NCBI GenBank assembly: GCA_026417415.1
Contig: JAOADG010000001.1
Span: 1-64,000, forward strand
Direction: 5' to 3'
Length of the DNA stretch: 64,000 nt
From: a bacterium
GTDB lineage: Bacteria; Electryoneota; JAOADG01
Positions 1 to 64,000 of the stretch are shown here, piece by piece. A program made the position numbers and the translations under genes. Within the stretch, counting starts at the first letter, position 1. Each line of letters opens with the position of its first letter. Under the pieces are notes generated by a model. That model was not told where the DNA came from, searched no databases, and saw only the letters and a program-made list of their open reading frames with translations.

Positions 1-537
1 GATTATGGTAGAGCCATCACTTCCGATGGCAGCGGTGGATGCATCATTACAGGATATACCAATAGTTGGGATTTTCCAACGACACCGGGAGCGTATGATC
101 AAAGTTATAATGGAGGTGGTGATGTTTTCATAACTCGTCTAAATAGTACCGGCAGTGCATTAATCTACAGCACCTTTTTAGGTGGAGGTGACTATGATGA
201 AGGTAGAGCCATCACTTCCGATGGCAGCGGTGGATGCATCATTACTGGATCTACCAATAGTTCAAATTTTCCAACGACACCGGGAGCGTATGATCAAAGT
301 CAGAATGGTAGCGATGATGTTTTCATAACTCGTCTAAATAATACCGGCAGTGCATTACTTTATAGCACCTTTTTAGGTGGAAGTGACTATGATGAAGTTA
401 GAGCCATCACTTCCGATGGCAGTAGTACATGCATCATTACAGGATCTACCAATAGTGCAAATTTTCCAACGACTACGGGAGTGTATGATCCAAGTCATAA
501 TGGTAGTTATGATGTTTTCTTAGCTAAACTAAGAGTT
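1..537 (+). repeat. Tandem 195-bp SBBP repeats
   Basis: The block beginning GCCATCACTTCCGATGGC recurs at 13, 208 and 403, an exact 195-bp period (65 codons) with no indels. A hand comparison of the first two units gives about 18 differences in 195 bases, clustered in the loop codons, so the units are roughly 91 percent identical. More units probably lie upstream of the window. The near identity at DNA level suggests recent duplication or gene conversion. Confidence 0.9.
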
Positions 538-1797
538 TCTTCAATTCGCGTCTTAAAACCCAACGGTGGTGAATTTTTTCAAACCGGAATGTCCGATACC
601 ATTCGTTGGTCTACAGGAGCCGTTGTTGGTAATGTAAATATTGAGTTGAAAAGAAACTATCCTACTGGCGTTTGGGAAATGTTGGCAAACAATGTACCCA
701 ATACAGGTCAATATCTATGGACTGTAAGTGGTACACCATCCAATAACTGTATATTACGAATAAGTTCTATTTCTGATCCAACCGATTGGGATATTTCAGA
801 TAGTTTATTTGCAATAGTTCGCCCCACCATTACAGTCACCTACCCCAATGGCGGTGATTCTATCATGATAGGCAATTACATTAACATACAATGGAATTCC
901 TCCAATACGACAGGGAACTTCCGTATTGATTTGAACCGAAACTACCCCTCCGATTCTTGGGAAGTGCTATTTCCATCTATCCCCAATACAGGTGAGCAAT
1001 ATTGGCAAGTAACTGGACCACCTACCACGACAGCACGTTTTCGACTGACAGCGTTGAATAACGTAACCGCCTGTGATACCAGCGACGCCAACTTCACCAT
1101 TTATGGCGCGTATTCAGGACTGTATGTCTATTCTTCCATTTCTAACCACAATTTCAACACCCTAATCGCCCCCGGTATGCGTGATTCCGTTAATGTCACC
1201 ATTCGTGTAGTCGGTAACCAACCCTTGGTCGGAGCACGTCTGGTTACCTTAAGCGGACCCTTTAGAGGTAGTCCCGCGACACTACCTACAGTTCCACCAA
1301 ACTATTCTACCTTAATCACATTATATTTTGAACCAACAACCGAAGGGACATTTTCTGGAACAGTTGCTTTGATTTCCAATGCTTTGAATGCTGATACTTT
1401 ACGATTTCAACTAACAGGCCGAGCCCAATGGCAACCTCAAGTCCCAAGAAATCTTCAAATAACATTGCAAGGGTGGAATGCTAATCTAACGTGGAACCGT
1501 GTAGATTCAACGACCAATGGCATTCCTATAACTGTTACGGGTTATTTGGTCTTTTATTCTGAACTTGCCTCAGGTCCCTGGTATTTCCACGGACATACCA
1601 GCGGTGCAAATGCAACTTCCTACACTCATTTTGGAGTCGTAAGATTTGCACCGCAAATGTATTATCGCGTACGTGCGTGGATTGGTTCAACAACTGCGTC
1701 ATCTTCTTCTTCAGATGCATTTCAATCCGTAGTAGATAAAATCCCACAGGGAACACTGGAAGAAGAGGTCTATAGTCGGTTAAGAAAAATAGAATAA
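1..1797 (+). CDS. Secreted SBBP-repeat / beta-sandwich multidomain surface protein (5' truncated)
   Basis: The reading frame is open from base 1, so the N-terminus and signal peptide lie outside the window. Residues 1 to about 178 are three beta-propeller-type (SBBP) repeats of 65 residues, each with the pattern TSDGSGGCIITG, FPTTPGAYD and GSALIYSTFLGG. Two Ser/Thr-rich GPI-anchor-type domains (Kre9/KNH family) follow; each starts with PNGG and contains a LxRNYPxxxWE block. Next comes an ASH/choice-of-anchor-like beta-sandwich, then a C-terminal fibronectin type III domain (VPRNLQITL to YRVRAW). The protein ends in a charged tail, and I see no clear type IX sorting domain. Such proteins are usually exported and act at the cell surface; a specific ligand cannot be inferred. 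A strong hairpin follows the stop codon. Confidence 0.8.
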   Translation, partial: DYGRAITSDGSGGCIITGYTNSWDFPTTPGAYDQSYNGGGDVFITRLNSTGSALIYSTFLGGGDYDEGRAITSDGSGGCIITGSTNSSNFPTTPGAYDQSQNGSDDVFITRLNNTGSALLYSTFLGGSDYDEVRAITSDGSSTCIITGSTNSANFPTTTGVYDPSHNGSYDVFLAKLRVSSIRVLKPNGGEFFQTGMSDTIRWSTGAVVGNVNIELKRNYPTGVWEMLANNVPNTGQYLWTVSGTPSNNCILRISSISDPTDWDISDSLFAIVRPTITVTYPNGGDSIMIGNYINIQWNSSNTTGNFRIDLNRNYPSDSWEVLFPSIPNTGEQYWQVTGPPTTTARFRLTALNNVTACDTSDANFTIYGAYSGLYVYSSISNHNFNTLIAPGMRDSVNVTIRVVGNQPLVGARLVTLSGPFRGSPATLPTVPPNYSTLITLYFEPTTEGTFSGTVALISNALNADTLRFQLTGRAQWQPQVPRNLQITLQGWNANLTWNRVDSTTNGIPITVTGYLVFYSELASGPWYFHGHTSGANATSYTHFGVVRFAPQMYYRVRAWIGSTTASSSSSDAFQSVVDKIPQGTLEEEVYSRLRKIE

Positions 1798-1815
1798 AAT
1801 CATTTGTAACCTAAA

Positions 1816-1846
1816 ACAAAGGTCGGAGCAACTCTCCGACCTTTGT
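1816..1846. terminator. Hairpin between convergent genes
   Basis: This is a perfect 13-bp inverted repeat (ACAAAGGTCGGAG with its complement) around a 5-nt loop. It sits between the end of the surface-protein gene and the convergent end of the response-regulator gene. No long T-tract follows on the plus strand and only TTTTA on the minus strand. It probably terminates both transcripts, but efficiency is uncertain. Confidence 0.7.
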
Positions 1847-1881
1847 GATTTACAATAGTTGAATGCTAAACCATTTGTTTC

Positions 1882-2994
1882 TTACAACGAATCAATCTTT
1901 TGAAATTTTAAAGTTTTTTCTTGGATTTGGCTGAGTTCTTTTTGGACGGAAAGTAAAACTTTTACCAACTGCGGATCAAAATGTTTTCCACTTTGTTGTT
2001 CAATCAATTGAAGTGCTTCTTCATTTGAAAAAGCACGTTTGTAAGGTCTTACAGAGGTAAGGGCATCAAAAACATCTGCAATGGCACAGATTCGCCCCCA
2101 AATGGGAATTTCACTCCCTTGCAATTTGTGAGGATAACCACTCCCATCCCATTTTTCATGATGGGTTAGTGCGATTTGACTACCTACCTGTAAATAATCC
2201 GAAAGCGAATGATTCAACATTTCGTAACCAGCAATCGTGTGTTTTTGCATGATTTTCCATTCATCTTCGGTAAGCGTACCTGTTTTTGTCAAAATAGAAT
2301 GGGGAGTAGCAATTTTTCCTATATCGTGTAAGGCGCTGGCATGCGTTATGATCTGAATATCTTTATCGGGTAATCCTAACTTACGTGCAAGTAACTCCGA
2401 ATACATACTCATTCTGCGAATATGGGCTGCAGTGGTTTTATCATAGAATTCTGCAGAAAGTGCCAATGTTTTAATCGTATCCAAATAAGAAAAATGTACT
2501 TTTTCTTGTTGATTCTGAACCTCCCGCAATAAATTCAACATTCCAGTGGTGCGTTGTTCCACTAAAATCTCTAAATTTTCTTTATGAAATTTGATTTCAT
2601 CAACTGCTTGTTTCAAATTTAATTGTGATTTAATTCGCACTTGAAGTTCAATTAAATCTATCGGTTTGTTAATAAAATCATTCGCACCAAACCGAATGGC
2701 ATCAATGCGACTCGAACGATCCGAATCTCCAGTAATCACAATCACAGGGATATGTTTATACTTTTGATTGGAACGAATGAACTTTAATACTTCAAAACCG
2801 CTTAGAACAGGAAGGTCAAGATCGAGCAGGATTAAATCATAATCTCTATTTAAGGAAAATATCGCTTCTTCACCGCTTTGAACAATTTGTGGTTGATGAC
2901 CAAAGTTTTGTAAAGCTGAACGTAAAAACTCGCAGATACCGGGATCATCATCTACGATGAGTACGCTTGAGTGTTCTTTAGGTATATAAATCAT
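1882..2994 (-). CDS. HD-GYP domain response regulator (RpfG-like)
   Basis: This 370-residue protein has an N-terminal receiver domain (residues about 8-125). The acidic pocket is DDD at 15-17, the likely phospho-acceptor is D58 in LLDLDLP, and the conserved Lys lies in NKPID. A helical linker leads to a C-terminal HD-GYP phosphodiesterase domain carrying HDIGK and HHEKWDGSGYP. Family members hydrolyse cyclic-di-GMP or related cyclic dinucleotides in response to phosphorylation by a sensor kinase. No partner kinase is adjacent. The metal-binding and GYP residues are intact, so it is probably active. It lies downstream of the lysine transaminase gene but is separated from it by a terminator, so it likely has its own promoter. 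Confidence 0.92.
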   Translation of the reverse strand: MIYIPKEHSSVLIVDDDPGICEFLRSALQNFGHQPQIVQSGEEAIFSLNRDYDLILLDLDLPVLSGFEVLKFIRSNQKYKHIPVIVITGDSDRSSRIDAIRFGANDFINKPIDLIELQVRIKSQLNLKQAVDEIKFHKENLEILVEQRTTGMLNLLREVQNQQEKVHFSYLDTIKTLALSAEFYDKTTAAHIRRMSMYSELLARKLGLPDKDIQIITHASALHDIGKIATPHSILTKTGTLTEDEWKIMQKHTIAGYEMLNHSLSDYLQVGSQIALTHHEKWDGSGYPHKLQGSEIPIWGRICAIADVFDALTSVRPYKRAFSNEEALQLIEQQSGKHFDPQLVKVLLSVQKELSQIQEKTLKFQKIDSL

Positions 2995-3025
2995 ATTGAC
3001 TAAATTATATCAACCAATACTAAAA

Positions 3026-3060
3026 AAAAATGCCGATAAAGACAAGTTATCGGCATTTTT
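3026..3060 (-). terminator. Rho-independent terminator downstream of lat
   Basis: On the minus strand a 9-bp stem (TGCCGATAA/TTATCGGCA) extended by A/T pairs is followed directly by a run of eight or more T. This is a textbook intrinsic terminator placed just after the stop codon of the lysine transaminase gene. Confidence 0.9.
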
Positions 3061-3076
3061 AAGAAAAGTTTTTTCT

Positions 3077-4414
3077 TTATTTTGATACAAAAATTTCTAA
3101 CGCTTTTCGTATGCGACGTAAACCTTCTTCAATTTCATCTTCACGAATGTTTAACGCTGGACGAAAACGGATGCTTTGAACACCACTAGGCAAAATGGCA
3201 ATGCCATTGTCCCAGAGCAGTTTAACCAAGCGGTTTCTATCCTCAGCCGAAGGCAGATCAAATGCTTGAAATAGTCCTTTACCACGAACATTTGAAATGA
3301 CAGGATACTCTTTGGACAATGTTTCCAATCCCGAAAGTAACTGTGGACCTACGCGATTGACATGATCAAGTAAATTTTCCTCTTCAATAATCTCAAGGTA
3401 CTTACTGACACGGAACATATCTACCAAATTTGCACCCCAAGTACTATTGATCCGCGAAGATTCGTGAAAAACGTTGTTTTCCACTTCATCAATCCGTTTC
3501 GTGCACAGAAATCCACCTACTTGCATTTTTTTTGCTACTGCAAACATATCAGGTTCCACACTAAAATGCTGAAATCCCCACCATTTCCCAGTGGCACCTA
3601 CACCCGTTTGAACCTCATCAAAAATTAACATAGCATCGTTTTCATCAGCCAATCGTCGCAACTCTCGTGCAAATTCATCACGGATATGGTTGTCACCACC
3701 TTCGCCTTGAATTGGTTCAATGATGATTGCACAAATATCATCACGATTGTCTAAAAATGCTCGCTCAATTTGTGCAACTGCCAATTTTTCTAATTTGGAA
3801 ACTCGCTCGATTTCTTCATCGGTCAAAGGGAAATGAACAGTAGGGTGAACAATTCTGGGCCATTGAAATTTTGTAAAATAGATATACTTTCTCGGATCAG
3901 CAGTATTGGTCATAGACACTGTATATCCACCACGTCCGTGAAACGCTTTTTCAAAATGGATCACTTGATGGCCTCGCTCACTGCGATAGCCCTTAAGAAA
4001 GTTTTTACGCACTTTCCAATCCATCGCTGCTTTTAGTGCGTTTTCAACGCCTAAGGTTCCACCAGCCACCCAAAAAGCATACTGAAACGATGGGGGTATT
4101 GCGATATCAAAAACGGTTTGTACGAACTGTGCCATTTCAATTGTATACAAATCACTATTGGTGATGTTATTTAATGCCACACGTCCTAATTCTCGTAAAA
4201 ATTCTTCAGTTCGCAACTTAGGATGGTTAAAACCGATTGGAGAAGAAGCGAAAAAAGTAAAAAAGTCAAGATATTCTTTATGATGTTTACTATCGTAAAT
4301 CCAACTTCCATGCGATTTGTCTAAGTCAAAAACCAAATCAAAACCATCGGCAAGCATATGCTTAGCAATGGTAGCGTGAACATTTTCCGGTGTAATCATG
4401 ACCTTAGTTCTCAT
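3077..4414 (-). CDS. lat: L-lysine 6-transaminase
   Basis: This 445-residue class III PLP aminotransferase covers the family's full length. N-terminal features (GSWIYDSKHHKEYLDFF, SSPIGFNHPK) and the AKKMQVGG segment at 294-301, which carries the PLP lysine, match lysine epsilon-aminotransferases. IFDEVQTG supplies the conserved Asp. The enzyme moves the epsilon-amino group of lysine to 2-oxoglutarate, giving allysine (2-aminoadipate semialdehyde) and glutamate, the first step of lysine catabolism to 2-aminoadipate. AAAGGAC lies about 8 nt upstream of the ATG. The gene stands alone, with an intrinsic terminator after it; no allysine dehydrogenase is nearby. The 224 bp upstream (4415-4638) is AT-rich and holds no gene that I can support. 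Confidence 0.92.
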   Translation of the reverse strand: MRTKVMITPENVHATIAKHMLADGFDLVFDLDKSHGSWIYDSKHHKEYLDFFTFFASSPIGFNHPKLRTEEFLRELGRVALNNITNSDLYTIEMAQFVQTVFDIAIPPSFQYAFWVAGGTLGVENALKAAMDWKVRKNFLKGYRSERGHQVIHFEKAFHGRGGYTVSMTNTADPRKYIYFTKFQWPRIVHPTVHFPLTDEEIERVSKLEKLAVAQIERAFLDNRDDICAIIIEPIQGEGGDNHIRDEFARELRRLADENDAMLIFDEVQTGVGATGKWWGFQHFSVEPDMFAVAKKMQVGGFLCTKRIDEVENNVFHESSRINSTWGANLVDMFRVSKYLEIIEEENLLDHVNRVGPQLLSGLETLSKEYPVISNVRGKGLFQAFDLPSAEDRNRLVKLLWDNGIAILPSGVQSIRFRPALNIREDEIEEGLRRIRKALEIFVSK

Positions 4415-4638
4415 AACAAAGTCCTTTCTTTGCTAATGAAGCGAATTGAAAATAAAATTCAACAAATAATGAGATTTGAAAGGAAAAATTTTAATGAGGA
4501 AGAAAAGAGGTCCTTAGGTTTCTGCTTTAACCCATTCCATATACAAGTAATTTCTAATTTGCTTAATCATAAATGCATACTCTCAATTCAGTAATGAAGA
4601 TACGAAAAAAAGTACAAATTCCAAACTCATTGTAAAAT

Positions 4639-5682
4639 CTACCTTGCAGGTCCTATATCTACTGCAATTTCATGCCCTGTTTTTGCAGATTCGTAAATCG
4701 CTTCAATTACGCGAAGCGCTTGTAAACACTCTTTCGCAGTCGCACCCGGTGAAATCCCTTCACGAAGAACTTCAACAAAATGTCTTAGTTCTGACTCGTA
4801 ACTGTCTTTGTTGATATCTACATTTTTTTTGTTTCTTAAAGGATATTGAGTAACGATTTTATCATTTTCAAACACATGGATTCGCACTGGATTTAAATAT
4901 GCTCTTCCTTTTGTTCCGGCAAAAACCAACCATGCCTCGCTTTCTGGTGCTAACAAAGACCAAGAAACTTCAAGTGTAAAAACGATCCCTTTTTCTAAAT
5001 ACAGCGTTGCAATAGCAGCATCTTCTACATTTCCGGATATCCCTATCCTTTTCGTGATAGCACTTACTCGAGTGACCTTGGGATATTTTAACATCCATAA
5101 AACCAAATCCAACAACTGAATACCATAATCCATTAATACACCACCACCAGAGATTTTTTTATCTTTTAACCATTGCGGTCGATTCCACCGATCCCATTTA
5201 GTCATCCAACCGCACCGTATTCGATAAATATCTCCAATTTTACCCGTTTTCAAATAGTTTTTAACAATCCGTGTATCGGTACGAAAGCGTTGATTCATTA
5301 GTACGAGTAAATTTCGTTCTTTTTTCTCTGCTAAAGCTATCATTTTTTCTGCTTCGTTGGAGGTCCGTGCCAATGGTTTTTCAACCAATACATGTAATCC
5401 TGCATTTAATGCTGCGATGCTAAGAGGATAATGACTATTGTTTGGAGTAAGAATAAACACAGCATCAATTCCGCTACAAAATAAATCTTCAGGCGTATCA
5501 TACCACTTCAATCCATGCTGTTGGGCAAAACGTTTACCCTTGATTTCATCAAGATCGTTAACACCTGCTATTACAACTCCATCAATTTTCTGCAGAATTG
5601 GGATGTGAATCAATTGTGCTTGAGTACCGATGCCAATGATTCCAACACGAACTGGTTTTTTATATTCACTACTTTGGTTCAC
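4639..5682 (-). CDS. Gfo/Idh/MocA family oxidoreductase
   Basis: This is a 347-residue NAD(P)-dependent oxidoreductase. The N-terminal Rossmann fold has GIIGIGTQAQ, the EKPLAR motif follows, and the C-terminal half is the usual alpha/beta domain (RWGWMTKWDR-type region, GGGVLMDYGIQLLDL). The family acts on sugars, inositols or amino-sugar nucleotides; substrate cannot be assigned. The start is taken as the GTG at 5682 because AAGGGGAAG lies just upstream and the protein family begins here. The longer frame to 5832 would add 50 unrelated residues and run into the divergent rsmD gene. No functional partner is adjacent. Confidence 0.87.
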   Translation of the reverse strand: MNQSSEYKKPVRVGIIGIGTQAQLIHIPILQKIDGVVIAGVNDLDEIKGKRFAQQHGLKWYDTPEDLFCSGIDAVFILTPNNSHYPLSIAALNAGLHVLVEKPLARTSNEAEKMIALAEKKERNLLVLMNQRFRTDTRIVKNYLKTGKIGDIYRIRCGWMTKWDRWNRPQWLKDKKISGGGVLMDYGIQLLDLVLWMLKYPKVTRVSAITKRIGISGNVEDAAIATLYLEKGIVFTLEVSWSLLAPESEAWLVFAGTKGRAYLNPVRIHVFENDKIVTQYPLRNKKNVDINKDSYESELRHFVEVLREGISPGATAKECLQALRVIEAIYESAKTGHEIAVDIGPAR

Positions 5683-5793
5683 CTTGCTTCCCCTTAGTGT
5701 ACTACAACATCTACAAAATAGTGTTTTTTTCGCATTTGATAAAATGTTTAAGAATCTAATGGAATTTCTTATCTTTAAAAAACTGGAGGGGCT

Positions 5794-6405
5794 ATGAGTA
5801 GAATTCTTGGTGGACAAAGTAAAGGAAAACATTTGATCAATGCTAAGAACACTCGCCCCACCTCTGGACGAGCACGGACGGCTTTGTTTTCTATTTTAGA
5901 ACAAGATATTCCCTATGCAATGTTTTGCGACGCTTTTGCGGGTGGAGGAAGTATCGGGATTGAAGCTCTGATGAGAGGTTCAAGAACAGCGATATTTATT
6001 GAAATAGCACATAGTGCAATCAAAGCCATACAAGAGAATTTAAAAAGAACAGGTTTTCATCATATTGAAAGGGACCAATGGCAGGATACACAAGGAAGAA
6101 CAGCAATCATCCTTCACGGAGATTGGTTTAAAATTTTTCGCCAAGAGTTAAAATTTGATCCAATTGAAATCTTATTTATTGATCCGCCTTGGAACAAAGT
6201 ATCTGTGACTTCAATTTTACAAATGTTAGAAAAAACTACTTGGTTATCTAACCATTGTCAAACGATTATTGAGCACAATTCCCGAATTGAAATTCCTTCA
6301 ATTGAAGGTTTTTGCATTACAGACCATAGAAAATATGGTGATACAGCATTCACCATTTTACAAAAAACAGATTCAATAATACCTCATTCATCTAAAGAAT
6401 TTTAG
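5794..6405 (+). CDS. rsmD: 16S rRNA (guanine966-N2)-methyltransferase RsmD
   Basis: This 203-residue SAM-dependent methyltransferase carries family hallmarks: an N-terminal SRILGGQSKGKHL segment, RPTSGRARTALFSIL, the SAM-binding AFAGGGSIGIEAL loop and the catalytic IDPPW tetrad. RsmD methylates G966 of 16S rRNA in assembled 30S subunits. A GGAGGGG Shine-Dalgarno sequence lies 5 nt before the ATG. It is divergent from the oxidoreductase gene and is followed 11 bp later by a membrane protein gene that is probably co-transcribed. Confidence 0.9.
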   Translation: MSRILGGQSKGKHLINAKNTRPTSGRARTALFSILEQDIPYAMFCDAFAGGGSIGIEALMRGSRTAIFIEIAHSAIKAIQENLKRTGFHHIERDQWQDTQGRTAIILHGDWFKIFRQELKFDPIEILFIDPPWNKVSVTSILQMLEKTTWLSNHCQTIIEHNSRIEIPSIEGFCITDHRKYGDTAFTILQKTDSIIPHSSKEF

Positions 6406-6416
6406 GATACCAATCC

Positions 6417-7313
6417 ATGTTGGGTGATGAATTCAACCATCAAGATCCGCTAAAATTAAAACCAGAACCATTAGGTGTATTTGTAGGAAATGCAATTAAA
6501 GATGGTTTTCAATTGTACTTCCATCAACCCTATGTCATTTTAGTTGCAGCTTTTTTATCCTTAATTCCTATTTGGATCGTTCCTTTAGAAAACATTGAAA
6601 AGATGAATCCATTATTAGATAATTTCAAATGGGAACAGTGGTCTATTTTTTTCTGGGATTTTTTCATTTATTCAACTTTAAGTTTAGCAATTACTTGGAT
6701 TGCACATGCGATCGTTTGGGTATGGTCCTATCAAGCAAGTTTTGAAAAAACTTGGAACTTTGCACATGTATTCAAAGGTCTTGCAAAAGTACCAAGAGTA
6801 ATTCTTGGATATGGTATCTCTTTTGCTGCATTGTTATTTATCATTCTTTTATTATCTCCACTATTATTACTAACACTATTAAGTCAAAAAATGATAATTT
6901 GGTATCTGTTTGGAATTCTATTTGGAGTAATGTTTTTCATTATTCGCTGGCAACCAAAGTTTGAATACTTTATTGTGGGGTTAGCGATTACGGATGAACC
7001 TATTCATATATTATGGAATGAATGGCGACATTTGCCACATTGGATATGGTTGAGATTTCTATCATTATTGATATTTCAAGTTTTATTCATATTTCTACTA
7101 TTTCTTTTCACTGCGCCGTTTTTATTGATTGAAAATGCAGTTATAGCAGAATCCTTACAAGGATTAATTTTGTCAATTGGCCTCTATATAGGTGTAGCCA
7201 TTACAGGAATTGCATTTGTGCGGTCAAGAGACGAGTGGGCAGAAATTACCAATGTAGAAGAAAAAAAATCACCACCTAAAGATCAATTCAATGAAAGTGA
7301 ATGGATCAATTAA
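6417..7313 (+). CDS. Polytopic membrane protein of unknown function
   Basis: I do not recognise this 298-residue protein. It has about six hydrophobic segments: residues 37-55, 80-105, 135-155, 160-180, 220-245 and 255-275. The N-terminus is a short soluble stretch followed by GVFVGNAIKDGFQLYFHQP, and the C-terminal tail is charged and lysine-rich. The layout resembles the loosely defined bacterial membrane families of glycerophosphoryl-diester-phosphodiesterase-type membrane domains, but that is only an impression. It follows rsmD closely and ends immediately before the convergent phosphorylase gene. Confidence 0.6.
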   Translation: MLGDEFNHQDPLKLKPEPLGVFVGNAIKDGFQLYFHQPYVILVAAFLSLIPIWIVPLENIEKMNPLLDNFKWEQWSIFFWDFFIYSTLSLAITWIAHAIVWVWSYQASFEKTWNFAHVFKGLAKVPRVILGYGISFAALLFIILLLSPLLLLTLLSQKMIIWYLFGILFGVMFFIIRWQPKFEYFIVGLAITDEPIHILWNEWRHLPHWIWLRFLSLLIFQVLFIFLLFLFTAPFLLIENAVIAESLQGLILSIGLYIGVAITGIAFVRSRDEWAEITNVEEKKSPPKDQFNESEWIN

Positions 7314-8054
7314 TTACTTTTCGCTATCTAAAAAGGCACTGTATTCTATCAAAGAAGGTAGTAAAGTTTGTATAGCATTACGTACAGCTTGATGATTTTG
7401 TGCTACCCCTTTAAGAAATTCGTCCATTGTTAATTTTACGCCACCTATTCCATTGCCCCAATTATCAACACTGACTAACAATGCATAGGGTATTTGAATT
7501 TCACAAGCAATAGTAAGTTCAGAAGCAGCAGTCATACCAACATAGTGTGCATAATCGGATAACCATTGAATTTCTGCTTGGGATTCAAAACGTGGACCAC
7601 GTGATTGAGCATAAACACCACCATCCACAACATCAAAACCATTCAATGTCAATTGTTCAAGGAGAATTGCACGGAGCTTGTAATCAAACTGGGGAATCGC
7701 ATGAATTCGTTCATTTGGACCACAAATGGTTTCAATGGGAAATGGACAAAAGATATCGCTTGGGACACCAAGTTGTCCCGGATAAATGAGTTCATCTAAA
7801 GAACCTACAGAACCAACACCTACAATACTATTCCCCAATTGTTTTGCAGCCAGCAAGTTTGCTGGATGATTGATCGCATGGGGTGGAATCAAACCCTCTT
7901 TACCGTGACGGTTGATTAACCAACAGTGTTCTTCAATTTGTTTTGCAAACACTTTACCGAAGCGGGTATTCACCCACTTTTCATCAAGTATATCAAAAGT
8001 TGATTCGATGTCAATTGTACCTGAAAGTATAACTACATTTTTAGGACTGTTCAT
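7314..8054 (-). CDS. mtnP: S-methyl-5'-thioadenosine / purine nucleoside phosphorylase family
   Basis: This 246-residue protein belongs to the class 2 (MTAP/PNP) nucleoside phosphorylases. Visible motifs are NRHG followed by PPHAINHPANL (phosphate and base site), GVGSVGSL, GGVYAQSRGPRFES and VGMTAASELTIA. The family cleaves MTA, methylthioinosine or purine nucleosides with phosphate, giving ribose-1-phosphate sugars. MtnA is encoded at 31916-32962, so a role in methylthioadenosine salvage fits, but base specificity (adenine versus hypoxanthine) cannot be read confidently. It lies 3 bp downstream of the GT4 glycosyltransferase and is probably co-transcribed with it. It is slightly shorter than the 270-290 residues usual for MTAP. 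Confidence 0.82.
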   Translation of the reverse strand: MNSPKNVVILSGTIDIESTFDILDEKWVNTRFGKVFAKQIEEHCWLINRHGKEGLIPPHAINHPANLLAAKQLGNSIVGVGSVGSLDELIYPGQLGVPSDIFCPFPIETICGPNERIHAIPQFDYKLRAILLEQLTLNGFDVVDGGVYAQSRGPRFESQAEIQWLSDYAHYVGMTAASELTIACEIQIPYALLVSVDNWGNGIGGVKLTMDEFLKGVAQNHQAVRNAIQTLLPSLIEYSAFLDSEK

Positions 8055-8057
8055 AGA

Positions 8058-9188
8058 TTAAATCTCACTTAATCGAGATTGTTGAATTGCTTTTCTTATT
8101 TCTCGGCCTAACTTTTGTAAAACAATATCCCAAGTATAATTTTCGCGTACTCGATTTTGGGCATTTAGTCCATATTGGAATTGTAAAGATTCATTTTTCC
8201 ACAAATAGTTTATCGCATCTGCTAACAGTTTTGTATTGTTGGCTTCAACTACCAAACCTGTTTTTTCATGAACAACTGCTTCTGGCAAACCACCTGAGTT
8301 CGTGACAACCGCAGGGATACCACAAGCTGCGGCTTCAAGAACAGGTAATCCAAACCCTTCTAATTCACCCAATTTTTGACCAAAAGAACTCAACACCACA
8401 AATTTGGCAGCACGATAAACACTTACCAAATCCTCATCATTGATTGAACCCAACCATTTTACTCGATCATATACTTTATTTCTTAATGCAGCTTGTCTTA
8501 GTTTTCGTTCTTCTGGTCCACTCCCTACCAACCACAATTCGGGTCCTTCAGGTGGTGGAGGTAGCATAGCAATGGCTTCTAAAAGAAATGCTTGTCCTTT
8601 TTGTGCTAACCAACTGCCTACATTCAGAATTCCTTTTGAATGGATGTCCAATTTGTATTTTTTTAGTACATTTTGATCAGGTTTACCCGGTGAGAAACGT
8701 AAGGTATCAACCCCATTGGGAACCACAATGGTTTTATTTTGTAATGATGGTGGTAAATTTTTTGCAATGGCTTCAGATACGCAAAAAATACATTTTGCTT
8801 GATGTACAATGGAATTCGTTTCTATTGATTCAAAACCATGAAGAATGACTGCAAAAGGGACTTCTACAGAAGAAGCCCACCGTAAAGTTTCTCTGGTAAA
8901 ATAATCTAATCTTGGAACTAATAATAAATTCGGTCTATTTTTTTCTATTACTTTTTGTCCAACCAATTCAGAACGGTATCGGAGCAACCAACTGGGTGTA
9001 AAAATAGTATCTTTGACTGTGTAAATTTGGAAACCTGGTGGAAGTTCACCAATTTGTAAAACTTCCGATTTAGTCCAAACAAGCACGTCAAAGTTCTGCC
9101 GTATCAATCCACGGCAAATTTCAAATGAATAAGTTGCAGTTCCTCCTACAAGAGGAGGAAAAGATGATGATGAAATAAGTAATTTCGT
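8058..9188 (-). CDS. GT4 family glycosyltransferase with apparent non-AUG start
   Basis: This is a GT-B, family 4 glycosyltransferase. The donor site includes VGSWLAQKGQ and the C-terminal EGFGLPVLEAAACGIPAV with its EX7E motif. The first standard start in frame is a TTG at 9107. The frame upstream still encodes the conserved N-terminal glycine-rich loop (SSSFPPLVGGTATYSFEICRGL), so the true start lies further up. Between the in-frame TGA and that TTG there is no ATG, GTG or TTG. The homologous start position falls on ACG at 9188-9186 (ACG AAA TTA CTT ATT in place of ATG AAA...), with an ATT four codons later. Either an unusual initiation codon is used, or a point mutation or base error has changed ATG to ACG. 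Acceptor substrate is unknown. Confidence 0.8.
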   Translation of the reverse strand, partial: TKLLISSSSFPPLVGGTATYSFEICRGLIRQNFDVLVWTKSEVLQIGELPPGFQIYTVKDTIFTPSWLLRYRSELVGQKVIEKNRPNLLLVPRLDYFTRETLRWASSVEVPFAVILHGFESIETNSIVHQAKCIFCVSEAIAKNLPPSLQNKTIVVPNGVDTLRFSPGKPDQNVLKKYKLDIHSKGILNVGSWLAQKGQAFLLEAIAMLPPPPEGPELWLVGSGPEERKLRQAALRNKVYDRVKWLGSINDEDLVSVYRAAKFVVLSSFGQKLGELEGFGLPVLEAAACGIPAVVTNSGGLPEAVVHEKTGLVVEANNTKLLADAINYLWKNESLQFQYGLNAQNRVRENYTWDIVLQKLGREIRKAIQQSRLSEI

Positions 9189-9201
9189 ATTGAAATCCGT
9201 T

Positions 9202-9218
9202 TTTTGTAATTTACAAAA
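9202..9218. promoter_or_regulatory. Inverted repeat, possible operator
   Basis: This is a perfect 8-bp palindrome with a 1-nt spacer, TTTTGTAA-T-TTACAAAA. It lies in the 112-bp divergent region between the GT4 gene (14 bp upstream of its proposed start) and the carboxylase gene (about 83 bp upstream of its ATG). Its symmetry suits a dimeric repressor, but AT-rich DNA yields such palindromes by chance and no regulator is adjacent. Confidence 0.35.
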
Positions 9219-9300
9219 TCTTTTACTGTAGTTACACGATTTAGTTCATCAATATCAGTTGATTGAAATGTTTGTCTAACATTAAATAGTAAGGTTAAAT

Positions 9301-10845
9301 ATGAGCACGAAACAAGAACACTTAAAGAAACTAAAAGAATTGGCTTACCAGGGCGGTGGGCAAACAAGAATCGAATCGCAACATAGAAAAGGAAAATTAA
9401 CTGCACGAGAAAGGATAGATTTACTTTTAGATCCCGGAAGTTTTCAAGAACTTGATTTATTGGTCAGAGCACGTCCATTTGAAGGTAATGGGGAAACCGA
9501 AAGGTATTATACTGATGGTGTGATTACAGGTTGGGGGACTATTCAAGGTCGTACCGTTTTTCTATTTTCACAAGATTTTACTATCCAAGGTGGTTCATTG
9601 TCAGAAGCTCACGGTGCAAAGATTTGCAAGGTAATGGATATGGCAATGAAGTTAGGAGTACCTGTTATTGGCTTAAACGATTCCGGTGGTGCTCGTGTTC
9701 AAGAAGGGGTGGTCTCACTAGGTGCTTACGCAGATATTTTTCTTAGAAACACGTTAGCAAGTGGGTTGATCCCACAGATTTCTGCAATTTTAGGTCCTTG
9801 TGCAGGTGGTGCGGTTTATTCTCCCGCAATTACTGATTTTACTATAATGGTCAAACACACAAGTTACATGTTTGTTACAGGTCCTAAAGTAGTTAAAACC
9901 GTAACACACGAAGATGTAAGCAGTGAAGAACTTGGCGGAGCGGAAACACATGCAACCAAATCCGGTGTAGCACATTTTGCTGCCAATAATGAAATTGAAG
10001 CGATGGAAATGATCAAAAAATTGCTGTCTTACATACCGTCCAACAATCGTGAAGATCCACCAACAGTAACGTGTAATGATCCAATTACTCGTGAAGAACC
10101 TGCATTGGATACCATTATCCCAGAAAACCCCAATAAACCTTATGATATGCGAGATGTAATTAATTTAATCGTAGATAAAGATAGTTTCTTTGAAGTACAC
10201 GAATTATTTGCTCCCAATATCATCGTTGGTTTTGCAAGATTAGAAGGAAAGAGTGTAGGTATTATTGCTAATCAACCTTCGGTATTAGCAGGGGTTTTAG
10301 ATATTGATAGTTCAAGAAAAGGGGCAAGGTTTGTTAGATTTTGTGACTGTTTTAATATTCCATTGTTGGTGTTTGAAGATGTACCTGGATTTCTACCCGG
10401 CACAGATCAGGAGTGGCGTGGTATCATTACCAATGGTGCAAAATTGTTGTATGCTTTTTGTGAAGCAACGGTCCCGAAGATTACTGTGATTACAAGAAAA
10501 GCATACGGTGGTGCTTATGATGTGATGAATTCAAAGCATATTCGTGGTGATTTAAATTTTGCCTGGCCTACAGCAGAAATAGCAGTGATGGGTGCACAAG
10601 GTGCAGTAGAAATTATCTACCACAAAGATCTAAAAAATGCTGCGGATCCAGAAAAAAGAATGCAAGAATTAGAGCAAATGTATATCAGTAAATTCTCTAA
10701 TCCTTACATTGCTGCAGAGCGTGGGTATATTGACGATGTAATCGAACCAAGGACAACTCGAGCGAAACTAATTTACGGTTTTCGTCTATTAGAGAATAAA
10801 GTAGATAAAAATCCACCTAAAAAACATGGTAATATTCCTTTATAG
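9301..10845 (+). CDS. pccB: Acyl-CoA carboxylase carboxyltransferase (beta) subunit, propionyl/methylmalonyl-CoA type
   Basis: This 514-residue protein has the two crotonase-fold halves of biotin-dependent carboxyltransferases. The N-terminal half has [16 protein letters not shown] and [12 protein letters not shown]; the C-terminal half has [14 protein letters not shown] and [13 protein letters not shown]. It would transfer CO2 between carboxybiotin and propionyl-CoA, making methylmalonyl-CoA, or run in the decarboxylase direction in a Na+ pump. PccB and MmdA are too similar to separate by eye. No biotin carboxylase, biotin carrier or decarboxylase membrane subunit is adjacent, so partners are encoded elsewhere. 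The start [14 protein letters not shown] fits the family's usual N-terminus. Confidence 0.9.
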
Positions 10846-10888
10846 GAACAGATTTATAAATTGTGCGTTCTTTTTATGGATGTAAGTA

Positions 10889-13027
10889 ATGAAAAATGGG
10901 AAGCGAATGAATGGTGTCAATATATTTCAATTTGTAGATGAAAAAATCAAAAGATTATGGTTACATCCAAAAGTGATTTCAATTTTATGGACCATATGGT
11001 TGATTACACGTATCGGACATTTAATCGCGATTTATGATACACCCATCACTAAGATTCTCACAATTGATGCTGCCCATTATCATGAATTAGCGAAACAATT
11101 TGCAGAAAAAGGTTGGGGTAACGAAGCATGGTTTATGAATCCTGGCTACCCAACCTTTGTCGGCATTTTATATTGGTTAATAGATGCCAGTCCTTTTGTT
11201 GTAATGGGAATACAAACTTTTTTGGAGGGACTGGCACTATGGCTAATTTTAAAAACTGCAAGAAGATTACTTACTGAATCAGCTACCAGAGTAGTAATGC
11301 TTCTTTGGGTAGGATATGCAATTTTTCCGTATTACAATGGAACATTATTAACTTCAACTTTAATTATTACACTTACCGCTGCAACCCTGTATTTTTTTCT
11401 ACGTGCACAAGAAAAACAAAAACTGCTTGACTATTTTTTAAGTGGTATAATGATTGGCGCAACTATAGTATGTAGGCCAATTCCTTTGCTTTTGCTCTTA
11501 CTATTGTTCATAACATTTCTTTTTAAAAAACAAGAAACAAAGCGATTTTTAAAATTACTGGTTATTTATTCGGGTGCAATTCTCATCATATTCCCTTTTA
11601 CTCTTCGAAATTATCTTGTTTCGGGGCAATTGATTCTATCTCAAACTTCAGGTGGTGTGGTATTTTGGATTGGAAACAATGAAAATGCCAACGGATTGTA
11701 TTATGAAGCACCTTTTCTTACATCTGCAGAGCCAAGCCGAGAAGAAGAAGATTTTCGAGTACGAGCAAGTCAACTATCCCATCGTGAACTAACAAGTGCT
11801 GAAGCATCTTGGTTTTGGTTTAAACAAGCACTCCTATGGATTGTATCCAATCCTTCGGATTTTGGTATTTTACAGGCCAAAAAATTGCTGTATTGGGGAA
11901 ATCATATTGAAGCACCTAACAACATCACATTTTATGTTGTTCAAGGATTTTCGCCATTTGTAAAATTTCTACCGATACGATGGAGCGTTTTGATGATTTT
12001 TTTCTTTGTAGGGCTTTGGTCTGTGTGGAAAGTTAGATGTAAATGGATTTACCCGTTACTGATTCTACTGACTTACTTTCTTGCGAACCAATTGTTTTAT
12101 AGTGCTTCTGAATATCGAGTAGCAGCAGTACCAGTGATGTTTTTATTGGTTGCTTCCGCACTACAATTTTTATGGCGTTTCCTGTTAAAAAATCAGTTTA
12201 ATCTTTGGATGATAGGAATTATGGCATTAACGCCGGGTTTTCTGTGGGCACATTATACAAATTCTACCATTCAATCCCTAAAAAATATCAAAATGGATTA
12301 TTTTAATTGGGCGCAAACTGCTTATCGCATGGGTATGATTTACGATGCAATGCAGTATTACCATCAGACGTTAGCGATTGATCCATTTTTTTGGGAAGGG
12401 CATTATCAATTGGCGATGGCATTGTATGAACTCGGTTTTGAAGAACAAGCAAGAGAAGAATTTGCAAGAATCGGTTTAACTGGTCCCGAGTTGATATTAG
12501 AAAGTAATGTCCCTGTTCCACAAGATTCAACTGGAAAAATTGACAAAGTACAGTTAGAAAATCTATATAAAAAAATGTTAAAAGAAACAGTCGGACAAAA
12601 AAGAGTTCCATTATTGATCGGTTTAGGAGCATTGTACCAAGAACAAAATTCCATAAAACAAGCAAGATCTTGTTTAGAGGAAGCATACTCTTTGGATAGC
12701 ACGAAATCAGAAATATCAGTTCGTTTAGCACAAATGGATCTATTAGAAAATAAATTCCAAGATGCTTTATCAAAGGTAGAAAAAGTACTTGAAGTACAAG
12801 CAGACAATGTATTAGCGAATTTGCTCAAATATCATTTGTTAAAACAGTTAAAACAGGAACAACAAGCAGAGAAGCAACTTGCTTTACTGCAAGAGTATGC
12901 CAAAAGAGATTTTCAATGGCAGTTTTTATTAAAAGAGAAACTCCATTCAAATTTGGGCTTTGAACCCGGTCCTGAACTAAAACAAATCGTACCAGACACT
13001 ATTCCATATCCTACTGGAAATTGGTAA
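10889..13027 (+). CDS. GT-C type membrane glycosyltransferase with C-terminal TPR domain
   Basis: This 712-residue protein has two parts. Residues about 25-460 are polytopic, with around 10-11 membrane spans, and resemble the PMT/ArnT-type (GT39/GT83) GT-C fold: an acidic first loop (LTIDAAHYHELAKQFAEKGW), a lumenal NPGYP segment and a large EEDFRVRASQLSH loop. Residues about 475-690 are soluble tetratricopeptide repeats (YDAMQYYHQTLAIDPFFWEGHYQLA and later units). GT-C enzymes move sugars from polyprenyl-phosphate donors to lipids or proteins on the outer face of the inner membrane. The GT-C plus TPR order recalls eukaryotic TMTC O-mannosyltransferases, but common function is only a guess. 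It is followed 3 bp later by hemW. Confidence 0.78.
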   Translation: MKNGKRMNGVNIFQFVDEKIKRLWLHPKVISILWTIWLITRIGHLIAIYDTPITKILTIDAAHYHELAKQFAEKGWGNEAWFMNPGYPTFVGILYWLIDASPFVVMGIQTFLEGLALWLILKTARRLLTESATRVVMLLWVGYAIFPYYNGTLLTSTLIITLTAATLYFFLRAQEKQKLLDYFLSGIMIGATIVCRPIPLLLLLLLFITFLFKKQETKRFLKLLVIYSGAILIIFPFTLRNYLVSGQLILSQTSGGVVFWIGNNENANGLYYEAPFLTSAEPSREEEDFRVRASQLSHRELTSAEASWFWFKQALLWIVSNPSDFGILQAKKLLYWGNHIEAPNNITFYVVQGFSPFVKFLPIRWSVLMIFFFVGLWSVWKVRCKWIYPLLILLTYFLANQLFYSASEYRVAAVPVMFLLVASALQFLWRFLLKNQFNLWMIGIMALTPGFLWAHYTNSTIQSLKNIKMDYFNWAQTAYRMGMIYDAMQYYHQTLAIDPFFWEGHYQLAMALYELGFEEQAREEFARIGLTGPELILESNVPVPQDSTGKIDKVQLENLYKKMLKETVGQKRVPLLIGLGALYQEQNSIKQARSCLEEAYSLDSTKSEISVRLAQMDLLENKFQDALSKVEKVLEVQADNVLANLLKYHLLKQLKQEQQAEKQLALLQEYAKRDFQWQFLLKEKLHSNLGFEPGPELKQIVPDTIPYPTGNW

Positions 13028-13030
13028 TCT

Positions 13031-14158
13031 ATGTTCAAATCTCAGAATATTCCTGAGGACTATGCGATATACGTCCATATTCCTTTTTGTCAAAAAAGGT
13101 GTCCCTATTGTGATTTTTATGTTCGTACAGACGCTTATAGAAACTTGTTTTTATATAATGAAACGTTGTTTGAAGAATTTGATAAAAGAAAAAATGAATT
13201 CTCTACTCTCACGAAACCATTTTCACTATATATTGGTGGTGGTACTCCTTCATTAACTTCACCCGCTGATATTCAACGTATCGTTGAATATTGGAAACAA
13301 AAAGGGTTAGAAAATTTTTCAGAAATTTCTTTAGAGGCAAATCCAGAGGATTACCAGCGTTTTTTGGAATTTTATCAAGTTGGAATCAATCGATTATCAA
13401 TAGGTGTGCAATCATTTCAGCATGATACGCTTAAAGGTTTAGGAAGAAATCATCATGTTGAAACTGCAATTAAAGCGATAGAAACTGCAAAAAATTTACC
13501 CTATCGTTCTGTTTCAATAGATTTAATCTGCGGCTTACCATTTGAGACAACTGATGTATGGATACAAACTTTAAAAATGGCAGTTTCATGTCAGCCTGAT
13601 CACATATCAGTTTACATTTTAAGTGTTGGACCCAATTCAGCGTTCGGAAAAAGGGCACAAAAAGGATTACTTTTATTAGCAGATGAACAAAAAATAGAGA
13701 AAGATTATTTGAAAACGATTGAGTTCCTTTCGCAAGAAGGTTATGACCAATATGAAATTTCTAATTTTGCAAAACCCAATCATGTGTCTCAACATAATCT
13801 AAGTTATTGGTCAGGAAGAAAGTACTATGGTTTTGGACCTTCTGCCCATAGTTATTCTGGTGATAAACGGTATTCTAATTTTTCTGATTTACAAAAATGG
13901 AGTGCATCAGTTCACAAAGAAACAATGGAGTATGAATTCGTAGAAGAATTAGATGAAGAAAAGCACAGAATAGAAACCATTGCAATGAATATACGGCTGA
14001 GAAGTGGATTGAACTGGCGAGACAAAAGATTGAAAATCCCAGAAAAGAAAGTTTCCCAGCTTTTACAAAAGGGTTTAGCAGTACTCCAAAACGACCATCT
14101 AATTTTGACACCTAAAGGAATGTTAAAGGAAAATGCAGTCGTATCATTCTTAATGTGA
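13031..14158 (+). CDS. hemW: Radical SAM heme chaperone HemW
   Basis: This 375-residue radical SAM protein has the cluster motif C20-x3-C24-x2-C27 (PFCQKRCPYCDF). It also has the family signatures YIGGGTPS, EANPED, GVQSFQ and FGPSAHSY. The missing cysteine after CxxxCxxC (Phe in CDFYV) separates HemW from true HemN, which has CxxxCxxCxC. HemW delivers heme to respiratory membrane proteins. The start ATG follows the previous stop by a few bases, suggesting translational coupling. Its last codons overlap the start of the DNA glycosylase gene. Confidence 0.9.
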   Translation: MFKSQNIPEDYAIYVHIPFCQKRCPYCDFYVRTDAYRNLFLYNETLFEEFDKRKNEFSTLTKPFSLYIGGGTPSLTSPADIQRIVEYWKQKGLENFSEISLEANPEDYQRFLEFYQVGINRLSIGVQSFQHDTLKGLGRNHHVETAIKAIETAKNLPYRSVSIDLICGLPFETTDVWIQTLKMAVSCQPDHISVYILSVGPNSAFGKRAQKGLLLLADEQKIEKDYLKTIEFLSQEGYDQYEISNFAKPNHVSQHNLSYWSGRKYYGFGPSAHSYSGDKRYSNFSDLQKWSASVHKETMEYEFVEELDEEKHRIETIAMNIRLRSGLNWRDKRLKIPEKKVSQLLQKGLAVLQNDHLILTPKGMLKENAVVSFLM

Positions 14159-14799
14159 TGGAATACCCCATATATAAACGATTGTTGCATTGCTATGGCA
14201 AACAAAATTGGTGGCCAGGAGATTCACAATTTGAAATCGCAATAAGTGCAATACTTACACAAAACACTACTTGGAAAAATGTTGAAATCGTTTTAAATCG
14301 GTTCAAAGCTGAAAAAATAACTACTCCTCAGCAATTCCTACAATTTCCCGAATCCACATTACAATCTATCATCCGACCAGTGGGATTTTATCAATTGAAA
14401 GTCCGAACTTTAATAGAATTTTCGCGATGGTTCATTCAATACAATCAAAGTGTAAAACGAAAACATTTCTCTACGACAGATTTACGTCATCAACTATTAA
14501 ATATTCGTGGCATTGGGAATGAAACTGCAGATGCGATTTTATTGTATGCATTGAATAGGTATACATCCGTTTCGGATAAATACACACAAAGATTGGCTTA
14601 TCGTTTAGGTGTGTTTGACAAAATGGAAACGTACCAAAAATTAGCGATCTGGTTACAAACGTTAACCCCTCCAACGGTGCAAGATCAAAATGAAATCCAC
14701 GCTTTAATTGTAGTACATTCTAAAACTACATGTACAAAGAAAAATCCCAAGTGTCAACCCTGTCCATTATTTGACCTCTGTAAAAGACAAGGACTTTAA
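14158..14799 (+). CDS. HhH-GPD base-excision DNA glycosylase (MagIII/endonuclease III-like)
   Basis: This 213-residue protein has the helix-hairpin-helix GPD fold, with IRGIGNETADAI as the hairpin, SDKYTQRLAYRLG with the catalytic Asp region, and a C-terminal 4Fe-4S cluster loop (four Cys in CTKKNPKCQPCPLFDLC). The N-terminal NWWPGD...AILTQNTTWKNVE block is typical of the MagIII branch. At the position of the Nth lyase lysine (GRKTAN in Nth) this protein has Glu (GNETAD). It is therefore likely a monofunctional glycosylase for alkylated purines, not a bifunctional endonuclease III. The ATG at 14158 overlaps the hemW TGA; a GTG one codon earlier is an alternative start. Confidence 0.85.
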   Translation: MEYPIYKRLLHCYGKQNWWPGDSQFEIAISAILTQNTTWKNVEIVLNRFKAEKITTPQQFLQFPESTLQSIIRPVGFYQLKVRTLIEFSRWFIQYNQSVKRKHFSTTDLRHQLLNIRGIGNETADAILLYALNRYTSVSDKYTQRLAYRLGVFDKMETYQKLAIWLQTLTPPTVQDQNEIHALIVVHSKTTCTKKNPKCQPCPLFDLCKRQGL

Positions 14800-14804
14800 C
14801 TTGT

Positions 14805-16298
14805 TTAACGATACCATAAAAACCAAGTAATGAACAAAACTGGAAGTAAAATCGGAATGCTATATTTCATCATATATCCAAAAAATGTAGGGGTGTCACA
14901 TCCCAATTCGTCCGCAATTGATTTTACCATAAAATTTGGACCATTCCCAATGTAAGTCATTGCACCAAAGAAGACAGCTGCCATAGAAATAGCAACTACA
15001 AAGTAATAAGAGGTTTCTTTGGGAAAAGTTTCTCCCATTGCATTGGTTACCATTAGAGTTGGGAGTGCTGTTTCTTTTACAAACGGAATCACTTGATCGC
15101 CCGGAATAAGCGATTGAACGGGGTGTATAGTCCCTGTGTACAATCCTAAAATCCAATGCATATGATAACTTGAATCAATTGTAGCTCCGTGCAACCCAAA
15201 TGCTGCAGAAAGAAAAGTAAGGTAGGTGGGTGCATTGTCTAAAAATGAAGACAGCATCCCAGTCATCCAATAAAACATCCCTGGGGTTTGAATACCCATT
15301 TCTGAAGCATGTAATTCTAAGTATTGTAGCGCAGGAATCATCGTAGCAAAAATTCCTACAAACAAAAGAGCAACTTCTTTGATTGGATGAAAAGTAAAAT
15401 CATTATCGTGATGGATTTTATGAGAAGTAAAGCGATAAGAAAAAAATGCTGCACTAAGTTGAATCAGCTCTGGTACAAAGATAGGCATCTTTTTATTAAA
15501 TAAAACGGCTAATATAATCACTAATAAAAAGAAAAAGTTTTTAGCACCTTCAATTTCAAAACGTTTATGGCCTGGAGGTGGTTCATCATGGCTTGCTTGT
15601 TTTTGATTTCGTATATCAAAAAGGTAAAAAATCAACAACAACAAGCCGACTACGAACATCCATTTATACCACACGTGTTCAAAAAGCCAAAAGAAAGGAA
15701 TACCTTTGATATACCCCAGAAAGAGAGGTGGATCACCAATTGGTGTCAAAGCGCCACCACAATTTGCCACAATGAAAATAAAGAAAACGATATGATAAGG
15801 TCTTAATCGTCCGCGATTGATGCGAATAAAAGGGCGTATTAATAAAGCAGATGCACCGGTTGTTCCAATAAAATTAGCAATCACTGCGCCAATAGCAAGC
15901 AAAATCACATTGGTAATAGGTCTTCCAGGTTTCCAAACACGTATTAGAATTCCACCGGTGACAACAAAGAGTGAACCGATCAAACTAATAAAACTGATGT
16001 ATTCATGACCAGTATGAAGCAGACGCATTGTATCTTTAGCAATTAAGAGATAGTAGAAAATGGTGATTAATCCTAAAAATATTGCAATTGCAGGATAGTA
16101 TTTTTCCCAAAAGTGCTTGTTGATTAAAGGGATAATGGCTATAGATAATAAAAGTGTGATGAAAGGAATGATCCATACTGGATGGACATCTGAAGCAGCA
16201 TGACTTGAAGCAAATGCTGGTGTTGTGCCAATGAGTAGGACAAATAGAAATAGAAGAGAACCTAGCAAGAAATGAAGACCTTTGAAAATGGATTTCAC
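14805..16298 (-). CDS. NhaD/CitMHS_2-type sodium:proton antiporter or citrate-type transporter
   Basis: This protein has about 497 residues and around 12-13 membrane spans. Family signatures are the paired half-repeat motifs NCGGALTPIGDPPLFLG and FLDNAPTYLTF, and a terminal YIGNGPNFM segment. These match the ion-transporter superfamily branch annotated as putative citrate transporter/Na+:H+ antiporter (CitMHS_2). The N-terminal hydrophobic segment ending TPAFAS looks like a cleavable signal. I start at the GTG (16298) because AAGGAG lies five bases upstream; the longer frame to 16355 lacks this support. The ion and substrate are uncertain. It is convergent with the glycosylase gene, with only a few bases between them. 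Confidence 0.83.
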   Translation of the reverse strand: MKSIFKGLHFLLGSLLFLFVLLIGTTPAFASSHAASDVHPVWIIPFITLLLSIAIIPLINKHFWEKYYPAIAIFLGLITIFYYLLIAKDTMRLLHTGHEYISFISLIGSLFVVTGGILIRVWKPGRPITNVILLAIGAVIANFIGTTGASALLIRPFIRINRGRLRPYHIVFFIFIVANCGGALTPIGDPPLFLGYIKGIPFFWLFEHVWYKWMFVVGLLLLIFYLFDIRNQKQASHDEPPPGHKRFEIEGAKNFFFLLVIILAVLFNKKMPIFVPELIQLSAAFFSYRFTSHKIHHDNDFTFHPIKEVALLFVGIFATMIPALQYLELHASEMGIQTPGMFYWMTGMLSSFLDNAPTYLTFLSAAFGLHGATIDSSYHMHWILGLYTGTIHPVQSLIPGDQVIPFVKETALPTLMVTNAMGETFPKETSYYFVVAISMAAVFFGAMTYIGNGPNFMVKSIADELGCDTPTFFGYMMKYSIPILLPVLFITWFLWYR

Positions 16299-16410
16299 GA
16301 TGACTCCTTGGGTTGAGCTTCTGTTAAAAGAGATTTCCGAAAAATTTTGTTCCACTTGAAATTCATTATGTTCCTTTGTACGTTAAATGCACATTGTCTA
16401 TGAGTCCAAA

Positions 16411-17346
16411 ATGAATTTATTTAAAATCGTCACATGGTTTACATTCATATTTCTTTTTCCTAATTTAAGCATAAAAGCAAGTGTTGGAACCTCTGGATTT
16501 GATTTTCTAAGGCGTGAATTATCTGCAAGCAGCGTAGCACTGGGGAATGCAACGGTTGCACATCCTAAAATTAGTAACATTAGTAGCAATCCTGCCTTCT
16601 TATCTTTTATCCAACAAACTGTTGTCAATGTTACCTACGTCCAATATCCCGTAAAAATCAATGCTGGACAATGTATGTACAATACAATTGTAAGGAACAT
16701 TCCAGTAGCCGCTAAAGTAATATACTTTGATTATGGAACATTTGAAAAAAGAACCAGTAGCGGAGAAAAAATTGGTAGTTTTGGTGCTAATGATTGGATG
16801 ATATCTGCTCTGATTGCGAAACATTGGAAAAATATCCATTTTGGTGGTGAATTTGGTTTTGTTCATTCATCAATAGAAAACTATTCTGCTTCAGCAATCC
16901 TTGGGAATTTTGGTGTTGTGTATGTTTTGCCCAAAAATTGGAACGCTAAAATTGGACTGGAAATGCGCAACATTGGTGTCAATACAAAAAAGTACGTTAC
17001 TTCTCCTACGAAATTGCCCACATCAATCAAATTTGGTGGAACCAAAAAATTAGAACACCTACCATTAACTTTGTTAATTCAAGGTATGAAATGGAATGAT
17101 ACTGAAATGTATTTTTCTGCAGGTGTAGATATAGAAATTAGTGATTTTATAGCTTTACGAGGTGGTTATAGTACATTAGGAAACGAACAAAAATCACTAG
17201 GAACAAAAGAGTCAACTGCAGGTTTTACAATGGGACTTGGGTTAAAAGTGAAAGAATATGCATTCGATTTTGCTTATGAACTACAAGGAATAGTGGGTGA
17301 AAAAGTTTACCTTCAATTCAACTGGCTCCCCCTCAAACTCCATTAA
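16411..17346 (+). CDS. PorV/PorQ-family outer-membrane protein
   Basis: The protein has about 311 residues with a signal peptide (MNLFKIVTWFTFIFLF to SIKA). The mature start TSGFDFLRRELSASSVALGNATVA is the family's signature, and the remainder is alternating beta-strand typical of a FadL/PorV-like barrel. PorQ and PorV take part in type IX secretion (attachment complex shuttle), but related proteins occur in FCB genomes outside that system, so function is inferred by family only. I chose M at 16411 because it puts a positively charged residue before the hydrophobic core and has GAG upstream; the frame could start at 16387. It is transcribed divergently from the antiporter. Confidence 0.72.
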   Translation: MNLFKIVTWFTFIFLFPNLSIKASVGTSGFDFLRRELSASSVALGNATVAHPKISNISSNPAFLSFIQQTVVNVTYVQYPVKINAGQCMYNTIVRNIPVAAKVIYFDYGTFEKRTSSGEKIGSFGANDWMISALIAKHWKNIHFGGEFGFVHSSIENYSASAILGNFGVVYVLPKNWNAKIGLEMRNIGVNTKKYVTSPTKLPTSIKFGGTKKLEHLPLTLLIQGMKWNDTEMYFSAGVDIEISDFIALRGGYSTLGNEQKSLGTKESTAGFTMGLGLKVKEYAFDFAYELQGIVGEKVYLQFNWLPLKLH

Positions 17347-17380
17347 ACATTTTAATGTTTAACTTGTCCAATAGTAAAGA

Positions 17381-17941
17381 ATGATACAGAACGAACAAGA
17401 GATCATTTCCGCAGCAGTTCGCGGAAACCATCAAGCTTTTAATCAATTGGTGATAGAGTATCAAGAACAAGCCCTTATGCTTGCTTTACGTTTATTAAGA
17501 AATCAGAAAGATGCAGAAGATGTTGTTCAAAATGCATTTATAAAAATTTGGGAAGAACTAAGTACCTTTCGTGGCGAAAGTAAGTTTTCTTCTTGGCTTT
17601 ACAGAATCGTTTACAATATGTCACTAAATAAATTAAAAAGTAGAGCGATTAGAAATTTTTTAAGAATACAGGAAGATTATGACGAAGAAGATTTTGAAAC
17701 GATTACCTTAGTTAATCCAGATGATAATCCTGAACAAAAATTGATAGAAAAAGAAAAAAAAGAAAGGTTGGAACAAGCCATTAGAAAATTGTCAATGAAG
17801 CAAAGAACCATATTTATTATGCGAGTAGAACAAGGTTTATCAAATGCTGAAATAGCAGAAATTACTGGAAAATCAGAAGGTTCAGTGAAAGCGAATTTAA
17901 GTTTTGCATTAGCAAAATTAAAAAAACTTTTAGAAGAATAA
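17381..17941 (+). CDS. ECF-type RNA polymerase sigma factor
   Basis: The protein has 186 residues with only regions 2 and 4. Region 2 carries RNQKDAEDVVQNAFIKIWEEL and TFRGESKFSSWLYRI; region 4 carries LSMKQRTIFIMRVEQGLSNAEIAEITGKSEGSVKANL, a helix-turn-helix for -35 recognition. ECF sigmas are normally held by a co-encoded anti-sigma factor. The next two genes (a one-span membrane protein and a periplasmic CpxP-like protein) fit that role, so this is the first gene of a three-gene signalling module. Confidence 0.93.
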   Translation: MIQNEQEIISAAVRGNHQAFNQLVIEYQEQALMLALRLLRNQKDAEDVVQNAFIKIWEELSTFRGESKFSSWLYRIVYNMSLNKLKSRAIRNFLRIQEDYDEEDFETITLVNPDDNPEQKLIEKEKKERLEQAIRKLSMKQRTIFIMRVEQGLSNAEIAEITGKSEGSVKANLSFALAKLKKLLEE

Positions 17942-17962
17942 AGAATAATTATAGAGCGAAAA

Positions 17963-18418
17963 ATGAATCAAGAAAAAGAAAATCAGTTACTCGAGTGGGC
18001 AAAATCGTTACCACTTTCTGGACCTCAAAAATTGCCTGATGGGATAAAAGAACGTGTATTTTTAGCTATCCAAGAAAAAATTGATCTGAAACAAACAAGA
18101 CGTAAAACCCTTGAATTTTTGCAACCAGTATATATGGTAGGTCTTTCAATTATTTTGGTAACATTATTATTGACCAACGATTTAATCAATCATCAATTGC
18201 CTACATTTGTTCAGCAGGTCCAAATTGAACCAGATGAAGCCATTGATGTGATTTTTGACGTTCTGAATGAAAATCAAGAAACAGATTTATCAGATGAGAA
18301 CCTACAATATAATCAATTGATATTGGAACACGGGATTACAAAATTAGATCGCAATGAGTTGGATCATATTTTAGAACAGGTCGCAAAAGAGATTGAAAAA
18401 GAGTGGAGTGAGATATGA
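17963..18418 (+). CDS. Putative membrane anti-sigma factor
   Basis: I do not recognise a named family for this 151-residue protein. It has a short cytoplasmic N-terminus (residues 1-50, LLEWAKSLPLSGPQKLPDGIKERVFLAI), one membrane span (about 53-70, VYMVGLSIILVTLLL) and an acidic extracytoplasmic tail (about 80-151). It lacks the HxxxCxxC zinc motif. Its position 21 bp after an ECF sigma gene and its 4-bp overlap with a periplasmic CpxP-like gene support an anti-sigma role resembling CnrY. This is context-based inference. Confidence 0.65.
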   Translation: MNQEKENQLLEWAKSLPLSGPQKLPDGIKERVFLAIQEKIDLKQTRRKTLEFLQPVYMVGLSIILVTLLLTNDLINHQLPTFVQQVQIEPDEAIDVIFDVLNENQETDLSDENLQYNQLILEHGITKLDRNELDHILEQVAKEIEKEWSEI

Positions 18419-18948
18419 AATTTTCAATATTATTAAGTTTACTTTTTTGGTTACCTATTATCACATTTGCACAAATGGATGAAGGAGAACCACCACCGGA
18501 TGAATTACCTCCTGTACCTCCAGATTGGAGTGAAAAATTTTATACTGTATTAGTAGCACAAATGACGAAGGTATTGGATATTAAACCCAATCAAGCAACA
18601 AACTTTTTTCCTACCTTCAATCAATTTTACAACGACTTTATGGAATTAAAAAAAGATGAACGTGAAATCATGGTTAAATTACGAAGAATGGGTGCTCCTA
18701 ATTCGGAAGCAACTTCTGCTGAAGTTTCTAAAACCTTAAAATCTTTTCAACAGTTGCAGGAAAAGAAATTGAAACTATTGGATCGTTTCTTAGAGTTTTC
18801 TGTGAACCATTTGGAACCATGGCAAGCTGCACGGATACATCCTTTTTTGATGAGATTTAACGAACGCATTGAACAAGCAGTCAGAGAACGAGTGAGAGAA
18901 AAAATGCACGAACAAAATCCAAGAAGAATGCATCGTATGAGGCCTTAA
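18415..18948 (+). CDS. Periplasmic CpxP/Spy/CnrX-like helical protein
   Basis: The protein has 177 residues with a signal peptide (MKFSILLSLLFWLPIITFAQ). A Pro/Glu-rich linker follows, then a mostly helical domain (about 40-165) resembling the Spy/CpxP/heavy-metal-resistance fold. The usual LTxxQ is relaxed to DIKPNQATNFFPTFNQF. The C-terminus is Arg, His and Met rich (KMHEQNPRRMHRMRP), which could bind metal. It overlaps the putative anti-sigma gene by 4 bp and would act as the periplasmic sensor of the module, as CnrX does for CnrYH. The stress or metal sensed is unknown. It overlaps the next gene by 1 bp. Confidence 0.65.
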   Translation: MKFSILLSLLFWLPIITFAQMDEGEPPPDELPPVPPDWSEKFYTVLVAQMTKVLDIKPNQATNFFPTFNQFYNDFMELKKDEREIMVKLRRMGAPNSEATSAEVSKTLKSFQQLQEKKLKLLDRFLEFSVNHLEPWQAARIHPFLMRFNERIEQAVRERVREKMHEQNPRRMHRMRP

Positions 18949-19715
18949 TGGAACTACGTAAGAAAAAACCAATGATTGCAATCTCACCGTCTATTTGTCA
19001 GAGAGAAACAATTGAATACCATAGTGCAAATGGTTCTTTTCGTAATTATACAGAGACCGCAGTATTACAAAGTGCATATACCAATTGGATTGAAAGTGCA
19101 GGTGGAATCCCGATAACTATTCCAGTTTTGAAATTTACTTCTCAAATTCATGAATTTTTAGAAAGTTTAGATGGAGTTTTGCTTTCAGGTGGCGAAGATT
19201 TAGCCCCTTCATTTTATCACGAAGCACCAATAAACGATTACTGTAAAGGTGACTTGAGAAGAACATGGTATGAAACAGCCATAATTCGAGAAGCAATCAA
19301 ACTGAATAAACCCATTTTTGGAATTTGTCGAGGTATCCAACAACTAAATGTCGTTTTAGGAGGAACCTTGTATCAGGATATTCCAATCCAAATTGGATAT
19401 GAGATCAATCATTCTCAAAGTGGCGTATTGTACGCACATCCTGTTCGAGTTTGTTGGAATAAAATTTCAAAAAATATTTTTGAAAAAGATACCTTCCAAA
19501 CCAATTCTTCACATCATCAAGCGATTAAAGATATCGGAAGCAACGGGATAACATTAGCTGTTACCTTTGATGGTGTCATAGAGGCGATGGCTTGGCCACA
19601 GTTCAATATTCTCGGTGTGCAGTGGCATCCAGAAAGAATGGATCAAGATGAACTTTCTAAAAAATTAGCGAGTATCTTTATTGATATTTGTACAAGGCAA
19701 TTTTCTTTATGGTAA
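18948..19715 (+). CDS. Class I glutamine amidotransferase-like gamma-glutamyl hydrolase (PuuD/peptidase C26 family)
   Basis: The 255-residue protein has the class I amidotransferase fold: LLSGGEDLAPSFY, the nucleophile elbow GICRGIQQLNVVLGG with its Cys, and the His/Glu pair in VQWHPERM. SSHHQAI is the conserved pre-catalytic segment of the gamma-glutamyl-GABA hydrolase family. Such enzymes cleave gamma-glutamyl amides, for example gamma-Glu-GABA in putrescine degradation, or modify other gamma-glutamyl compounds. No other Puu gene is nearby, so the substrate is open. It overlaps both neighbours by a few bases. Confidence 0.85.
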   Translation: MELRKKKPMIAISPSICQRETIEYHSANGSFRNYTETAVLQSAYTNWIESAGGIPITIPVLKFTSQIHEFLESLDGVLLSGGEDLAPSFYHEAPINDYCKGDLRRTWYETAIIREAIKLNKPIFGICRGIQQLNVVLGGTLYQDIPIQIGYEINHSQSGVLYAHPVRVCWNKISKNIFEKDTFQTNSSHHQAIKDIGSNGITLAVTFDGVIEAMAWPQFNILGVQWHPERMDQDELSKKLASIFIDICTRQFSLW

Positions 19716-20740
19716 AAAATGTTTCAATCCAAGCACTTGAATGGCTAACAGATTCAACTCCGATCATTGCTCATTTAATTTTTGCTGTTGGTGAAGATGA
19801 ATGGGTATTTGAAAAAATTCTGCATCGTTTGAAGACACTATTAGAGATTTCATCGGACGAGTACGGGACCCAATCCATTCATTTAGAAGAAACAAATCCT
19901 GAAGAAATTACCAATGCGATTCATACCGATTCTTTTTTCAATGTTGGTAACAGAATTGTATTTCTCCGTGGGCTTCCTTCAGGTAAGCAAAGTAAAGTGA
20001 AGGAAATTTTAAAAGAGAGTTTGAATCATCTATCCGATGCTTCTTTATATTTTATTTGGCTAATAAATGAATTTGATCCTTACAAAAAACCACGGATATA
20101 TCCATACACTGAAATTACTCCAGAAGTAATCATTCGTTTTGATGAACGATCGGATGAAATGATGTTAAAATGGACGAAATATATTGCGAATGAATTAAAA
20201 CTGGTGATGTCACCAAAAATGATGAATCAAATTGCTATGTCTGCAAAGTATCCGTATGAGATTAACAGTTATTTGACTCAAATTTCTGTTTGGGCATCGC
20301 AGGATGGGTATGTTGATGATAATGTCATCACAAAATTAGCACTTGGCGAAATCGAATCAGCAACAGAAGAAGTCGCATTTTATCTATTATTAGGAAATCA
20401 AAAAAAAATGATGGAGACGTTGTACCGATTGGATCAACAACACCTACAAAAAAATGTAACTTCTATGGTTTGGCAATTATCTGCTATTTTGTTTGAAGTA
20501 TGGTATATGATTACTAAGACAGAAACCAGCGAAAAACGATGGACACCATTTTACCGCATACTCAATGATTTAGAAAAATCTAAACAAAAGATTACAGAAA
20601 ACGCGATTTGGAGCACCCTAAAGGACCTTGCTGAGTTGGACTTGTCTTTGAAATCAACCGGTTCTTATCAACAGGGAACACGTTTGTTAGTCCAAACTTT
20701 AATTCCTGCAGTATCCAGATTTCAAGCGGGAACGAAATAA
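19709..20740 (+). CDS. holA: DNA polymerase III delta subunit (HolA)
   Basis: This 343-residue protein has the arrangement of the clamp-loader delta subunit. It has an N-terminal AAA-like domain without Walker motifs (GEDEWVFEKIL, FFNVGNRIVFLRGLP) and a C-terminal collar domain ending LKDLAELDLSLKSTG and LLVQTLI, the best conserved HolA region. Delta opens the beta sliding clamp during loading. I start at the ATG at 19709, where the family alignment begins, instead of the TTG at 19688; this overlaps the previous gene by 7 bp. It is a divergent but complete family member. Confidence 0.82.
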   Translation: MVKNVSIQALEWLTDSTPIIAHLIFAVGEDEWVFEKILHRLKTLLEISSDEYGTQSIHLEETNPEEITNAIHTDSFFNVGNRIVFLRGLPSGKQSKVKEILKESLNHLSDASLYFIWLINEFDPYKKPRIYPYTEITPEVIIRFDERSDEMMLKWTKYIANELKLVMSPKMMNQIAMSAKYPYEINSYLTQISVWASQDGYVDDNVITKLALGEIESATEEVAFYLLLGNQKKMMETLYRLDQQHLQKNVTSMVWQLSAILFEVWYMITKTETSEKRWTPFYRILNDLEKSKQKITENAIWSTLKDLAELDLSLKSTGSYQQGTRLLVQTLIPAVSRFQAGTK

Positions 20741-20821
20741 ACCTTTGAAGCGTTTTAAGAGTATGAACAACATAAACAACTTGCCGTATTGAATGTAAAA
20801 TTTCAAGTACTTGAGGAAAGT

Positions 20822-21409
20822 ATGGGTTTACCAGCAAGAGATTGGCTCGAGAGTAAAAACAACCAAGAACTTATGATATTATTCCAAAACGGTGAAGAAT
20901 CTGCATTTGACACGTTGATGCAAAGATTTCAAGATCCTTTGTATTCTTTTATAGTCAGAATGCTAAATGATAAGAATTGTGCAAGAGATATTTTGCAAGA
21001 CACATTTTTAAAAGTTTGGGAAAAACGTCATCAATACAAAGAAATTGGACAATTTTCAACTTGGGTTTACACCATCGCTACGAATTTAGTGAGAACTGAA
21101 TTAAGAAAAAGGAAGATTAGAAGATGGATTCCCTTATCTACTCGCGATAGTAATGAGTTAGAGATTGATCCACAAGATCCAAATGCAGGTCCAGAAGAAT
21201 TGGCAAATAGTAGCGATTTACGTGTAAAGATCAATCAAGCATTAAAAAAATTGCCAGTTGAGTATCGTGAAGTGATCATACTACGAGACATAAATGATTT
21301 ATCTTATGAAGAAGTTGCACAAGTATTGAAAATCCCTTTGGGAACAGTAAAATCAAGAGTGAATCGTGGAAGACAAAAAATGCAGGAGATGCTTAAAGAA
21401 TATTTGTAA
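20822..21409 (+). CDS. ECF-type RNA polymerase sigma factor (second copy)
   Basis: The protein has 195 residues. Region 2 carries CARDILQDTFLKVWEKRHQY and FSTWVYTIATNLVRTELRKRK; region 4 carries LPVEYREVIILRDINDLSYEEVAQVLKIPLGTVKSRVNRGR. The ATG at 20822 is preferred because GAGGAAAG lies 4-5 nt upstream; a TTG at 20789 would add 11 residues without such support. It belongs to the RpoE-like class linked to zinc-binding anti-sigmas, and the next gene, 11 bp downstream, is one. It is unrelated at the detail level to the sigma factor at 17381. Confidence 0.93.
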   Translation: MGLPARDWLESKNNQELMILFQNGEESAFDTLMQRFQDPLYSFIVRMLNDKNCARDILQDTFLKVWEKRHQYKEIGQFSTWVYTIATNLVRTELRKRKIRRWIPLSTRDSNELEIDPQDPNAGPEELANSSDLRVKINQALKKLPVEYREVIILRDINDLSYEEVAQVLKIPLGTVKSRVNRGRQKMQEMLKEYL

Positions 21410-21420
21410 ACGAGGAAAAA

Positions 21421-21936
21421 ATGAATTGTTCAGAATTTGAAAAGAATTTTTTAGATGCAAAAAATCATAAGTTAAATGTTACACTTCAAGACGATTGGAA
21501 TAAACACAAAGAAGAGTGTAAACAATGTCAAGCTTATTCTGAAAAAGTGGATTATTATCGAAAACGGTTACAAACATTAGGTTTTGAAAGTGTGCCCTAT
21601 CCTGTTACAAAGAGCGATGTGCTTTACCGATTTAGAAAAAAGAGAAGTGAAAAGAAAAAAAGTTATTTAGTTCAGACGCTTAGTTTTGCTACAGGAACTG
21701 TAGTAGGAGCACTTTTGTTTTTAACTCTTGTTTCCAATAAACTAACAAACCTAAAAGAAAATTCTATTCAACAACCAGTACCTTTGGTTCAAGAAGCACC
21801 GCAGTCCAAACAAATCAAGGAATCCAATGTTGTCGAAAATAAGAATTCTATAGTGGATACTTTAGAGAATCAGAAAAATATCCACAAGTTGCCTAAAAGT
21901 TTTGATAAAAAATTTCAAATTGTGTCAGGTCAATAG
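21421..21936 (+). CDS. Zinc-type anti-sigma factor, one membrane span
   Basis: The protein has 171 residues. The cytoplasmic N-terminal domain carries H-x3-C-x2-C (HKEECKQC) plus an earlier Cys, the zinc-binding anti-sigma (ZAS) signature. A membrane span lies at about 88-106 (FATGTVVGALLFLTLVS), followed by a Gln/Pro/Asn-rich tail without an obvious fold. It probably sequesters the ECF sigma encoded just upstream and releases it on an envelope signal. A hairpin terminator follows the stop codon, so the sigma/anti-sigma pair ends this transcription unit. Confidence 0.85.
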   Translation: MNCSEFEKNFLDAKNHKLNVTLQDDWNKHKEECKQCQAYSEKVDYYRKRLQTLGFESVPYPVTKSDVLYRFRKKRSEKKKSYLVQTLSFATGTVVGALLFLTLVSNKLTNLKENSIQQPVPLVQEAPQSKQIKESNVVENKNSIVDTLENQKNIHKLPKSFDKKFQIVSGQ

Positions 21937-21953
21937 ACGTTTTAACGATAGGT

Positions 21954-21976
21954 AAAGGGCGCTTTTAGCGCCCTTT
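21954..21976 (+). terminator. Intrinsic terminator after the second sigma/anti-sigma pair
   Basis: This is a 10-bp perfect stem (AAAGGGCGCT/AGCGCCCTTT) with a TTT loop, followed by CGTATTTTAT. It is G+C rich against an AT-rich background and separates the anti-sigma gene from deoB. Confidence 0.8.
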
Positions 21977-22005
21977 CGTATTTTATATAACTTGGAACAA
22001 AAATC

Positions 22006-23169
22006 ATGCGAGTACTAATTCTTGTTTTAGACGGTGTCGGTTGTGGAGAAGCACCTGATGCAGTTCTTTACAACGATGTTGGATCAAACACTTTAAGTAA
22101 TCTTGCAAAATTAAGACCGTTATTCTTACCAAATCTTCAGAAATTAGGTTTGGGCAATACAACGAAAATTTGTGGTGTGCAACCAACGGAATCAGTGGGT
22201 TGTTGGGGTATTTTGAAACCTAAATCTGCCGGAAAAGATTCGACTACAGGTCATTGGGAAATTGCAGGTTTAATCACTCATACACCTTTTCCCGTATTTC
22301 CAAATGGTTTTCCTGAAGAAGTCATTCAAAAGATTAGAGAGATTTCTCAAAGAAATTGTATCGGCAATTGCGTTGCATCAGGTACAGAAATCATTCAACG
22401 TTTAGGTGATGAACATATTCAAAGTGGCGCCCTTATTGTTTATACATCAGCTGATTCTGTTTTACAAATTGCAGCCCATGAAGAAGTTGTTCCGTTAGAA
22501 GAATTGTACCAAATTTGTAATACAATTCGAAATGAGTTCTTTGATGGACCCTATGCCGTCGGTCGTGTGATTGCAAGACCCTTTTTAGGAACTACCAACC
22601 ATTATTATCGCACGAAAAATAGGCACGATTGGACTTTGGATCCTAAAGGAACGACGGTTTTAGATGAACTTAAAAAAAATGGAATATCAGTGACTTCAAT
22701 CGGAAAGGTGTATGATTTGTTTAATGGAAAAGGGTTTACAAACTCTCGTCCTACGAAAACCAATCGTGATAGTATTCAAGAAATTCTCTCGTGGCTTTAT
22801 TCAAATGAAACTGGTATCGCATTTGCAAACTTGATTGACTTTGACCAACTTTATGGACACAGAAATGATATTGAAGGTTTTGCAAATGCATTAGAACAAT
22901 TTGATGCTGATTTGTATCAAATTCTTTGTCATATACGAAAAGAGGATATTCTAATCATTACATCGGATCACGGCAACGATCCGACTACTCCTTCAACAGA
23001 TCATTCTCGAGAATGTGTCCCTTTACTTGTATTCGGTGATAGAATCAGAAAAAATTATTTTATTGGTATTCGGGAAACTTATGCGGATATTGCGAAAACA
23101 ATAGCAGATAGATTTGATATTTCTTGGAACGGAGACGGTACATCTTTTTGGAAAGATATAGCATTATGA
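22006..23169 (+). CDS. deoB: Phosphopentomutase
   Basis: The 387-residue protein belongs to the alkaline-phosphatase superfamily. Features are the N-terminal metal site (VLILVLDGVGCGEAPDA), KDSTTGHWEIAG with the phospho-acceptor Thr, the cap domain, FANLIDFDQLYGHR, and the C-terminal metal ligands SDHGNDPTTPSTDHSRE. DeoB interconverts (deoxy)ribose-1-phosphate and (deoxy)ribose-5-phosphate, joining nucleoside phosphorolysis to the pentose phosphate pool. This complements the nucleoside phosphorylase encoded at 7314-8054. Its stop codon overlaps the start of rdgB (ATGA). Confidence 0.95.
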   Translation: MRVLILVLDGVGCGEAPDAVLYNDVGSNTLSNLAKLRPLFLPNLQKLGLGNTTKICGVQPTESVGCWGILKPKSAGKDSTTGHWEIAGLITHTPFPVFPNGFPEEVIQKIREISQRNCIGNCVASGTEIIQRLGDEHIQSGALIVYTSADSVLQIAAHEEVVPLEELYQICNTIRNEFFDGPYAVGRVIARPFLGTTNHYYRTKNRHDWTLDPKGTTVLDELKKNGISVTSIGKVYDLFNGKGFTNSRPTKTNRDSIQEILSWLYSNETGIAFANLIDFDQLYGHRNDIEGFANALEQFDADLYQILCHIRKEDILIITSDHGNDPTTPSTDHSRECVPLLVFGDRIRKNYFIGIRETYADIAKTIADRFDISWNGDGTSFWKDIAL

Positions 23170-23759
23170 TTTGGGTAATTGGAACCACTAATCCTAACAA
23201 ATTTTCAGAAATTGTTCATATCTTAAACTCTCTTCCCGTTCAATTTATGTCTATCTCAAATTGGAATGTAATCGAACCTGAAGAAATTGGAACATCTCTA
23301 TTAGAAAATGCTCAAATTAAATCAAGATATTATCATAGAATGACTAAACAATTATGTATTGCAGACGATACTGGACTTTTTGTCGAAGCTTTGAATGGTG
23401 AACCGGGGATTTATGCTGCAAGGTACGCGGGTGAAAATTCTACCTACAAAGAAAATAGAGTAAAATTAATTGAGCGTTTAAAACCTTATCCACAACCCTG
23501 GCGAGCGTATTTTGAAACTGTAATTAGCATTACTTGGAAAGACGGTGAATGGCACGGAAGCGGAATTGCAAAAGGAAGAATAATTCCAGAAGAGCGTGGT
23601 TCGTTGGGTTTTGGATACGATCCTATTTTTATTCCCGATGGATGGAACAAGACATTTGCTGAAATGAGTGAATTAGAAAAAAATTCAATTTCTCATAGGT
23701 ATCTAGCGTTAATAAAAATTTTAGATGCGGTCTCTAAAAATAGAATTCCAATTTATTAG
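23166..23759 (+). CDS. rdgB: RdgB/HAM1 family XTP/dITP pyrophosphatase
   Basis: The 197-residue protein matches Ham1-type nucleotide-sanitising enzymes: TNPNKFSEI at the N-terminus, ENAQIKSRYY, ADDTGLFVEALNGEPGIYAARYAG with the metal-binding acidic residues, GFGYDPIF and the SHRYLAL C-terminal motif. It hydrolyses non-canonical purine triphosphates (dITP, XTP) to monophosphates. The ATG at 23166 overlaps the deoB stop by 4 bp, showing translational coupling; the longer frame from 23124 lies inside deoB and is not needed. Confidence 0.93.
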   Translation: MIWVIGTTNPNKFSEIVHILNSLPVQFMSISNWNVIEPEEIGTSLLENAQIKSRYYHRMTKQLCIADDTGLFVEALNGEPGIYAARYAGENSTYKENRVKLIERLKPYPQPWRAYFETVISITWKDGEWHGSGIAKGRIIPEERGSLGFGYDPIFIPDGWNKTFAEMSELEKNSISHRYLALIKILDAVSKNRIPIY

Positions 23760-23762
23760 ATT

Positions 23763-24923
23763 ATGAACAGAATTTATTTAGATCACGCAGCCACTACACC
23801 ATTGCATTCAAGTGTAATTGAAGCGATTAACCGTTCAATTCGCGAAGCTTGGGGGAATCCCAGTTCGTTGCATTTTGAAGGTAGAACTGCAAGAAAATAC
23901 CGTGAACAAGCAAGAGAGCAAGTAGCTGCGCTACTGCAATGTTCACCTGAAGAAATCTATTTTACAAGTAGTGGAAGTGAGTCGGATCAATGGGCTATTC
24001 AAGGCACGATCTCAATAGTCCAAAAAGAAAAAAAACAACCAAGAATAATAGTTGGTGAAATAGAGCATTCAGCAGTTAGAAACATTTGTAAGAAATTTCA
24101 ATCTTGGGGGTTTGATGTTCAATGGTTAAAACCAGATAAATGGGGAAGATATCAAGTTGATGGTTTAGCACAATTGTTAAATTCAGATACTATTTTGGTA
24201 TCATTAATGTATTGCAACAACGAAATAGGTACGATACAAGAAATAGAGAAATTATGTGAATTAAGTCATCGTGTCGGAGCATTATTTCATACGGATGCTG
24301 TCCAAGCATTAGGGAAATTGCCATCTCCAATTTTATACAAACCAGATTTAGTATCCATTTCTGCACATAAGATCAATGGTCCTAAAGGTGTCGGTGCATT
24401 GTACATACGAAGTGGAATTAAGTTTTCACCATGGATAGCTGAAGCCAGTCAAGAAAAAGGGATGCATGCAGGTACAGAAGCCATGCCTGCCATTGTCGGA
24501 TTTGGAGCTGCATGTGAATTATGGAATACTCATCAAAATGAATTTCAAAATCATTTAAGGAATATAAAAAGTGTATTTCTCAAGGAATTACAAAAAAACT
24601 GTGAAGATTACGAAATTATTTCACCAAATGAAAATTGTAGTGATACCATTGTCAATATCCGTTTTCCTGAGTTAGAAGCAGAGGCATTACTTTTGGGTTT
24701 TGATTTAGCAGGTGTGGCTGCATCTGCGGGCTCTGCTTGTGCAAGTGGTGCTTTGAAACCTTCGCCAGTATTACTTAGTATTGGACTATCCGAAAAAGAG
24801 GCCAACGAATGTATAAGATTTAGTTTTGGACCATTTTTGACAGAAGAAGAAATTATACAAGCGGTACAGAGGATCACTCAAATTGTAAACAAGCAAAGAA
24901 AAATTCAAAAGGGAATTGGATAA
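23763..24923 (+). CDS. Cysteine desulfurase (NifS/IscS family)
   Basis: The 386-residue class V PLP enzyme has the LDHAATTPLH N-terminus, the PLP lysine in SAHKINGPKGVGALY and the active-site Cys in SAGSACASGALKPS. The extended SxCxSG loop indicates the group I (NifS/IscS) type. It removes sulfur from cysteine to form a persulfide used for Fe-S clusters and tRNA thiolation. It is directly upstream of mnmA (0-bp gap), so it probably feeds 2-thiouridine synthesis. Because this genome carries a tRNA-Sec gene, selenium delivery is a formal possibility, but nothing in the sequence shows it. Confidence 0.93.
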   Translation: MNRIYLDHAATTPLHSSVIEAINRSIREAWGNPSSLHFEGRTARKYREQAREQVAALLQCSPEEIYFTSSGSESDQWAIQGTISIVQKEKKQPRIIVGEIEHSAVRNICKKFQSWGFDVQWLKPDKWGRYQVDGLAQLLNSDTILVSLMYCNNEIGTIQEIEKLCELSHRVGALFHTDAVQALGKLPSPILYKPDLVSISAHKINGPKGVGALYIRSGIKFSPWIAEASQEKGMHAGTEAMPAIVGFGAACELWNTHQNEFQNHLRNIKSVFLKELQKNCEDYEIISPNENCSDTIVNIRFPELEAEALLLGFDLAGVAASAGSACASGALKPSPVLLSIGLSEKEANECIRFSFGPFLTEEEIIQAVQRITQIVNKQRKIQKGIG

Positions 24924-26039
24924 GTGAACTTTGATGCTATTTTAAGAAAAAAAGAAAAATATGTTCTTCATTTAAGAAATCAGTATAAAGGTGCAAGCGT
25001 ATTGGTTGCAATGTCTGGTGGCGTGGATAGTTCCGTTGCCGCTTTTCTTTTAGCAGAAGCAGGGCTTAAAGTAATCGGAGTACATTTTCGACTAATAGAA
25101 AATTCATTAAATCAATCAAAAGGCTGCTGCCATACTGGAAGTGCAATAGATGTTCAACGTGTGTGTGATAGGATTGGCGCTTCATCTTATGTATGGAATT
25201 TAACCAATCAATTTCAGAGCAAAGTGATTGAGTATTTTGAAAATAGTTACTTTCATGGAGAAACACCAAACCCTTGTATTGAATGCAATCGTGAGTTGAA
25301 ATGGGGTGAAATGTGGAAGAGAAAATTATCTTTAGGGATTGATTTTATTGCTACAGGCCACTATGCAAGAATGATTCAAATTTATGGAAAAAAATGGATA
25401 GCAAGAGCGACGGATTACAACAAAGACCAATCCTACGCATTATGGGTAATACCTGAAGAGAAAAGAGATACAACCATTTTTCCATTGGGTATTTTTAGAA
25501 AGTCAGAAATTCGTACAATTGCTAATTTTTATCATTTACCTACTGCACATACCCCTGAAAGTCAAGATATTTGTTTTTTAGCAGGTTCGGATTATCGTAC
25601 TTGGTTAGCACAACGAAAGCAATCAAATCAATCAGGATGGATAAGGGATTCATCAGGACGGATCGTTGGACAACATTCAGGAATTTTTAATTACACCATA
25701 GGACAAAGAAAGGGATTAGGAGGAGGTTTTTCTGAACCACAATACGTGATAGAAACTCGATTAGAAACTTCTGAAGTTATTATAGGAGATCTTGAACAGT
25801 TGTATTTTAAAGAAATTGTTATACGTGATGTGATTGGAATTATACCCAAACAGCCCGTTTTAGTACAAGTACGATATAAAGATAAAGGTGTTCTTGCAAA
25901 TGCAATTCCTCTCGAAAACAATGGTGCGAAAGTTATCTTTTTTGAACCTGTAAGAGCACCTGCTATTGGGCAAAGTGCAGTAGGATATATTGGAGACCGT
26001 TTAGTATTTGGTGGAATAATCCATCAAATCGATAAATAA
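24924..26039 (+). CDS. mnmA: tRNA-specific 2-thiouridylase MnmA
   Basis: The 371-residue protein starts at GTG directly after the cysteine desulfurase stop. Features are the PP-loop MSGGVDSSVAAF, the CC pair with SAIDVQRVCDRIG, the catalytic Cys in NPCIECNRELKWG, ATGHYAR, the second catalytic Cys in ESQDICFLAG and the C-terminal beta-barrel (GQRKGLGGG). It thiolates U34 in the wobble position of tRNA-Lys, Glu and Gln. The pairing with the upstream desulfurase gives a complete sulfur-donor and acceptor unit. Confidence 0.95.
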   Translation: MNFDAILRKKEKYVLHLRNQYKGASVLVAMSGGVDSSVAAFLLAEAGLKVIGVHFRLIENSLNQSKGCCHTGSAIDVQRVCDRIGASSYVWNLTNQFQSKVIEYFENSYFHGETPNPCIECNRELKWGEMWKRKLSLGIDFIATGHYARMIQIYGKKWIARATDYNKDQSYALWVIPEEKRDTTIFPLGIFRKSEIRTIANFYHLPTAHTPESQDICFLAGSDYRTWLAQRKQSNQSGWIRDSSGRIVGQHSGIFNYTIGQRKGLGGGFSEPQYVIETRLETSEVIIGDLEQLYFKEIVIRDVIGIIPKQPVLVQVRYKDKGVLANAIPLENNGAKVIFFEPVRAPAIGQSAVGYIGDRLVFGGIIHQIDK

Positions 26040-26049
26040 AGGCACATAT

Positions 26050-26844
26050 ATGAACCAACGAATCACAACACGTCGTATTCGACAAATGAAAAATCAGCAA
26101 CGTATTGTTGCATTGACTGCATACGATTACACTACGGCTAAATTAGTGGATGCTGCACAAGTGGATATCATCTTGATCGGCGATTCCTTAGGAATGGTGA
26201 TACAAGGGGAAGAAACTACAATACCAGTGACACTCGATCAGATGATTTATCATTGCCGAATTGTTTCTAAAGCCGTGCAACGTGCATTGGTGGTTGGAGA
26301 TATGCCTTTTGCCAGTTATTCAGAATCGATAGAACAGGGGTATCGGAATGCCATACGAGTGGTTCAGGATGGACGTGTCTCTGCAGTAAAATTGGAGGGT
26401 GGATTTGACATTATTCCCCTTGTTCAAAAGCTAACTAAATTTGGTGTACCTGTAATGGGGCATATCGGGTTACAACCGCAATCAGTATTACAATATGGTG
26501 GATATGTATTACAAGGAAATGCGGAAGAAAAAACACTCATTGAAGAAGCAAAAGCGTTAGAAGGTGCAGGAGCATTTTGCATTGTACTTGAAAAAGTAAG
26601 TGTGAAAACGGCTGAAAAAATTACGAACTCCATTTCAATTCCAACAATCGGTATTGCCTCTGGTCCTTACTGTGATGGTCAAATCTTGGTTTTTCACGAT
26701 GTATTAGGGTTACAACCGGAAGTTCATTATAAATTTGTGAGAAGGTATGCAGAAATTGGATTATTAATTAAAAATGCGATAGAGAGGTATGCGAATGATG
26801 TGCGTGAATCAAATTTCCCTTCAATTAATGAATCATATGAGTAA
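26050..26844 (+). CDS. panB: 3-methyl-2-oxobutanoate hydroxymethyltransferase
   Basis: The 264-residue TIM-barrel enzyme has all family blocks: ALTAYDYTTAKLVD, ILIGDSLGMVIQG, GDMPFASY, AVKLEGG, PVMGHIGLQPQS and TIGIASGPYCDGQILVFHD. PanB transfers a hydroxymethyl group from methylene-tetrahydrofolate to 2-oxoisovalerate, giving ketopantoate, the first committed step of pantothenate and CoA synthesis. It is followed 5 bp later by panC, the usual pairing. Confidence 0.96.
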   Translation: MNQRITTRRIRQMKNQQRIVALTAYDYTTAKLVDAAQVDIILIGDSLGMVIQGEETTIPVTLDQMIYHCRIVSKAVQRALVVGDMPFASYSESIEQGYRNAIRVVQDGRVSAVKLEGGFDIIPLVQKLTKFGVPVMGHIGLQPQSVLQYGGYVLQGNAEEKTLIEEAKALEGAGAFCIVLEKVSVKTAEKITNSISIPTIGIASGPYCDGQILVFHDVLGLQPEVHYKFVRRYAEIGLLIKNAIERYANDVRESNFPSINESYE

Positions 26845-26849
26845 TTTCA

Positions 26850-27683
26850 ATGAACTTATTATACAATGCTGCTGAGTTAAAAGAATATCTCAATTCAATT
26901 AGAATGAAAAACACGATTGGCTTTGTTCCAACCATGGGAGCACTTCATAATGGACATCTTTCGTTAATCAAAATTGCTAAGGAATATGCTTCAAACGTTG
27001 GTGTATCAATTTTTGTAAATCCGACTCAGTTTTTACCGAATGAAGATTATCATCAATATCCAAGAACATTAGATTTCGATCTGGAACTACTTCGAACGAT
27101 TGCGTGTGATTGGGTGTTTATTCCATCAGTACAAGAAATGTATCCAAGAGAAATGGATCTGAAAATAGATATAGGTTATCTAGGTACAATTTATGAAGGA
27201 GCTTTTAGACCTTATCATTTTCAAGGCGTTGCAACTATTGTATTGAAATTATTCAACCTTATTCAACCAGATGTAGTAGTTTTTGGAAAAAAAGATGCAC
27301 AGCAGTGTGCAGTGATTCGAAGGTTGACAAAAGCTTTATTCTTAGATCTTAAAATTTTGTATGGTGAGGTAATCCGAGACCCATCTGGACTTGCGATATC
27401 CTCTCGAAACCGATATCTTACTGAAATAGAAAAAGAACGAGCTATTGGTCTATACGTTGCGCTTCAAAAGGGAAGAGCGGTCTATTTGGATTGTCAAGAC
27501 ACCAAAATAGCACAAATGGAGATGATAAATACTGTAAAAACCTTTCAACCAACGAGTATAGATTACTTTGCTATTGTGGATCGCTTTACATTTCTGTATC
27601 CAAAAAACATTCAAGATGCCATCGCGATTGGTGCAATAAGGTTAGGCACAACCCGATTAATTGACGCAGTGGATATTTCATAA
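26850..27683 (+). CDS. panC: Pantothenate synthetase
   Basis: The 277-residue nucleotidyltransferase-fold ligase has the PTMGALHNGHLSLI signature with the HxGH-type HNGH, SIFVNPTQF, FGKKDAQQ and SSRNRYL. It joins pantoate and beta-alanine using ATP. With panB it supplies the pathway's central steps; panD and panE are not in the window. Confidence 0.96.
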   Translation: MNLLYNAAELKEYLNSIRMKNTIGFVPTMGALHNGHLSLIKIAKEYASNVGVSIFVNPTQFLPNEDYHQYPRTLDFDLELLRTIACDWVFIPSVQEMYPREMDLKIDIGYLGTIYEGAFRPYHFQGVATIVLKLFNLIQPDVVVFGKKDAQQCAVIRRLTKALFLDLKILYGEVIRDPSGLAISSRNRYLTEIEKERAIGLYVALQKGRAVYLDCQDTKIAQMEMINTVKTFQPTSIDYFAIVDRFTFLYPKNIQDAIAIGAIRLGTTRLIDAVDIS

Positions 27684-27694
27684 AGGACATACCT

Positions 27695-28465
27695 TTGAAT
27701 TCAATTTTAACAAAACCTCTAAGAACCATCATACTAGCTGCAGGTGAAGGAAAACGGATGAAATCCGATTTACCCAAGGTTTTGCATACTTTACATAACA
27801 AACCACTAATTCAATGGGTTTGGGATGCTGCACTTCAAATAGGTTCGGAAAAAATTGTTATCGTAGTTGGTCATAAACGTGCGATGGTAATGGAAGCGAT
27901 GAAGAACACAGATGCCCATTTTGCTATCCAATGGCAACAAAAAGGTACAGGGGATGCTGTACTGGCTGCTAAAAAGTACATCCATCATCGCTTCAAAGGG
28001 AGTGTTATGGTTCTATCGGGTGATGTACCACTGATTTCTACAAAAACTTTACTTAAATTAAGAACAGTGCACGAAAAAACTTCAGCAGTAGCTACCATTT
28101 TAACTTTTAGAACACCAGAACCCGATTCTTACGGAAGAATTGTAAGAGATGATCAGGGGAAAATTATTCGAATTGTAGAAGCGAAAGATGCTTCAGAAGA
28201 AGAATTAAAAATTCAAGAAGTCAACAGTGGGATTTATATCTTTCAAGCGCAATGGTTATGGAAAGAATTAGAAAGATTACAACCTAATAATTCACAAGGG
28301 GAGTACTATTTGACAGACGTAGTGAAAAGTGCAGTAGATAATGGAAACATCGTATCAACTATTGAGTCCTTAGATCCAATTGAAGCAGAAGGAGTCAATA
28401 CACAAGAACAGTTGAAATCTTTGGAGAAGATAGTATCTGAAAGATTTTTGAAAGCAAACGATTGA
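27695..28465 (+). CDS. UDP-N-acetylglucosamine pyrophosphorylase-like nucleotidyltransferase (GlmU N-terminal domain only)
   Basis: The 256-residue protein matches the uridyltransferase domain of GlmU: LAAGEGKRMKSDLPKVLH, the GTGDAV substrate loop, LSGDVPLI, YGRIVRD, NSGIYIF and EYYLTDVV. The C-terminal left-handed beta-helix acetyltransferase half of standard GlmU (about 450 residues) is absent. The gene ends cleanly at TGA and the next gene is unrelated. It would make UDP-GlcNAc from GlcNAc-1-phosphate if acetylation is done by another protein, or use another sugar phosphate. The TTG start at 27695 is supported by GGAC upstream and a good N-terminus. Confidence 0.85.
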   Translation: MNSILTKPLRTIILAAGEGKRMKSDLPKVLHTLHNKPLIQWVWDAALQIGSEKIVIVVGHKRAMVMEAMKNTDAHFAIQWQQKGTGDAVLAAKKYIHHRFKGSVMVLSGDVPLISTKTLLKLRTVHEKTSAVATILTFRTPEPDSYGRIVRDDQGKIIRIVEAKDASEEELKIQEVNSGIYIFQAQWLWKELERLQPNNSQGEYYLTDVVKSAVDNGNIVSTIESLDPIEAEGVNTQEQLKSLEKIVSERFLKAND

Positions 28466-28480
28466 AAGGGTGAGGTGAGT

Positions 28481-28954
28481 ATGAAAATATTTTTTACATT
28501 TTTAATTGTACTTTTCATTTGGGTAAATTATAATGTGTTTGCTCAGTACAATAACCGTCCGTTAAGCATACACCATAATATTTCATCTACGAATTTAGGA
28601 ATATCAATAAAAAATTTAGGTCTTTTGGATCCTTCCAAACTTTCAATGTCCCAATTGATTAGTTCAAATTATTCATCTTCAAAAGAAGGGAATACGTTGT
28701 CTGCAATCTATTTAAATTCTATGATTTATCAGGTATCTCCCACATACCATTGGACATTTGATTTAGGTTATGCTGGAATGCCTTACAATTCTTTTCAGAA
28801 TGGTTGGACAGGAGGACAACCCATTGGAAGTATTGGATTTTTGTGGACGCCTAAGCCCAACTTGTTAATTTCTGCACAGTTTTCTAAAGGTGTGAGTTAT
28901 TCGCAAGAGTTTTTATACACACCGTATAAAAGAAGTATAATTCAAAATCCATAA
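28481..28954 (+). CDS. Small secreted protein of unknown function
   Basis: I do not recognise this 157-residue protein. A clear signal peptide (MKIFFTFLIVLFIWVNYNVFAQ) precedes a mature part with repeated short beta-like segments, SLSIHHN, ISIKNLGLLD and YHWTFDLGYAGMPYN, and an SIGFLWTPKPNLLISAQFS stretch that resembles a single turn of an outer-membrane barrel. It may be an outer-membrane or periplasmic protein. The ATG at 28481 follows GGTGAG, and a GTG two codons earlier is an alternative. It sits between the GlmU-like gene and rsfS. Confidence 0.65.
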   Translation: MKIFFTFLIVLFIWVNYNVFAQYNNRPLSIHHNISSTNLGISIKNLGLLDPSKLSMSQLISSNYSSSKEGNTLSAIYLNSMIYQVSPTYHWTFDLGYAGMPYNSFQNGWTGGQPIGSIGFLWTPKPNLLISAQFSKGVSYSQEFLYTPYKRSIIQNP

Positions 28955-28968
28955 TTAAACGGAGGAAT

Positions 28969-29355
28969 GTGACTTCTTTACAACTTGCACGTAGAATTGC
29001 AAAATTATTAGATGACAAACAAGCGACCGACATAGTAATTTTGGACTTAAGGAAAGTTCCGCAAATTGCGGACTTTTTCATTCTTGCTACAGGGATGGTC
29101 GATCTTCACGTGAAAACGTTATCCGACTATGTTGAAGATTCTTTAAGAAACTCTAAACTTGCAAAGAAACCATTTTCAAGAGAAGGAGAAAAAAACCTAT
29201 CTTGGGTGGTTTTAGATTACGGAAGCGTTGTTTTACATATCTTCAGACCTGAAACAAGAAATTACTACCGTTTGGATAAACTTTGGGGAGACGTTCCAAG
29301 AGTTTCAATCAAACCGAAAACCCGAATTAAAACCTCGAACAATGCAAGCCAATAA
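28969..29355 (+). CDS. rsfS: Ribosome silencing factor RsfS
   Basis: The 128-residue protein has the Iojap/RsfS core: DDKQATDIVILDLRKVPQIADFFILATG, HVKTLSDYVEDSL and WVVLDYGSVVLHIFRPETRNYYRLDKLWGD. It binds ribosomal protein uL14 and blocks subunit joining under starvation. The GTG start lies only about 3 nt after the GGAGG sequence; the overlapping ATG is followed directly by TGA in another frame. The last codons overlap argS by 14 bp. Confidence 0.93.
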   Translation: MTSLQLARRIAKLLDDKQATDIVILDLRKVPQIADFFILATGMVDLHVKTLSDYVEDSLRNSKLAKKPFSREGEKNLSWVVLDYGSVVLHIFRPETRNYYRLDKLWGDVPRVSIKPKTRIKTSNNASQ

Positions 29356-31003
29356 AATTAGATCCTTCTTAAGAGAGCAAATTAAAACTTCTGCAATCTC
29401 AAGAAACATCCATACTGACACCTCTACCATTGAGTTGACGAAAGATGAGAAGTTTGGAGATTTAACTTCTAACTGCGCAATGGTATGGGCAAAATCGGTT
29501 GGAAAAAATCCAATTCAATTAGCTCAAGAATTGATCCAAGAATGGAAAAATTTATCCGAATATTTCTCTGAAGTGACGATCGCTGGTGCAGGTTTTATCA
29601 ATTTCAAATTAGATCTAGAACAATGGTCTTTAATGATGGAATCTATACTATCAGACCATTTTAGTTTCAAAATTAACGATCCATCAACTTCAGAATTGAG
29701 TTCATATCATTTAGAATTTGTATCTGCAAATCCAACTGGTCCGTTAAATGTAGTATCTGCAAGAGCTGCGGTCATTGGTGATGTATTAGCAAATATCTTA
29801 AAAACTCTTAATCACCAAGTTCACTGTGAATTCTATGTAAATGACGCTGGTAATCAAGTAAAATTATTAGGCATTTCGGTACTTGAAAGATGGAAAGAGT
29901 TACAAGGGTTACCTTTTCAAATTCCTGATGATGGATACCATGGTTCTTATGTTATTGAAGTAGCAAAAACATTAAGTTCCAGAATTTCATCAGATACAAC
30001 AATAGATCAAATCGCGGAATGGGCTGTTCAAGAAATTGTAAAGGAGCAAAAACAAACCATAGAGAAGTATAGAACGCATTTTGATCGATGGTTTTTTGAA
30101 AGCGAACTAAGAAGAAATCGTAAAGAAATTGAAGTATTGGAATGGCTTCAACAAAACAATTACATCTACGAAAGTGAAGGTGCCCTTTATTTAAAGACCA
30201 CCATTACAGGTCTTGATGAAAAAGACAGGGTGGTAGTTACCTCAAATGGTACTCCAACTTACTTTCTACCTGATATTGCTTATCATTTGGATAAATATAG
30301 ACGTGGATTTCGTTATGCAATTAATTTCTTAGGTCCTGATCATCATGGTGTTATCGGAAGAATGTCTGCTGCAATGAAATTGTTAAATGTACCGGATGAT
30401 TTTTTACAAATTCGTCTAATTCAACAAGTTAATCTTATACGGAACGGTGAAATTGTTAAAATGTCCAAACGTTCAGGAGAAATCGTTACATTACAGGATC
30501 TCTTGAATGAATTGGGTGACAATGATGCTGCAGTAGATGTTACAAGGTTCTTTTTTTTACAAAGGAAAGTATCTACTCCATTGGACTTTGATCTTACCTT
30601 AGCAAAAAAGCAAACGGAAGAAAATCCAGCATACTATGTACAATATGCACATGCAAGAATTTGTTCAATTTTACGTCAACCAGAGTTAGAATCCTATTTA
30701 GGAAGTCAATGGACAAAAACATCTATCAATGAGTTACAAGAACCGGAAACAAAACGTGTCTTAAGAAAATTACTTGAGTATCCATTTGTATTGGAGCGAT
30801 GTGGTCAAGCATTGGACCCAAATGGATTGGCGACCTATTTAATGGAACTTGCAGCAGTTTTTCACAAGTTTTATACCCATCATCGTGTCATTGGTCAAGC
30901 ACCTAAGGTGACCTTAGCAAGAGTGAAATTGATACAAGCCGTAAAAAAAATACTCGCTCATGGTTTATCCTTATGTAGAATTACTATACCGGAAAGAATG
31001 TAA
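29342..31003 (+). CDS. argS: Arginyl-tRNA synthetase
   Basis: The 553-residue class I synthetase contains the N-terminal additional domain, the catalytic domain with KMSKRSGEIVTL and the C-terminal anticodon domain. The usual HIGH-type motif (PTGPLHVGH) reads PTGPLNVVSAR here; similar NVVS/NIVS variants are known to me from some bacterial ArgRS but the substitution removes both histidines. The ATG at 29342 begins MQANKIRSFLR, as expected for the family; the earlier ATG at 29228 lies within rsfS. The gene is followed 1 bp later by a PfkB kinase gene. Confidence 0.92.
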   Translation: MQANKIRSFLREQIKTSAISRNIHTDTSTIELTKDEKFGDLTSNCAMVWAKSVGKNPIQLAQELIQEWKNLSEYFSEVTIAGAGFINFKLDLEQWSLMMESILSDHFSFKINDPSTSELSSYHLEFVSANPTGPLNVVSARAAVIGDVLANILKTLNHQVHCEFYVNDAGNQVKLLGISVLERWKELQGLPFQIPDDGYHGSYVIEVAKTLSSRISSDTTIDQIAEWAVQEIVKEQKQTIEKYRTHFDRWFFESELRRNRKEIEVLEWLQQNNYIYESEGALYLKTTITGLDEKDRVVVTSNGTPTYFLPDIAYHLDKYRRGFRYAINFLGPDHHGVIGRMSAAMKLLNVPDDFLQIRLIQQVNLIRNGEIVKMSKRSGEIVTLQDLLNELGDNDAAVDVTRFFFLQRKVSTPLDFDLTLAKKQTEENPAYYVQYAHARICSILRQPELESYLGSQWTKTSINELQEPETKRVLRKLLEYPFVLERCGQALDPNGLATYLMELAAVFHKFYTHHRVIGQAPKVTLARVKLIQAVKKILAHGLSLCRITIPERM

Positions 31004-31004
31004 A

Positions 31005-31919
31005 GTGTCTTATTCAATACTGGTAGTTGGCTCGGCAGCATTAGATACTATAGAAACTTATCAAACTAAAGTAGAAGATTGCATCGGTGGTTCTGCATTG
31101 TATTTTGCTGCAGCTGCATCTTTATTTACCCCTGTTGCAGTTGTTGCTGTAGTGGGAAAAGATTTTCCTATTGATCAAATTCATTTTTTAAGACAAAGAG
31201 GTGTAGATTTATCTGGCTTAAACATAGTTGAAGGGTTGACATTTCGTTGGGGCGGGAGGTATGATAGAGATTTCACTCATCGTGAAACTTTGTTTACTGC
31301 ACTGAATACGTTTGAAACATTTAACCCAATTATACCCCAACATTTAAGAAAGTCGGATCTACTTTTTCTTGGGAATATTTTACCAGAGTTACAATTATTT
31401 GTTTTAAAACAAATGGAAAAACCTAAATTTGTCCTGTTAGATACAATCCGTCTATGGATAGAAAACGAACGAAAAGCATTGTTAGATGTGATTGCAAAAG
31501 TTGATGCCATTGTTCTTAATGATGAAGAAATTCGTTTGTTAACAGATTATTCAAATATCAATAAAGCAGTCAAATCTATTTTTAAATTAGGTCCGAAATT
31601 AGTTATTGTAAAACGCGGTGAAAATGGTGCAACTCTTCACACCAATCAAAATGATTTTTTTGCTTTACCTGCTTATCCATTAGAAGAAGTTGAAGATCCA
31701 ACTGGTGCAGGAGATAGTTTTGCAGGGGGATTCCTAGGTAAACTGGCTCAAATCGAGCAACTCAATCTTTTTGCATTTAAACAAGCGCTATTAGCAGGTA
31801 CAGTAGTAGCAAGTTACACAGTGCAATCATTTGGTTTACAAAGGTTAAGTACTATAACCTTACAAGATTTGCAAATTAGAACAGATTATTTGTTACAATC
31901 CATCTTGATTTCACGATGA
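31005..31919 (+). CDS. PfkB-family carbohydrate or nucleoside kinase
   Basis: The 304-residue protein has a PfkB fold: CIGGSALYFAAAASL near the N-terminus and the C-terminal anion-hole motif DPTGAGDSFAGGFLG with the catalytic Asp. LLDTIRLWIENE and VLNDEEIRLL are typical of the branch containing sugar and adenosine-like kinases. The substrate cannot be assigned. The GTG at 31005 follows the argS stop immediately, and the ORF overlaps mtnA by 4 bp, so a link to methylthioribose or nucleoside metabolism is attractive. A true MtnK is a different family. Confidence 0.83.
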   Translation: MSYSILVVGSAALDTIETYQTKVEDCIGGSALYFAAAASLFTPVAVVAVVGKDFPIDQIHFLRQRGVDLSGLNIVEGLTFRWGGRYDRDFTHRETLFTALNTFETFNPIIPQHLRKSDLLFLGNILPELQLFVLKQMEKPKFVLLDTIRLWIENERKALLDVIAKVDAIVLNDEEIRLLTDYSNINKAVKSIFKLGPKLVIVKRGENGATLHTNQNDFFALPAYPLEEVEDPTGAGDSFAGGFLGKLAQIEQLNLFAFKQALLAGTVVASYTVQSFGLQRLSTITLQDLQIRTDYLLQSILISR

Positions 31920-32962
31920 ACATACCTTATAAACCATTAGAGTTTATTGAAGATCAGTTATTATGGATTAATCAATCTAAATTACCTGAACAGTTAATTA
32001 TTACCTCAACTAAATCATGGGAAAAGGTGGTTGATGCAATCAAACGTTTAGAAATTCGTGGGGCTCCATTGATTGGAATTGCTGCTGCATACGCTGCAGT
32101 ATTGTATTTTAAAAACAAAAGAAAAAAACTACGTTGTAAAGAGTTCAACCAATCCTATGATCAAGTTTTTCAAGTGATTGGAAATATAAGACCCACTGCA
32201 GTAAATTTATCTGCTGCAATCAATCGTATAATAGAAGCTATCCAAAATAATCCGATGGAATTAGCAGCCAATGTGGTACAAGAGATTGCACAAAAAATTC
32301 ATCACGATGAACAACTTGCTTGTGAAAAAATTGCGGAAAATGGTTTTAATGTATGTTACAAATATCACTCCATACTAACTCATTGTAATACAGGACCATT
32401 AGCAACGGGTGGTATTGGAACAGCACTTGGGATAATTTCTAAAGTCCAAGATTTTAATCGAAATTTACACGTTTATGTAACTGAAACTGCTCCTGTTGGA
32501 CAAGGCGCTCGATTAACGGTATGGGAATTGTTGCAAATGAATATTCCCACAACTTTACTACCTGATACAGCGGTTGGTTCTCTCTTACAAAATCAACATA
32601 TACAGGCAGTAGTTGTTGGTGCTGATCGTGTAACACAAAATGGTGATTTTGCAAATAAAGTTGGAACTGCAAATATTGCTTGTTTGTGTAAACATTATCA
32701 TATCCCATTTTATGTTGCATTTCCTATGAGTTCGGTAGATTTGACCAAAACAGATGGGAAAGAAATACCCATTGAATTCCGTGAATCAAGTGAAGTTACT
32801 CAAAGGTGGAATTATCAAAAAGATGTTCAGGTCAATGTATATAATCCTGCTTTTGATGTAACGCCTTCCGAATGGGTCTCGGGATATATTACTGATACTG
32901 GTTTCTATTTGCCTATTGAATTTCAAGATTATTTAAAAAGTTTGAAAGGAGAAGTACAGTGA
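31916..32962 (+). CDS. mtnA: S-methyl-5-thioribose-1-phosphate isomerase
   Basis: The 348-residue eIF2B-alpha-related isomerase has RLEIRGAPLIGIAAAYA, THCNTGPLATGGIGTALG, the ETAPVGQGARLT loop and VVGADRVTQNGDFANKVGT with the catalytic Asp and Cys region. It turns methylthioribose-1-phosphate into methylthioribulose-1-phosphate in methionine salvage. The MTA phosphorylase that would make its substrate is encoded at 7314-8054. Later salvage enzymes are not seen. It overlaps both neighbours by 4 bp. Confidence 0.93.
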   Translation: MNIPYKPLEFIEDQLLWINQSKLPEQLIITSTKSWEKVVDAIKRLEIRGAPLIGIAAAYAAVLYFKNKRKKLRCKEFNQSYDQVFQVIGNIRPTAVNLSAAINRIIEAIQNNPMELAANVVQEIAQKIHHDEQLACEKIAENGFNVCYKYHSILTHCNTGPLATGGIGTALGIISKVQDFNRNLHVYVTETAPVGQGARLTVWELLQMNIPTTLLPDTAVGSLLQNQHIQAVVVGADRVTQNGDFANKVGTANIACLCKHYHIPFYVAFPMSSVDLTKTDGKEIPIEFRESSEVTQRWNYQKDVQVNVYNPAFDVTPSEWVSGYITDTGFYLPIEFQDYLKSLKGEVQ

Positions 32963-34149
32963 AAATTTGGATTTTTCTCTTTTTAGTGATAAGCGGTCTT
33001 ATAGTGATTGGTTGTGGAAATCAAACAGTACGTTCTATTGAAATCTACATTCAACAAAATGATTTTGAAGCTGCAAGAAGAACTGCAAATAAGGATCTTC
33101 CTACTATGCCTGATGGCAAAGCAAAAGCTGAAGTGTACATGCTTTTAGCTAAAATGACCAATCAAGATATTGAAAAGTTAAACGCTGAAAGTAAACGTGA
33201 TACCTTGGGAAAAAAGCAAAATGAATTGTTTGAACGACGAATGACTTTGATTCAACAATTCAATCATGAAGTCAACCAATCGCTTCAAAATAACTTAGCT
33301 TACAAGGGTTTTTTAGATACCTTAAAAACGAATCTTTGGATAAATTTATATAATGAAGGGGTTGAACCTTACAAAAACAACAAATGGGATGTAGCTATTC
33401 TGCATTTTACTTTAGCATGGACTTTGGATAGTTCAAAAACAGAAACAGGAAAACTTATCGGTGATGCATATATTTCAATGAAAAAAGGAAAAGAAGGTGA
33501 AAATTGGTTGAAACGAACAATTGCAATGGAAGATAAAACAAAACCCGATTATTCTACACGTTTGAACTTAGGTAATTATTACTTTTATGAAGAAAAATGG
33601 GAACAAGCAGTCCAAGTATATTCTGAAATTCTTTCCTTACCTGAACCACCGAAATCTGACTCAATCAAATATAAAAACTATTTAAAGATAAAGAATCAGT
33701 CACTTTCTAACAAAGCCATTGCATTGGATCAATTGAATCGTAGTACAGAAGCGACCAAAGCATATGAGGAAGCACTCAAAGATCAACCCGATAATGATAT
33801 TTTGTGGTATAATTTTGGGAAGAGACATTTTGAATCAGAACGTTACAAAGATGCAGAACAAGCCATTCAAAACGTTCTTAGAATAAATCCCAATGATGTT
33901 GATGCAATGTTTCTTATGGGATTAATTAAGTTTCAACTTGAAAAGTATGATGAAGCAGAAAGGTATCTATCACAGGTGGTGAAGATAAAACCAGAAATGA
34001 AAACTGCATGGGTGAATCTTGCAGGTGCTATAGGGAATCAAATCTATACTTTAACGCAAGAAAAGAATCCTGATAAAGTGAAATTAGAAGCATTACAAAA
34101 GCGCTTTAAAGAAGTCAATGAAGAGATGAAAAAACGCGGAATTGAATGA
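32959..34149 (+). CDS. TPR-repeat lipoprotein
   Basis: The 396-residue protein starts at GTG, with a lipoprotein signal ending in the lipobox VIGC (Cys near residue 20). The rest is helical tetratricopeptide repeats: WDVAILHFTLAWTLD, YKDAEQAIQNVLRINPNDVDAMF and YDEAERYLSQVVKIKPEMKTAW. It probably acts as a periplasmic scaffold, perhaps for the envelope machinery encoded just downstream (UppS, BamA). No specific partner is evident. It overlaps mtnA and uppS by 4 bp each. Confidence 0.8.
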   Translation: MKIWIFLFLVISGLIVIGCGNQTVRSIEIYIQQNDFEAARRTANKDLPTMPDGKAKAEVYMLLAKMTNQDIEKLNAESKRDTLGKKQNELFERRMTLIQQFNHEVNQSLQNNLAYKGFLDTLKTNLWINLYNEGVEPYKNNKWDVAILHFTLAWTLDSSKTETGKLIGDAYISMKKGKEGENWLKRTIAMEDKTKPDYSTRLNLGNYYFYEEKWEQAVQVYSEILSLPEPPKSDSIKYKNYLKIKNQSLSNKAIALDQLNRSTEATKAYEEALKDQPDNDILWYNFGKRHFESERYKDAEQAIQNVLRINPNDVDAMFLMGLIKFQLEKYDEAERYLSQVVKIKPEMKTAWVNLAGAIGNQIYTLTQEKNPDKVKLEALQKRFKEVNEEMKKRGIE

Positions 34150-34913
34150 TTGCAATTAGCAAAGTGAATACACAACAAATTTCTTGGGAAAATCGCATTA
34201 AAAACTTAAACTTGAAAAAATTGCCACAACATGTTGCATTAATCATGGATGGTAATGGACGTTGGGCAAAGCAACGAGGTTTACCAAGAATAGCAGGACA
34301 TAGAGAAGGTGTCAAATCTGTGCGTGCTGTTATTGAAGCAGCACAAGATATCGGGGTTAAATCTTTAACGTTTTATACGTTCTCCAAAGAAAATTGGAAG
34401 CGTCCTAAAAACGAAGTTAGTGCATTATGGAAGTTACTTGTTCATTCTATGAATAAAGAAATCAATGATTTAATCAAAAATAATGTAAGAGTATTTACCT
34501 TAGGTGACTTGACACCTTTACCTATTGAAGCACGAAATGAAATGATAAGAGCCATGCAACTAACAGAAAAAAACACTGGAATTAATTTTACCTTAGCGAT
34601 TAACTATAGTGGACGCTCTGAATTGGTAAACTGTTTTAATAAACTGATCAAACAAGGCGTTACGGAGGTAAGCGAAGACATCATCACGAATGCGTTAAAG
34701 ATAGATAAAATTCCTGATCCAGATTTATTGATTAGAACTTCTGGTGAAATGCGAATTTCTAATTTTATGCTTTGGCAATTGGCATATACCGAAATTTATG
34801 TTACTGATGTTCACTGGCCTGATTTTAGAAAGTGGGAATTCTTAAAAGCGATTGAATGGTTTACAACCAGAGAAAGAAGATTTGGTAAAATTTCAGAACA
34901 ATTGAGCAAGTAA
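34146..34913 (+). CDS. uppS: Isoprenyl (undecaprenyl) diphosphate synthase
   Basis: The 255-residue cis-prenyltransferase has MDGNGRWAKQRGLPRIAGHREG near the start, with the catalytic Asp. FYTFSKENWKRP, LAINYSGRSELV and RTSGEMRISNFMLWQLAYTEIY follow. It elongates farnesyl diphosphate to the C55 carrier used for peptidoglycan, O-antigen and lipid-linked sugars, all of which are represented elsewhere in this window. It lies immediately before bamA. cdsA, the usual neighbour, is not here. Confidence 0.95.
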   Translation: MIAISKVNTQQISWENRIKNLNLKKLPQHVALIMDGNGRWAKQRGLPRIAGHREGVKSVRAVIEAAQDIGVKSLTFYTFSKENWKRPKNEVSALWKLLVHSMNKEINDLIKNNVRVFTLGDLTPLPIEARNEMIRAMQLTEKNTGINFTLAINYSGRSELVNCFNKLIKQGVTEVSEDIITNALKIDKIPDPDLLIRTSGEMRISNFMLWQLAYTEIYVTDVHWPDFRKWEFLKAIEWFTTRERRFGKISEQLSK

Positions 34914-37327
34914 TGGGTGATTCAAATTTCAATTTTATTTTTTTTCGTTTTTATTTCAAAGTTAGGTTAATCTTGTACATTCTAATTGGTTTTATTCTGT
35001 TTTCTCCACTTTTTATTAACAATTTTTTTGTGTATGCACAATCGTCTGATGGCATTCAGATAGTAGATATTCGAGTAGAATCTTTTGATTTACCTTTGAC
35101 TGTCGATTCGGCTATGATAGTTCGTCAAAGTGCTTTAATACCAGGTAAAAAAATTACCGGTGAAGATTTACAAGAATCAATGCGTTTATTATGGAAACTA
35201 CAATTGTTCGAACAAATTGAAATTGTGAAAGAACGAGAAGTTGCTGGTGGATACTTTTTAGTTATTCGTGTAAAGGAGTACCCTCGTCTTGAAGAGTTAA
35301 GAATAATTGGAAATAAGAAAATTAAATCAGATGAAATTCGTGAAAAAATTCAATTCAATCGCGGACAGATCTTACGTGGTTATGATCTATTCCAAGCAGT
35401 TCAAAAAATTAAAAATTTATATTTTGAACAAGGTTACCTTGCAATACAAATTGACACTAAAGTAGAAGATGGTTCCACAAAATCATCTAAAAAAGTAACT
35501 ATAAAAATTAGAGAAGGAAAAAAAGTCAGAATTAAAAAAATAGAGTTTTTTGCAAAGAGTTCACAGGAGAAATTACCCTTTAGTCAAAGAAAACTCCGTT
35601 CAATATTCAAAGAAACAAAGCAACGGGGCTTTTTGCGATCAGGGAAATTTAATGAGGACAAGTATGTAGAAGATAAAGAGAAGTTATTAACTTATTTCCA
35701 GAACCATGGTTATCGGGATGCGTCAATAGTAAAAGATACTATTATTTATTGGGAAAATGGAAAACATTTATCTATCTATCTGACCATTGATACAGGCCCA
35801 AAGTATTACTTTGGAAACATTCAATTTGAAGGTCAAACCGTATATTCAGAAAAAGAACTTTTATCAAAATTAGCATTTAAGAAAAACGATGTGTTCAGTA
35901 AAGAAAAACTTGAATTGGGTGGAACAGAAACCATTCGTGGTATGTATTTGGATAAAGGATATTTGGCTTCCAACATTATGCCCACTCTAATCCCAAGAAA
36001 TCTATCAGATACAGTGGATACTTTGGATCTTCAGTTTACCATCGTTGAAAATCACCAATTCACAGTTCGAAAAATCAATATCGAAGGAAATACAAAAACA
36101 AAGGAAAGAGTTATACGGCGTGAAATCGTGCAATTCCCCGGTGAGACATTTGACCGATCCAAGATACAGCGCTCTATGCGCGAACTTACCATACTCAACT
36201 TTTTTAATACTGTTGAACCTGATGTTCAACCAGTAGGCGAATCGGAAGTGGACATTACGTTTCGTGTTGAAGAAAAACAAACTGATCAAGCAAATACTTC
36301 CATCGGTTACAGTGGTAGAGATGGTTTGATTGGAGCTATTGGTTTCACTATGCCCAATTTATTTGGAAACGGACAACGATTTGTTTTTGATTGGAGTTTT
36401 GGGTCGTATTATCGCAATTTTTCAGTTAGTTTTGATGAACCGTATTTAATGTATCCGCAAACCTCTGTAGGAGTTAGTGCTTACTCCCAAAGACGCGGAG
36501 GAGCAAATTATGGTTTTACTGAGACCATTTTAGGAGGAAGTGTTCGATTAGGCAGAAGATTGTCTTACCCCGATGATTATTTTCGCGTGAATTATTCATA
36601 CCGATTAGAAGAAACCACGTATTCTGATTTTAGTGCATCGTTTCGTGCGCAAAATCCAAGAAATCTGGAAGAAAATAAGCCACGATTAAGTAGTTCAATA
36701 ACTCAAGTGATTACTAGAGATAGTCGGGACAATCCAGAGTTCCCAACGAGCGGTTCTGTTCAATCTTGGGCTGCAACGTTAGCGGGTGGTATTCTTGGTG
36801 GAAAGGATAAATATCTTAAAAATGTAATCACATCTGAATGGTACACACCAACCTTTTGGAAAATAGTGTTCTATCATTCTTCGGAAATTGGGATTCTTGA
36901 AAGTTTGACCAAAAATCCCAATGATATCCCTTACGTAGATTATTTTTTCATGGGTGGATCTGGATTATCCTATGGAGTACCATTAAGAGGGTATAATGAC
37001 CAAACTATAGGGCCGCAAACCACTGTAGGAGATTATGCGATTGGTGGAAAATCATTTTTCAAACAGACAGCTGAAATTCGTTTTCCAATTGTGCCTCAAC
37101 CTACTATTTATGGATTGTTGTTTGCTGAAGTAGGCAATGTATGGTTATCTCCAAGTGAGATTGATCCAAGCAATATGAAACGTGCTACTGGTTTTGGAAT
37201 TCGTATTTTTATGCCTATCGTTGGTCTTATTGGTCTAGACTACGGATATGGTTTTGACCATTTGGATAGCAATGGAAAAAGAAAAGGAGAATGGATCCCA
37301 CATTTTCAGTTCGGAAGAGGTTTTTAA
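34913..37327 (+). CDS. bamA: Outer membrane protein assembly factor BamA
   Basis: This 804-residue Omp85 protein has an N-terminal hydrophobic signal (about residues 18-42, ending FVYAQ). Five POTRA domains cover roughly 45-440 (for example the domains near LEELRIIGNKKIKSDEI and NHQFTVRKINIEGNTKTKERV). A C-terminal 16-stranded barrel starts at about 450 and ends in QFGRGF with a terminal Phe. It is the core of the beta-barrel assembly machine in the outer membrane. The length is close to that of E. coli BamA. The start overlaps the uppS stop by 1 bp, and skp and lpxD follow as in many Gram-negatives. Confidence 0.95.
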   Translation: MGDSNFNFIFFRFYFKVRLILYILIGFILFSPLFINNFFVYAQSSDGIQIVDIRVESFDLPLTVDSAMIVRQSALIPGKKITGEDLQESMRLLWKLQLFEQIEIVKEREVAGGYFLVIRVKEYPRLEELRIIGNKKIKSDEIREKIQFNRGQILRGYDLFQAVQKIKNLYFEQGYLAIQIDTKVEDGSTKSSKKVTIKIREGKKVRIKKIEFFAKSSQEKLPFSQRKLRSIFKETKQRGFLRSGKFNEDKYVEDKEKLLTYFQNHGYRDASIVKDTIIYWENGKHLSIYLTIDTGPKYYFGNIQFEGQTVYSEKELLSKLAFKKNDVFSKEKLELGGTETIRGMYLDKGYLASNIMPTLIPRNLSDTVDTLDLQFTIVENHQFTVRKINIEGNTKTKERVIRREIVQFPGETFDRSKIQRSMRELTILNFFNTVEPDVQPVGESEVDITFRVEEKQTDQANTSIGYSGRDGLIGAIGFTMPNLFGNGQRFVFDWSFGSYYRNFSVSFDEPYLMYPQTSVGVSAYSQRRGGANYGFTETILGGSVRLGRRLSYPDDYFRVNYSYRLEETTYSDFSASFRAQNPRNLEENKPRLSSSITQVITRDSRDNPEFPTSGSVQSWAATLAGGILGGKDKYLKNVITSEWYTPTFWKIVFYHSSEIGILESLTKNPNDIPYVDYFFMGGSGLSYGVPLRGYNDQTIGPQTTVGDYAIGGKSFFKQTAEIRFPIVPQPTIYGLLFAEVGNVWLSPSEIDPSNMKRATGFGIRIFMPIVGLIGLDYGYGFDHLDSNGKRKGEWIPHFQFGRGF

Positions 37328-37338
37328 TAGAGGAAAAT

Positions 37339-37854
37339 ATGAAAAAAATTATTGGTATAATCATTTTAATATTTAGTATTTGGGTTTTAGGAAATGCAAG
37401 AGAATTGAAGCTGGCTTATATTAATAGCCAACAGATTATGGCTGAATTTCAAGAATCAATTGATGTTCAGAAAATTATTGAGCAAGAAGATGCGGAATAT
37501 GAAAAGAAATTGAAAGTGATGGAAAATGAAATCAAAACTTTGCAAGAATCATTAGAAAAGCAAGGTGCAATGCTTTCTGAAGAAAAAAGACAAGCAAGAA
37601 TTAACGAAATAACTACCAAGATGGAGAATTACGAAAAATTCCGACGTGAAACTTGGGGTCCACAAGGTAAGTTATACCAACGTCAAGAAGAATTGACTAA
37701 ACCTGTATTAGACAAAGTAAATGCCGTAATAAAAAGAATAGGTGAAGAAGAAGGATACGATTTTATATTTGATATTGTTCCTGGTGCAATTGTGTATGCA
37801 AAACCTGCAGACGATATTACACAACGGATATTAGACGAATTACAGAAGAAATAA
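37339..37854 (+). CDS. OmpH/Skp-family periplasmic chaperone
   Basis: The 171-residue protein has a signal peptide (MKKIIGIIILIFSIWVLGNA) and a long charged coiled-coil core (about 45-120). It ends with the conserved EEGYDFIFDIVPGAIVYA and DITQRILDEL segments of Skp homologues. It would trap unfolded outer-membrane proteins for BamA. AGAGGAAAAT precedes the ATG. It lies between bamA and lpxD, the classical position. Confidence 0.9.
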   Translation: MKKIIGIIILIFSIWVLGNARELKLAYINSQQIMAEFQESIDVQKIIEQEDAEYEKKLKVMENEIKTLQESLEKQGAMLSEEKRQARINEITTKMENYEKFRRETWGPQGKLYQRQEELTKPVLDKVNAVIKRIGEEEGYDFIFDIVPGAIVYAKPADDITQRILDELQKK

Positions 37855-38880
37855 ATGCGACTTTCTGAAATAGCAAAAGAGTTTCATGGAGAACTCATCG
37901 GTGAAGATGCGGAGATAGTGCGTCTTGCACGTTTAGAAGACGCAGATAATGGAGATTTAAGTTTTTTATCCCAATCAAGATACCGTGAATTGGCATTAAA
38001 ATCTAAAGCTACAGCAATTTTAATCTCTCGAGAAGAACCATTATTGCCGAAAACAGTCATACGAGTAGATAACCCTTATCAAGTTTATACTGAATTGTTG
38101 CTGCGTTTCTATAAACCACTACCTGAACCGACTGGAATCCATCCATCTGCCATCATTGGAGATAATGTAAAACTGGGTAACAATGTTGCCATAGGTCCAC
38201 TTTGTTGTATTGGTGAAAATACTGTAATTGGTGATGATACTATTTTGGTTGGAAGTGTATTCATTGGAAGAGAAGTTGAAATCGGTTCAAATTGTAAACT
38301 TTACCCAATGGTGGTCATACGTGATCGTGTAAAAATTGGGAATCGGGCGGTGATTAAAGATGGTGCTGTGATTGGATCAGATGGATTTGCTTTTTTACCT
38401 GATGCTTCTGGAAAATATCATCCTGTTCCGCAACTTGGTACAGTTGAAATTGGAGATGATGTGAGCATTGGTGCTAACACTTGTATCGATCGTGCATTAT
38501 CAGGGGCTACCAAAATTGGTTCTGGAGTGAAATTAGATAACTTAATTCAAGTTGCACACAATGTAACAATTCAAGAAAATACCGTAATTGCAGCACAAAC
38601 AGGAATTAGCGGTTCTACAAAAATTGGTAAACGAAATAAAATTGGTGGGCAAGTCGGATTTGGTGGACACCTCAAAGTGGGGGACGATGTAACTATTGGT
38701 GCTCAGAGTGGAATAATTTCAAATATTCAAAATCATTCGGTTTTATGGGGTACACCTGCATTTCCACATCAGATGATGTTACGGATTGTTGCGTTTTGGA
38801 AAAAACTGCCTGAGATTATAAAACGTTTAGAAAAACTTGAAATGGAGTTATTAAAGGACAAAAAGAAAAATGGTCATTAA
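37855..38880 (+). CDS. lpxD: UDP-3-O-(3-hydroxyacyl)glucosamine N-acyltransferase
   Basis: The 341-residue protein has an N-terminal uridine-binding domain (GDLSFLSQSRY) and a left-handed parallel beta-helix of hexapeptide repeats (IGDNVKLGNNVAIG and on). The catalytic His is in LIQVAHNVTIQ, and QVGFGGHLKVG and AQSGIISN follow. It adds the second acyl chain in lipid A synthesis. It follows Skp with no gap and overlaps lpxC-fabZ by 11 bp. Confidence 0.94.
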   Translation: MRLSEIAKEFHGELIGEDAEIVRLARLEDADNGDLSFLSQSRYRELALKSKATAILISREEPLLPKTVIRVDNPYQVYTELLLRFYKPLPEPTGIHPSAIIGDNVKLGNNVAIGPLCCIGENTVIGDDTILVGSVFIGREVEIGSNCKLYPMVVIRDRVKIGNRAVIKDGAVIGSDGFAFLPDASGKYHPVPQLGTVEIGDDVSIGANTCIDRALSGATKIGSGVKLDNLIQVAHNVTIQENTVIAAQTGISGSTKIGKRNKIGGQVGFGGHLKVGDDVTIGAQSGIISNIQNHSVLWGTPAFPHQMMLRIVAFWKKLPEIIKRLEKLEMELLKDKKKNGH

Positions 38881-40279
38881 GCAGAGAACAATTCAAGGTG
38901 AGAATGTTTTAAGAGGTATTGGATTACATACAGGTTGCGATGTGACAATTCGGTTTAAACCTGCACCAATAGATCACGGGATTGTTTTTAAGAGAGTAGA
39001 TTTACCTAACTCGCCAGCTATTCCAGCACATATTGACTATGTAACGGATATTGAAAGAGGTACCACGCTTAGCATCGGAGATACAAAAGTAAACACGGTT
39101 GAGCATGTGCTTGCGGCAGCATATGGATTGGGAATTGACAATTTAATGATTGAATTGGATGCCCCAGAACCACCGCGAGGAGATGGTTCTGCAAGACCTT
39201 TTGTACAGGTTTTGAAAAATGTTGGGATTTTAATCCAAGATGCTCCAAAAAAATATTACACCATTGATCAACCGGTTATCTACCACAATGAAGAAAAGAG
39301 AATTGATATTGTAATGGTACCCTCGGATGAGTTTCGTGTGACTTACATGATCGAGTACAAACATCCAAAAATTGGTACACAATACACATCATTGTATGAT
39401 TTGGATAGAGAGTTTGTTGATGATTTTGCGAGTGCAAGAACATTTTGTTTGCTTAGTGAAGTAGAACTTTTAAAAGAAAGAGGACTCATTAAAGGCGGTT
39501 TATACGACAATGCAGTGGTATTTATCGATCGAGAATTAAATGGTGAAGATAAAAAACGTATTCAGAAAATGTTTGAGGTCCCCTTAGATAAATCTATTGA
39601 AAAAGATGGGATTTTAGGTGACTTGGAATTGGTGTATTACAATGAACCTGTTCGACACAAAGTAGTCGATTTAATTGGTGATTTAGCTTTATTGGGAATG
39701 CCTGTAAAAGGTCATGTTTTAGCTGCCAGAGCAGGGCATTTTGCACACGTTGAATTGGTCAAACTGCTGAGAAAACGTCAACAAACGCAAGAGTTGGTAA
39801 AAAAATATCAAACCAAATCTTCAAAAGAATATGTATTTGATATAGAAGCCATTCAAAAAATACTTCCTCATCGTTATCCCTTTTTGATGGTTGATCGGAT
39901 AATTGAATTGGTACCGGGTGAATATGTAACTGGGGTGAAAAATGTTTCTATCAATGAACCCTTTTTTCAAGGGCATTTCCCGGGTCGGCCTGTGATGCCC
40001 GGTGTACTTATTACTGAGGCAATGGGGCAGGTGGGAGGAGTATTGTTATTGAACACTGCAAATGATCCGGGCAATAAGTTGGTATTTTTCACAGGTTTAG
40101 ACAATGTAAAATTTAGAAAAACAGTTGTTCCTGGTGATCAATTGTTTATGAGAGTGGAGTTGCAATTTTTTCGTAGAAACATTTGTAAAATGAAAGGAAT
40201 GGCTTACGTAGCAGATACATTGGTCGCTGAAGCTGAAATGCAAGCAATCATCGTGGACAGAAATCCTGTTCCACGATAA
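38870..40279 (+). CDS. lpxC/fabZ: Bifunctional LpxC deacetylase / FabZ dehydratase fusion
   Basis: The protein has 469 residues in two enzyme domains. Residues 1 to about 305 are LpxC (IQGENVLRGIGLHTG, NTVEHVLAAAYGLGIDN with zinc-site His, HKVVDLIGDLALLG). Residues about 325-469 are FabZ (IQKILPHRYPFLMVDRI and QGHFPGRPVMPGVLITEAM with catalytic His and Glu). LpxC commits UDP-3-O-acyl-GlcNAc to lipid A synthesis; FabZ dehydrates 3-hydroxyacyl-ACP in fatty-acid elongation, which competes for the same acyl-ACP. The fusion is well documented in the Bacteroidota/Chlorobi group and supports the taxonomic guess. Confidence 0.95.
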   Translation: MVIKQRTIQGENVLRGIGLHTGCDVTIRFKPAPIDHGIVFKRVDLPNSPAIPAHIDYVTDIERGTTLSIGDTKVNTVEHVLAAAYGLGIDNLMIELDAPEPPRGDGSARPFVQVLKNVGILIQDAPKKYYTIDQPVIYHNEEKRIDIVMVPSDEFRVTYMIEYKHPKIGTQYTSLYDLDREFVDDFASARTFCLLSEVELLKERGLIKGGLYDNAVVFIDRELNGEDKKRIQKMFEVPLDKSIEKDGILGDLELVYYNEPVRHKVVDLIGDLALLGMPVKGHVLAARAGHFAHVELVKLLRKRQQTQELVKKYQTKSSKEYVFDIEAIQKILPHRYPFLMVDRIIELVPGEYVTGVKNVSINEPFFQGHFPGRPVMPGVLITEAMGQVGGVLLLNTANDPGNKLVFFTGLDNVKFRKTVVPGDQLFMRVELQFFRRNICKMKGMAYVADTLVAEAEMQAIIVDRNPVPR

Positions 40280-40289
40280 AGGAAAAATT

Positions 40290-41096
40290 ATGGTTGAGAT
40301 TCATCCTACAGCAATAGTTGATCCAAAAGCCGAACTGGGTGATGGAGTAATCGTAGGTCCATATTCCATCATTGAAGGAGGAGCTCAAATAGGTGCCAAT
40401 ACCATCATCCAATCCCATGTATTCATTAGTCAATACACCAAAATCGGAAAAAATTGCACCATTGGACATAGTAGTGTATTAGGGACAAACCCACAGGATT
40501 TAAAATTTAAAAATGAACCCACTTATACTATTATCGGAGAAAATAACCTAATCCGTGAATACGTTACCATCAACCGCGGTACCACTGCCCATGGAGAAAC
40601 AAAAGTCGGAAATGATTGTTTGATCATGGCGTATGTACATATTGCCCATGATTGCATTGTCGGAAATGGTGTTATTTTAGCCAATTGTGTGAACATGGCG
40701 GGTCATACAGAAATCAATGATTACGTTAATATCGGCGGTTTGGTTCCCATCCATCAATTTGTTAGGATAGGTGCCTATGCTTTTATTGGTGGAGGATATC
40801 GTGTCCCGAAAGATGTGCCTCCTTTTGCTTTAGCCATCGGTGATCCTTTACGGTATTCAAAATTAAATGTAGTTGGGTTAAAAAGAAGAGGATTTACTTC
40901 AGAAACATTGAAAGAAATTCAAAAAGCATATCGCATCATTTACAATTCGGGCTTGAACATTGCCCAAGGACTTCAAAAGGTAAAAAATGAATTACCACAA
41001 ACGCCTGAAATCAATATGATTCTTGAATTTTTCGACAAAACCAAACGTGGTGTTATTGGCGGGTCAAAATCCTATTCCAAAACGTTTGAAGATTAA
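40290..41096 (+). CDS. lpxA: UDP-N-acetylglucosamine acyltransferase
   Basis: The 268-residue left-handed beta-helix protein has IHPTAIVDPKAELGDGV, VLGTNPQDLKF, REYVTINRGT, MAYVHIAHDCIVG with the catalytic His, and the C-terminal helical domain with LNVVGLKRRGF. It carries out the first step of lipid A synthesis, adding a 3-hydroxyacyl chain to UDP-GlcNAc. It follows lpxC-fabZ by 10 bp. Confidence 0.95.
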   Translation: MVEIHPTAIVDPKAELGDGVIVGPYSIIEGGAQIGANTIIQSHVFISQYTKIGKNCTIGHSSVLGTNPQDLKFKNEPTYTIIGENNLIREYVTINRGTTAHGETKVGNDCLIMAYVHIAHDCIVGNGVILANCVNMAGHTEINDYVNIGGLVPIHQFVRIGAYAFIGGGYRVPKDVPPFALAIGDPLRYSKLNVVGLKRRGFTSETLKEIQKAYRIIYNSGLNIAQGLQKVKNELPQTPEINMILEFFDKTKRGVIGGSKSYSKTFED

Positions 41097-41872
41097 TGAT
41101 GTGGATACCACCCAAAGAGTGGCGATGGATAAATGATGGTGTCCGAAGTGGCTCTCTTCATATGGCGATTGATGAAGTACTAACATATCATCCATATCCA
41201 ACTTTTCGGTGGTATGATTGGGAAAAACCAACGTTATCTTTGGGTTATCACCAAAATAAAAACGATTTAAATTGGAATCATATTCTACAAACAGGAATAG
41301 ATGTTTGTAGAAGACCTACAGGAGGACGAGCGGTATTTCACCAAAATGTTGCTACTTATGCGATTATTCTCCCACTTAATCACAAACAAGAACCTACTTT
41401 ATGGGATTTATATCAATGGATCGGTGAATGGTGGTTTAAAACATTAAAGTCCATCCATCCCAACGTTCAATTCTATAGTGAACCCATCACTAGACCAGGT
41501 GCAAAATTCCAAAGTTGCTTTGTAAGTGGAAATCGTTATGAAATCGTGATTCAACGAAAAAAAGTGATGGGAAGCGCTCAGAGAAGGTACCAAAGTGCGG
41601 TTTTGCAACATGGTTCAATCCGTTTGAAAAATCCAATCGTTTCGGCACAGTACTTTTTTCAATCTATATCAAAGGATGAACCCATTGAAGAATCGGTAGC
41701 CACAAGTTTAGAGGAAGCATGGAATTTACCAATCACATCAATGTTACTTTTTGAAATGTTAAAAGAGATGTTCCTATCTTTAGGAAATGAAATTACTGAA
41801 TCTAAACTAACGGAAACAGAAATAGATACTGCACATAGCATTCAAAAACATTTTACTATCGTGAGGGAATAA
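41096..41872 (+). CDS. Lipoate ligase-family protein, probable LipM-like octanoyltransferase
   Basis: The 258-residue protein has the BPL/LplA fold. Motifs include RRPTGGRAVFHQ, SCFVSGNRYEIVI, KVMGSAQRR and LQHGSI. The Cys in the SCFxxxxxYE segment is in the place of the catalytic Cys of Bacillus LipM, which transfers octanoyl from ACP to lipoyl-dependent enzymes; LplA ligases lack it. It overlaps the lpxA stop by 1 bp. The LipM assignment depends on that single Cys. Confidence 0.75.
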   Translation: MMWIPPKEWRWINDGVRSGSLHMAIDEVLTYHPYPTFRWYDWEKPTLSLGYHQNKNDLNWNHILQTGIDVCRRPTGGRAVFHQNVATYAIILPLNHKQEPTLWDLYQWIGEWWFKTLKSIHPNVQFYSEPITRPGAKFQSCFVSGNRYEIVIQRKKVMGSAQRRYQSAVLQHGSIRLKNPIVSAQYFFQSISKDEPIEESVATSLEEAWNLPITSMLLFEMLKEMFLSLGNEITESKLTETEIDTAHSIQKHFTIVRE

Positions 41873-42547
41873 ATGTTGAAAAAACTCTTTTTTTTAGTTT
41901 TCATAATCGCAACCCCATCCTTTGCTACTATTGGGGTAGGCGTTCAGTTTGTTAATGATTTTTGGAAAAGTAACGAAATAATCAACTTACCAGTTCAGTT
42001 AAACGATGGAAATACTGCATCTTTAGTACGTGAAGCGATGACCAATCCAAGTGGTATTGGGGCTTTTTTAGTTATTGGCATCAGCAAATATGAACTTCAA
42101 GTGGATGCTGAATATGTAACAAGAAAGTATGAAACTGTATTAACTCGACCCTCTGGAAGTGGACAAATTACTGATAAAGTTTCAGCAGTTAACGCAAGAA
42201 TAGGATTATGCGGAACTATCAAGTACAAAATGTTAAACATTCCTGGATTTACTTTATTTACAGGTGCTGGTCTTGGGATGCAACTACAAACTCCCATTGT
42301 GAATGCAGAATATGTACGAGATGTAGTTCAGGGTGTCAATCAAAATTTTCAAGTCAAATCTTCTGATCTTTTGAAAAAATCAAACATCAGTGGCTTTCAT
42401 CTATTGGTTCAAAGTCGAGTTAAACCACCTGCAGCTCCAATAGGTCTGCAAGTTACAGTAAGGGGTTTAATTTTGCCCAACACAAAATTTGAGAGACCAT
42501 CATTGGTTCCAAGTGCGATGATCGGCTTAGGATATTTTCCTTTGTAA
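41873..42547 (+). CDS. Small outer-membrane beta-barrel-like protein
   Basis: I do not recognise a named family. The protein has 224 residues with a signal peptide (MLKKLFFLVFIIATPSFA) and a mature part of alternating hydrophobic/polar strands ending IGLGYFPL. FTLFTGAGLGMQLQ is typical of OmpW or OmpA-like small barrels. It is probably an outer-membrane protein of 8-10 strands. It closes the plus-strand envelope operon and is followed by a terminator. Confidence 0.65.
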   Translation: MLKKLFFLVFIIATPSFATIGVGVQFVNDFWKSNEIINLPVQLNDGNTASLVREAMTNPSGIGAFLVIGISKYELQVDAEYVTRKYETVLTRPSGSGQITDKVSAVNARIGLCGTIKYKMLNIPGFTLFTGAGLGMQLQTPIVNAEYVRDVVQGVNQNFQVKSSDLLKKSNISGFHLLVQSRVKPPAAPIGLQVTVRGLILPNTKFERPSLVPSAMIGLGYFPL

Positions 42548-42573
42548 AAAATTATTAAAAAAAATGAACAGAT

Positions 42574-42593
42574 ACGGAGCCATTGGGCTCCGT
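42574..42593 (+). terminator. Intrinsic terminator closing the envelope operon
   Basis: An 8-bp stem (ACGGAGCC/GGCTCCGT) with an ATTG loop lies in an otherwise AT-rich gap and is followed by TCGTATTATTC. The T-rich tail is weak, so termination may be partial and dxr may share read-through. Confidence 0.65.
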
Positions 42594-42607
42594 TCGTATT
42601 ATTCATT

Positions 42608-43762
42608 GTGAAAAGAATTGTATTGTTAGGGGCAACGGGTTCAATAGGACAATCAACCATAGATGTGGTTGAGAACCATCGTCAACATTTACAAATTTCA
42701 ACGGTGGTTGCTAAAACCAACGTATTAAAACTAGCGCAAATTGCTATTAAAACCAATGCAACATTTGCTATTATTGAAGATGAAACAAAATATCAAGAGT
42801 TAAAAACATTATTAAATAATTCTAAAATTCAAACTGCAGCAGGGAAATCCGCTATCTTAGAAGCATGTCAAGCAGATCATCATGAAATTGTGTTGAATGC
42901 ATTAGTCGGTGCAGTAGGAGTTGAACCGACTTTAACAGCAATTCAAAGTGGAAAAACAGTTGCGTTAGCAAATAAAGAATCTCTGGTTTGTGCAGGAAAG
43001 TTAATTATTGATGCTGTTAAAAAATATCAGATTCCAATTATTCCTGTAGATTCAGAACACTCTGCAATCTTTCAAGTGCTTCAAGGTGAATCTTCAGAAT
43101 CAATCAAAAAAATTGTACTTACAGCATCAGGTGGACCTTTTCGCGAACTGGATTACACGAAATTTGACCAAATTACCCCTGAGCAAGCGCTAAAACACCC
43201 AACTTGGAAAATGGGAAAAAAAGTTACCATTGATTCCTCAACATTGGTAAACAAAGGTCTTGAGATGATTGAAGCCAAATGGTTGTTTGACACTAAACCA
43301 GAACAACTACAAGTTGTGATCCACCCACAATCCATTATTCATTCAATGGTTATTTTTAAAGATAGTTCTGTAAAAGCACAATTGAGCACACCAGATATGA
43401 GATTACCCATTCAATATGCTTTATCTTATCCAGAAAGATGGGATTTGGAAGGTATTCCTAACGATTTTTTATCGTATGGGAGCTTAACTTTTCAAGATGT
43501 AGATTCTAAAAAATTCCCTGCTATTTCTTTGGCTTTTCATACACTTCAGAGTTCTAGTGGAATGGGTACGGTACTTAATGCTGCAGACGAAATTGCGGTA
43601 TCTGCCTTTTTAGAAAGAAAAATAAAATTTACGCAAATTACTCACTTCATTGAAAAAGCGCTAAATTATTTTAATGGTGCTGAAATCAATTCAATAGAAG
43701 ATTTTTTCCATTTGGACGATCAAGTAAGGAGAAGATGTACAGAATGGTTAACCTCGATTTGA
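42608..43762 (+). CDS. dxr: 1-deoxy-D-xylulose-5-phosphate reductoisomerase
   Basis: The 384-residue protein begins at GTG with VLLGATGSIGQSTIDVV (NADPH site). NKESLVCAGKL, PVDSEHSAIFQVLQG and KIVLTASGGPF carry the metal and substrate ligands. Dxr makes 2-C-methyl-D-erythritol-4-phosphate, the committed step of the non-mevalonate isoprenoid pathway. That pathway supplies precursors for UppS at 34146-34913. It overlaps rseP by 28 bp. Confidence 0.95.
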   Translation: MKRIVLLGATGSIGQSTIDVVENHRQHLQISTVVAKTNVLKLAQIAIKTNATFAIIEDETKYQELKTLLNNSKIQTAAGKSAILEACQADHHEIVLNALVGAVGVEPTLTAIQSGKTVALANKESLVCAGKLIIDAVKKYQIPIIPVDSEHSAIFQVLQGESSESIKKIVLTASGGPFRELDYTKFDQITPEQALKHPTWKMGKKVTIDSSTLVNKGLEMIEAKWLFDTKPEQLQVVIHPQSIIHSMVIFKDSSVKAQLSTPDMRLPIQYALSYPERWDLEGIPNDFLSYGSLTFQDVDSKKFPAISLAFHTLQSSSGMGTVLNAADEIAVSAFLERKIKFTQITHFIEKALNYFNGAEINSIEDFFHLDDQVRRRCTEWLTSI

Positions 43763-44871
43763 TATTGTTTTTATCCTTTTTTAGTTCAACCTTGATGAAA
43801 CTAGGTTCATTTCTTGTAGTTGTGGGGATAATTGTATTCGTCCATGAGTTAGGGCATTTTATTGCTGCAAAATCCGTTGGAATTCGTGTTATTCGTTTCA
43901 GTATAGGATTTCCACCTCGATTATTCAGTTGGAAAAGCAAAGGTACGGATTTTCAAATTGGTGCAATTCCATTTGGTGGTTATGTCAAAATGGCAGGTGT
44001 AATTGATGAATCGTGGGGCGATAAAGAATCTGCAATTACAGGAGCTCCAGATGAGTTTACTTCTAAAAATGTTTTTCAAAAAACGTGGGTATTGTCTGCT
44101 GGTGTTCTTTTCAATATCGTTTTTGCTTGGTTACTCGCAATCATAATATCATTTTTTCAAGGGAAACCGCTTGTAGCTGAACCTGTAGTTGGAAATGTAG
44201 TCGAAAATTTACCTGCTGCAATTGATTTAAAATTACAAGAAAATGATCGAATCATACAGATTGATACGGTTCCTATCCATCATTGGAATGATATTACTTC
44301 AATCATTCATACACATCCCAATAAAAATCTTTCTTTTGTTTGGGTAAGAGGGAACGATACATTAACTGGAATTACTTCACCCATAGAGAGACCGATCAAC
44401 ACGGATGATGGTACAATCCGAAAAGTAGGTCTAATTGGGATTTCGCCAAAAGTTCAGTATGCAGATATTTCGCTGATCGAGGCAATTCAGATAGGAAGCC
44501 AAATGACATGGTTTATTATCAAAAACACATTCATTGGTTTCTACAATTTATTTACTGGTACTTCCACAATTAAAGAATTAGTAGGTCCTATTGGTATCGT
44601 AAAACTATCTGGTGAATCAGTTCAGAGTGGAACATCTTCCTTTTTTAGTTTCATTCTTTTAATATCTATAAGCGTTGGGTTAATCAATATTTTACCTATT
44701 CCAATGTTAGATGGAGGTCATATTTTAATTGCATGGATTGAAGCGATTAGAAGAAAGTCTATATCTATTGAATGGAAAATAAGAATACAGAAAATTGGAA
44801 TGATATTTTTATTGCTATTGATTATTTGGGTGAGCTATCACGACATTTTACGATTATGGAGTAATCCTTGA
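43735..44871 (+). CDS. rseP: Site-2 protease RseP
   Basis: The 378-residue intramembrane metalloprotease has HELGH at 37-41 in the first membrane segment, the PFGGYVKM strand, a single PDZ domain (about 150-235) and ILPIPMLDGGHI with the third zinc ligand Asp. RseP family members cleave membrane-bound anti-sigma factors after a first cut. Two putative single-span anti-sigma factors are encoded at 17963-18418 and 21421-21936 and are plausible targets. The ATG at 43735 follows AGGAG closely, although ATGs at 43744 and 43795 are possible starts. Confidence 0.93.
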   Translation: MYRMVNLDLILFLSFFSSTLMKLGSFLVVVGIIVFVHELGHFIAAKSVGIRVIRFSIGFPPRLFSWKSKGTDFQIGAIPFGGYVKMAGVIDESWGDKESAITGAPDEFTSKNVFQKTWVLSAGVLFNIVFAWLLAIIISFFQGKPLVAEPVVGNVVENLPAAIDLKLQENDRIIQIDTVPIHHWNDITSIIHTHPNKNLSFVWVRGNDTLTGITSPIERPINTDDGTIRKVGLIGISPKVQYADISLIEAIQIGSQMTWFIIKNTFIGFYNLFTGTSTIKELVGPIGIVKLSGESVQSGTSSFFSFILLISISVGLINILPIPMLDGGHILIAWIEAIRRKSISIEWKIRIQKIGMIFLLLLIIWVSYHDILRLWSNP

Positions 44872-46292
44872 AGAAAGTAGTTATTTTGAAAATTGTATTT
44901 TGTTTCTGTTTATTAACCAGTTTTGGATGTATCAAGAAACAGTACATTAACAAAGAACAACCTTCTTCAGATCTAGTCCAAGCAAAAGAGAATCAACATA
45001 CAAACCCCATCGCACTTTCTTATGTGATGCAAGCTGCAATCGCTGAAGCATCAATGGATTTTTACAAAGCAATTGCCCTATATAAGACTGCCATTGACTA
45101 TGATCCCCATTCATTGACAATCCTACAAGCATTGACGGAATTATACCTAAAAGTAAATGAACTATCACCGGCACGAATTCATATTATGCGCGCTTTAAAA
45201 CTTGAACCGAATAATTTAAAAAGTTGGAAACTCTTTATAAATACGGTTTTGCTACAAAATGATTTTCAAAGTTTAAGTGCGATGTTAGATAGGTGGTCAA
45301 GAAATGAGGATTTAACAGAAGATCATTACCATTTATTAGTGGAAACTTATTCATTAATGGGAAACTTTAAAAAGGCTAGTGAACTTGTTTTTTTAACTGG
45401 TGAAAGATTAGGTTGGAATTATCTAAAGAAAGAAAAGTACGGCTCTTTACTATTTTTACTGAAAGACTATAAACAAGCAAAAGAAATATTTCAAAAATGC
45501 ATTCAAGAATATCCTAACGAACCTAATAGCTATTTTTTACTTGGGAAATTAGCATTAAATGAAAATGATACACTTTATGCACTACGACTTTTTCAGAATT
45601 ATATCAATCTCAAAAAGAATGATCCAATGGTTTGGTTAGAAATTATTGAAATCCATTACAATTTAGCAAAGGATGAAATTGCAGATTCTTTATTACAGAG
45701 TGCTTTGAACTATTTTCCAGATAACGTTTTTATTCTTAGTAGAGATGCAAAACGCTGGTTGCAAAGAAAAAATTATGAAAAAGCGATTGAACAAAGCCAT
45801 AAAATTCTTCAAATCGATTCAACCTTTATCACATCTTACATAGATTTAGCTTTTATTTATCACGAGATAAATGATTATGCGAATGCTGAAAAAATCTATG
45901 AAAAAGCTTATCAAATCGATTCGACTGATGCCCTATTGTTAAACAATTATGCTTATTTATTAGCAACTCAAAAGAGAAATTTAGAAAAAGCTTTAGTTAT
46001 GGTCAATCAAGCTTTAGAAAGTGACTCCTTCAATGTAAGTTACATTGATACCAAAGCTTGGATTTTATTTCAGATGGGACAGTTTCACGACGCTTTACAA
46101 GAAATTGAAAAGATCATACATCAGATTTCTTTGTCGGATGAAGCTTTAAGTTATGAGATTTGGGATCATTATGGAGATATTCTAGCAGCTTTAGAAAGAA
46201 AAGATGAAGCCATAAAAGCATGGTCTAGAGCACTTGAGTTAGCACCCGAAAACAATCAATTAAAAAATAAAATCAATCAAGTTGAGAAGTAG
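44868..46292 (+). CDS. TPR-repeat lipoprotein (heavily repetitive)
   Basis: The 474-residue protein starts at TTG and has a lipoprotein signal with lipobox TSFGC near residue 24. About ten to twelve tetratricopeptide repeats fill the rest, for example YKAIALYKTAIDYDPHSLTIL, YEKAIEQSHKILQIDSTFI and KDEAIKAWSRALELAPENNQL. It overlaps rseP by 4 bp and precedes a run of glycosyltransferases, so it may scaffold assembly or export of a glycan. Function is otherwise unknown. Confidence 0.78.
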   Translation: MKKVVILKIVFCFCLLTSFGCIKKQYINKEQPSSDLVQAKENQHTNPIALSYVMQAAIAEASMDFYKAIALYKTAIDYDPHSLTILQALTELYLKVNELSPARIHIMRALKLEPNNLKSWKLFINTVLLQNDFQSLSAMLDRWSRNEDLTEDHYHLLVETYSLMGNFKKASELVFLTGERLGWNYLKKEKYGSLLFLLKDYKQAKEIFQKCIQEYPNEPNSYFLLGKLALNENDTLYALRLFQNYINLKKNDPMVWLEIIEIHYNLAKDEIADSLLQSALNYFPDNVFILSRDAKRWLQRKNYEKAIEQSHKILQIDSTFITSYIDLAFIYHEINDYANAEKIYEKAYQIDSTDALLLNNYAYLLATQKRNLEKALVMVNQALESDSFNVSYIDTKAWILFQMGQFHDALQEIEKIIHQISLSDEALSYEIWDHYGDILAALERKDEAIKAWSRALELAPENNQLKNKINQVEK

Positions 46293-47237
46293 ATGAACTC
46301 AAAAAATAGTGTTCAATTGTCTGTTGTAATACCGTTCTATAACGAAGAAGGAACGATCATTGAGTTAAAAGAACGTGTCGCTGCTTCATTAAGTACTACG
46401 GGTCGTACCTTTGAAATTCTATTGATAGATGATGGTTCTACTGATAACTCGCTTCAACTTGCAAAAGAATTAGCACTACAGGATTCGTATGTAAAAGTTT
46501 TTTCATTAAGAAGAAATATGGGAAAATCTGCAGCATTACAACTGGGATTTGAGCAAGCACAAGGGCAAATCATTTTCACGATGGATGCAGATCTTCAAGA
46601 TGATCCAGATGAATTGCCTAATCTTCTAAAGAAATTAGAAGAAGGATGGGATTTGGTTTCAGGTTGGAAAGTGAAACGAAAGGATCCAATCACAAAAACT
46701 ATTCCATCAAAATTTTTCAATTGGGTAACTGGATGTGTTGCTGGGCTTAAACTGCACGATTTTAATTGTGGATTAAAGGTTTACCGTAGAGAAGTATTAG
46801 ATGAACTTACAATATACGGTGAAATGCATCGCTTCATACCAGTGCTTGCACATCTGAGAGGGTTTAAAGTAACTGAAATCGCTGTTCAACATCATCCAAG
46901 AAAATGGGGAAAAACAAAATTTGGTTTATCTCGTTTCATTCATGGTTTTTTAGATTTAATCACTGTAATTTTTTTACAACGGTATAATAAAAGACCATCA
47001 CATATCTTTGGAACGGTCGGTGTTACATTCGGTTTTACTGGGATAGTAATTGGTCTTTATTTGACATTCTTAAAAATCAAAGGCGAAGCGATTGGACATA
47101 GACCATTATTGTTATTTGCTACTTTATTAATCTTGGTAGGTGTACAATTGGTTTCGTTAGGATTGCTGGCTGAGATGATTACAGCATCAAAACAGCAAGA
47201 GAAATATCCTTTACGGAATTTGGATCGTGAAAAATGA
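46293..47237 (+). CDS. GT2 polyprenyl-phosphate sugar transferase (DPM1/ArnC-like)
   Basis: The 314-residue protein has a GT-A catalytic domain with SVVIPFYNEEGTI, LLIDDGSTDNS and the metal-binding TMDADLQDDPDELP. Two C-terminal membrane spans (about 235-260 and 270-295) follow. Members transfer mannose, glucose or aminoarabinose-type sugars onto polyprenyl phosphate, making donors for GT-C enzymes such as the one at 10889-13027. The stop of the TPR gene is directly adjacent. Confidence 0.9.
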   Translation: MNSKNSVQLSVVIPFYNEEGTIIELKERVAASLSTTGRTFEILLIDDGSTDNSLQLAKELALQDSYVKVFSLRRNMGKSAALQLGFEQAQGQIIFTMDADLQDDPDELPNLLKKLEEGWDLVSGWKVKRKDPITKTIPSKFFNWVTGCVAGLKLHDFNCGLKVYRREVLDELTIYGEMHRFIPVLAHLRGFKVTEIAVQHHPRKWGKTKFGLSRFIHGFLDLITVIFLQRYNKRPSHIFGTVGVTFGFTGIVIGLYLTFLKIKGEAIGHRPLLLFATLLILVGVQLVSLGLLAEMITASKQQEKYPLRNLDREK

Positions 47238-48330
47238 TTGGTTGTTACTTGGTCCTAATTCTCCATATCGCGGAGGAATTGCTGCATTTAATGATGCAAT
47301 CGCATTTGAAATCCAAAAAAAATACAATTTAACAATTTGGAATTACAAACATTTATATCCCTCTTTTCTTTTTCCCGGTTCTAGTCAATTTCGACCTGAA
47401 ATCAATGCAAAAGAGTTAGGTCTCAGAATTTTACATTCAACCCATCCTCTTCAATGGGAATCTATCCGAAAACAGATTAGTAAAGATAAATATGAAGTAA
47501 TTCTATTTCCGTATTGGCATCCCTTTTTTGCTCCAATGTTAATCCGAATACTACCTACCAATACAAAGAATATTATGTTTGGTCATAACATTCTTCCACA
47601 CGAAAGTTTTCCATTTTCTACTCAATTGACTAAAGCATTACTTAGAAAAGTAACTGGTGTGATTACTCTTGGAAAATCAGAGTTAAAGCAGTTACAAAAA
47701 TTAGAGTATAAAGGCAAGATGGCATATCATCTATCTCCGATATATCCAGAGTATGTGGAAAGATTTCAAAAACCTATACCAACCATTGAACTGCCGATTG
47801 ATAAACAGTATCGTAAAATTCTTTTTTTTGGTATTATTCGACCCTATAAGGGTTTAGAAGTTTTACTGAAAGCATTAGAAATGGAAAAACTCAATCATGT
47901 TGCTTTGATAATTGCTGGTGAAGCATATGGAAATTCTAAAGATTTATTGGAAAAAGTTGAAAAGTTCAAAGACCGTGTTTATTGGATTAATCGGTATATT
48001 TCTGATGATGAAGTACCTGCGATCATGCAACAAGCAGAATTAGTCATACTACCTTATTTACACGCTACGTCCACGGGTGTATTACCAATTGCTTACTGTG
48101 CAGGGAAACCAACAATTGTTACCAATGTAGGTGGATTACCAGAACTAGTTATTAAAGATTATACTGGTGATATTGTGCCTCCTAATCATCCAGAAGCATT
48201 AGCGGATGCTATCTGCAAATGGCTAACAAATAACGAATTGATGCAACGAGCTCGACAGAAGATTCCAGAGTTATTAGCAACCATGACTTTTTCTGAATTA
48301 TTAAGGACTATAGAACGTGAGTTATTATGA
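47227..48330 (+). CDS. GT4 family glycosyltransferase
   Basis: The 367-residue GT-B protein begins at GTG with LLLGPNSPYRGGIAAFNDAIA, the N-terminal glycine-rich loop of the family. The C-terminal donor domain has LFFGIIRPYKGLEVLLKALE, VILPYLHATSTGVLPIAYCAGKPTIV and the GGLPELV segment. Donor and acceptor are unknown. It overlaps the neighbouring glycosyltransferase genes by a few bases, which supports one glycan-assembly operon. Confidence 0.9.
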   Translation: MKNDWLLLGPNSPYRGGIAAFNDAIAFEIQKKYNLTIWNYKHLYPSFLFPGSSQFRPEINAKELGLRILHSTHPLQWESIRKQISKDKYEVILFPYWHPFFAPMLIRILPTNTKNIMFGHNILPHESFPFSTQLTKALLRKVTGVITLGKSELKQLQKLEYKGKMAYHLSPIYPEYVERFQKPIPTIELPIDKQYRKILFFGIIRPYKGLEVLLKALEMEKLNHVALIIAGEAYGNSKDLLEKVEKFKDRVYWINRYISDDEVPAIMQQAELVILPYLHATSTGVLPIAYCAGKPTIVTNVGGLPELVIKDYTGDIVPPNHPEALADAICKWLTNNELMQRARQKIPELLATMTFSELLRTIERELL

Positions 48331-49262
48331 TCAATGGAATCGAAAAAAACCTTCCTATTTTGTCTGTAGTACTGAATTGGAATGGTGAAAAGGTTTTAAA
48401 ATTAACTCTTGATACTCTTTCACGGCAAACAGCAACCCCACATCATATCTTAGTGATTGATAATGCATCTACAGATGATTCCGAAAAAATCGTTTTTCAA
48501 TATCCAAATGCAACTTTATTCCAATTAAAAAAAAATGTGGGCTTTGCTAAAGGAAATAATGCTATTTTAACGTTAAATGTGCAGTTACCCATTGATTGGA
48601 AAAATGGTTGGTTGTTTTTTTCAAATAATGATGTTGAATATAGTTCTACTTTATTAGAAGAATTGCGTACAATTGCAGAAACTACAAGTTCTTTTGCAAC
48701 ATTAACGCCTTGGATTGCCTTTGGTGACAGAAAAGATTTATTATGGTATGGAGGTGCCAAAGTTATTCCATTTATAGGTTATGTAGGTCATCGGTATTTG
48801 GGAAAGAACTATAAAAAGATAGAAGATTGTAGAACTGAAATTAGTGATTATGGAACAGGATGTTCGCTATTTCTATCTGCCCAAGATTTCTTTGAAGTTG
48901 GTGGTTTTGATGATGGTTATCCACATTATTGTGAAGATTTAGATTTGTGTTATCGCCTTAAAAAGAAATTCAATAAAAATTCAATCGTCTATAGAAAAGT
49001 TCTTGCTTATCATTATGTTAGTTCAAGTATGAAAGGAAATCCAAAAAAGTACTTTTGGCGAACTGCGGCATTAACAAGATTTTTTTGGAAATTGAACGGT
49101 AAATTGTTACCAATTCCTTTATTTTGTTTACTTTTGATTAGTTTACTATCCGGATGGTATAGGTGTGGAACGAAAGGGATTATGCAAGCATACAAAGGAT
49201 GGAAACTTGGAATGAAACTGAAAACAAATCCAATACCTTGGGAATCAATCAAAACTCTATGA
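48327..49262 (+). CDS. GT2 family glycosyltransferase (rhamnosyltransferase-like)
   Basis: The 311-residue GT-A enzyme has SVVLNWNGEKVLKLTLDTL, VIDNASTDDS, the VGFAKGNN segment, FFSNNDVEY for the metal site and GGFDDGYPHYCEDLDLCYRL, typical of rhamnosyl- and N-acetylglucosaminyl-transferases of surface polysaccharide. A C-terminal hydrophobic stretch (LPIPLFCLLLISLLSGW) may anchor it. It overlaps the following gene by 4 bp. Confidence 0.88.
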   Translation: MINGIEKNLPILSVVLNWNGEKVLKLTLDTLSRQTATPHHILVIDNASTDDSEKIVFQYPNATLFQLKKNVGFAKGNNAILTLNVQLPIDWKNGWLFFSNNDVEYSSTLLEELRTIAETTSSFATLTPWIAFGDRKDLLWYGGAKVIPFIGYVGHRYLGKNYKKIEDCRTEISDYGTGCSLFLSAQDFFEVGGFDDGYPHYCEDLDLCYRLKKKFNKNSIVYRKVLAYHYVSSSMKGNPKKYFWRTAALTRFFWKLNGKLLPIPLFCLLLISLLSGWYRCGTKGIMQAYKGWKLGMKLKTNPIPWESIKTL

Positions 49263-50059
49263 ATCCATTTGTTGACCGAGAAAATCCGAAAAAAGGAATC
49301 GGATGTTTAAATATTTTTCTACTCATTTTGTTTGCTATAGCGATTGTTCAATTCGCTTTCGTTGAAAGATTAATAGGTCGTTACCTTGCAAAAACCAATT
49401 TTGATAGACCACTTGCTGGACAAGCTTGGACTAGTGGGGTCGAAAAAGAATTAGCTGCAGGAAAATCCTCGGTAGCAGAATTATCAGTGGGTGTACGTGG
49501 TGATTTAGCACAATGGTTAATTCGAGCACAACGTGGGAGACCATCTACTCTCACACTTTCAAGGTTTGGAGCTCAGTGGCAAAAAATACCCAATTATTTG
49601 ACCACTGAGGTGATCCCGAGTTCAGAATGGCAAAATCTTGTAACCAATGATGTGATTGAACGCGTGCGTCCAACAATTATGAAAAAAAACATCACACTTA
49701 CTTTTTTATCTTCAGACAATCGAGTAATTGCAAAGTACACCACTTCTGAAAACGTAATGAAAAGAATTGCTGAACATAATAAAACTTTAAATGATTCTAT
49801 TCAAAAGGTAAGCGAGAATATTGAAATAATAACTCCTGAAAGGTGGAAATTGAAATGGAAAAATTTACCACCCGAAATGAAACAGTTGTTATGGAACGTA
49901 ATTCAAGAAGATATGATAATTCATAGACCTGTTGGAAAATACGGAATTATACCACTTGACAATACCTATTCCGTTTTATGGATAGAATTTTATCAGCCAC
50001 AATTGATATGTATATCTTATGTTCTACCGATTCATATTTTAAATTACTTTTCTGAATAA
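49259..50059 (+). CDS. Single-span membrane protein of unknown function upstream of PBP1A
   Basis: I do not recognise this 266-residue protein. After a short cytoplasmic tail (MNPFVDRENPKKGIG) comes one membrane span (about 17-38, IFLLILFAIAIVQFAF). A periplasmic domain without a familiar motif follows, with SVAELSVGVRGDLAQWLIRAQRG and a Lys-rich middle (IMKKNITLTFLSSDNRV). The start overlaps the GT2 stop by 4 bp and its stop directly precedes the class A PBP, so it may work with that enzyme. Confidence 0.6.
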   Translation: MNPFVDRENPKKGIGCLNIFLLILFAIAIVQFAFVERLIGRYLAKTNFDRPLAGQAWTSGVEKELAAGKSSVAELSVGVRGDLAQWLIRAQRGRPSTLTLSRFGAQWQKIPNYLTTEVIPSSEWQNLVTNDVIERVRPTIMKKNITLTFLSSDNRVIAKYTTSENVMKRIAEHNKTLNDSIQKVSENIEIITPERWKLKWKNLPPEMKQLLWNVIQEDMIIHRPVGKYGIIPLDNTYSVLWIEFYQPQLICISYVLPIHILNYFSE

Positions 50060-52015
50060 ATGAGAATGTATAGAATCGCACGATTTATTCTCATTCTTTT
50101 ATTAACTATCATTGTTGTAAGTTCTACGATTTTATTATTATTGATTACAAAGGATTTACCTCAACTTCCTAATGATTTAAATCAGCTAACTGCATTTTCT
50201 CCTACTGAATTTTATGATAGAAATGGGAAAAGATTAAGTTCATTAGACGGAAGAATTCCAGTAAGATTAGATGAAATCTCTCCTAATTTTATTAAAGCAA
50301 TTTTAGCAGTAGAAGATAAAAATTTTTTCATCCATGCAGGAATTGATAAAACAGCAATTCTTCGTGCTGCGGTTAATATGTTATTCTTGAATAAAAGAGT
50401 TCAAGGAGGATCCACCATTACACAACAATTGGTTAAAAATCTTTTTTTCAGTTTTGAAAGAACTCTAACCAGAAAAATTCGGGAGATGCTACTTGCGCTT
50501 CAAATTGAAAATTCATTTTCTAAAGAACAAATTTTAGAAAGTTACTGCAACTCAGTGTACTTTGGTTTAGGAGCATATGGTGTAGAAGCAGCCGCTCAAA
50601 CTTATTTTAGCAAGCATGCGAAAGATCTTACTTTAGCAGAAGCTGCATTATTAGCGGGATTACCGAATGCACCTTCAAGATTAAATCCTTTTAGAAATTA
50701 TGATGCTGCCGAAGAAAGAATGATTTACATTTTGAATGAGATGGTTTCAGCCAAATTCATTTCTGAGAACGAAGCACAAACTGCACTTAGCGATTCTATT
50801 CGATTAACACCAAATTATCCTGCTGCAACCGGTGCAGCGTATTTTCAAGATTATGTTATGGATCGTCTTGAAACCATTATTTCTACTGATTTATTGTATG
50901 CTGGTGGTTTAAGAATTTATACAACTCTTGATTTACAAGCACAATTTATTGCTCAAACTGTTTTAAGAAACCATTTGATGCGTCTTGATTCTTTGGTGAT
51001 TAAACCAAAGGAGATTCAGTATTCACCTGATGCTCCATTGCAGGGTGCTGTTGTAATCTTATCTTCTAAAACCAATGAAATATTAGCATTGGTTGGTGGA
51101 AGAAATTATCAAGAAAGTCAGTTTAATCGAGCGACTTCAGCGAATCGTCCGCCTGGTTCAGCATTTAAGCCCTTTGTGTACTATACAGCGATGTTTCAAA
51201 ATGGATTATTGCCTGATCATCCAGTCATTGACGCGGAAATTAGTGTTACTGTGGATGATACTGTTTGGACTCCTCAAAATTATGATGGAAAATTTCATGG
51301 AGAAGTTCCATTAAAAAAAGCATTACAGTTATCACTAAATACAGTAGCAGTATCTTTAATACTAAGTACATCACCTGAATCTGTAGTAGTAAATGCAAAA
51401 CGAGCAGGGATCAAATCTACATTATTACCAACTTATTCTCTTTCTTTAGGAGCAACTGCGGTTTCACCATTAGAACTTGCTGGTGCTTATGGAACAATTT
51501 GTAGATTAGGTGAACAAAGAGATGTAAATGGTATTCTGAAAATTATTGATCAAGATGGTCAAGAAATTTATAGAGCATCATCTAAATCACAAATCGTATG
51601 GTCTCCACAAGTCACTTATATGTTAAGAGATATGATGCGTGGAGTAGTGGATGGAGGCACAGGATATACAATTCGTAAAGCTGGTTTTTACGGTCCTGTT
51701 GCTGGAAAAACAGGTACTACAAACGATAATCGTGACGTGTGGTTTGTTGGTTTTTCACCAGATTACATTGTTGCTGTTTGGGTTGGATATGATGACAACC
51801 GTCAACTCATTGGGAGAAATAGGAAAGGATGGACTGGTGGTGAAATTTGTGGACCTATTTTTGCGGATATTATGAAAGAATTATACAAAGACAAAAAACC
51901 TTCTTCATTTAATGAATTAAGCGGATTTCAAACGATTAAAATTCCTCCTTCTGAAAATGATACCGACTCATTATCAATACTTGTGCCTATAGATTCATTA
52001 AAGACAAAAAACTGA
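50060..52015 (+). CDS. Class A penicillin-binding protein (PBP1A)
   Basis: The 651-residue bifunctional peptidoglycan synthase has an N-terminal membrane span (about 7-30). The GT51 glycosyltransferase (about 60-235) carries AVEDKNFFIHAG with catalytic Glu, GSTITQQLVKNLFFS and KEQILESYCN. The transpeptidase has S367 in GSAFKPF, the SLN motif in LSLNT and K550-T-G in AGKTGTT. It polymerises and cross-links lipid II. It lies between two unknown membrane proteins that may be accessory factors. Confidence 0.94.
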   Translation: MRMYRIARFILILLLTIIVVSSTILLLLITKDLPQLPNDLNQLTAFSPTEFYDRNGKRLSSLDGRIPVRLDEISPNFIKAILAVEDKNFFIHAGIDKTAILRAAVNMLFLNKRVQGGSTITQQLVKNLFFSFERTLTRKIREMLLALQIENSFSKEQILESYCNSVYFGLGAYGVEAAAQTYFSKHAKDLTLAEAALLAGLPNAPSRLNPFRNYDAAEERMIYILNEMVSAKFISENEAQTALSDSIRLTPNYPAATGAAYFQDYVMDRLETIISTDLLYAGGLRIYTTLDLQAQFIAQTVLRNHLMRLDSLVIKPKEIQYSPDAPLQGAVVILSSKTNEILALVGGRNYQESQFNRATSANRPPGSAFKPFVYYTAMFQNGLLPDHPVIDAEISVTVDDTVWTPQNYDGKFHGEVPLKKALQLSLNTVAVSLILSTSPESVVVNAKRAGIKSTLLPTYSLSLGATAVSPLELAGAYGTICRLGEQRDVNGILKIIDQDGQEIYRASSKSQIVWSPQVTYMLRDMMRGVVDGGTGYTIRKAGFYGPVAGKTGTTNDNRDVWFVGFSPDYIVAVWVGYDDNRQLIGRNRKGWTGGEICGPIFADIMKELYKDKKPSSFNELSGFQTIKIPPSENDTDSLSILVPIDSLKTKN

Positions 52016-52016
52016 A

Positions 52017-53741
52017 ATGGTTTCATTAGTACACATTGAAAGAAAAGTAATCAAGTTTTTAATTGGTTGGGTAATCGGTTTTGTTCTTAGCATTTTCTGT
52101 TTGCCGACTCAATTAGCATTTACAAAGTTTTCCTATTTCATAATTCTATTCTGTCTTGGTTTTGCATTATCCTTTGAATGGATAGCAAATGTCACGTTTG
52201 GCTGGTTGATCCAACAAACAAAATTAAGAAGATTAAGAAGTGGAACATTTTTCCTTAAATGGTTGTGGGAAATATCTGAGTCAAACTTCTGGTCGGAGAA
52301 TGTAAAAGAAAAATTTTGGAAATATTGGAAACAATCCGCCGAGTATTTAATCCAGAACACTACAAACCATTCTGTTCACTGGCGTTTAGTATTGGATATT
52401 GAAAGACAAGCAAGAGAAACTCCACCAATACCTATCATTGAACCAGCCGTATCGGATGAAGTAATTATTGAGCAATTAGAAATACCATTAAACATAGAAA
52501 CTAGTACAGAATCATTTCAAGAACAGGCAAAACCGTTCATACCTTCCCAAATCCAATTAGAAACTACTACCTCTGAAACAGTTGAAGATCCATTGAGAAG
52601 CGAAAAAGTTCGTCAAGAAATTTACAATAGAGCTCTAATTTCGTACCGAATGAAAATGGCGCAAATGAAGGAAGAACAACCTAAACAAATAACAAAAGAA
52701 GAAACGAAAAAAATTCCAATTGAAGAAATTTTACCGCCATTACCGATTGTTGAAAAAACCTCTTCAACCAATTTACAGCTTACTAAAGATGATGAAAACG
52801 AATTGGAAAAAAGTTCAACCATTTCCGTTGAAGACAGTGTTCCTTCAACGAATGTACAAGATATCGTAGAATTACCTTCTATAACTTCTGATCAAATGCA
52901 ACAATTACAACCTACAGAAAATTTAGAATTATCTTCCGAAGTTCAAGTGAAAGATGAATCTGTCCACTATCATCCAGAAATTCCTCATTTACCAGAACAT
53001 ACATTTATTGAAACGCGAAAGAAAATCCAGTTTTATAAAATTACAGAAAAGATAATTGGAGTTTTAATTATTGCCTTCCTTAAATTTTTTAAGTCCTTAT
53101 TCAACCTACGGGAATTTATAAACTTCATAGTTAATCTATTTCGTGAATTGCCTAAACGAACTATTTCTGTATTTTATTATGGTTCCACATTTTTCAAAAA
53201 TTTAATCCAGTTTGGATCAGCATTCATCAATACCTTTCAACAAAGTATAATCGGATTAAAAAAGAAAAAAGTTACAATACGCTTACCAATTTTATATTAC
53301 CTTTCTCTTATCATTGATTGGCTACGTGAAAACTTAGGTTTAATTACGATTAGTAGTATTGTTGTGATTTTAATTGGTATCATTGTTTTAACCACGATAT
53401 CCGTCATTGAACTTGGTAAGCAAAAGGAAATCAAACCTTTGGTTGTAGAAACAATACCTGAAGCAACTAAAAATGTTCCTAAAGGAATACCGGGGCAAAG
53501 AATTGTAGTGGACATAGGCGAACAAGAATCGTTATCATCAGCAATGAAAAAAGTGGAACGTTTAAAGCAAGCGGGGTTTGCTGATGCAAGAATCTATTTA
53601 ACTTTTGATCGAAAGGTGTACATTCACGTAGGAAATTGCCAAACCAAACAAGAAGCAAAAGAGTTAGGTTGGAAACTAATGAATCAAAATTTTACAAAAT
53701 CGTTTACATTTCTTACATCTTCGGGACGTGAAATAGAATGA
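52017..53741 (+). CDS. Large membrane protein with C-terminal SPOR-like domain
   Basis: I do not recognise this 574-residue protein. Two hydrophobic segments sit near the N-terminus (about 13-31 and 40-58). A long acidic Glu/Pro/Ser-rich linker (about 130-330) follows, then a hydrophobic helix (about 440-462, LGLITISSIVVILIGIIVLTT) and a C-terminal domain (about 495-570). That domain has the alpha/beta order of SPOR domains: VVDIGEQES, VERLKQAGFADARIYLTF, YIHVGNCQTKQEAKELGWKL. SPOR domains bind denuded peptidoglycan, which fits its place 1 bp after PBP1A. SPOR assignment is by pattern only. Confidence 0.6.
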   Translation: MVSLVHIERKVIKFLIGWVIGFVLSIFCLPTQLAFTKFSYFIILFCLGFALSFEWIANVTFGWLIQQTKLRRLRSGTFFLKWLWEISESNFWSENVKEKFWKYWKQSAEYLIQNTTNHSVHWRLVLDIERQARETPPIPIIEPAVSDEVIIEQLEIPLNIETSTESFQEQAKPFIPSQIQLETTTSETVEDPLRSEKVRQEIYNRALISYRMKMAQMKEEQPKQITKEETKKIPIEEILPPLPIVEKTSSTNLQLTKDDENELEKSSTISVEDSVPSTNVQDIVELPSITSDQMQQLQPTENLELSSEVQVKDESVHYHPEIPHLPEHTFIETRKKIQFYKITEKIIGVLIIAFLKFFKSLFNLREFINFIVNLFRELPKRTISVFYYGSTFFKNLIQFGSAFINTFQQSIIGLKKKKVTIRLPILYYLSLIIDWLRENLGLITISSIVVILIGIIVLTTISVIELGKQKEIKPLVVETIPEATKNVPKGIPGQRIVVDIGEQESLSSAMKKVERLKQAGFADARIYLTFDRKVYIHVGNCQTKQEAKELGWKLMNQNFTKSFTFLTSSGREIE

Positions 53742-54412
53742 AGCGTTCAATCATAGCAAGTGAATATCTCATTTGGAAATGGTTTTTGAACCATTTTCCT
53801 AAACCGTCAGAAATAAATGATGTGATTGAGACCAAACTTGATACCGAAGCACCTCTTCTATTAGCTTTTCAAGATTGTAATCATTTACCCAATGATGAGA
53901 TAATTCGAGTAAAAATCGGAAGTTTCCCACAAATCGTTCAATTCATCACTCCAGGTGAATTAAAACCAACCCAGTTTCTATTGACAAAAGAGAATCAAAT
54001 TTCTTATTCTTTAACTGAAAGTCATACTTGTATAGTAACAGATTGTTCCTATCAAACAACGAACAATAAGTTAGTTACATTTGAAATAGGCTTTTGCGGT
54101 AATGCGGTATTAGGAATTCGGATTCTTACTGCTAAAATGATCAAAGATAAACTTGGATTTATTCCGGAAGCATTTTCTGCGGGAAAACTTCTTAATGCTA
54201 ATCCGCATCAAGCAATCATCTTCCTACTTGGTAGTGGTGGAGCAGTTTGGTTAAAAGATGAAGGCAAAGGTGAGTACATTTCAATTCCGAAGACCTATAC
54301 AAAAGAAAAGATTGCACTGGAACTTTCCTATGAATATCTAACCATGAATGTTTTTGTGAGTAACACTTTTCCAGCTAACAAGGTAATTCAAAATTGGCTA
54401 GAACACCTTTAA
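53738..54412 (+). CDS. Protein of unknown function upstream of the DNA methyltransferase
   Basis: I do not recognise this 224-residue soluble protein. Notable stretches are EAPLLLAFQDCNHLPNDE, CIVTDCSYQ, IGFCGNAVLGIRILTAKMIKDKLGF and IIFLLGSGGAVWLKDEGKGEY. It has no signal peptide or membrane segment and four Cys. It overlaps the SPOR-like gene by 4 bp and the methyltransferase by 19 bp, so it is part of that transcript. No catalytic motif is evident. Confidence 0.6.
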   Translation: MKRSIIASEYLIWKWFLNHFPKPSEINDVIETKLDTEAPLLLAFQDCNHLPNDEIIRVKIGSFPQIVQFITPGELKPTQFLLTKENQISYSLTESHTCIVTDCSYQTTNNKLVTFEIGFCGNAVLGIRILTAKMIKDKLGFIPEAFSAGKLLNANPHQAIIFLLGSGGAVWLKDEGKGEYISIPKTYTKEKIALELSYEYLTMNVFVSNTFPANKVIQNWLEHL

Positions 54413-55185
54413 TACCTGAAGATGTAAACCTTTCTTTACAACAAGAAGGAATACAAAAAAGCATCCTATATGCAGGGGATAATCGTATACTGTTAAATGA
54501 TTATTCTTTGTTCCCCGATGAATCAGTTGATTTAATCGTTACGGATCCCCCTTATGCAATTGGTTATCGTTCTAACCGAAGAACTGTATTACCTAAATTC
54601 AATCATATTCAACTTGATGATAACCGTGATTGGATAGAGGATTTTTGTAAAACCTCCTATCGTGTATTAAAACCAAATTCTCATTTTTATTGTTTTTGTC
54701 GATGGGATACCTATCCCTACTTTTTTGTTGCTTTACAATCTGTCGGCTTTCATATGAAAAGAACGCTGGTGTGGGTAAAAGACAATCATGGGAGTGGTGA
54801 TTTAAGAGGGGATTATGCACCTCAAGATGAATGGATTATTTTTGCAGTAAAAGGTAGAAAAAATTTAATCGCTCCACGTATTTCCAATGTCATTGAAATT
54901 CCTAAGATATCTTCTTCAAAGTTAGTTCATCCGACTGAAAAACCAATTGATCTACTCAAAGTACTTATCTCAAAATCTACTATTCCACGTGAGTTTAGTA
55001 GTGAACCAGTTCCTCCTGCTACTATTCTTGATCCTTTCATGGGATCAGGTTCAACAGGAGTTGCTGCTATTAAATTAGGGCATCAATTTATTGGTATCGA
55101 AATAGATGAAGAATATTTTGAAACTGCTTGCTTAAGATTACCTAACGCAACTCATAAAAATTGTACCAATCTACAAATTGTCTAA
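54394..55185 (+). CDS. Orphan DNA methyltransferase, beta-class (N6-adenine or N4-cytosine)
   Basis: The 263-residue protein has the catalytic motif DPPY at 51-54 first and the SAM motif FMGSG at 215-219 last. That order defines the beta class of amino-methyltransferases (DPPY, target recognition, FxGxG). DPPY is shared by N6-adenine and some N4-cytosine enzymes, so the modified base is open. No restriction endonuclease gene is adjacent, so it looks like an orphan, possibly for regulatory methylation as for CcrM. The only in-frame start without loss of sequence is TTG at 54394; AAGGTAATTC lies upstream. Confidence 0.85.
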   Translation: MARTPLIPEDVNLSLQQEGIQKSILYAGDNRILLNDYSLFPDESVDLIVTDPPYAIGYRSNRRTVLPKFNHIQLDDNRDWIEDFCKTSYRVLKPNSHFYCFCRWDTYPYFFVALQSVGFHMKRTLVWVKDNHGSGDLRGDYAPQDEWIIFAVKGRKNLIAPRISNVIEIPKISSSKLVHPTEKPIDLLKVLISKSTIPREFSSEPVPPATILDPFMGSGSTGVAAIKLGHQFIGIEIDEEYFETACLRLPNATHKNCTNLQIV

Positions 55186-55189
55186 AGCA

Positions 55190-56587
55190 ATGTTCAACAA
55201 AGATACATGTTTTCATCTGATTGGAATTGCTGGCACTGCAATGGCAGGTGTAGCGTTGTTGTTAAAAGAGTTGGGTTATCAAGTACAAGGATCAGATAGT
55301 GATATATATCCACCTATGTCAACACTATTGGAAGAAAATGAAATTCCATGTATGATGCCCTTTTCGATTCATAATTTACCTAAGAACGATAAAGTAGTTG
55401 TAATCGTTGGGAATGCAATTTCACGCGGAAATGTTGAATTAGAGACAGCATTGAATTTACGTTTACCGATTTTTTCTATGCCAGAAATCATAAGGTTTTT
55501 GATTTTAATGCGACGTGAACCTATTGTAGTTACTGGTACACATGGAAAAACAACTACAACATCGTTAATGACCTATACCATGAAACATTGTCATCGGAAT
55601 GTTGGATATTTAATTGGAGGAATTCCTAAAGATTTTCAAAAGAACGCTTACTTAGGCCTCGATCCAATTTTTGTTATTGAAGGTGACGAATATGATACAG
55701 CTTATTTTGATAAACGTTCCAAATTTTTACATTACGTACCTAAAATTGTAATTCTATTGAACATAGAATTTGATCATTCTGATATCTTTCAAAACATAGA
55801 TGAAATTGAACGAAGTTTCTATAGATTAATTTTAACGATTCCAGAAAATGGTTTATTGATCTATTTTGAAGAAGACGAGCGTGTGAGTAAAGTTGCTCAA
55901 TTTGCAAGATGCAAGAAGATTTCATTTGGTTTAGAAAATGGTGATGTCCATTTGTTCAAAGATAATTCTACTGAAAGCAAAATAGTATTTCCTGATGGTA
56001 GAATGTATTCTTATCAATTATCTTTAACTGGAAAACACAATTTATGCAATATGTTAGCTGTGGCTACAACTGCGTTCGGGATTGGTCTTGATATGGATTT
56101 AGTGATACAATCATTTCAAACATTCCGTGGTGTTATCAGAAGAATGGATGTAATATATCAAAACGATATGATTGTGATTGATGATTTTGGACATCATCCG
56201 ACGGCTATAATGAAAACTTTAGAAGGAATAAAACAAAAATATCCAAATCGGAGAATACTTGTAGCATTTGATCCAAGAAGCAACACTTCTGTTAGAAAAT
56301 TTTTTCAAAAAGAATGGGTAAAAACTTTTGCTCTTGCTGATCGAGTTTGGATTAATCAACTTCATCGGTTGGAAAAAATACCCATTCAGGAGCGACTTGA
56401 TAGGGAACAATTGGTTCATGATTTAAAATGCATTAATGTAGAGGCCACTGCGGTAGAGAATAGTGATCAAATGCTGAATGAAATGTTAGAAACTGTTTGT
56501 AAAGACGACATCGTCGTATTTTTCAGTAATGGTAGTTTTCAAGGAATTAAAGAAAAATTCGTTCAATATTTAAAATCCAAAAATTAG
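55190..56587 (+). CDS. mpl: UDP-N-acetylmuramate:L-alanyl-gamma-D-glutamyl-meso-diaminopimelate ligase (Mpl)
   Basis: The 465-residue Mur ligase has FHLIGIAGTAMAGVALLLKELG and GSDSDIYPPMSTLLEE, the ATP loop VTGTHGKTTTT, EGDEYDTAYFDKRSKF, DDFGHHPTAI and AFDPRSNTS. EGDEYDTAYFD and the PPMSTLLEE signature separate Mpl from MurC. Mpl recycles tripeptide from wall turnover by joining it to UDP-MurNAc. I use the ATG at 55190; a TTG at 55178 is an alternative. The stop codon abuts the tRNA-Sec gene (1-nt overlap). Confidence 0.9.
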   Translation: MFNKDTCFHLIGIAGTAMAGVALLLKELGYQVQGSDSDIYPPMSTLLEENEIPCMMPFSIHNLPKNDKVVVIVGNAISRGNVELETALNLRLPIFSMPEIIRFLILMRREPIVVTGTHGKTTTTSLMTYTMKHCHRNVGYLIGGIPKDFQKNAYLGLDPIFVIEGDEYDTAYFDKRSKFLHYVPKIVILLNIEFDHSDIFQNIDEIERSFYRLILTIPENGLLIYFEEDERVSKVAQFARCKKISFGLENGDVHLFKDNSTESKIVFPDGRMYSYQLSLTGKHNLCNMLAVATTAFGIGLDMDLVIQSFQTFRGVIRRMDVIYQNDMIVIDDFGHHPTAIMKTLEGIKQKYPNRRILVAFDPRSNTSVRKFFQKEWVKTFALADRVWINQLHRLEKIPIQERLDREQLVHDLKCINVEATAVENSDQMLNEMLETVCKDDIVVFFSNGSFQGIKEKFVQYLKSKN

Positions 56588-56679
56588 GGAGCGGCTGCGT
56601 GCCTGGTGGTCGCCACGGCCTTCAAAGCCGCTTGTGAGGAGGAAACTTCTCAGCTGGGTTCGATTCCCAGACGCTCCCG
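56587..56679 (+). tRNA. selC: tRNA-Sec (anticodon TCA)
   Basis: The 93-nt gene has the special features of bacterial selenocysteine tRNA: an extended acceptor stem (GGGAGCGG with ACGCTCCC, seven paired plus one G-A mismatch) and a long D stem with TGGT loop (one bulged T). The anticodon loop is CTTCAAA, giving UCA, within a GGC/GCC stem. The variable arm is long (TGAGGAG, GAAA loop, CTTCTCA; seven pairs) and the T arm is CTGGG-TTCGATT-CCCAG. The discriminator base is G and CCA is not encoded. The outer two positions of the anticodon stem look unpaired. It inserts Sec at UGA with SelA, SelB and a SECIS element; none is seen here. Confidence 0.9.
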
Positions 56680-56692
56680 CAAAGTAAAATCA

Positions 56693-57028
56693 ATGTTTGA
56701 AAGCATAGACACAATTTTTATTCAAGTATCCAATTTTGAAAAAGCGAGATCTTTCTATGCTTATCAAGTAGGATTGCCAGAAATACATTTAGAAGACGAA
56801 TTTATTGGGTTTTCAATTGGTGATACTACTCTTGTGATTGAAGAAGTTGAAACTACGAATATGCAAAAGTCAAAAATAAGTGTCATTGTAGAAGACATTC
56901 ACTCAGTGTATCAAGAATTAATTGAAAGAGGTGTGTCAGTAAAAACAGATAGTCATTTCATTACTTCGCAAGATATTCTAACATTTTACGATCCAGATGG
57001 CAATCAATGGATTTTAGTACAAGAATAG
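56693..57028 (+). CDS. VOC (glyoxalase/bleomycin resistance) superfamily protein
   Basis: The 111-residue single VOC domain has TIFIQVSNFEKARSFYAYQVGLPE at the N-terminus, a conserved Glu in LVIEEVE, and the C-terminal FYDPDGNQWILVQE strand. VOC proteins are usually metal-dependent lyases, dioxygenases or antibiotic-binding proteins; activity cannot be assigned. The start is placed at the ATG at 56693, 13 nt after the tRNA; the longer frame runs into the tRNA gene. Confidence 0.82.
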   Translation: MFESIDTIFIQVSNFEKARSFYAYQVGLPEIHLEDEFIGFSIGDTTLVIEEVETTNMQKSKISVIVEDIHSVYQELIERGVSVKTDSHFITSQDILTFYDPDGNQWILVQE

Positions 57029-57038
57029 GGGGGTATTA

Positions 57039-57788
57039 ATGGATATAACTAAACAAATTGCGTTTATCACTGGTGGATCAAGAGGAATAGGGCGTGCTAT
57101 CGCAATTCGTCTTGCACAAGCTGGTGCAGACATTGCGATGAATTACTTAAGGAATCGAGCCGCTGCTGAAGAAACCGCTAAAATTATTGAAGACACGGGT
57201 TCACGATGTTTGCTTTTGAAAGGGAATGTAGCTGAAGTTGAAAAAATCCCAGCAATGTATGAATGCATTCAAAAGGAATATGGAAAATTGGATATTCTTA
57301 TCTCTAATGCTGCTTCAGGGGTTATCAAACCTGCATTAGAACTTACTCGAAGACATTGGTCGTGGACTTTAGATATTAATGCAGGTGCTTTTTTACCATT
57401 GGTTCAGCACGCAGTTCCTTTGATGAAAAATGGTGGAAAAATAATTGCTGTCAGTAGTTTAGGCGCTGTTCGTGCAATTCCGCAGTATGCAGCAGTTGGC
57501 TCTTCAAAAGCTGCATTAGAATCATTGGCAAGACATCTGGCAGTAGAACTTGCTCCTAAAAACATTAATGTAAACGTAATTTCTGCAGGTATCGTAGAGA
57601 CGGATGCTTTGAGTCATTTTCCACACAAAGATGAGCTATTAGAAAGTTCCAGAATAAAAACACCTGCAGGGCGATTGGTGACACCAGACGACGTAGCAGA
57701 TGTAGCATTATTTTTGTGTTCTCCAATGGCTAAAATGATCTATGGACAAACTATAGTCGTAGATGGTGGTTACAGTATCATGGCATAA
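57039..57788 (+). CDS. fabL: Enoyl-[acyl-carrier-protein] reductase FabL
   Basis: The 249-residue short-chain dehydrogenase has TGGSRGIGRAIAIRLA, LISNAASGVIKPALELTRRHW, IAVSSLGAVRAIPQYAAVGSSKAALESLARHLAVEL and the C-terminal NTPAGR-like TPAGRLVTPDDVADV and GQTIVVDGGYS. The SNAASGVxxPALEL and KAALExLxRxLAVEL blocks match Bacillus FabL. It reduces the enoyl-ACP double bond in the last step of each elongation cycle, after FabZ. Here the catalytic Tyr/Lys context reads QYAAVGSSK. It ends 12 bp before the convergent membrane operon. Confidence 0.88.
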   Translation: MDITKQIAFITGGSRGIGRAIAIRLAQAGADIAMNYLRNRAAAEETAKIIEDTGSRCLLLKGNVAEVEKIPAMYECIQKEYGKLDILISNAASGVIKPALELTRRHWSWTLDINAGAFLPLVQHAVPLMKNGGKIIAVSSLGAVRAIPQYAAVGSSKAALESLARHLAVELAPKNINVNVISAGIVETDALSHFPHKDELLESSRIKTPAGRLVTPDDVADVALFLCSPMAKMIYGQTIVVDGGYSIMA

Positions 57789-57800
57789 AATCAAAATTGA

Positions 57801-58388
57801 CTAAAACATTCCTCCTAACCATTCAAATAAAAGAAAATCAAATCTTGAAATCAACAGCGATAATCTACCCATCACTGTAGTACCATATGCTGCACCAAAG
57901 CTTAGCATTAAAAAACCTATCCCGATTTTTGAAACTTTTGATAAATGTTTATGCTCTAAAGCAAAAAAGAAATAAGTTAAAGAAGTTAAAGTTCCCAGAA
58001 TAATCAGCAAGTTGTTTATTGAAGTCGGTGATAGCATTGTACCCTGAATTTGTGCGATTAAAAAACCTTGTGTGTACTGAATCATATTTAATGCTGCACC
58101 AACGCCGATATAAATTGCGATAGGGTATCGTGCGATCCATTGATATTTTGGAATAAGACGTAGCAATAAAAGGAGGCCTAATACACCTGGTATTAGAGGT
58201 AGATAATCACCCAAAAGAACTTTATCAACTACATTCGGTTTTACAACACTGTGCCATTGTACAGCAATATAATACCCTGTAGAAATTCCAATAAAGATAT
58301 GTTCTGCAAGACGGTAAATCGGATTATCTCGATATAGAAAACTAAAAATCGCAAGTGTAAAAAATGCTGCAACCCAAGTACCGATCAT
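57801..58388 (-). CDS. Polytopic membrane protein, fourth gene of the DUF6754-linked operon
   Basis: I do not recognise this 195-residue protein. It has about six hydrophobic segments: residues 3-18, 28-45, 60-80, 85-105, 125-145 and 155-175. Charged loops are short and it has no signal peptide. AEHIFIGISTGYYIAVQWHSVV and FGAAYGTTVMGRLSLLISRFDFL are the most characteristic stretches. Its ATG overlaps the stop of the upstream gene by 4 bp (ATGA). It is last in a tight minus-strand operon of membrane proteins. Confidence 0.65.
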   Translation of the reverse strand: MIGTWVAAFFTLAIFSFLYRDNPIYRLAEHIFIGISTGYYIAVQWHSVVKPNVVDKVLLGDYLPLIPGVLGLLLLLRLIPKYQWIARYPIAIYIGVGAALNMIQYTQGFLIAQIQGTMLSPTSINNLLIILGTLTSLTYFFFALEHKHLSKVSKIGIGFLMLSFGAAYGTTVMGRLSLLISRFDFLLFEWLGGMF

Positions 58389-59245
58389 TTTTTAATTCGC
58401 ATCGCTGAAATGTTTTTAAGAATTATATTTCGAACAACGGATACATTCCCTAAAAAAATGAAAAAGATAATTACTAAATGAGCCACAGATTGTGCATCCA
58501 TTCCACGAGTGGCTTTACCTTTGGTACCAACAAGTTTTTCATATTCTGCAGCACCTTTCAATCCACCTAAAAGTCCAACCAATTGTCCTGTTTGGACAAA
58601 TGCTTCATATTGTGGAATACTTACTGCAGTAACACCTGCGGCTAACGGTACACCAAATTGTGCTAGACCTATTGTTATGTAAAAATCTACTGTTGCTCCA
58701 TGGGCTACATCCACCATAAATGATAAGTGACGATAACTTGGAAACCTTGAAAAAATTTCCATTTCTTGAGTCGAATTCCCACGAAAATCTTTAGGAAAGG
58801 ATGTTGTCCATGAACTTCCTAAAGCCATTAATAAAACATCATTTCCAGGTTTAAAGCCGAGATTGACGTAATGTTTGCCATATTCTCGTTGAAATTTTGC
58901 TGCCAATGGTTCTAATACACGTTCTGCGATTGGACCAGTTTCGGGAAAATTGGTGTAAACAATTAGTACTTTACCTGACTTCATTACATGATGACATAAT
59001 GAAATAGCCATCGGTAAACATTCTGGAATAGAGGACGGATCAAAATCAAAAGCGATTAAAACGGCTGAAGTATCTGGGAGGTTTTCTATACGATCATAAA
59101 CTGCTTTTACATGTTTTGTTACGGTAAGTGGTAAATTGAGAGGAAACAATAAAGGAAAAAGTATGGATAATGATACAAATAAATACACCCAACGGCGATC
59201 AAGTTTTCCTAATGCTTCCCAAATTGGTTTTACTTTCCTAACCAA
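58385..59245 (-). CDS. Membrane-anchored extracytoplasmic-domain protein, third gene of the DUF6754-linked operon
   Basis: The 286-residue protein has one N-terminal span (about 19-38) and one C-terminal span (about 258-275) around a soluble domain. In that domain SAVLIAFDFDPSSIPECLPMAISLCHHVMKSGKVLIVYTNF and YVNLGFKPGNDVLLMALGSSW look like a conserved alpha/beta fold. No known catalytic motif is visible. The start is TTG (no ATG nearby in frame) after a GGGA sequence, and the gene overlaps the preceding one by 16 bp. It pairs with the DUF6754-like protein, which has a similar soluble-domain layout. Confidence 0.65.
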   Translation of the reverse strand: MVRKVKPIWEALGKLDRRWVYLFVSLSILFPLLFPLNLPLTVTKHVKAVYDRIENLPDTSAVLIAFDFDPSSIPECLPMAISLCHHVMKSGKVLIVYTNFPETGPIAERVLEPLAAKFQREYGKHYVNLGFKPGNDVLLMALGSSWTTSFPKDFRGNSTQEMEIFSRFPSYRHLSFMVDVAHGATVDFYITIGLAQFGVPLAAGVTAVSIPQYEAFVQTGQLVGLLGGLKGAAEYEKLVGTKGKATRGMDAQSVAHLVIIFFIFLGNVSVVRNIILKNISAMRIKK

Positions 59246-59847
59246 GATCGCTCAATCCCTAAAAGTGTTTTAAGACCTGTTGCGATAAGACCTAATGCAG
59301 CACCAATCGTCAATGCACGCTGTGCTGCTAAAGAAGGAACGCTTAGGATCCATTGTGAAATTTCTGGAAATTTAGACCACAAAATTTCACCAATAGGCAC
59401 CTTTCCAATCATTACCAATACTGCTGCAACAAACAGCAATGTGGCGTGAAGATTGCGAACACGAAAGGCACGATAACTTGCTGATGAAACATAAAATGCA
59501 AGTAATGCAAACATTGTTGATTGCATCGGATTTTGAACATTTTTAAACAACCATTGAAAAGCACCATTCGGTCCGTAATCTACAAAAATACCTAGTGTAA
59601 CCATAAGTAATAAACAAACAACTAATACCAAGCTATAATACCATCCATCATATTTACGTTGAATGCGTTGAAGGTGTGATAAAAAAATGCTAATTCCTCC
59701 CATTAAATAACTAAAACTTAATAGAATGATTACCCAATCCATCATTCCATTTTGAAGTTTCGTAAAAAGAGGAATACGGAAAAAGAATTCAACCAAAATG
59801 ATTAAACCAGCAATTCCACAAATGATAATCGCTGTAAAACGTAGCAT
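59230..59847 (-). CDS. Six-span membrane protein, second gene of the DUF6754-linked operon
   Basis: The 205-residue protein begins at ATG with MLRFTAIIICGIAGLIILVEFF. Six hydrophobic segments follow (about 1-25, 36-58, 68-93, 107-128, 133-153 and 175-195). NPMQSTMFALLAFYVSSASYRAFRVR is its most distinctive stretch. I do not recognise a family. The start lies 1 bp after the stop of the first gene of the operon. The longer frame to 59901 lies inside that gene and is not favoured. Confidence 0.65.
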   Translation of the reverse strand: MLRFTAIIICGIAGLIILVEFFFRIPLFTKLQNGMMDWVIILLSFSYLMGGISIFLSHLQRIQRKYDGWYYSLVLVVCLLLMVTLGIFVDYGPNGAFQWLFKNVQNPMQSTMFALLAFYVSSASYRAFRVRNLHATLLFVAAVLVMIGKVPIGEILWSKFPEISQWILSVPSLAAQRALTIGAALGLIATGLKTLLGIERSWLGK

Positions 59848-59848
59848 G

Positions 59849-60793
59849 TTATTCCGTTTGAAACCAGTGGATAAAATCAGTCCAACCAAACCACGCTGCA
59901 AGAGTTCCTAAAACGATAAGAAGTCCAAACAGCGCCTTTGACCAATCTTGACCTAATATAGTACCTAATAAAATGGGTTCTCTAGATAAATAAGCACTAG
60001 CAGCGAATAGTTCTTCACCGATTAGGGTATAATCACAAGATGCAAGAAAAAAAGGAAGTTGGTGTGAATTCGCAGTACCTGCTATTTGTATAGCACCAGT
60101 AGTATTGCCTGCTTCAGAAATTACTAATGATTCTGCATAAAATTCACCTATAAAAAAATGTGCAGCAGTTTTTACACGAACCATATGCCCGGTGATTGCT
60201 GCAGCAAAAGCAAATTGGTTATCTGTGATGTATTGAACTCGATCAGGGGAGAATAAATCGGGTCGTCCAGCTGTCAAATAACTTTGACGAAGAATTTCTT
60301 GTGAAGTACTCATCAATAAAGGAAAACGTGTCATGACATCTAAATCAACTTCGTATGTCGCACATTCATATCCAACTTTAGAAAGAATAGCAATCCCTGC
60401 TAATGTTTGAATACGATCAACATCCATACTTCCGGGTACAAATAGAACTGGACGACCCATTTCTGCTGCACGTCCCACTGCTTCATCAATTGCATCAAGG
60501 CCAGCAATTTTTCTTAGTGTTAAGGAGTGATTACGTTTTGCTAAAAACAAAAACGTTAAAACAAGCGCCGAAATGATTATCAAAAAGATGAAAACATTCA
60601 GTCGCTCTGTTTTAAAAAGTGGTTGTATTTCAGGTTTTGATAAATGTACTTTGGAAGGTAAACTTTGTTGGTTATTCACTGCTATTTTTAAGGAATCAAT
60701 CTGTACCTTTGTAGAGATTGAATTTCCAAAGCTAATTTGGAATGTACAAAAAATTACTCCAATGATGAATAGGGATAGAGATAATGATTTCAT
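59849..60793 (-). CDS. DUF6754-like membrane protein, first gene of the operon
   Basis: The 314-residue protein has a signal-like N-terminus (MKSLSLSLFIIGVIFCTFQ), a span at about 66-86, a soluble domain (about 95-285) and a second span (about 290-307). The soluble domain has LDAIDEAVGRAAEMGRPVLFVPGSMDVDRIQTLAGIAIL, a QEILRQSYLTAGRPD block, GNTTGAIQIAGTA and SCDYTLIGEELFAASAYLSREP. From memory these match the DUF6754 family, whose function is unknown to me. The high conservation of Gly, Asp and Glu positions hints at a binding site. It is transcribed divergently from RNase D. Confidence 0.7.
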   Translation of the reverse strand: MKSLSLSLFIIGVIFCTFQISFGNSISTKVQIDSLKIAVNNQQSLPSKVHLSKPEIQPLFKTERLNVFIFLIIISALVLTFLFLAKRNHSLTLRKIAGLDAIDEAVGRAAEMGRPVLFVPGSMDVDRIQTLAGIAILSKVGYECATYEVDLDVMTRFPLLMSTSQEILRQSYLTAGRPDLFSPDRVQYITDNQFAFAAAITGHMVRVKTAAHFFIGEFYAESLVISEAGNTTGAIQIAGTANSHQLPFFLASCDYTLIGEELFAASAYLSREPILLGTILGQDWSKALFGLLIVLGTLAAWFGWTDFIHWFQTE

Positions 60794-60833
60794 AAATTAA
60801 TTCATAAAACTATAGATAGTATAAGTATTCTAA

Positions 60834-62027
60834 ATGGATTTATCAACTGAGAAAAAGAATAAGAGAATGATACCATACTTGTGGATCTGTAACCAACAAC
60901 AGCTGAATGAAGTGATACATTCCTATTTAATTAATGTGAATAGGATTGCAATTGACACGGAATTTATTGGTGAATCTTACTATTTACCAAAACTTTGTTT
61001 AATCCAAATTCATTCTGAATTTGCGGACACTGTTTTATTAATTGATGTACTTTCGCAAATGGATTTAGCGCCATTGTTTGAAAAAATAGTTGACCCTAAA
61101 ATTCAAAAAATCATTCACTCACCAAAACATGATTTAGCAGTTTTAGAAAATTTTACTCATACAAAAATAGTAAATGTTTTTGATACTCAACTTGCTGCAT
61201 CTTTTTTAGGGTATGGTGATCAAATATCGCTGAAAAGGTTACTCAAACTACTTCTTAACATTGAACTCTCAAAAGAACACCAATATTCAGATTGGAGAAA
61301 AAGACCTCTAACTGAAAATCAAATTCAGTACGCGATAACAGATGTTTATTATTTAATCCATATGTGTAACCAATTGACCCAGCAATTGAAAGAAAAAGGT
61401 AGATTGGAATGGTTTTATGAAGAATCAAGCAATTTACAAATAATGCGGGATCAAAAGTATGATATCAGTGCAAAAATTATTGGAAGAAAATACTTAAAAC
61501 CATATTTGCATTCGCTTTTAAAGAGTATTGCAGAAACTCGGGAGATATACTCATTAGAAAGAAACATACCACGCAGTATTTATTTATCTGATTTAAATCT
61601 AATACGATTAACTCTTTTGTATGAGAAATCGTTGGAAGCATCTCTTCATTACTTGTACGTACTCGAAATTCCAACGGATTTGAAAATAATGATTGAAGAA
61701 AGTATAAAAAATTGGATTCCAAGCTTAGAACAAGCGACTGAGAAAAACTTTGTTACCAGAAATGAACGTGTACAAACTATTTCAGAAAAAATTTATCAAT
61801 TTGCGAAAACTTTCGCAGAAACACATCAAATATCACTACCTTTGTTAGTTACTCGTTCTGAAATCAATCACTATGTCAAATGGAAAGTGCAAGGTACATT
61901 TGATCAAGAAAATTCGTTACGAATGATGAAAGGATGGCGTTACCATTGGTTTGGAAAGAGGATTGAGAATTTTATTGAGAATGAACTGAAAAAAGTAGAA
62001 TTCAAGGAGAATCAGAATGGTGAATAA
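60834..62027 (+). CDS. rnd: Ribonuclease D
   Basis: The 397-residue DEDDy exonuclease has IAIDTEFIGESYYLPKLCLIQI (motif I), HSPKHDLAVLENF (motif II) and YAITDVYYLIHM (motif III) in residues about 30-190. HRDC-like helical domains occupy the C-terminal half. It trims the 3' ends of tRNA precursors and other stable RNA. It overlaps the small lipoprotein gene by 11 bp. Confidence 0.9.
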   Translation: MDLSTEKKNKRMIPYLWICNQQQLNEVIHSYLINVNRIAIDTEFIGESYYLPKLCLIQIHSEFADTVLLIDVLSQMDLAPLFEKIVDPKIQKIIHSPKHDLAVLENFTHTKIVNVFDTQLAASFLGYGDQISLKRLLKLLLNIELSKEHQYSDWRKRPLTENQIQYAITDVYYLIHMCNQLTQQLKEKGRLEWFYEESSNLQIMRDQKYDISAKIIGRKYLKPYLHSLLKSIAETREIYSLERNIPRSIYLSDLNLIRLTLLYEKSLEASLHYLYVLEIPTDLKIMIEESIKNWIPSLEQATEKNFVTRNERVQTISEKIYQFAKTFAETHQISLPLLVTRSEINHYVKWKVQGTFDQENSLRMMKGWRYHWFGKRIENFIENELKKVEFKENQNGE

Positions 62028-62403
62028 AAATTTTCTTTTTCTCTTTTTGGCATTCCTTATAGGAGTATCGTTTTATAGTTGTAAAACAAGTAAAAAAGAA
62101 ACTCAATTGTTAAAAAAAGATTGCCAAGAAATCATACAACAAGCACAAGAATGGTATGGTGGATTAGACACGCAAATAGCAATGCAGTATGGCTATTCAA
62201 AATTAACCTTTAGGGAACTCGGAAAATTACCGGAAACATTATCCAATAACGATTTGACGTGGACGAATCAAAACGGTTCATATACGATATCCGACAGAAC
62301 CTCTGATTCGTTTACATTAACTGCTGTAGGAATGGAAGAAGAAAAAGTACAATATTTCGTAGTAAAAAACGATCCTGTAAAAGAGCCCAAGATTTTTCGT
62401 TAA
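62017..62403 (+). CDS. Small lipoprotein of unknown function
   Basis: The 128-residue protein has a lipoprotein signal (MVNKNFLFLFLAFLIGVSFYSC) with lipobox SFYSC. The mature domain is soluble with WYGGLDTQIAMQYGYSKLTFRELGKLPETL and no known motif. AAGGAG is 8 nt before the ATG. The stop overlaps the convergent stop of kbl by 2 bp. Confidence 0.65.
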   Translation: MVNKNFLFLFLAFLIGVSFYSCKTSKKETQLLKKDCQEIIQQAQEWYGGLDTQIAMQYGYSKLTFRELGKLPETLSNNDLTWTNQNGSYTISDRTSDSFTLTAVGMEEEKVQYFVVKNDPVKEPKIFR

Positions 62404-63587
62404 TGTATAATTCCTAACTTTTTACCAATCTGTGTAAATGCATCTACAGCGAATAAAATATCTTCTGTTGTATGAATTGCAGAAATTTGAACCCTTATTC
62501 TTTCTTGCCCTTTTGCGACAACCGGATAAAAGAAACCAATCACATAGATTCCTTTTTCAAATAGTTCATTAGACATTGCTTGTGCAAGTTGAGCATCTTT
62601 TAACAATACTGGTACAATTGGAGTTGTGCCACGTACATCAAATCCTGCTTCTTTCATTTTCTTTCGGAATAACTCTGTATTTTCTTTTAGTCGGGTGCGA
62701 AGTTCAGGCATTGTTTTGACTAATTGAAACGCTTCAATGCTAGCTGCTACAATTACAGGTGGAAGTGAATTTGAGAACAGGTAGGGTCGTGATTTTTGTC
62801 TTAACCATTCAATAATTTCTTTTTTACCTGTTGTAAATCCACCATTTGCTCCACCCAAAGCTTTCCCTAAAGTTGAAGTGATAATATCTACCTTTTGCAA
62901 AACACCAGTTTCTTCACATGATCCACGTCCTGTTGGACCAATAACACCACTGCCATGGCAATCATCTACCATTACTAACGCTTCGTATTTTTCCGCTAAG
63001 GCACAAATTTCTTGGAGCGGGGCTATATCGCCATCCATTGAAAATACACCATCCGTTACAATTATTTTCTTTTTAGCGGAATGGTTTTGTTTCAATAATT
63101 CCTCAAGATGGTTCATTTCTGCATGACGATACCGAAATCTTTTTGCTTTACTCAAACGAATTCCATCAATAATGCTTGCATGATTTAATTCATCTGAGAA
63201 AATGCAATCATCTTCATTAAATAAAGGTTCAAAAACACCACCGTTCGCATCAAAACAAGCAGCATAAAGGATCGTATCTTCGGTCTGAAAAAAGTTGGCA
63301 ATTACTTGTTCAAGTTCTTTATGGATTTCTAAAGTACCGCAAATAAAACGTACACTAGATAAACCGAAGCCCCATCGTTCCAAAGCAAGTTTTGCTGCTT
63401 CAATAATTTTAGGATGATTGGCTAAGCCCAAATAGTTATTCGCACAAAAATTAAGTAATGTTTTCCCATTGACTTGAATGGTATTTCCTTGCGGGGTAGA
63501 GAGAACTCTTTCACTTTTATATAGACCCTTCTCAAATAAACCAAGTAGTTCATTTTGAAGTAATTTTTGAATTTGTTCTGATACCAT
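62400..63587 (-). CDS. kbl: 2-amino-3-ketobutyrate CoA ligase (glycine C-acetyltransferase)
   Basis: The 395-residue alpha-oxoamine synthase has LLNFCANNYLGLANHPK, SVRFICGTLEIHKELE, ACFDANGGVFEPLF, the PLP lysine in TSTLGKALGGANGG, and VMVDDCHGSGVIGPTGRG. These match Kbl better than BioF. It cleaves 2-amino-3-ketobutyrate with CoA to glycine and acetyl-CoA in threonine breakdown. No threonine dehydrogenase gene lies next to it in the window. It is divergent from the acetyl-CoA synthetase gene. Confidence 0.92.
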   Translation of the reverse strand: MVSEQIQKLLQNELLGLFEKGLYKSERVLSTPQGNTIQVNGKTLLNFCANNYLGLANHPKIIEAAKLALERWGFGLSSVRFICGTLEIHKELEQVIANFFQTEDTILYAACFDANGGVFEPLFNEDDCIFSDELNHASIIDGIRLSKAKRFRYRHAEMNHLEELLKQNHSAKKKIIVTDGVFSMDGDIAPLQEICALAEKYEALVMVDDCHGSGVIGPTGRGSCEETGVLQKVDIITSTLGKALGGANGGFTTGKKEIIEWLRQKSRPYLFSNSLPPVIVAASIEAFQLVKTMPELRTRLKENTELFRKKMKEAGFDVRGTTPIVPVLLKDAQLAQAMSNELFEKGIYVIGFFYPVVAKGQERIRVQISAIHTTEDILFAVDAFTQIGKKLGIIH

Positions 63588-63746
63588 AATTCACCTAATA
63601 CATTAGACAACTGTGAATTTGGAACGTACTAAATCGTTTCGTATTTTTCAAAACAAGTCCACGTGATTCTCCATTGAGCGAAGATCTCCACTTGTGTTAG
63701 GAATAAATTCAATATGTGAATTAAGATACTTTTTGAAAGGAGTTTT

Positions 63747-64000
63747 ATGAGAAACATCACTTCTTACGAAGATCTTGTGAAAAATTTCGATTGGAGTATT
63801 GCTGAAAAAGAGTTAGACTATCAAAAAGGAAATCCAATCAATATCGGTTGGTACTGTTCTGATCGAAATTGTCTTAAAGGAAAAGCAAATAAAATTGCTT
63901 TGATGTGGGAAGATTATAACGGTAAAACCAAAACCTTCACATTTAACGATATTCGTTTATTTTCAAATTCTATTGGTACATTTTTACAACAACAAGGCAT
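63747..64000 (+). CDS. acsA: Acetyl-CoA synthetase / acyl-CoA ligase (3' truncated)
   Basis: The first 84 codons are present; the gene runs off the window. The N-terminus has SYEDLVKNFDWSIAEKELDY, NIGWYCSDRN, ALMWEDYNGKTKTFTFNDIRL and SIGTFLQQQG, the start of AMP-forming acetyl-CoA synthetases of the AcsA type. A strong GAAAGGAG Shine-Dalgarno sequence lies 5 nt upstream of the ATG. The divergent 160-bp region to kbl (63588-63746) is AT-rich and must hold promoters for both genes, but I see no clear -35/-10 pair. Confidence 0.85.
   Translation, partial: MRNITSYEDLVKNFDWSIAEKELDYQKGNPINIGWYCSDRNCLKGKANKIALMWEDYNGKTKTFTFNDIRLFSNSIGTFLQQQG

Follow-up and report, generated by a model that had tools for sequence, protein, structure and literature searches.

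The window, by which the whole stretch of 64,000 nucleotides analyzed here is meant, belongs to a genome of the phylum Electryoneota (2.2 Mb in 40 contigs). Near its end, four genes, referred to as A, B, C and D, are packed on the minus strand, and the coordinates of their open reading frames agree with the tight spacing reported in the first-pass annotation of this DNA, with a 1-bp gap between A and B, a 16-bp overlap between B and C, and a 4-bp overlap between C and D. The genes and their soluble domains are the following:

59849..60793, minus strand: gene A, DUF6754 protein (314 aa), with a signal-like first helix, a TM helix (residues 62-86), a Rossmann-like domain and a C-terminal TM helix
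59981..60505, minus strand: Rossmann-like domain of A (residues 97-271), putatively on the cytoplasmic side
59230..59847, minus strand: gene B, polytopic protein (205 aa) of no known family, six predicted TM helices, N terminus predicted inside
58385..59245, minus strand: gene C (286 aa, TTG start), of no known family, with an N-terminal TM helix, a Rossmann-like domain, putatively periplasmic, and a C-terminal TM helix
58526..59116, minus strand: Rossmann-like domain of C (residues 44-240), with a conserved GAAEYE motif at its end
57801..58388, minus strand: gene D, polytopic protein (195 aa) of no known family, about six predicted TM helices

The start of gene B was placed at an ATG, codon 19 of a 223-aa open reading frame that remains open up to a TTG at position 59901. 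Genes adjoining the block on both sides are found on the opposite strand, and the block therefore constitutes a self-contained unit. In the same genome, two similar PLP-dependent genes (KBL/AONS-type by eye; window positions 62400-63587 and G000:C26 65754-66998) flank an acyl-CoA synthetase-like gene and an acyl-carrier-protein-like gene.

In order to assign the four proteins to families, profile searches were combined with searches of structures and literature. As had been proposed from the sequence, A is DUF6754-like, being a full-length member of Pfam PF20539 (355 bits against a cut-off of 27, positions 5-256 of 257), while B, C and D matched no Pfam or NCBIfam family, and no characterised transporter or enzyme family was matched in the profile searches. 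B matched the MrpF, TMD0 and ABC2 membrane families weakly, as D did holin-like ones; these matches were taken as noise. Searches of PDB sequences returned only FN3-containing chains with the A profile and nothing useful with those of C, D and c1 (described below), and Foldseek found no match at E<=0.001 for the models of A and C. In the literature searched, with subscription papers outside it, there was no mention of DUF6754, PF20539 or DUF1890 and, in keeping with the earlier note, no described role for a DUF6754 protein; judged from that literature, the system as a whole, including the further genes described below, appears undescribed.

Alignment-averaged hydropathy detected three hydrophobic segments in A (the first signal-like), six in B, two in C and about six in D. 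The AlphaFold models (pLDDT 87.5 for A and 95.2 for C) each contain one Rossmann-like alpha/beta domain, set between membrane helices in A and flanked by two membrane helices in C, so that hydropathy and models agree with the original description of two polytopic proteins and two subunits with soluble domains. The proposed resemblance between these two domains held at the level of the fold, which is Rossmann-like in both models, but not at that of sequence: homology between A and C was unsupported (hhalign probability of 1.8% between profiles). In structure, the C domain came closest to MT0777 (1kjn; Z 11.0, rmsd 3.1 over 138 residues, 12% identity), followed by TrkA/SDR/CODH-epsilon structures (Z 9-10), and the A domain to Sir2 (Z 11.7), with many others beside; in both cases the matches are generic Rossmann-like ones. 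Invariant polar residues were numerous in the A domain (E111, Q193, R206, E221, E227, Q236, T240, Q245, D254, E260 and E261), and in the models the invariant residues of A and C would mostly occupy loops after strands, like those of ligand-binding clefts. Conserved residues were also found in B (R144 and R147, predicted cytoplasmic, in the numbering of the 223-aa frame), in the C-terminal TM helix of C (Q252, H256 and N267) and in D (D21, N22, E29, R87 and R175). Positive-charge bias puts both predicted ends of B inside, and the same kind of bias, with positive charges after the TM helix of A, suggests that the A domain faces the cytoplasm and the C domain the periplasm; the two domains would thus probably lie on opposite sides of the membrane. 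Longer homologues of A carry an FN3 domain ahead of the TM helix, presumably periplasmic, which is missing from the A protein of the window.

An alignment-based scan recovered at least 80 loci and confirmed at least 577 relatives, while a single-sequence scan of genome contigs with the A protein of the window found none. Beyond Electryoneota, relatives of A were present in Latescibacterota, WOR-3/Stahlbacteria, Zixibacteria, Neomarinimicrobiota, Cloacimonadota, Fermentibacteria, Eisenbacteria, Coatesbacteria and Planctomycetota. For 86 A genes the available downstream sequence was 4 kb or longer (a few loci representing the same contig reached twice); B, C and D followed on the same strand within 4 kb in 74 of these, and in the order B-C-D in 72. 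Most exceptions came from one Electryoneota family whose A-D genes are dispersed, with others interspersed. The same four genes in the same order in distant phyla are more than chance, and the conserved gene set is well supported. Neither of the two outcomes named in the first-pass annotation as refuting, a match to a characterised transporter or enzyme family and a lack of conservation of the four genes as a set, was thus observed. Within Electryoneota, A was detected in 16 of 36 genomes and D in 15, every one of them also containing A. Pairwise distances of the four subunits were correlated (r 0.66-0.81, against permutation maxima of 0.10-0.18), as would be expected for co-inherited partners, though shared ancestry contributes to these values.

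The window genome has three DUF6754 genes, each the first of a complete A-B-C-D cassette (the window, locus L004 on contig C20, and locus L005 on contig C37), and identity between the paralogues and the copies in the window is 31-47%. Three cassettes were also found in a second genome of the same family (G023), and the cassette at locus L044 shares 65-73% identity with that of the window across all four genes. The third cassette of the window genome (L005:2245-9479, G000:C37) lies directly downstream of an HdrCBA-MvhDGA-like run and a hydrogenase maturation protease gene. This link was rejected as incidental because hydrogenase genes are absent beside the orthologous cassette of the sister genome.

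Clustering of neighbours revealed three further genes recurrently located upstream of A, named c2 (23 loci), c1 (26 loci) and c0 (27 loci), and the order c2-c1-c0-A-B-C-D was observed in many phyla. The c2 product is a small protein of about 110 aa. The c1 product (about 620 aa) is a cytoplasmic ASKHA ATPase of the MutL family, matching PF13941 over its full length (417.7 bits, cut-off 27); it scored 221.9 bits against NCBIfam GlmL, whose equivalog cut-off is 475, and was also below the Or-4 and TIGR01319 cut-offs. The c0 product (about 375 aa) is taken to be a cytoplasmic, adaptor-like protein. It combines a barrel-sandwich hybrid domain with a KOW motif and a further alpha/beta region, and weak matches, below curated cut-offs where shown, were obtained to Biotin_lipoyl (20 of 24 members), RnfC_N (16 of 24, best E 1.2e-6) and NqrA_N. 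Fusions of MutL with a c0-like barrel-sandwich domain (939-968 aa; L194:4957-7863, L195:4322-7171 and L196:6006-8825) occur in three genomes that also hold separate c1 and c0 genes. In Fermentibacteria and in one WOR-3 genome, c2-c1 has genes of the glycine cleavage system (GcvP/GcvH/GcvT by eye) next to it (upstream of c2 at L078, L080, L083, L097 and L101; L214:4644-6077).

The co-occurrence of A and c0 was evaluated in two phyla. Both genes were present in 15 of 36 Electryoneota genomes and both absent from 19, with one genome containing only A and one only c0; MutL was found in 14, 13 of them in common with A. In Planctomycetota (98 genomes), the corresponding figures were 51 with both, 44 with neither, two with A only and one with c0 only (Fisher p 3e-24, relatedness ignored). 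A test of A against c0 restricted to families f5 and f6 gave p 0.07. Elsewhere, c0 and MutL were both present in all 21 further ABCD genomes. Two planctomycete genomes, each a single contig of 7.7-7.8 Mb, contain the full c2-c1-c0-A-B-C-D run. The A-B-C-D set is not absolute, since two other planctomycetes have only c0-A-B and c0-A within the stretch examined, and no other gene of the module was seen close by; the planctomycete with just c0-A, whose genome is a single contig, suggests that c0 has A as its partner. A c0 gene is present in the window genome (G000:C33, 53% identical), yet c1 was not found there by MutL family profile and alignment searches, despite the three cassettes; in another genome with ABCD (G029), neither c0 nor c1 was found. 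The ATPase is therefore not always needed. Most genomes have one c0 and one c1 together with one to several ABCD cassettes, so that several ABCD complexes probably have one ATPase/adaptor pair in common. The additional cassettes, the c2/c1/c0 set and the probable location of the two domains on opposite membrane sides had all been overlooked in the earlier reading.

With regard to the genomic context, genes of the module have ExbB/TolQ-like genes in their vicinity in WOR-3, Fermentibacteria, an FCB bin, Gimesia and two Zixibacteria, where the ExbB/TolQ-like genes were followed by others reading, by eye, as the rest of a Tol-Pal cluster. In one Electryoneota family, a gene for a barrel-like protein of about 314 aa, a candidate for the outer membrane, lies between A and B (L034:6353-7297, L032:8049-8993 and L038:9523-10470). 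As a set of cases rather than a statistical test against random loci, these neighbours point to the envelope. Other neighbours were also recorded. At five WOR-3 loci (L053, L055, L060, L064 and L117), five conserved small genes lie between D and ExbB, including DUF4388, probable roadblock-like and small membrane proteins, and in several Electryoneota a gene weakly similar to deoxyhypusine synthase or an ArgZ-like Rossmann domain precedes A (L034:3718-4689, L032:1264-2229). An ABC ATPase (cluster c13) was found near the cassette in 6 loci only, the recurrent operon having none.

Based on these results, we tentatively favor, at clearly less than even confidence, the view that A-D form one ligand-binding complex of the inner membrane, which acts in envelope transport and has the services of a shared ATPase and adaptor. 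The four subunits would assemble as a single complex, in which the A domain may bind a ligand in the cytoplasm and offer the docking site for c0, the C domain may bind a ligand in the periplasm, and B and D may make the path through the membrane; c1, acting through c0, would drive or reset the complex with ATP, and one c0/c1 pair would probably serve several ABCD complexes that differ in specificity. The most likely job of such a complex is transport across the inner membrane, controlled by a ligand and supporting the outer envelope. Against transport stand the lack of a substrate and of similarity to transporter families, and the coupling to ATP is one that we infer. Of the membrane complex or transporter with two receptor-like subunits suggested at first, the single conserved module was retained, and the transporter and receptor roles are putative.

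A two-sided sensory complex, with C sensing a periplasmic and A a cytoplasmic ligand, c0 and c1 relaying the signal, and B and D being structural, would also suit the ligand-binding-like domain on each face, the occurrence of several paralogous cassettes in a genome and the putative periplasmic FN3 domain of long A proteins. We regard this as unlikely, given that no kinase, cyclase, GGDEF or regulator gene recurs in the operon itself across phyla and that two highly conserved polytopic subunits exceed the needs of a sensor. That ABCD is a channel or transporter which RCK-like Rossmann domains gate with no need of c1 seems quite unlikely: the folds of both A (Z 9-10) and C (Z 8.7-10.5) match RCK/TrkA structures, among others, and the window genome has ABCD with no c1 detected, but SDR, Sir2 and CODH-epsilon folds score equally well, the RCK likeness being at the fold level only and common to other Rossmann folds. 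Moreover, no pore or selectivity motif was seen, and C is probably periplasmic, which RCK domains are not.

The resemblance of c0 to RnfC_N and NqrA_N, the presence of several membrane subunits, and the cassette directly behind Hdr/NiFe-hydrogenase genes in the window genome raise the idea of an ion-translocating, energy-converting complex, Rnf- or NQR-like, with c0 as its cytoplasmic barrel-sandwich subunit. This redox reading loses weight because conserved cysteines for Fe-S centers are missing (a single conserved cysteine in A, none in the other three subunits) and because the sister genome lacks the hydrogenase neighborhood, and we consider it very unlikely. No RnfC Fe-S cysteine motif was found in c0, whose only conserved cysteine column was at 16 of 24, and the RnfA/D/E and NqrB/D/E families were absent from the Pfam families listed for 46 D members and from the 25 most frequent of 73 weak families of 49 B members. 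Highly improbable, in turn, is a membrane-associated chaperone system, tethered via ABCD, for a cobalamin-dependent or other carrier-domain enzyme. Known members of Pfam MutL, to which c1 belongs, serve glutamate and ornithine mutases, and glycine cleavage genes adjoin c2-c1 in the genomes mentioned above; however, c1 is far under the GlmL and Or-4 cut-offs, no mutase recurs among the clustered neighbours, and four membrane proteins would be left with no role.

A broader proposal, though doubtful at present, is that the FCB group and Planctomycetota possess an ATP-dependent envelope machine of a new class, in which a shared ASKHA ATPase and a barrel-sandwich adaptor would drive one or several four-subunit complexes bearing Rossmann-like ligand domains on either face of the inner membrane. 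A conserved seven-part system in about ten phylum-level groups would be a missing piece of envelope biology for a large part of these bacteria, with three of its four membrane genes (B, C and D) belonging to no recognisable family, and work next to a membrane complex would give the GlmL-type ASKHA ATPases of the GlmL/MutL family a new role. The system becomes testable because full copies are present in single-contig planctomycete genomes, from a phylum with cultured members.

Regarding known systems, A belongs to PF20539, a domain of unknown function for which no description of B, C and D or of c0, c1 and c2 as partners was found. The methanogen protein MT0777 is soluble and of 152 aa, and its likeness to the C domain is barely above that of generic Rossmann folds. 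RnfC and NqrA share the barrel-sandwich hybrid domain with c0, as reflected in the weak matches, but c0 differs in lacking an Fe-S motif, in its KOW motif and extra alpha/beta region, and in having partners unrelated to Rnf or NQR. The accessory ATPase of glutamate mutase, GlmL/MutL (PF13941), is matched by c1 over the full length, while c1 has an extra C-terminal region and is linked to membrane genes and c0. ECF transporters offer an analogy in the way of working only, namely one shared energy module for several membrane complexes per genome; in place of the ABC ATPases, EcfT and S component of those transporters, the ABCD system would rely on an ASKHA-type ATPase.
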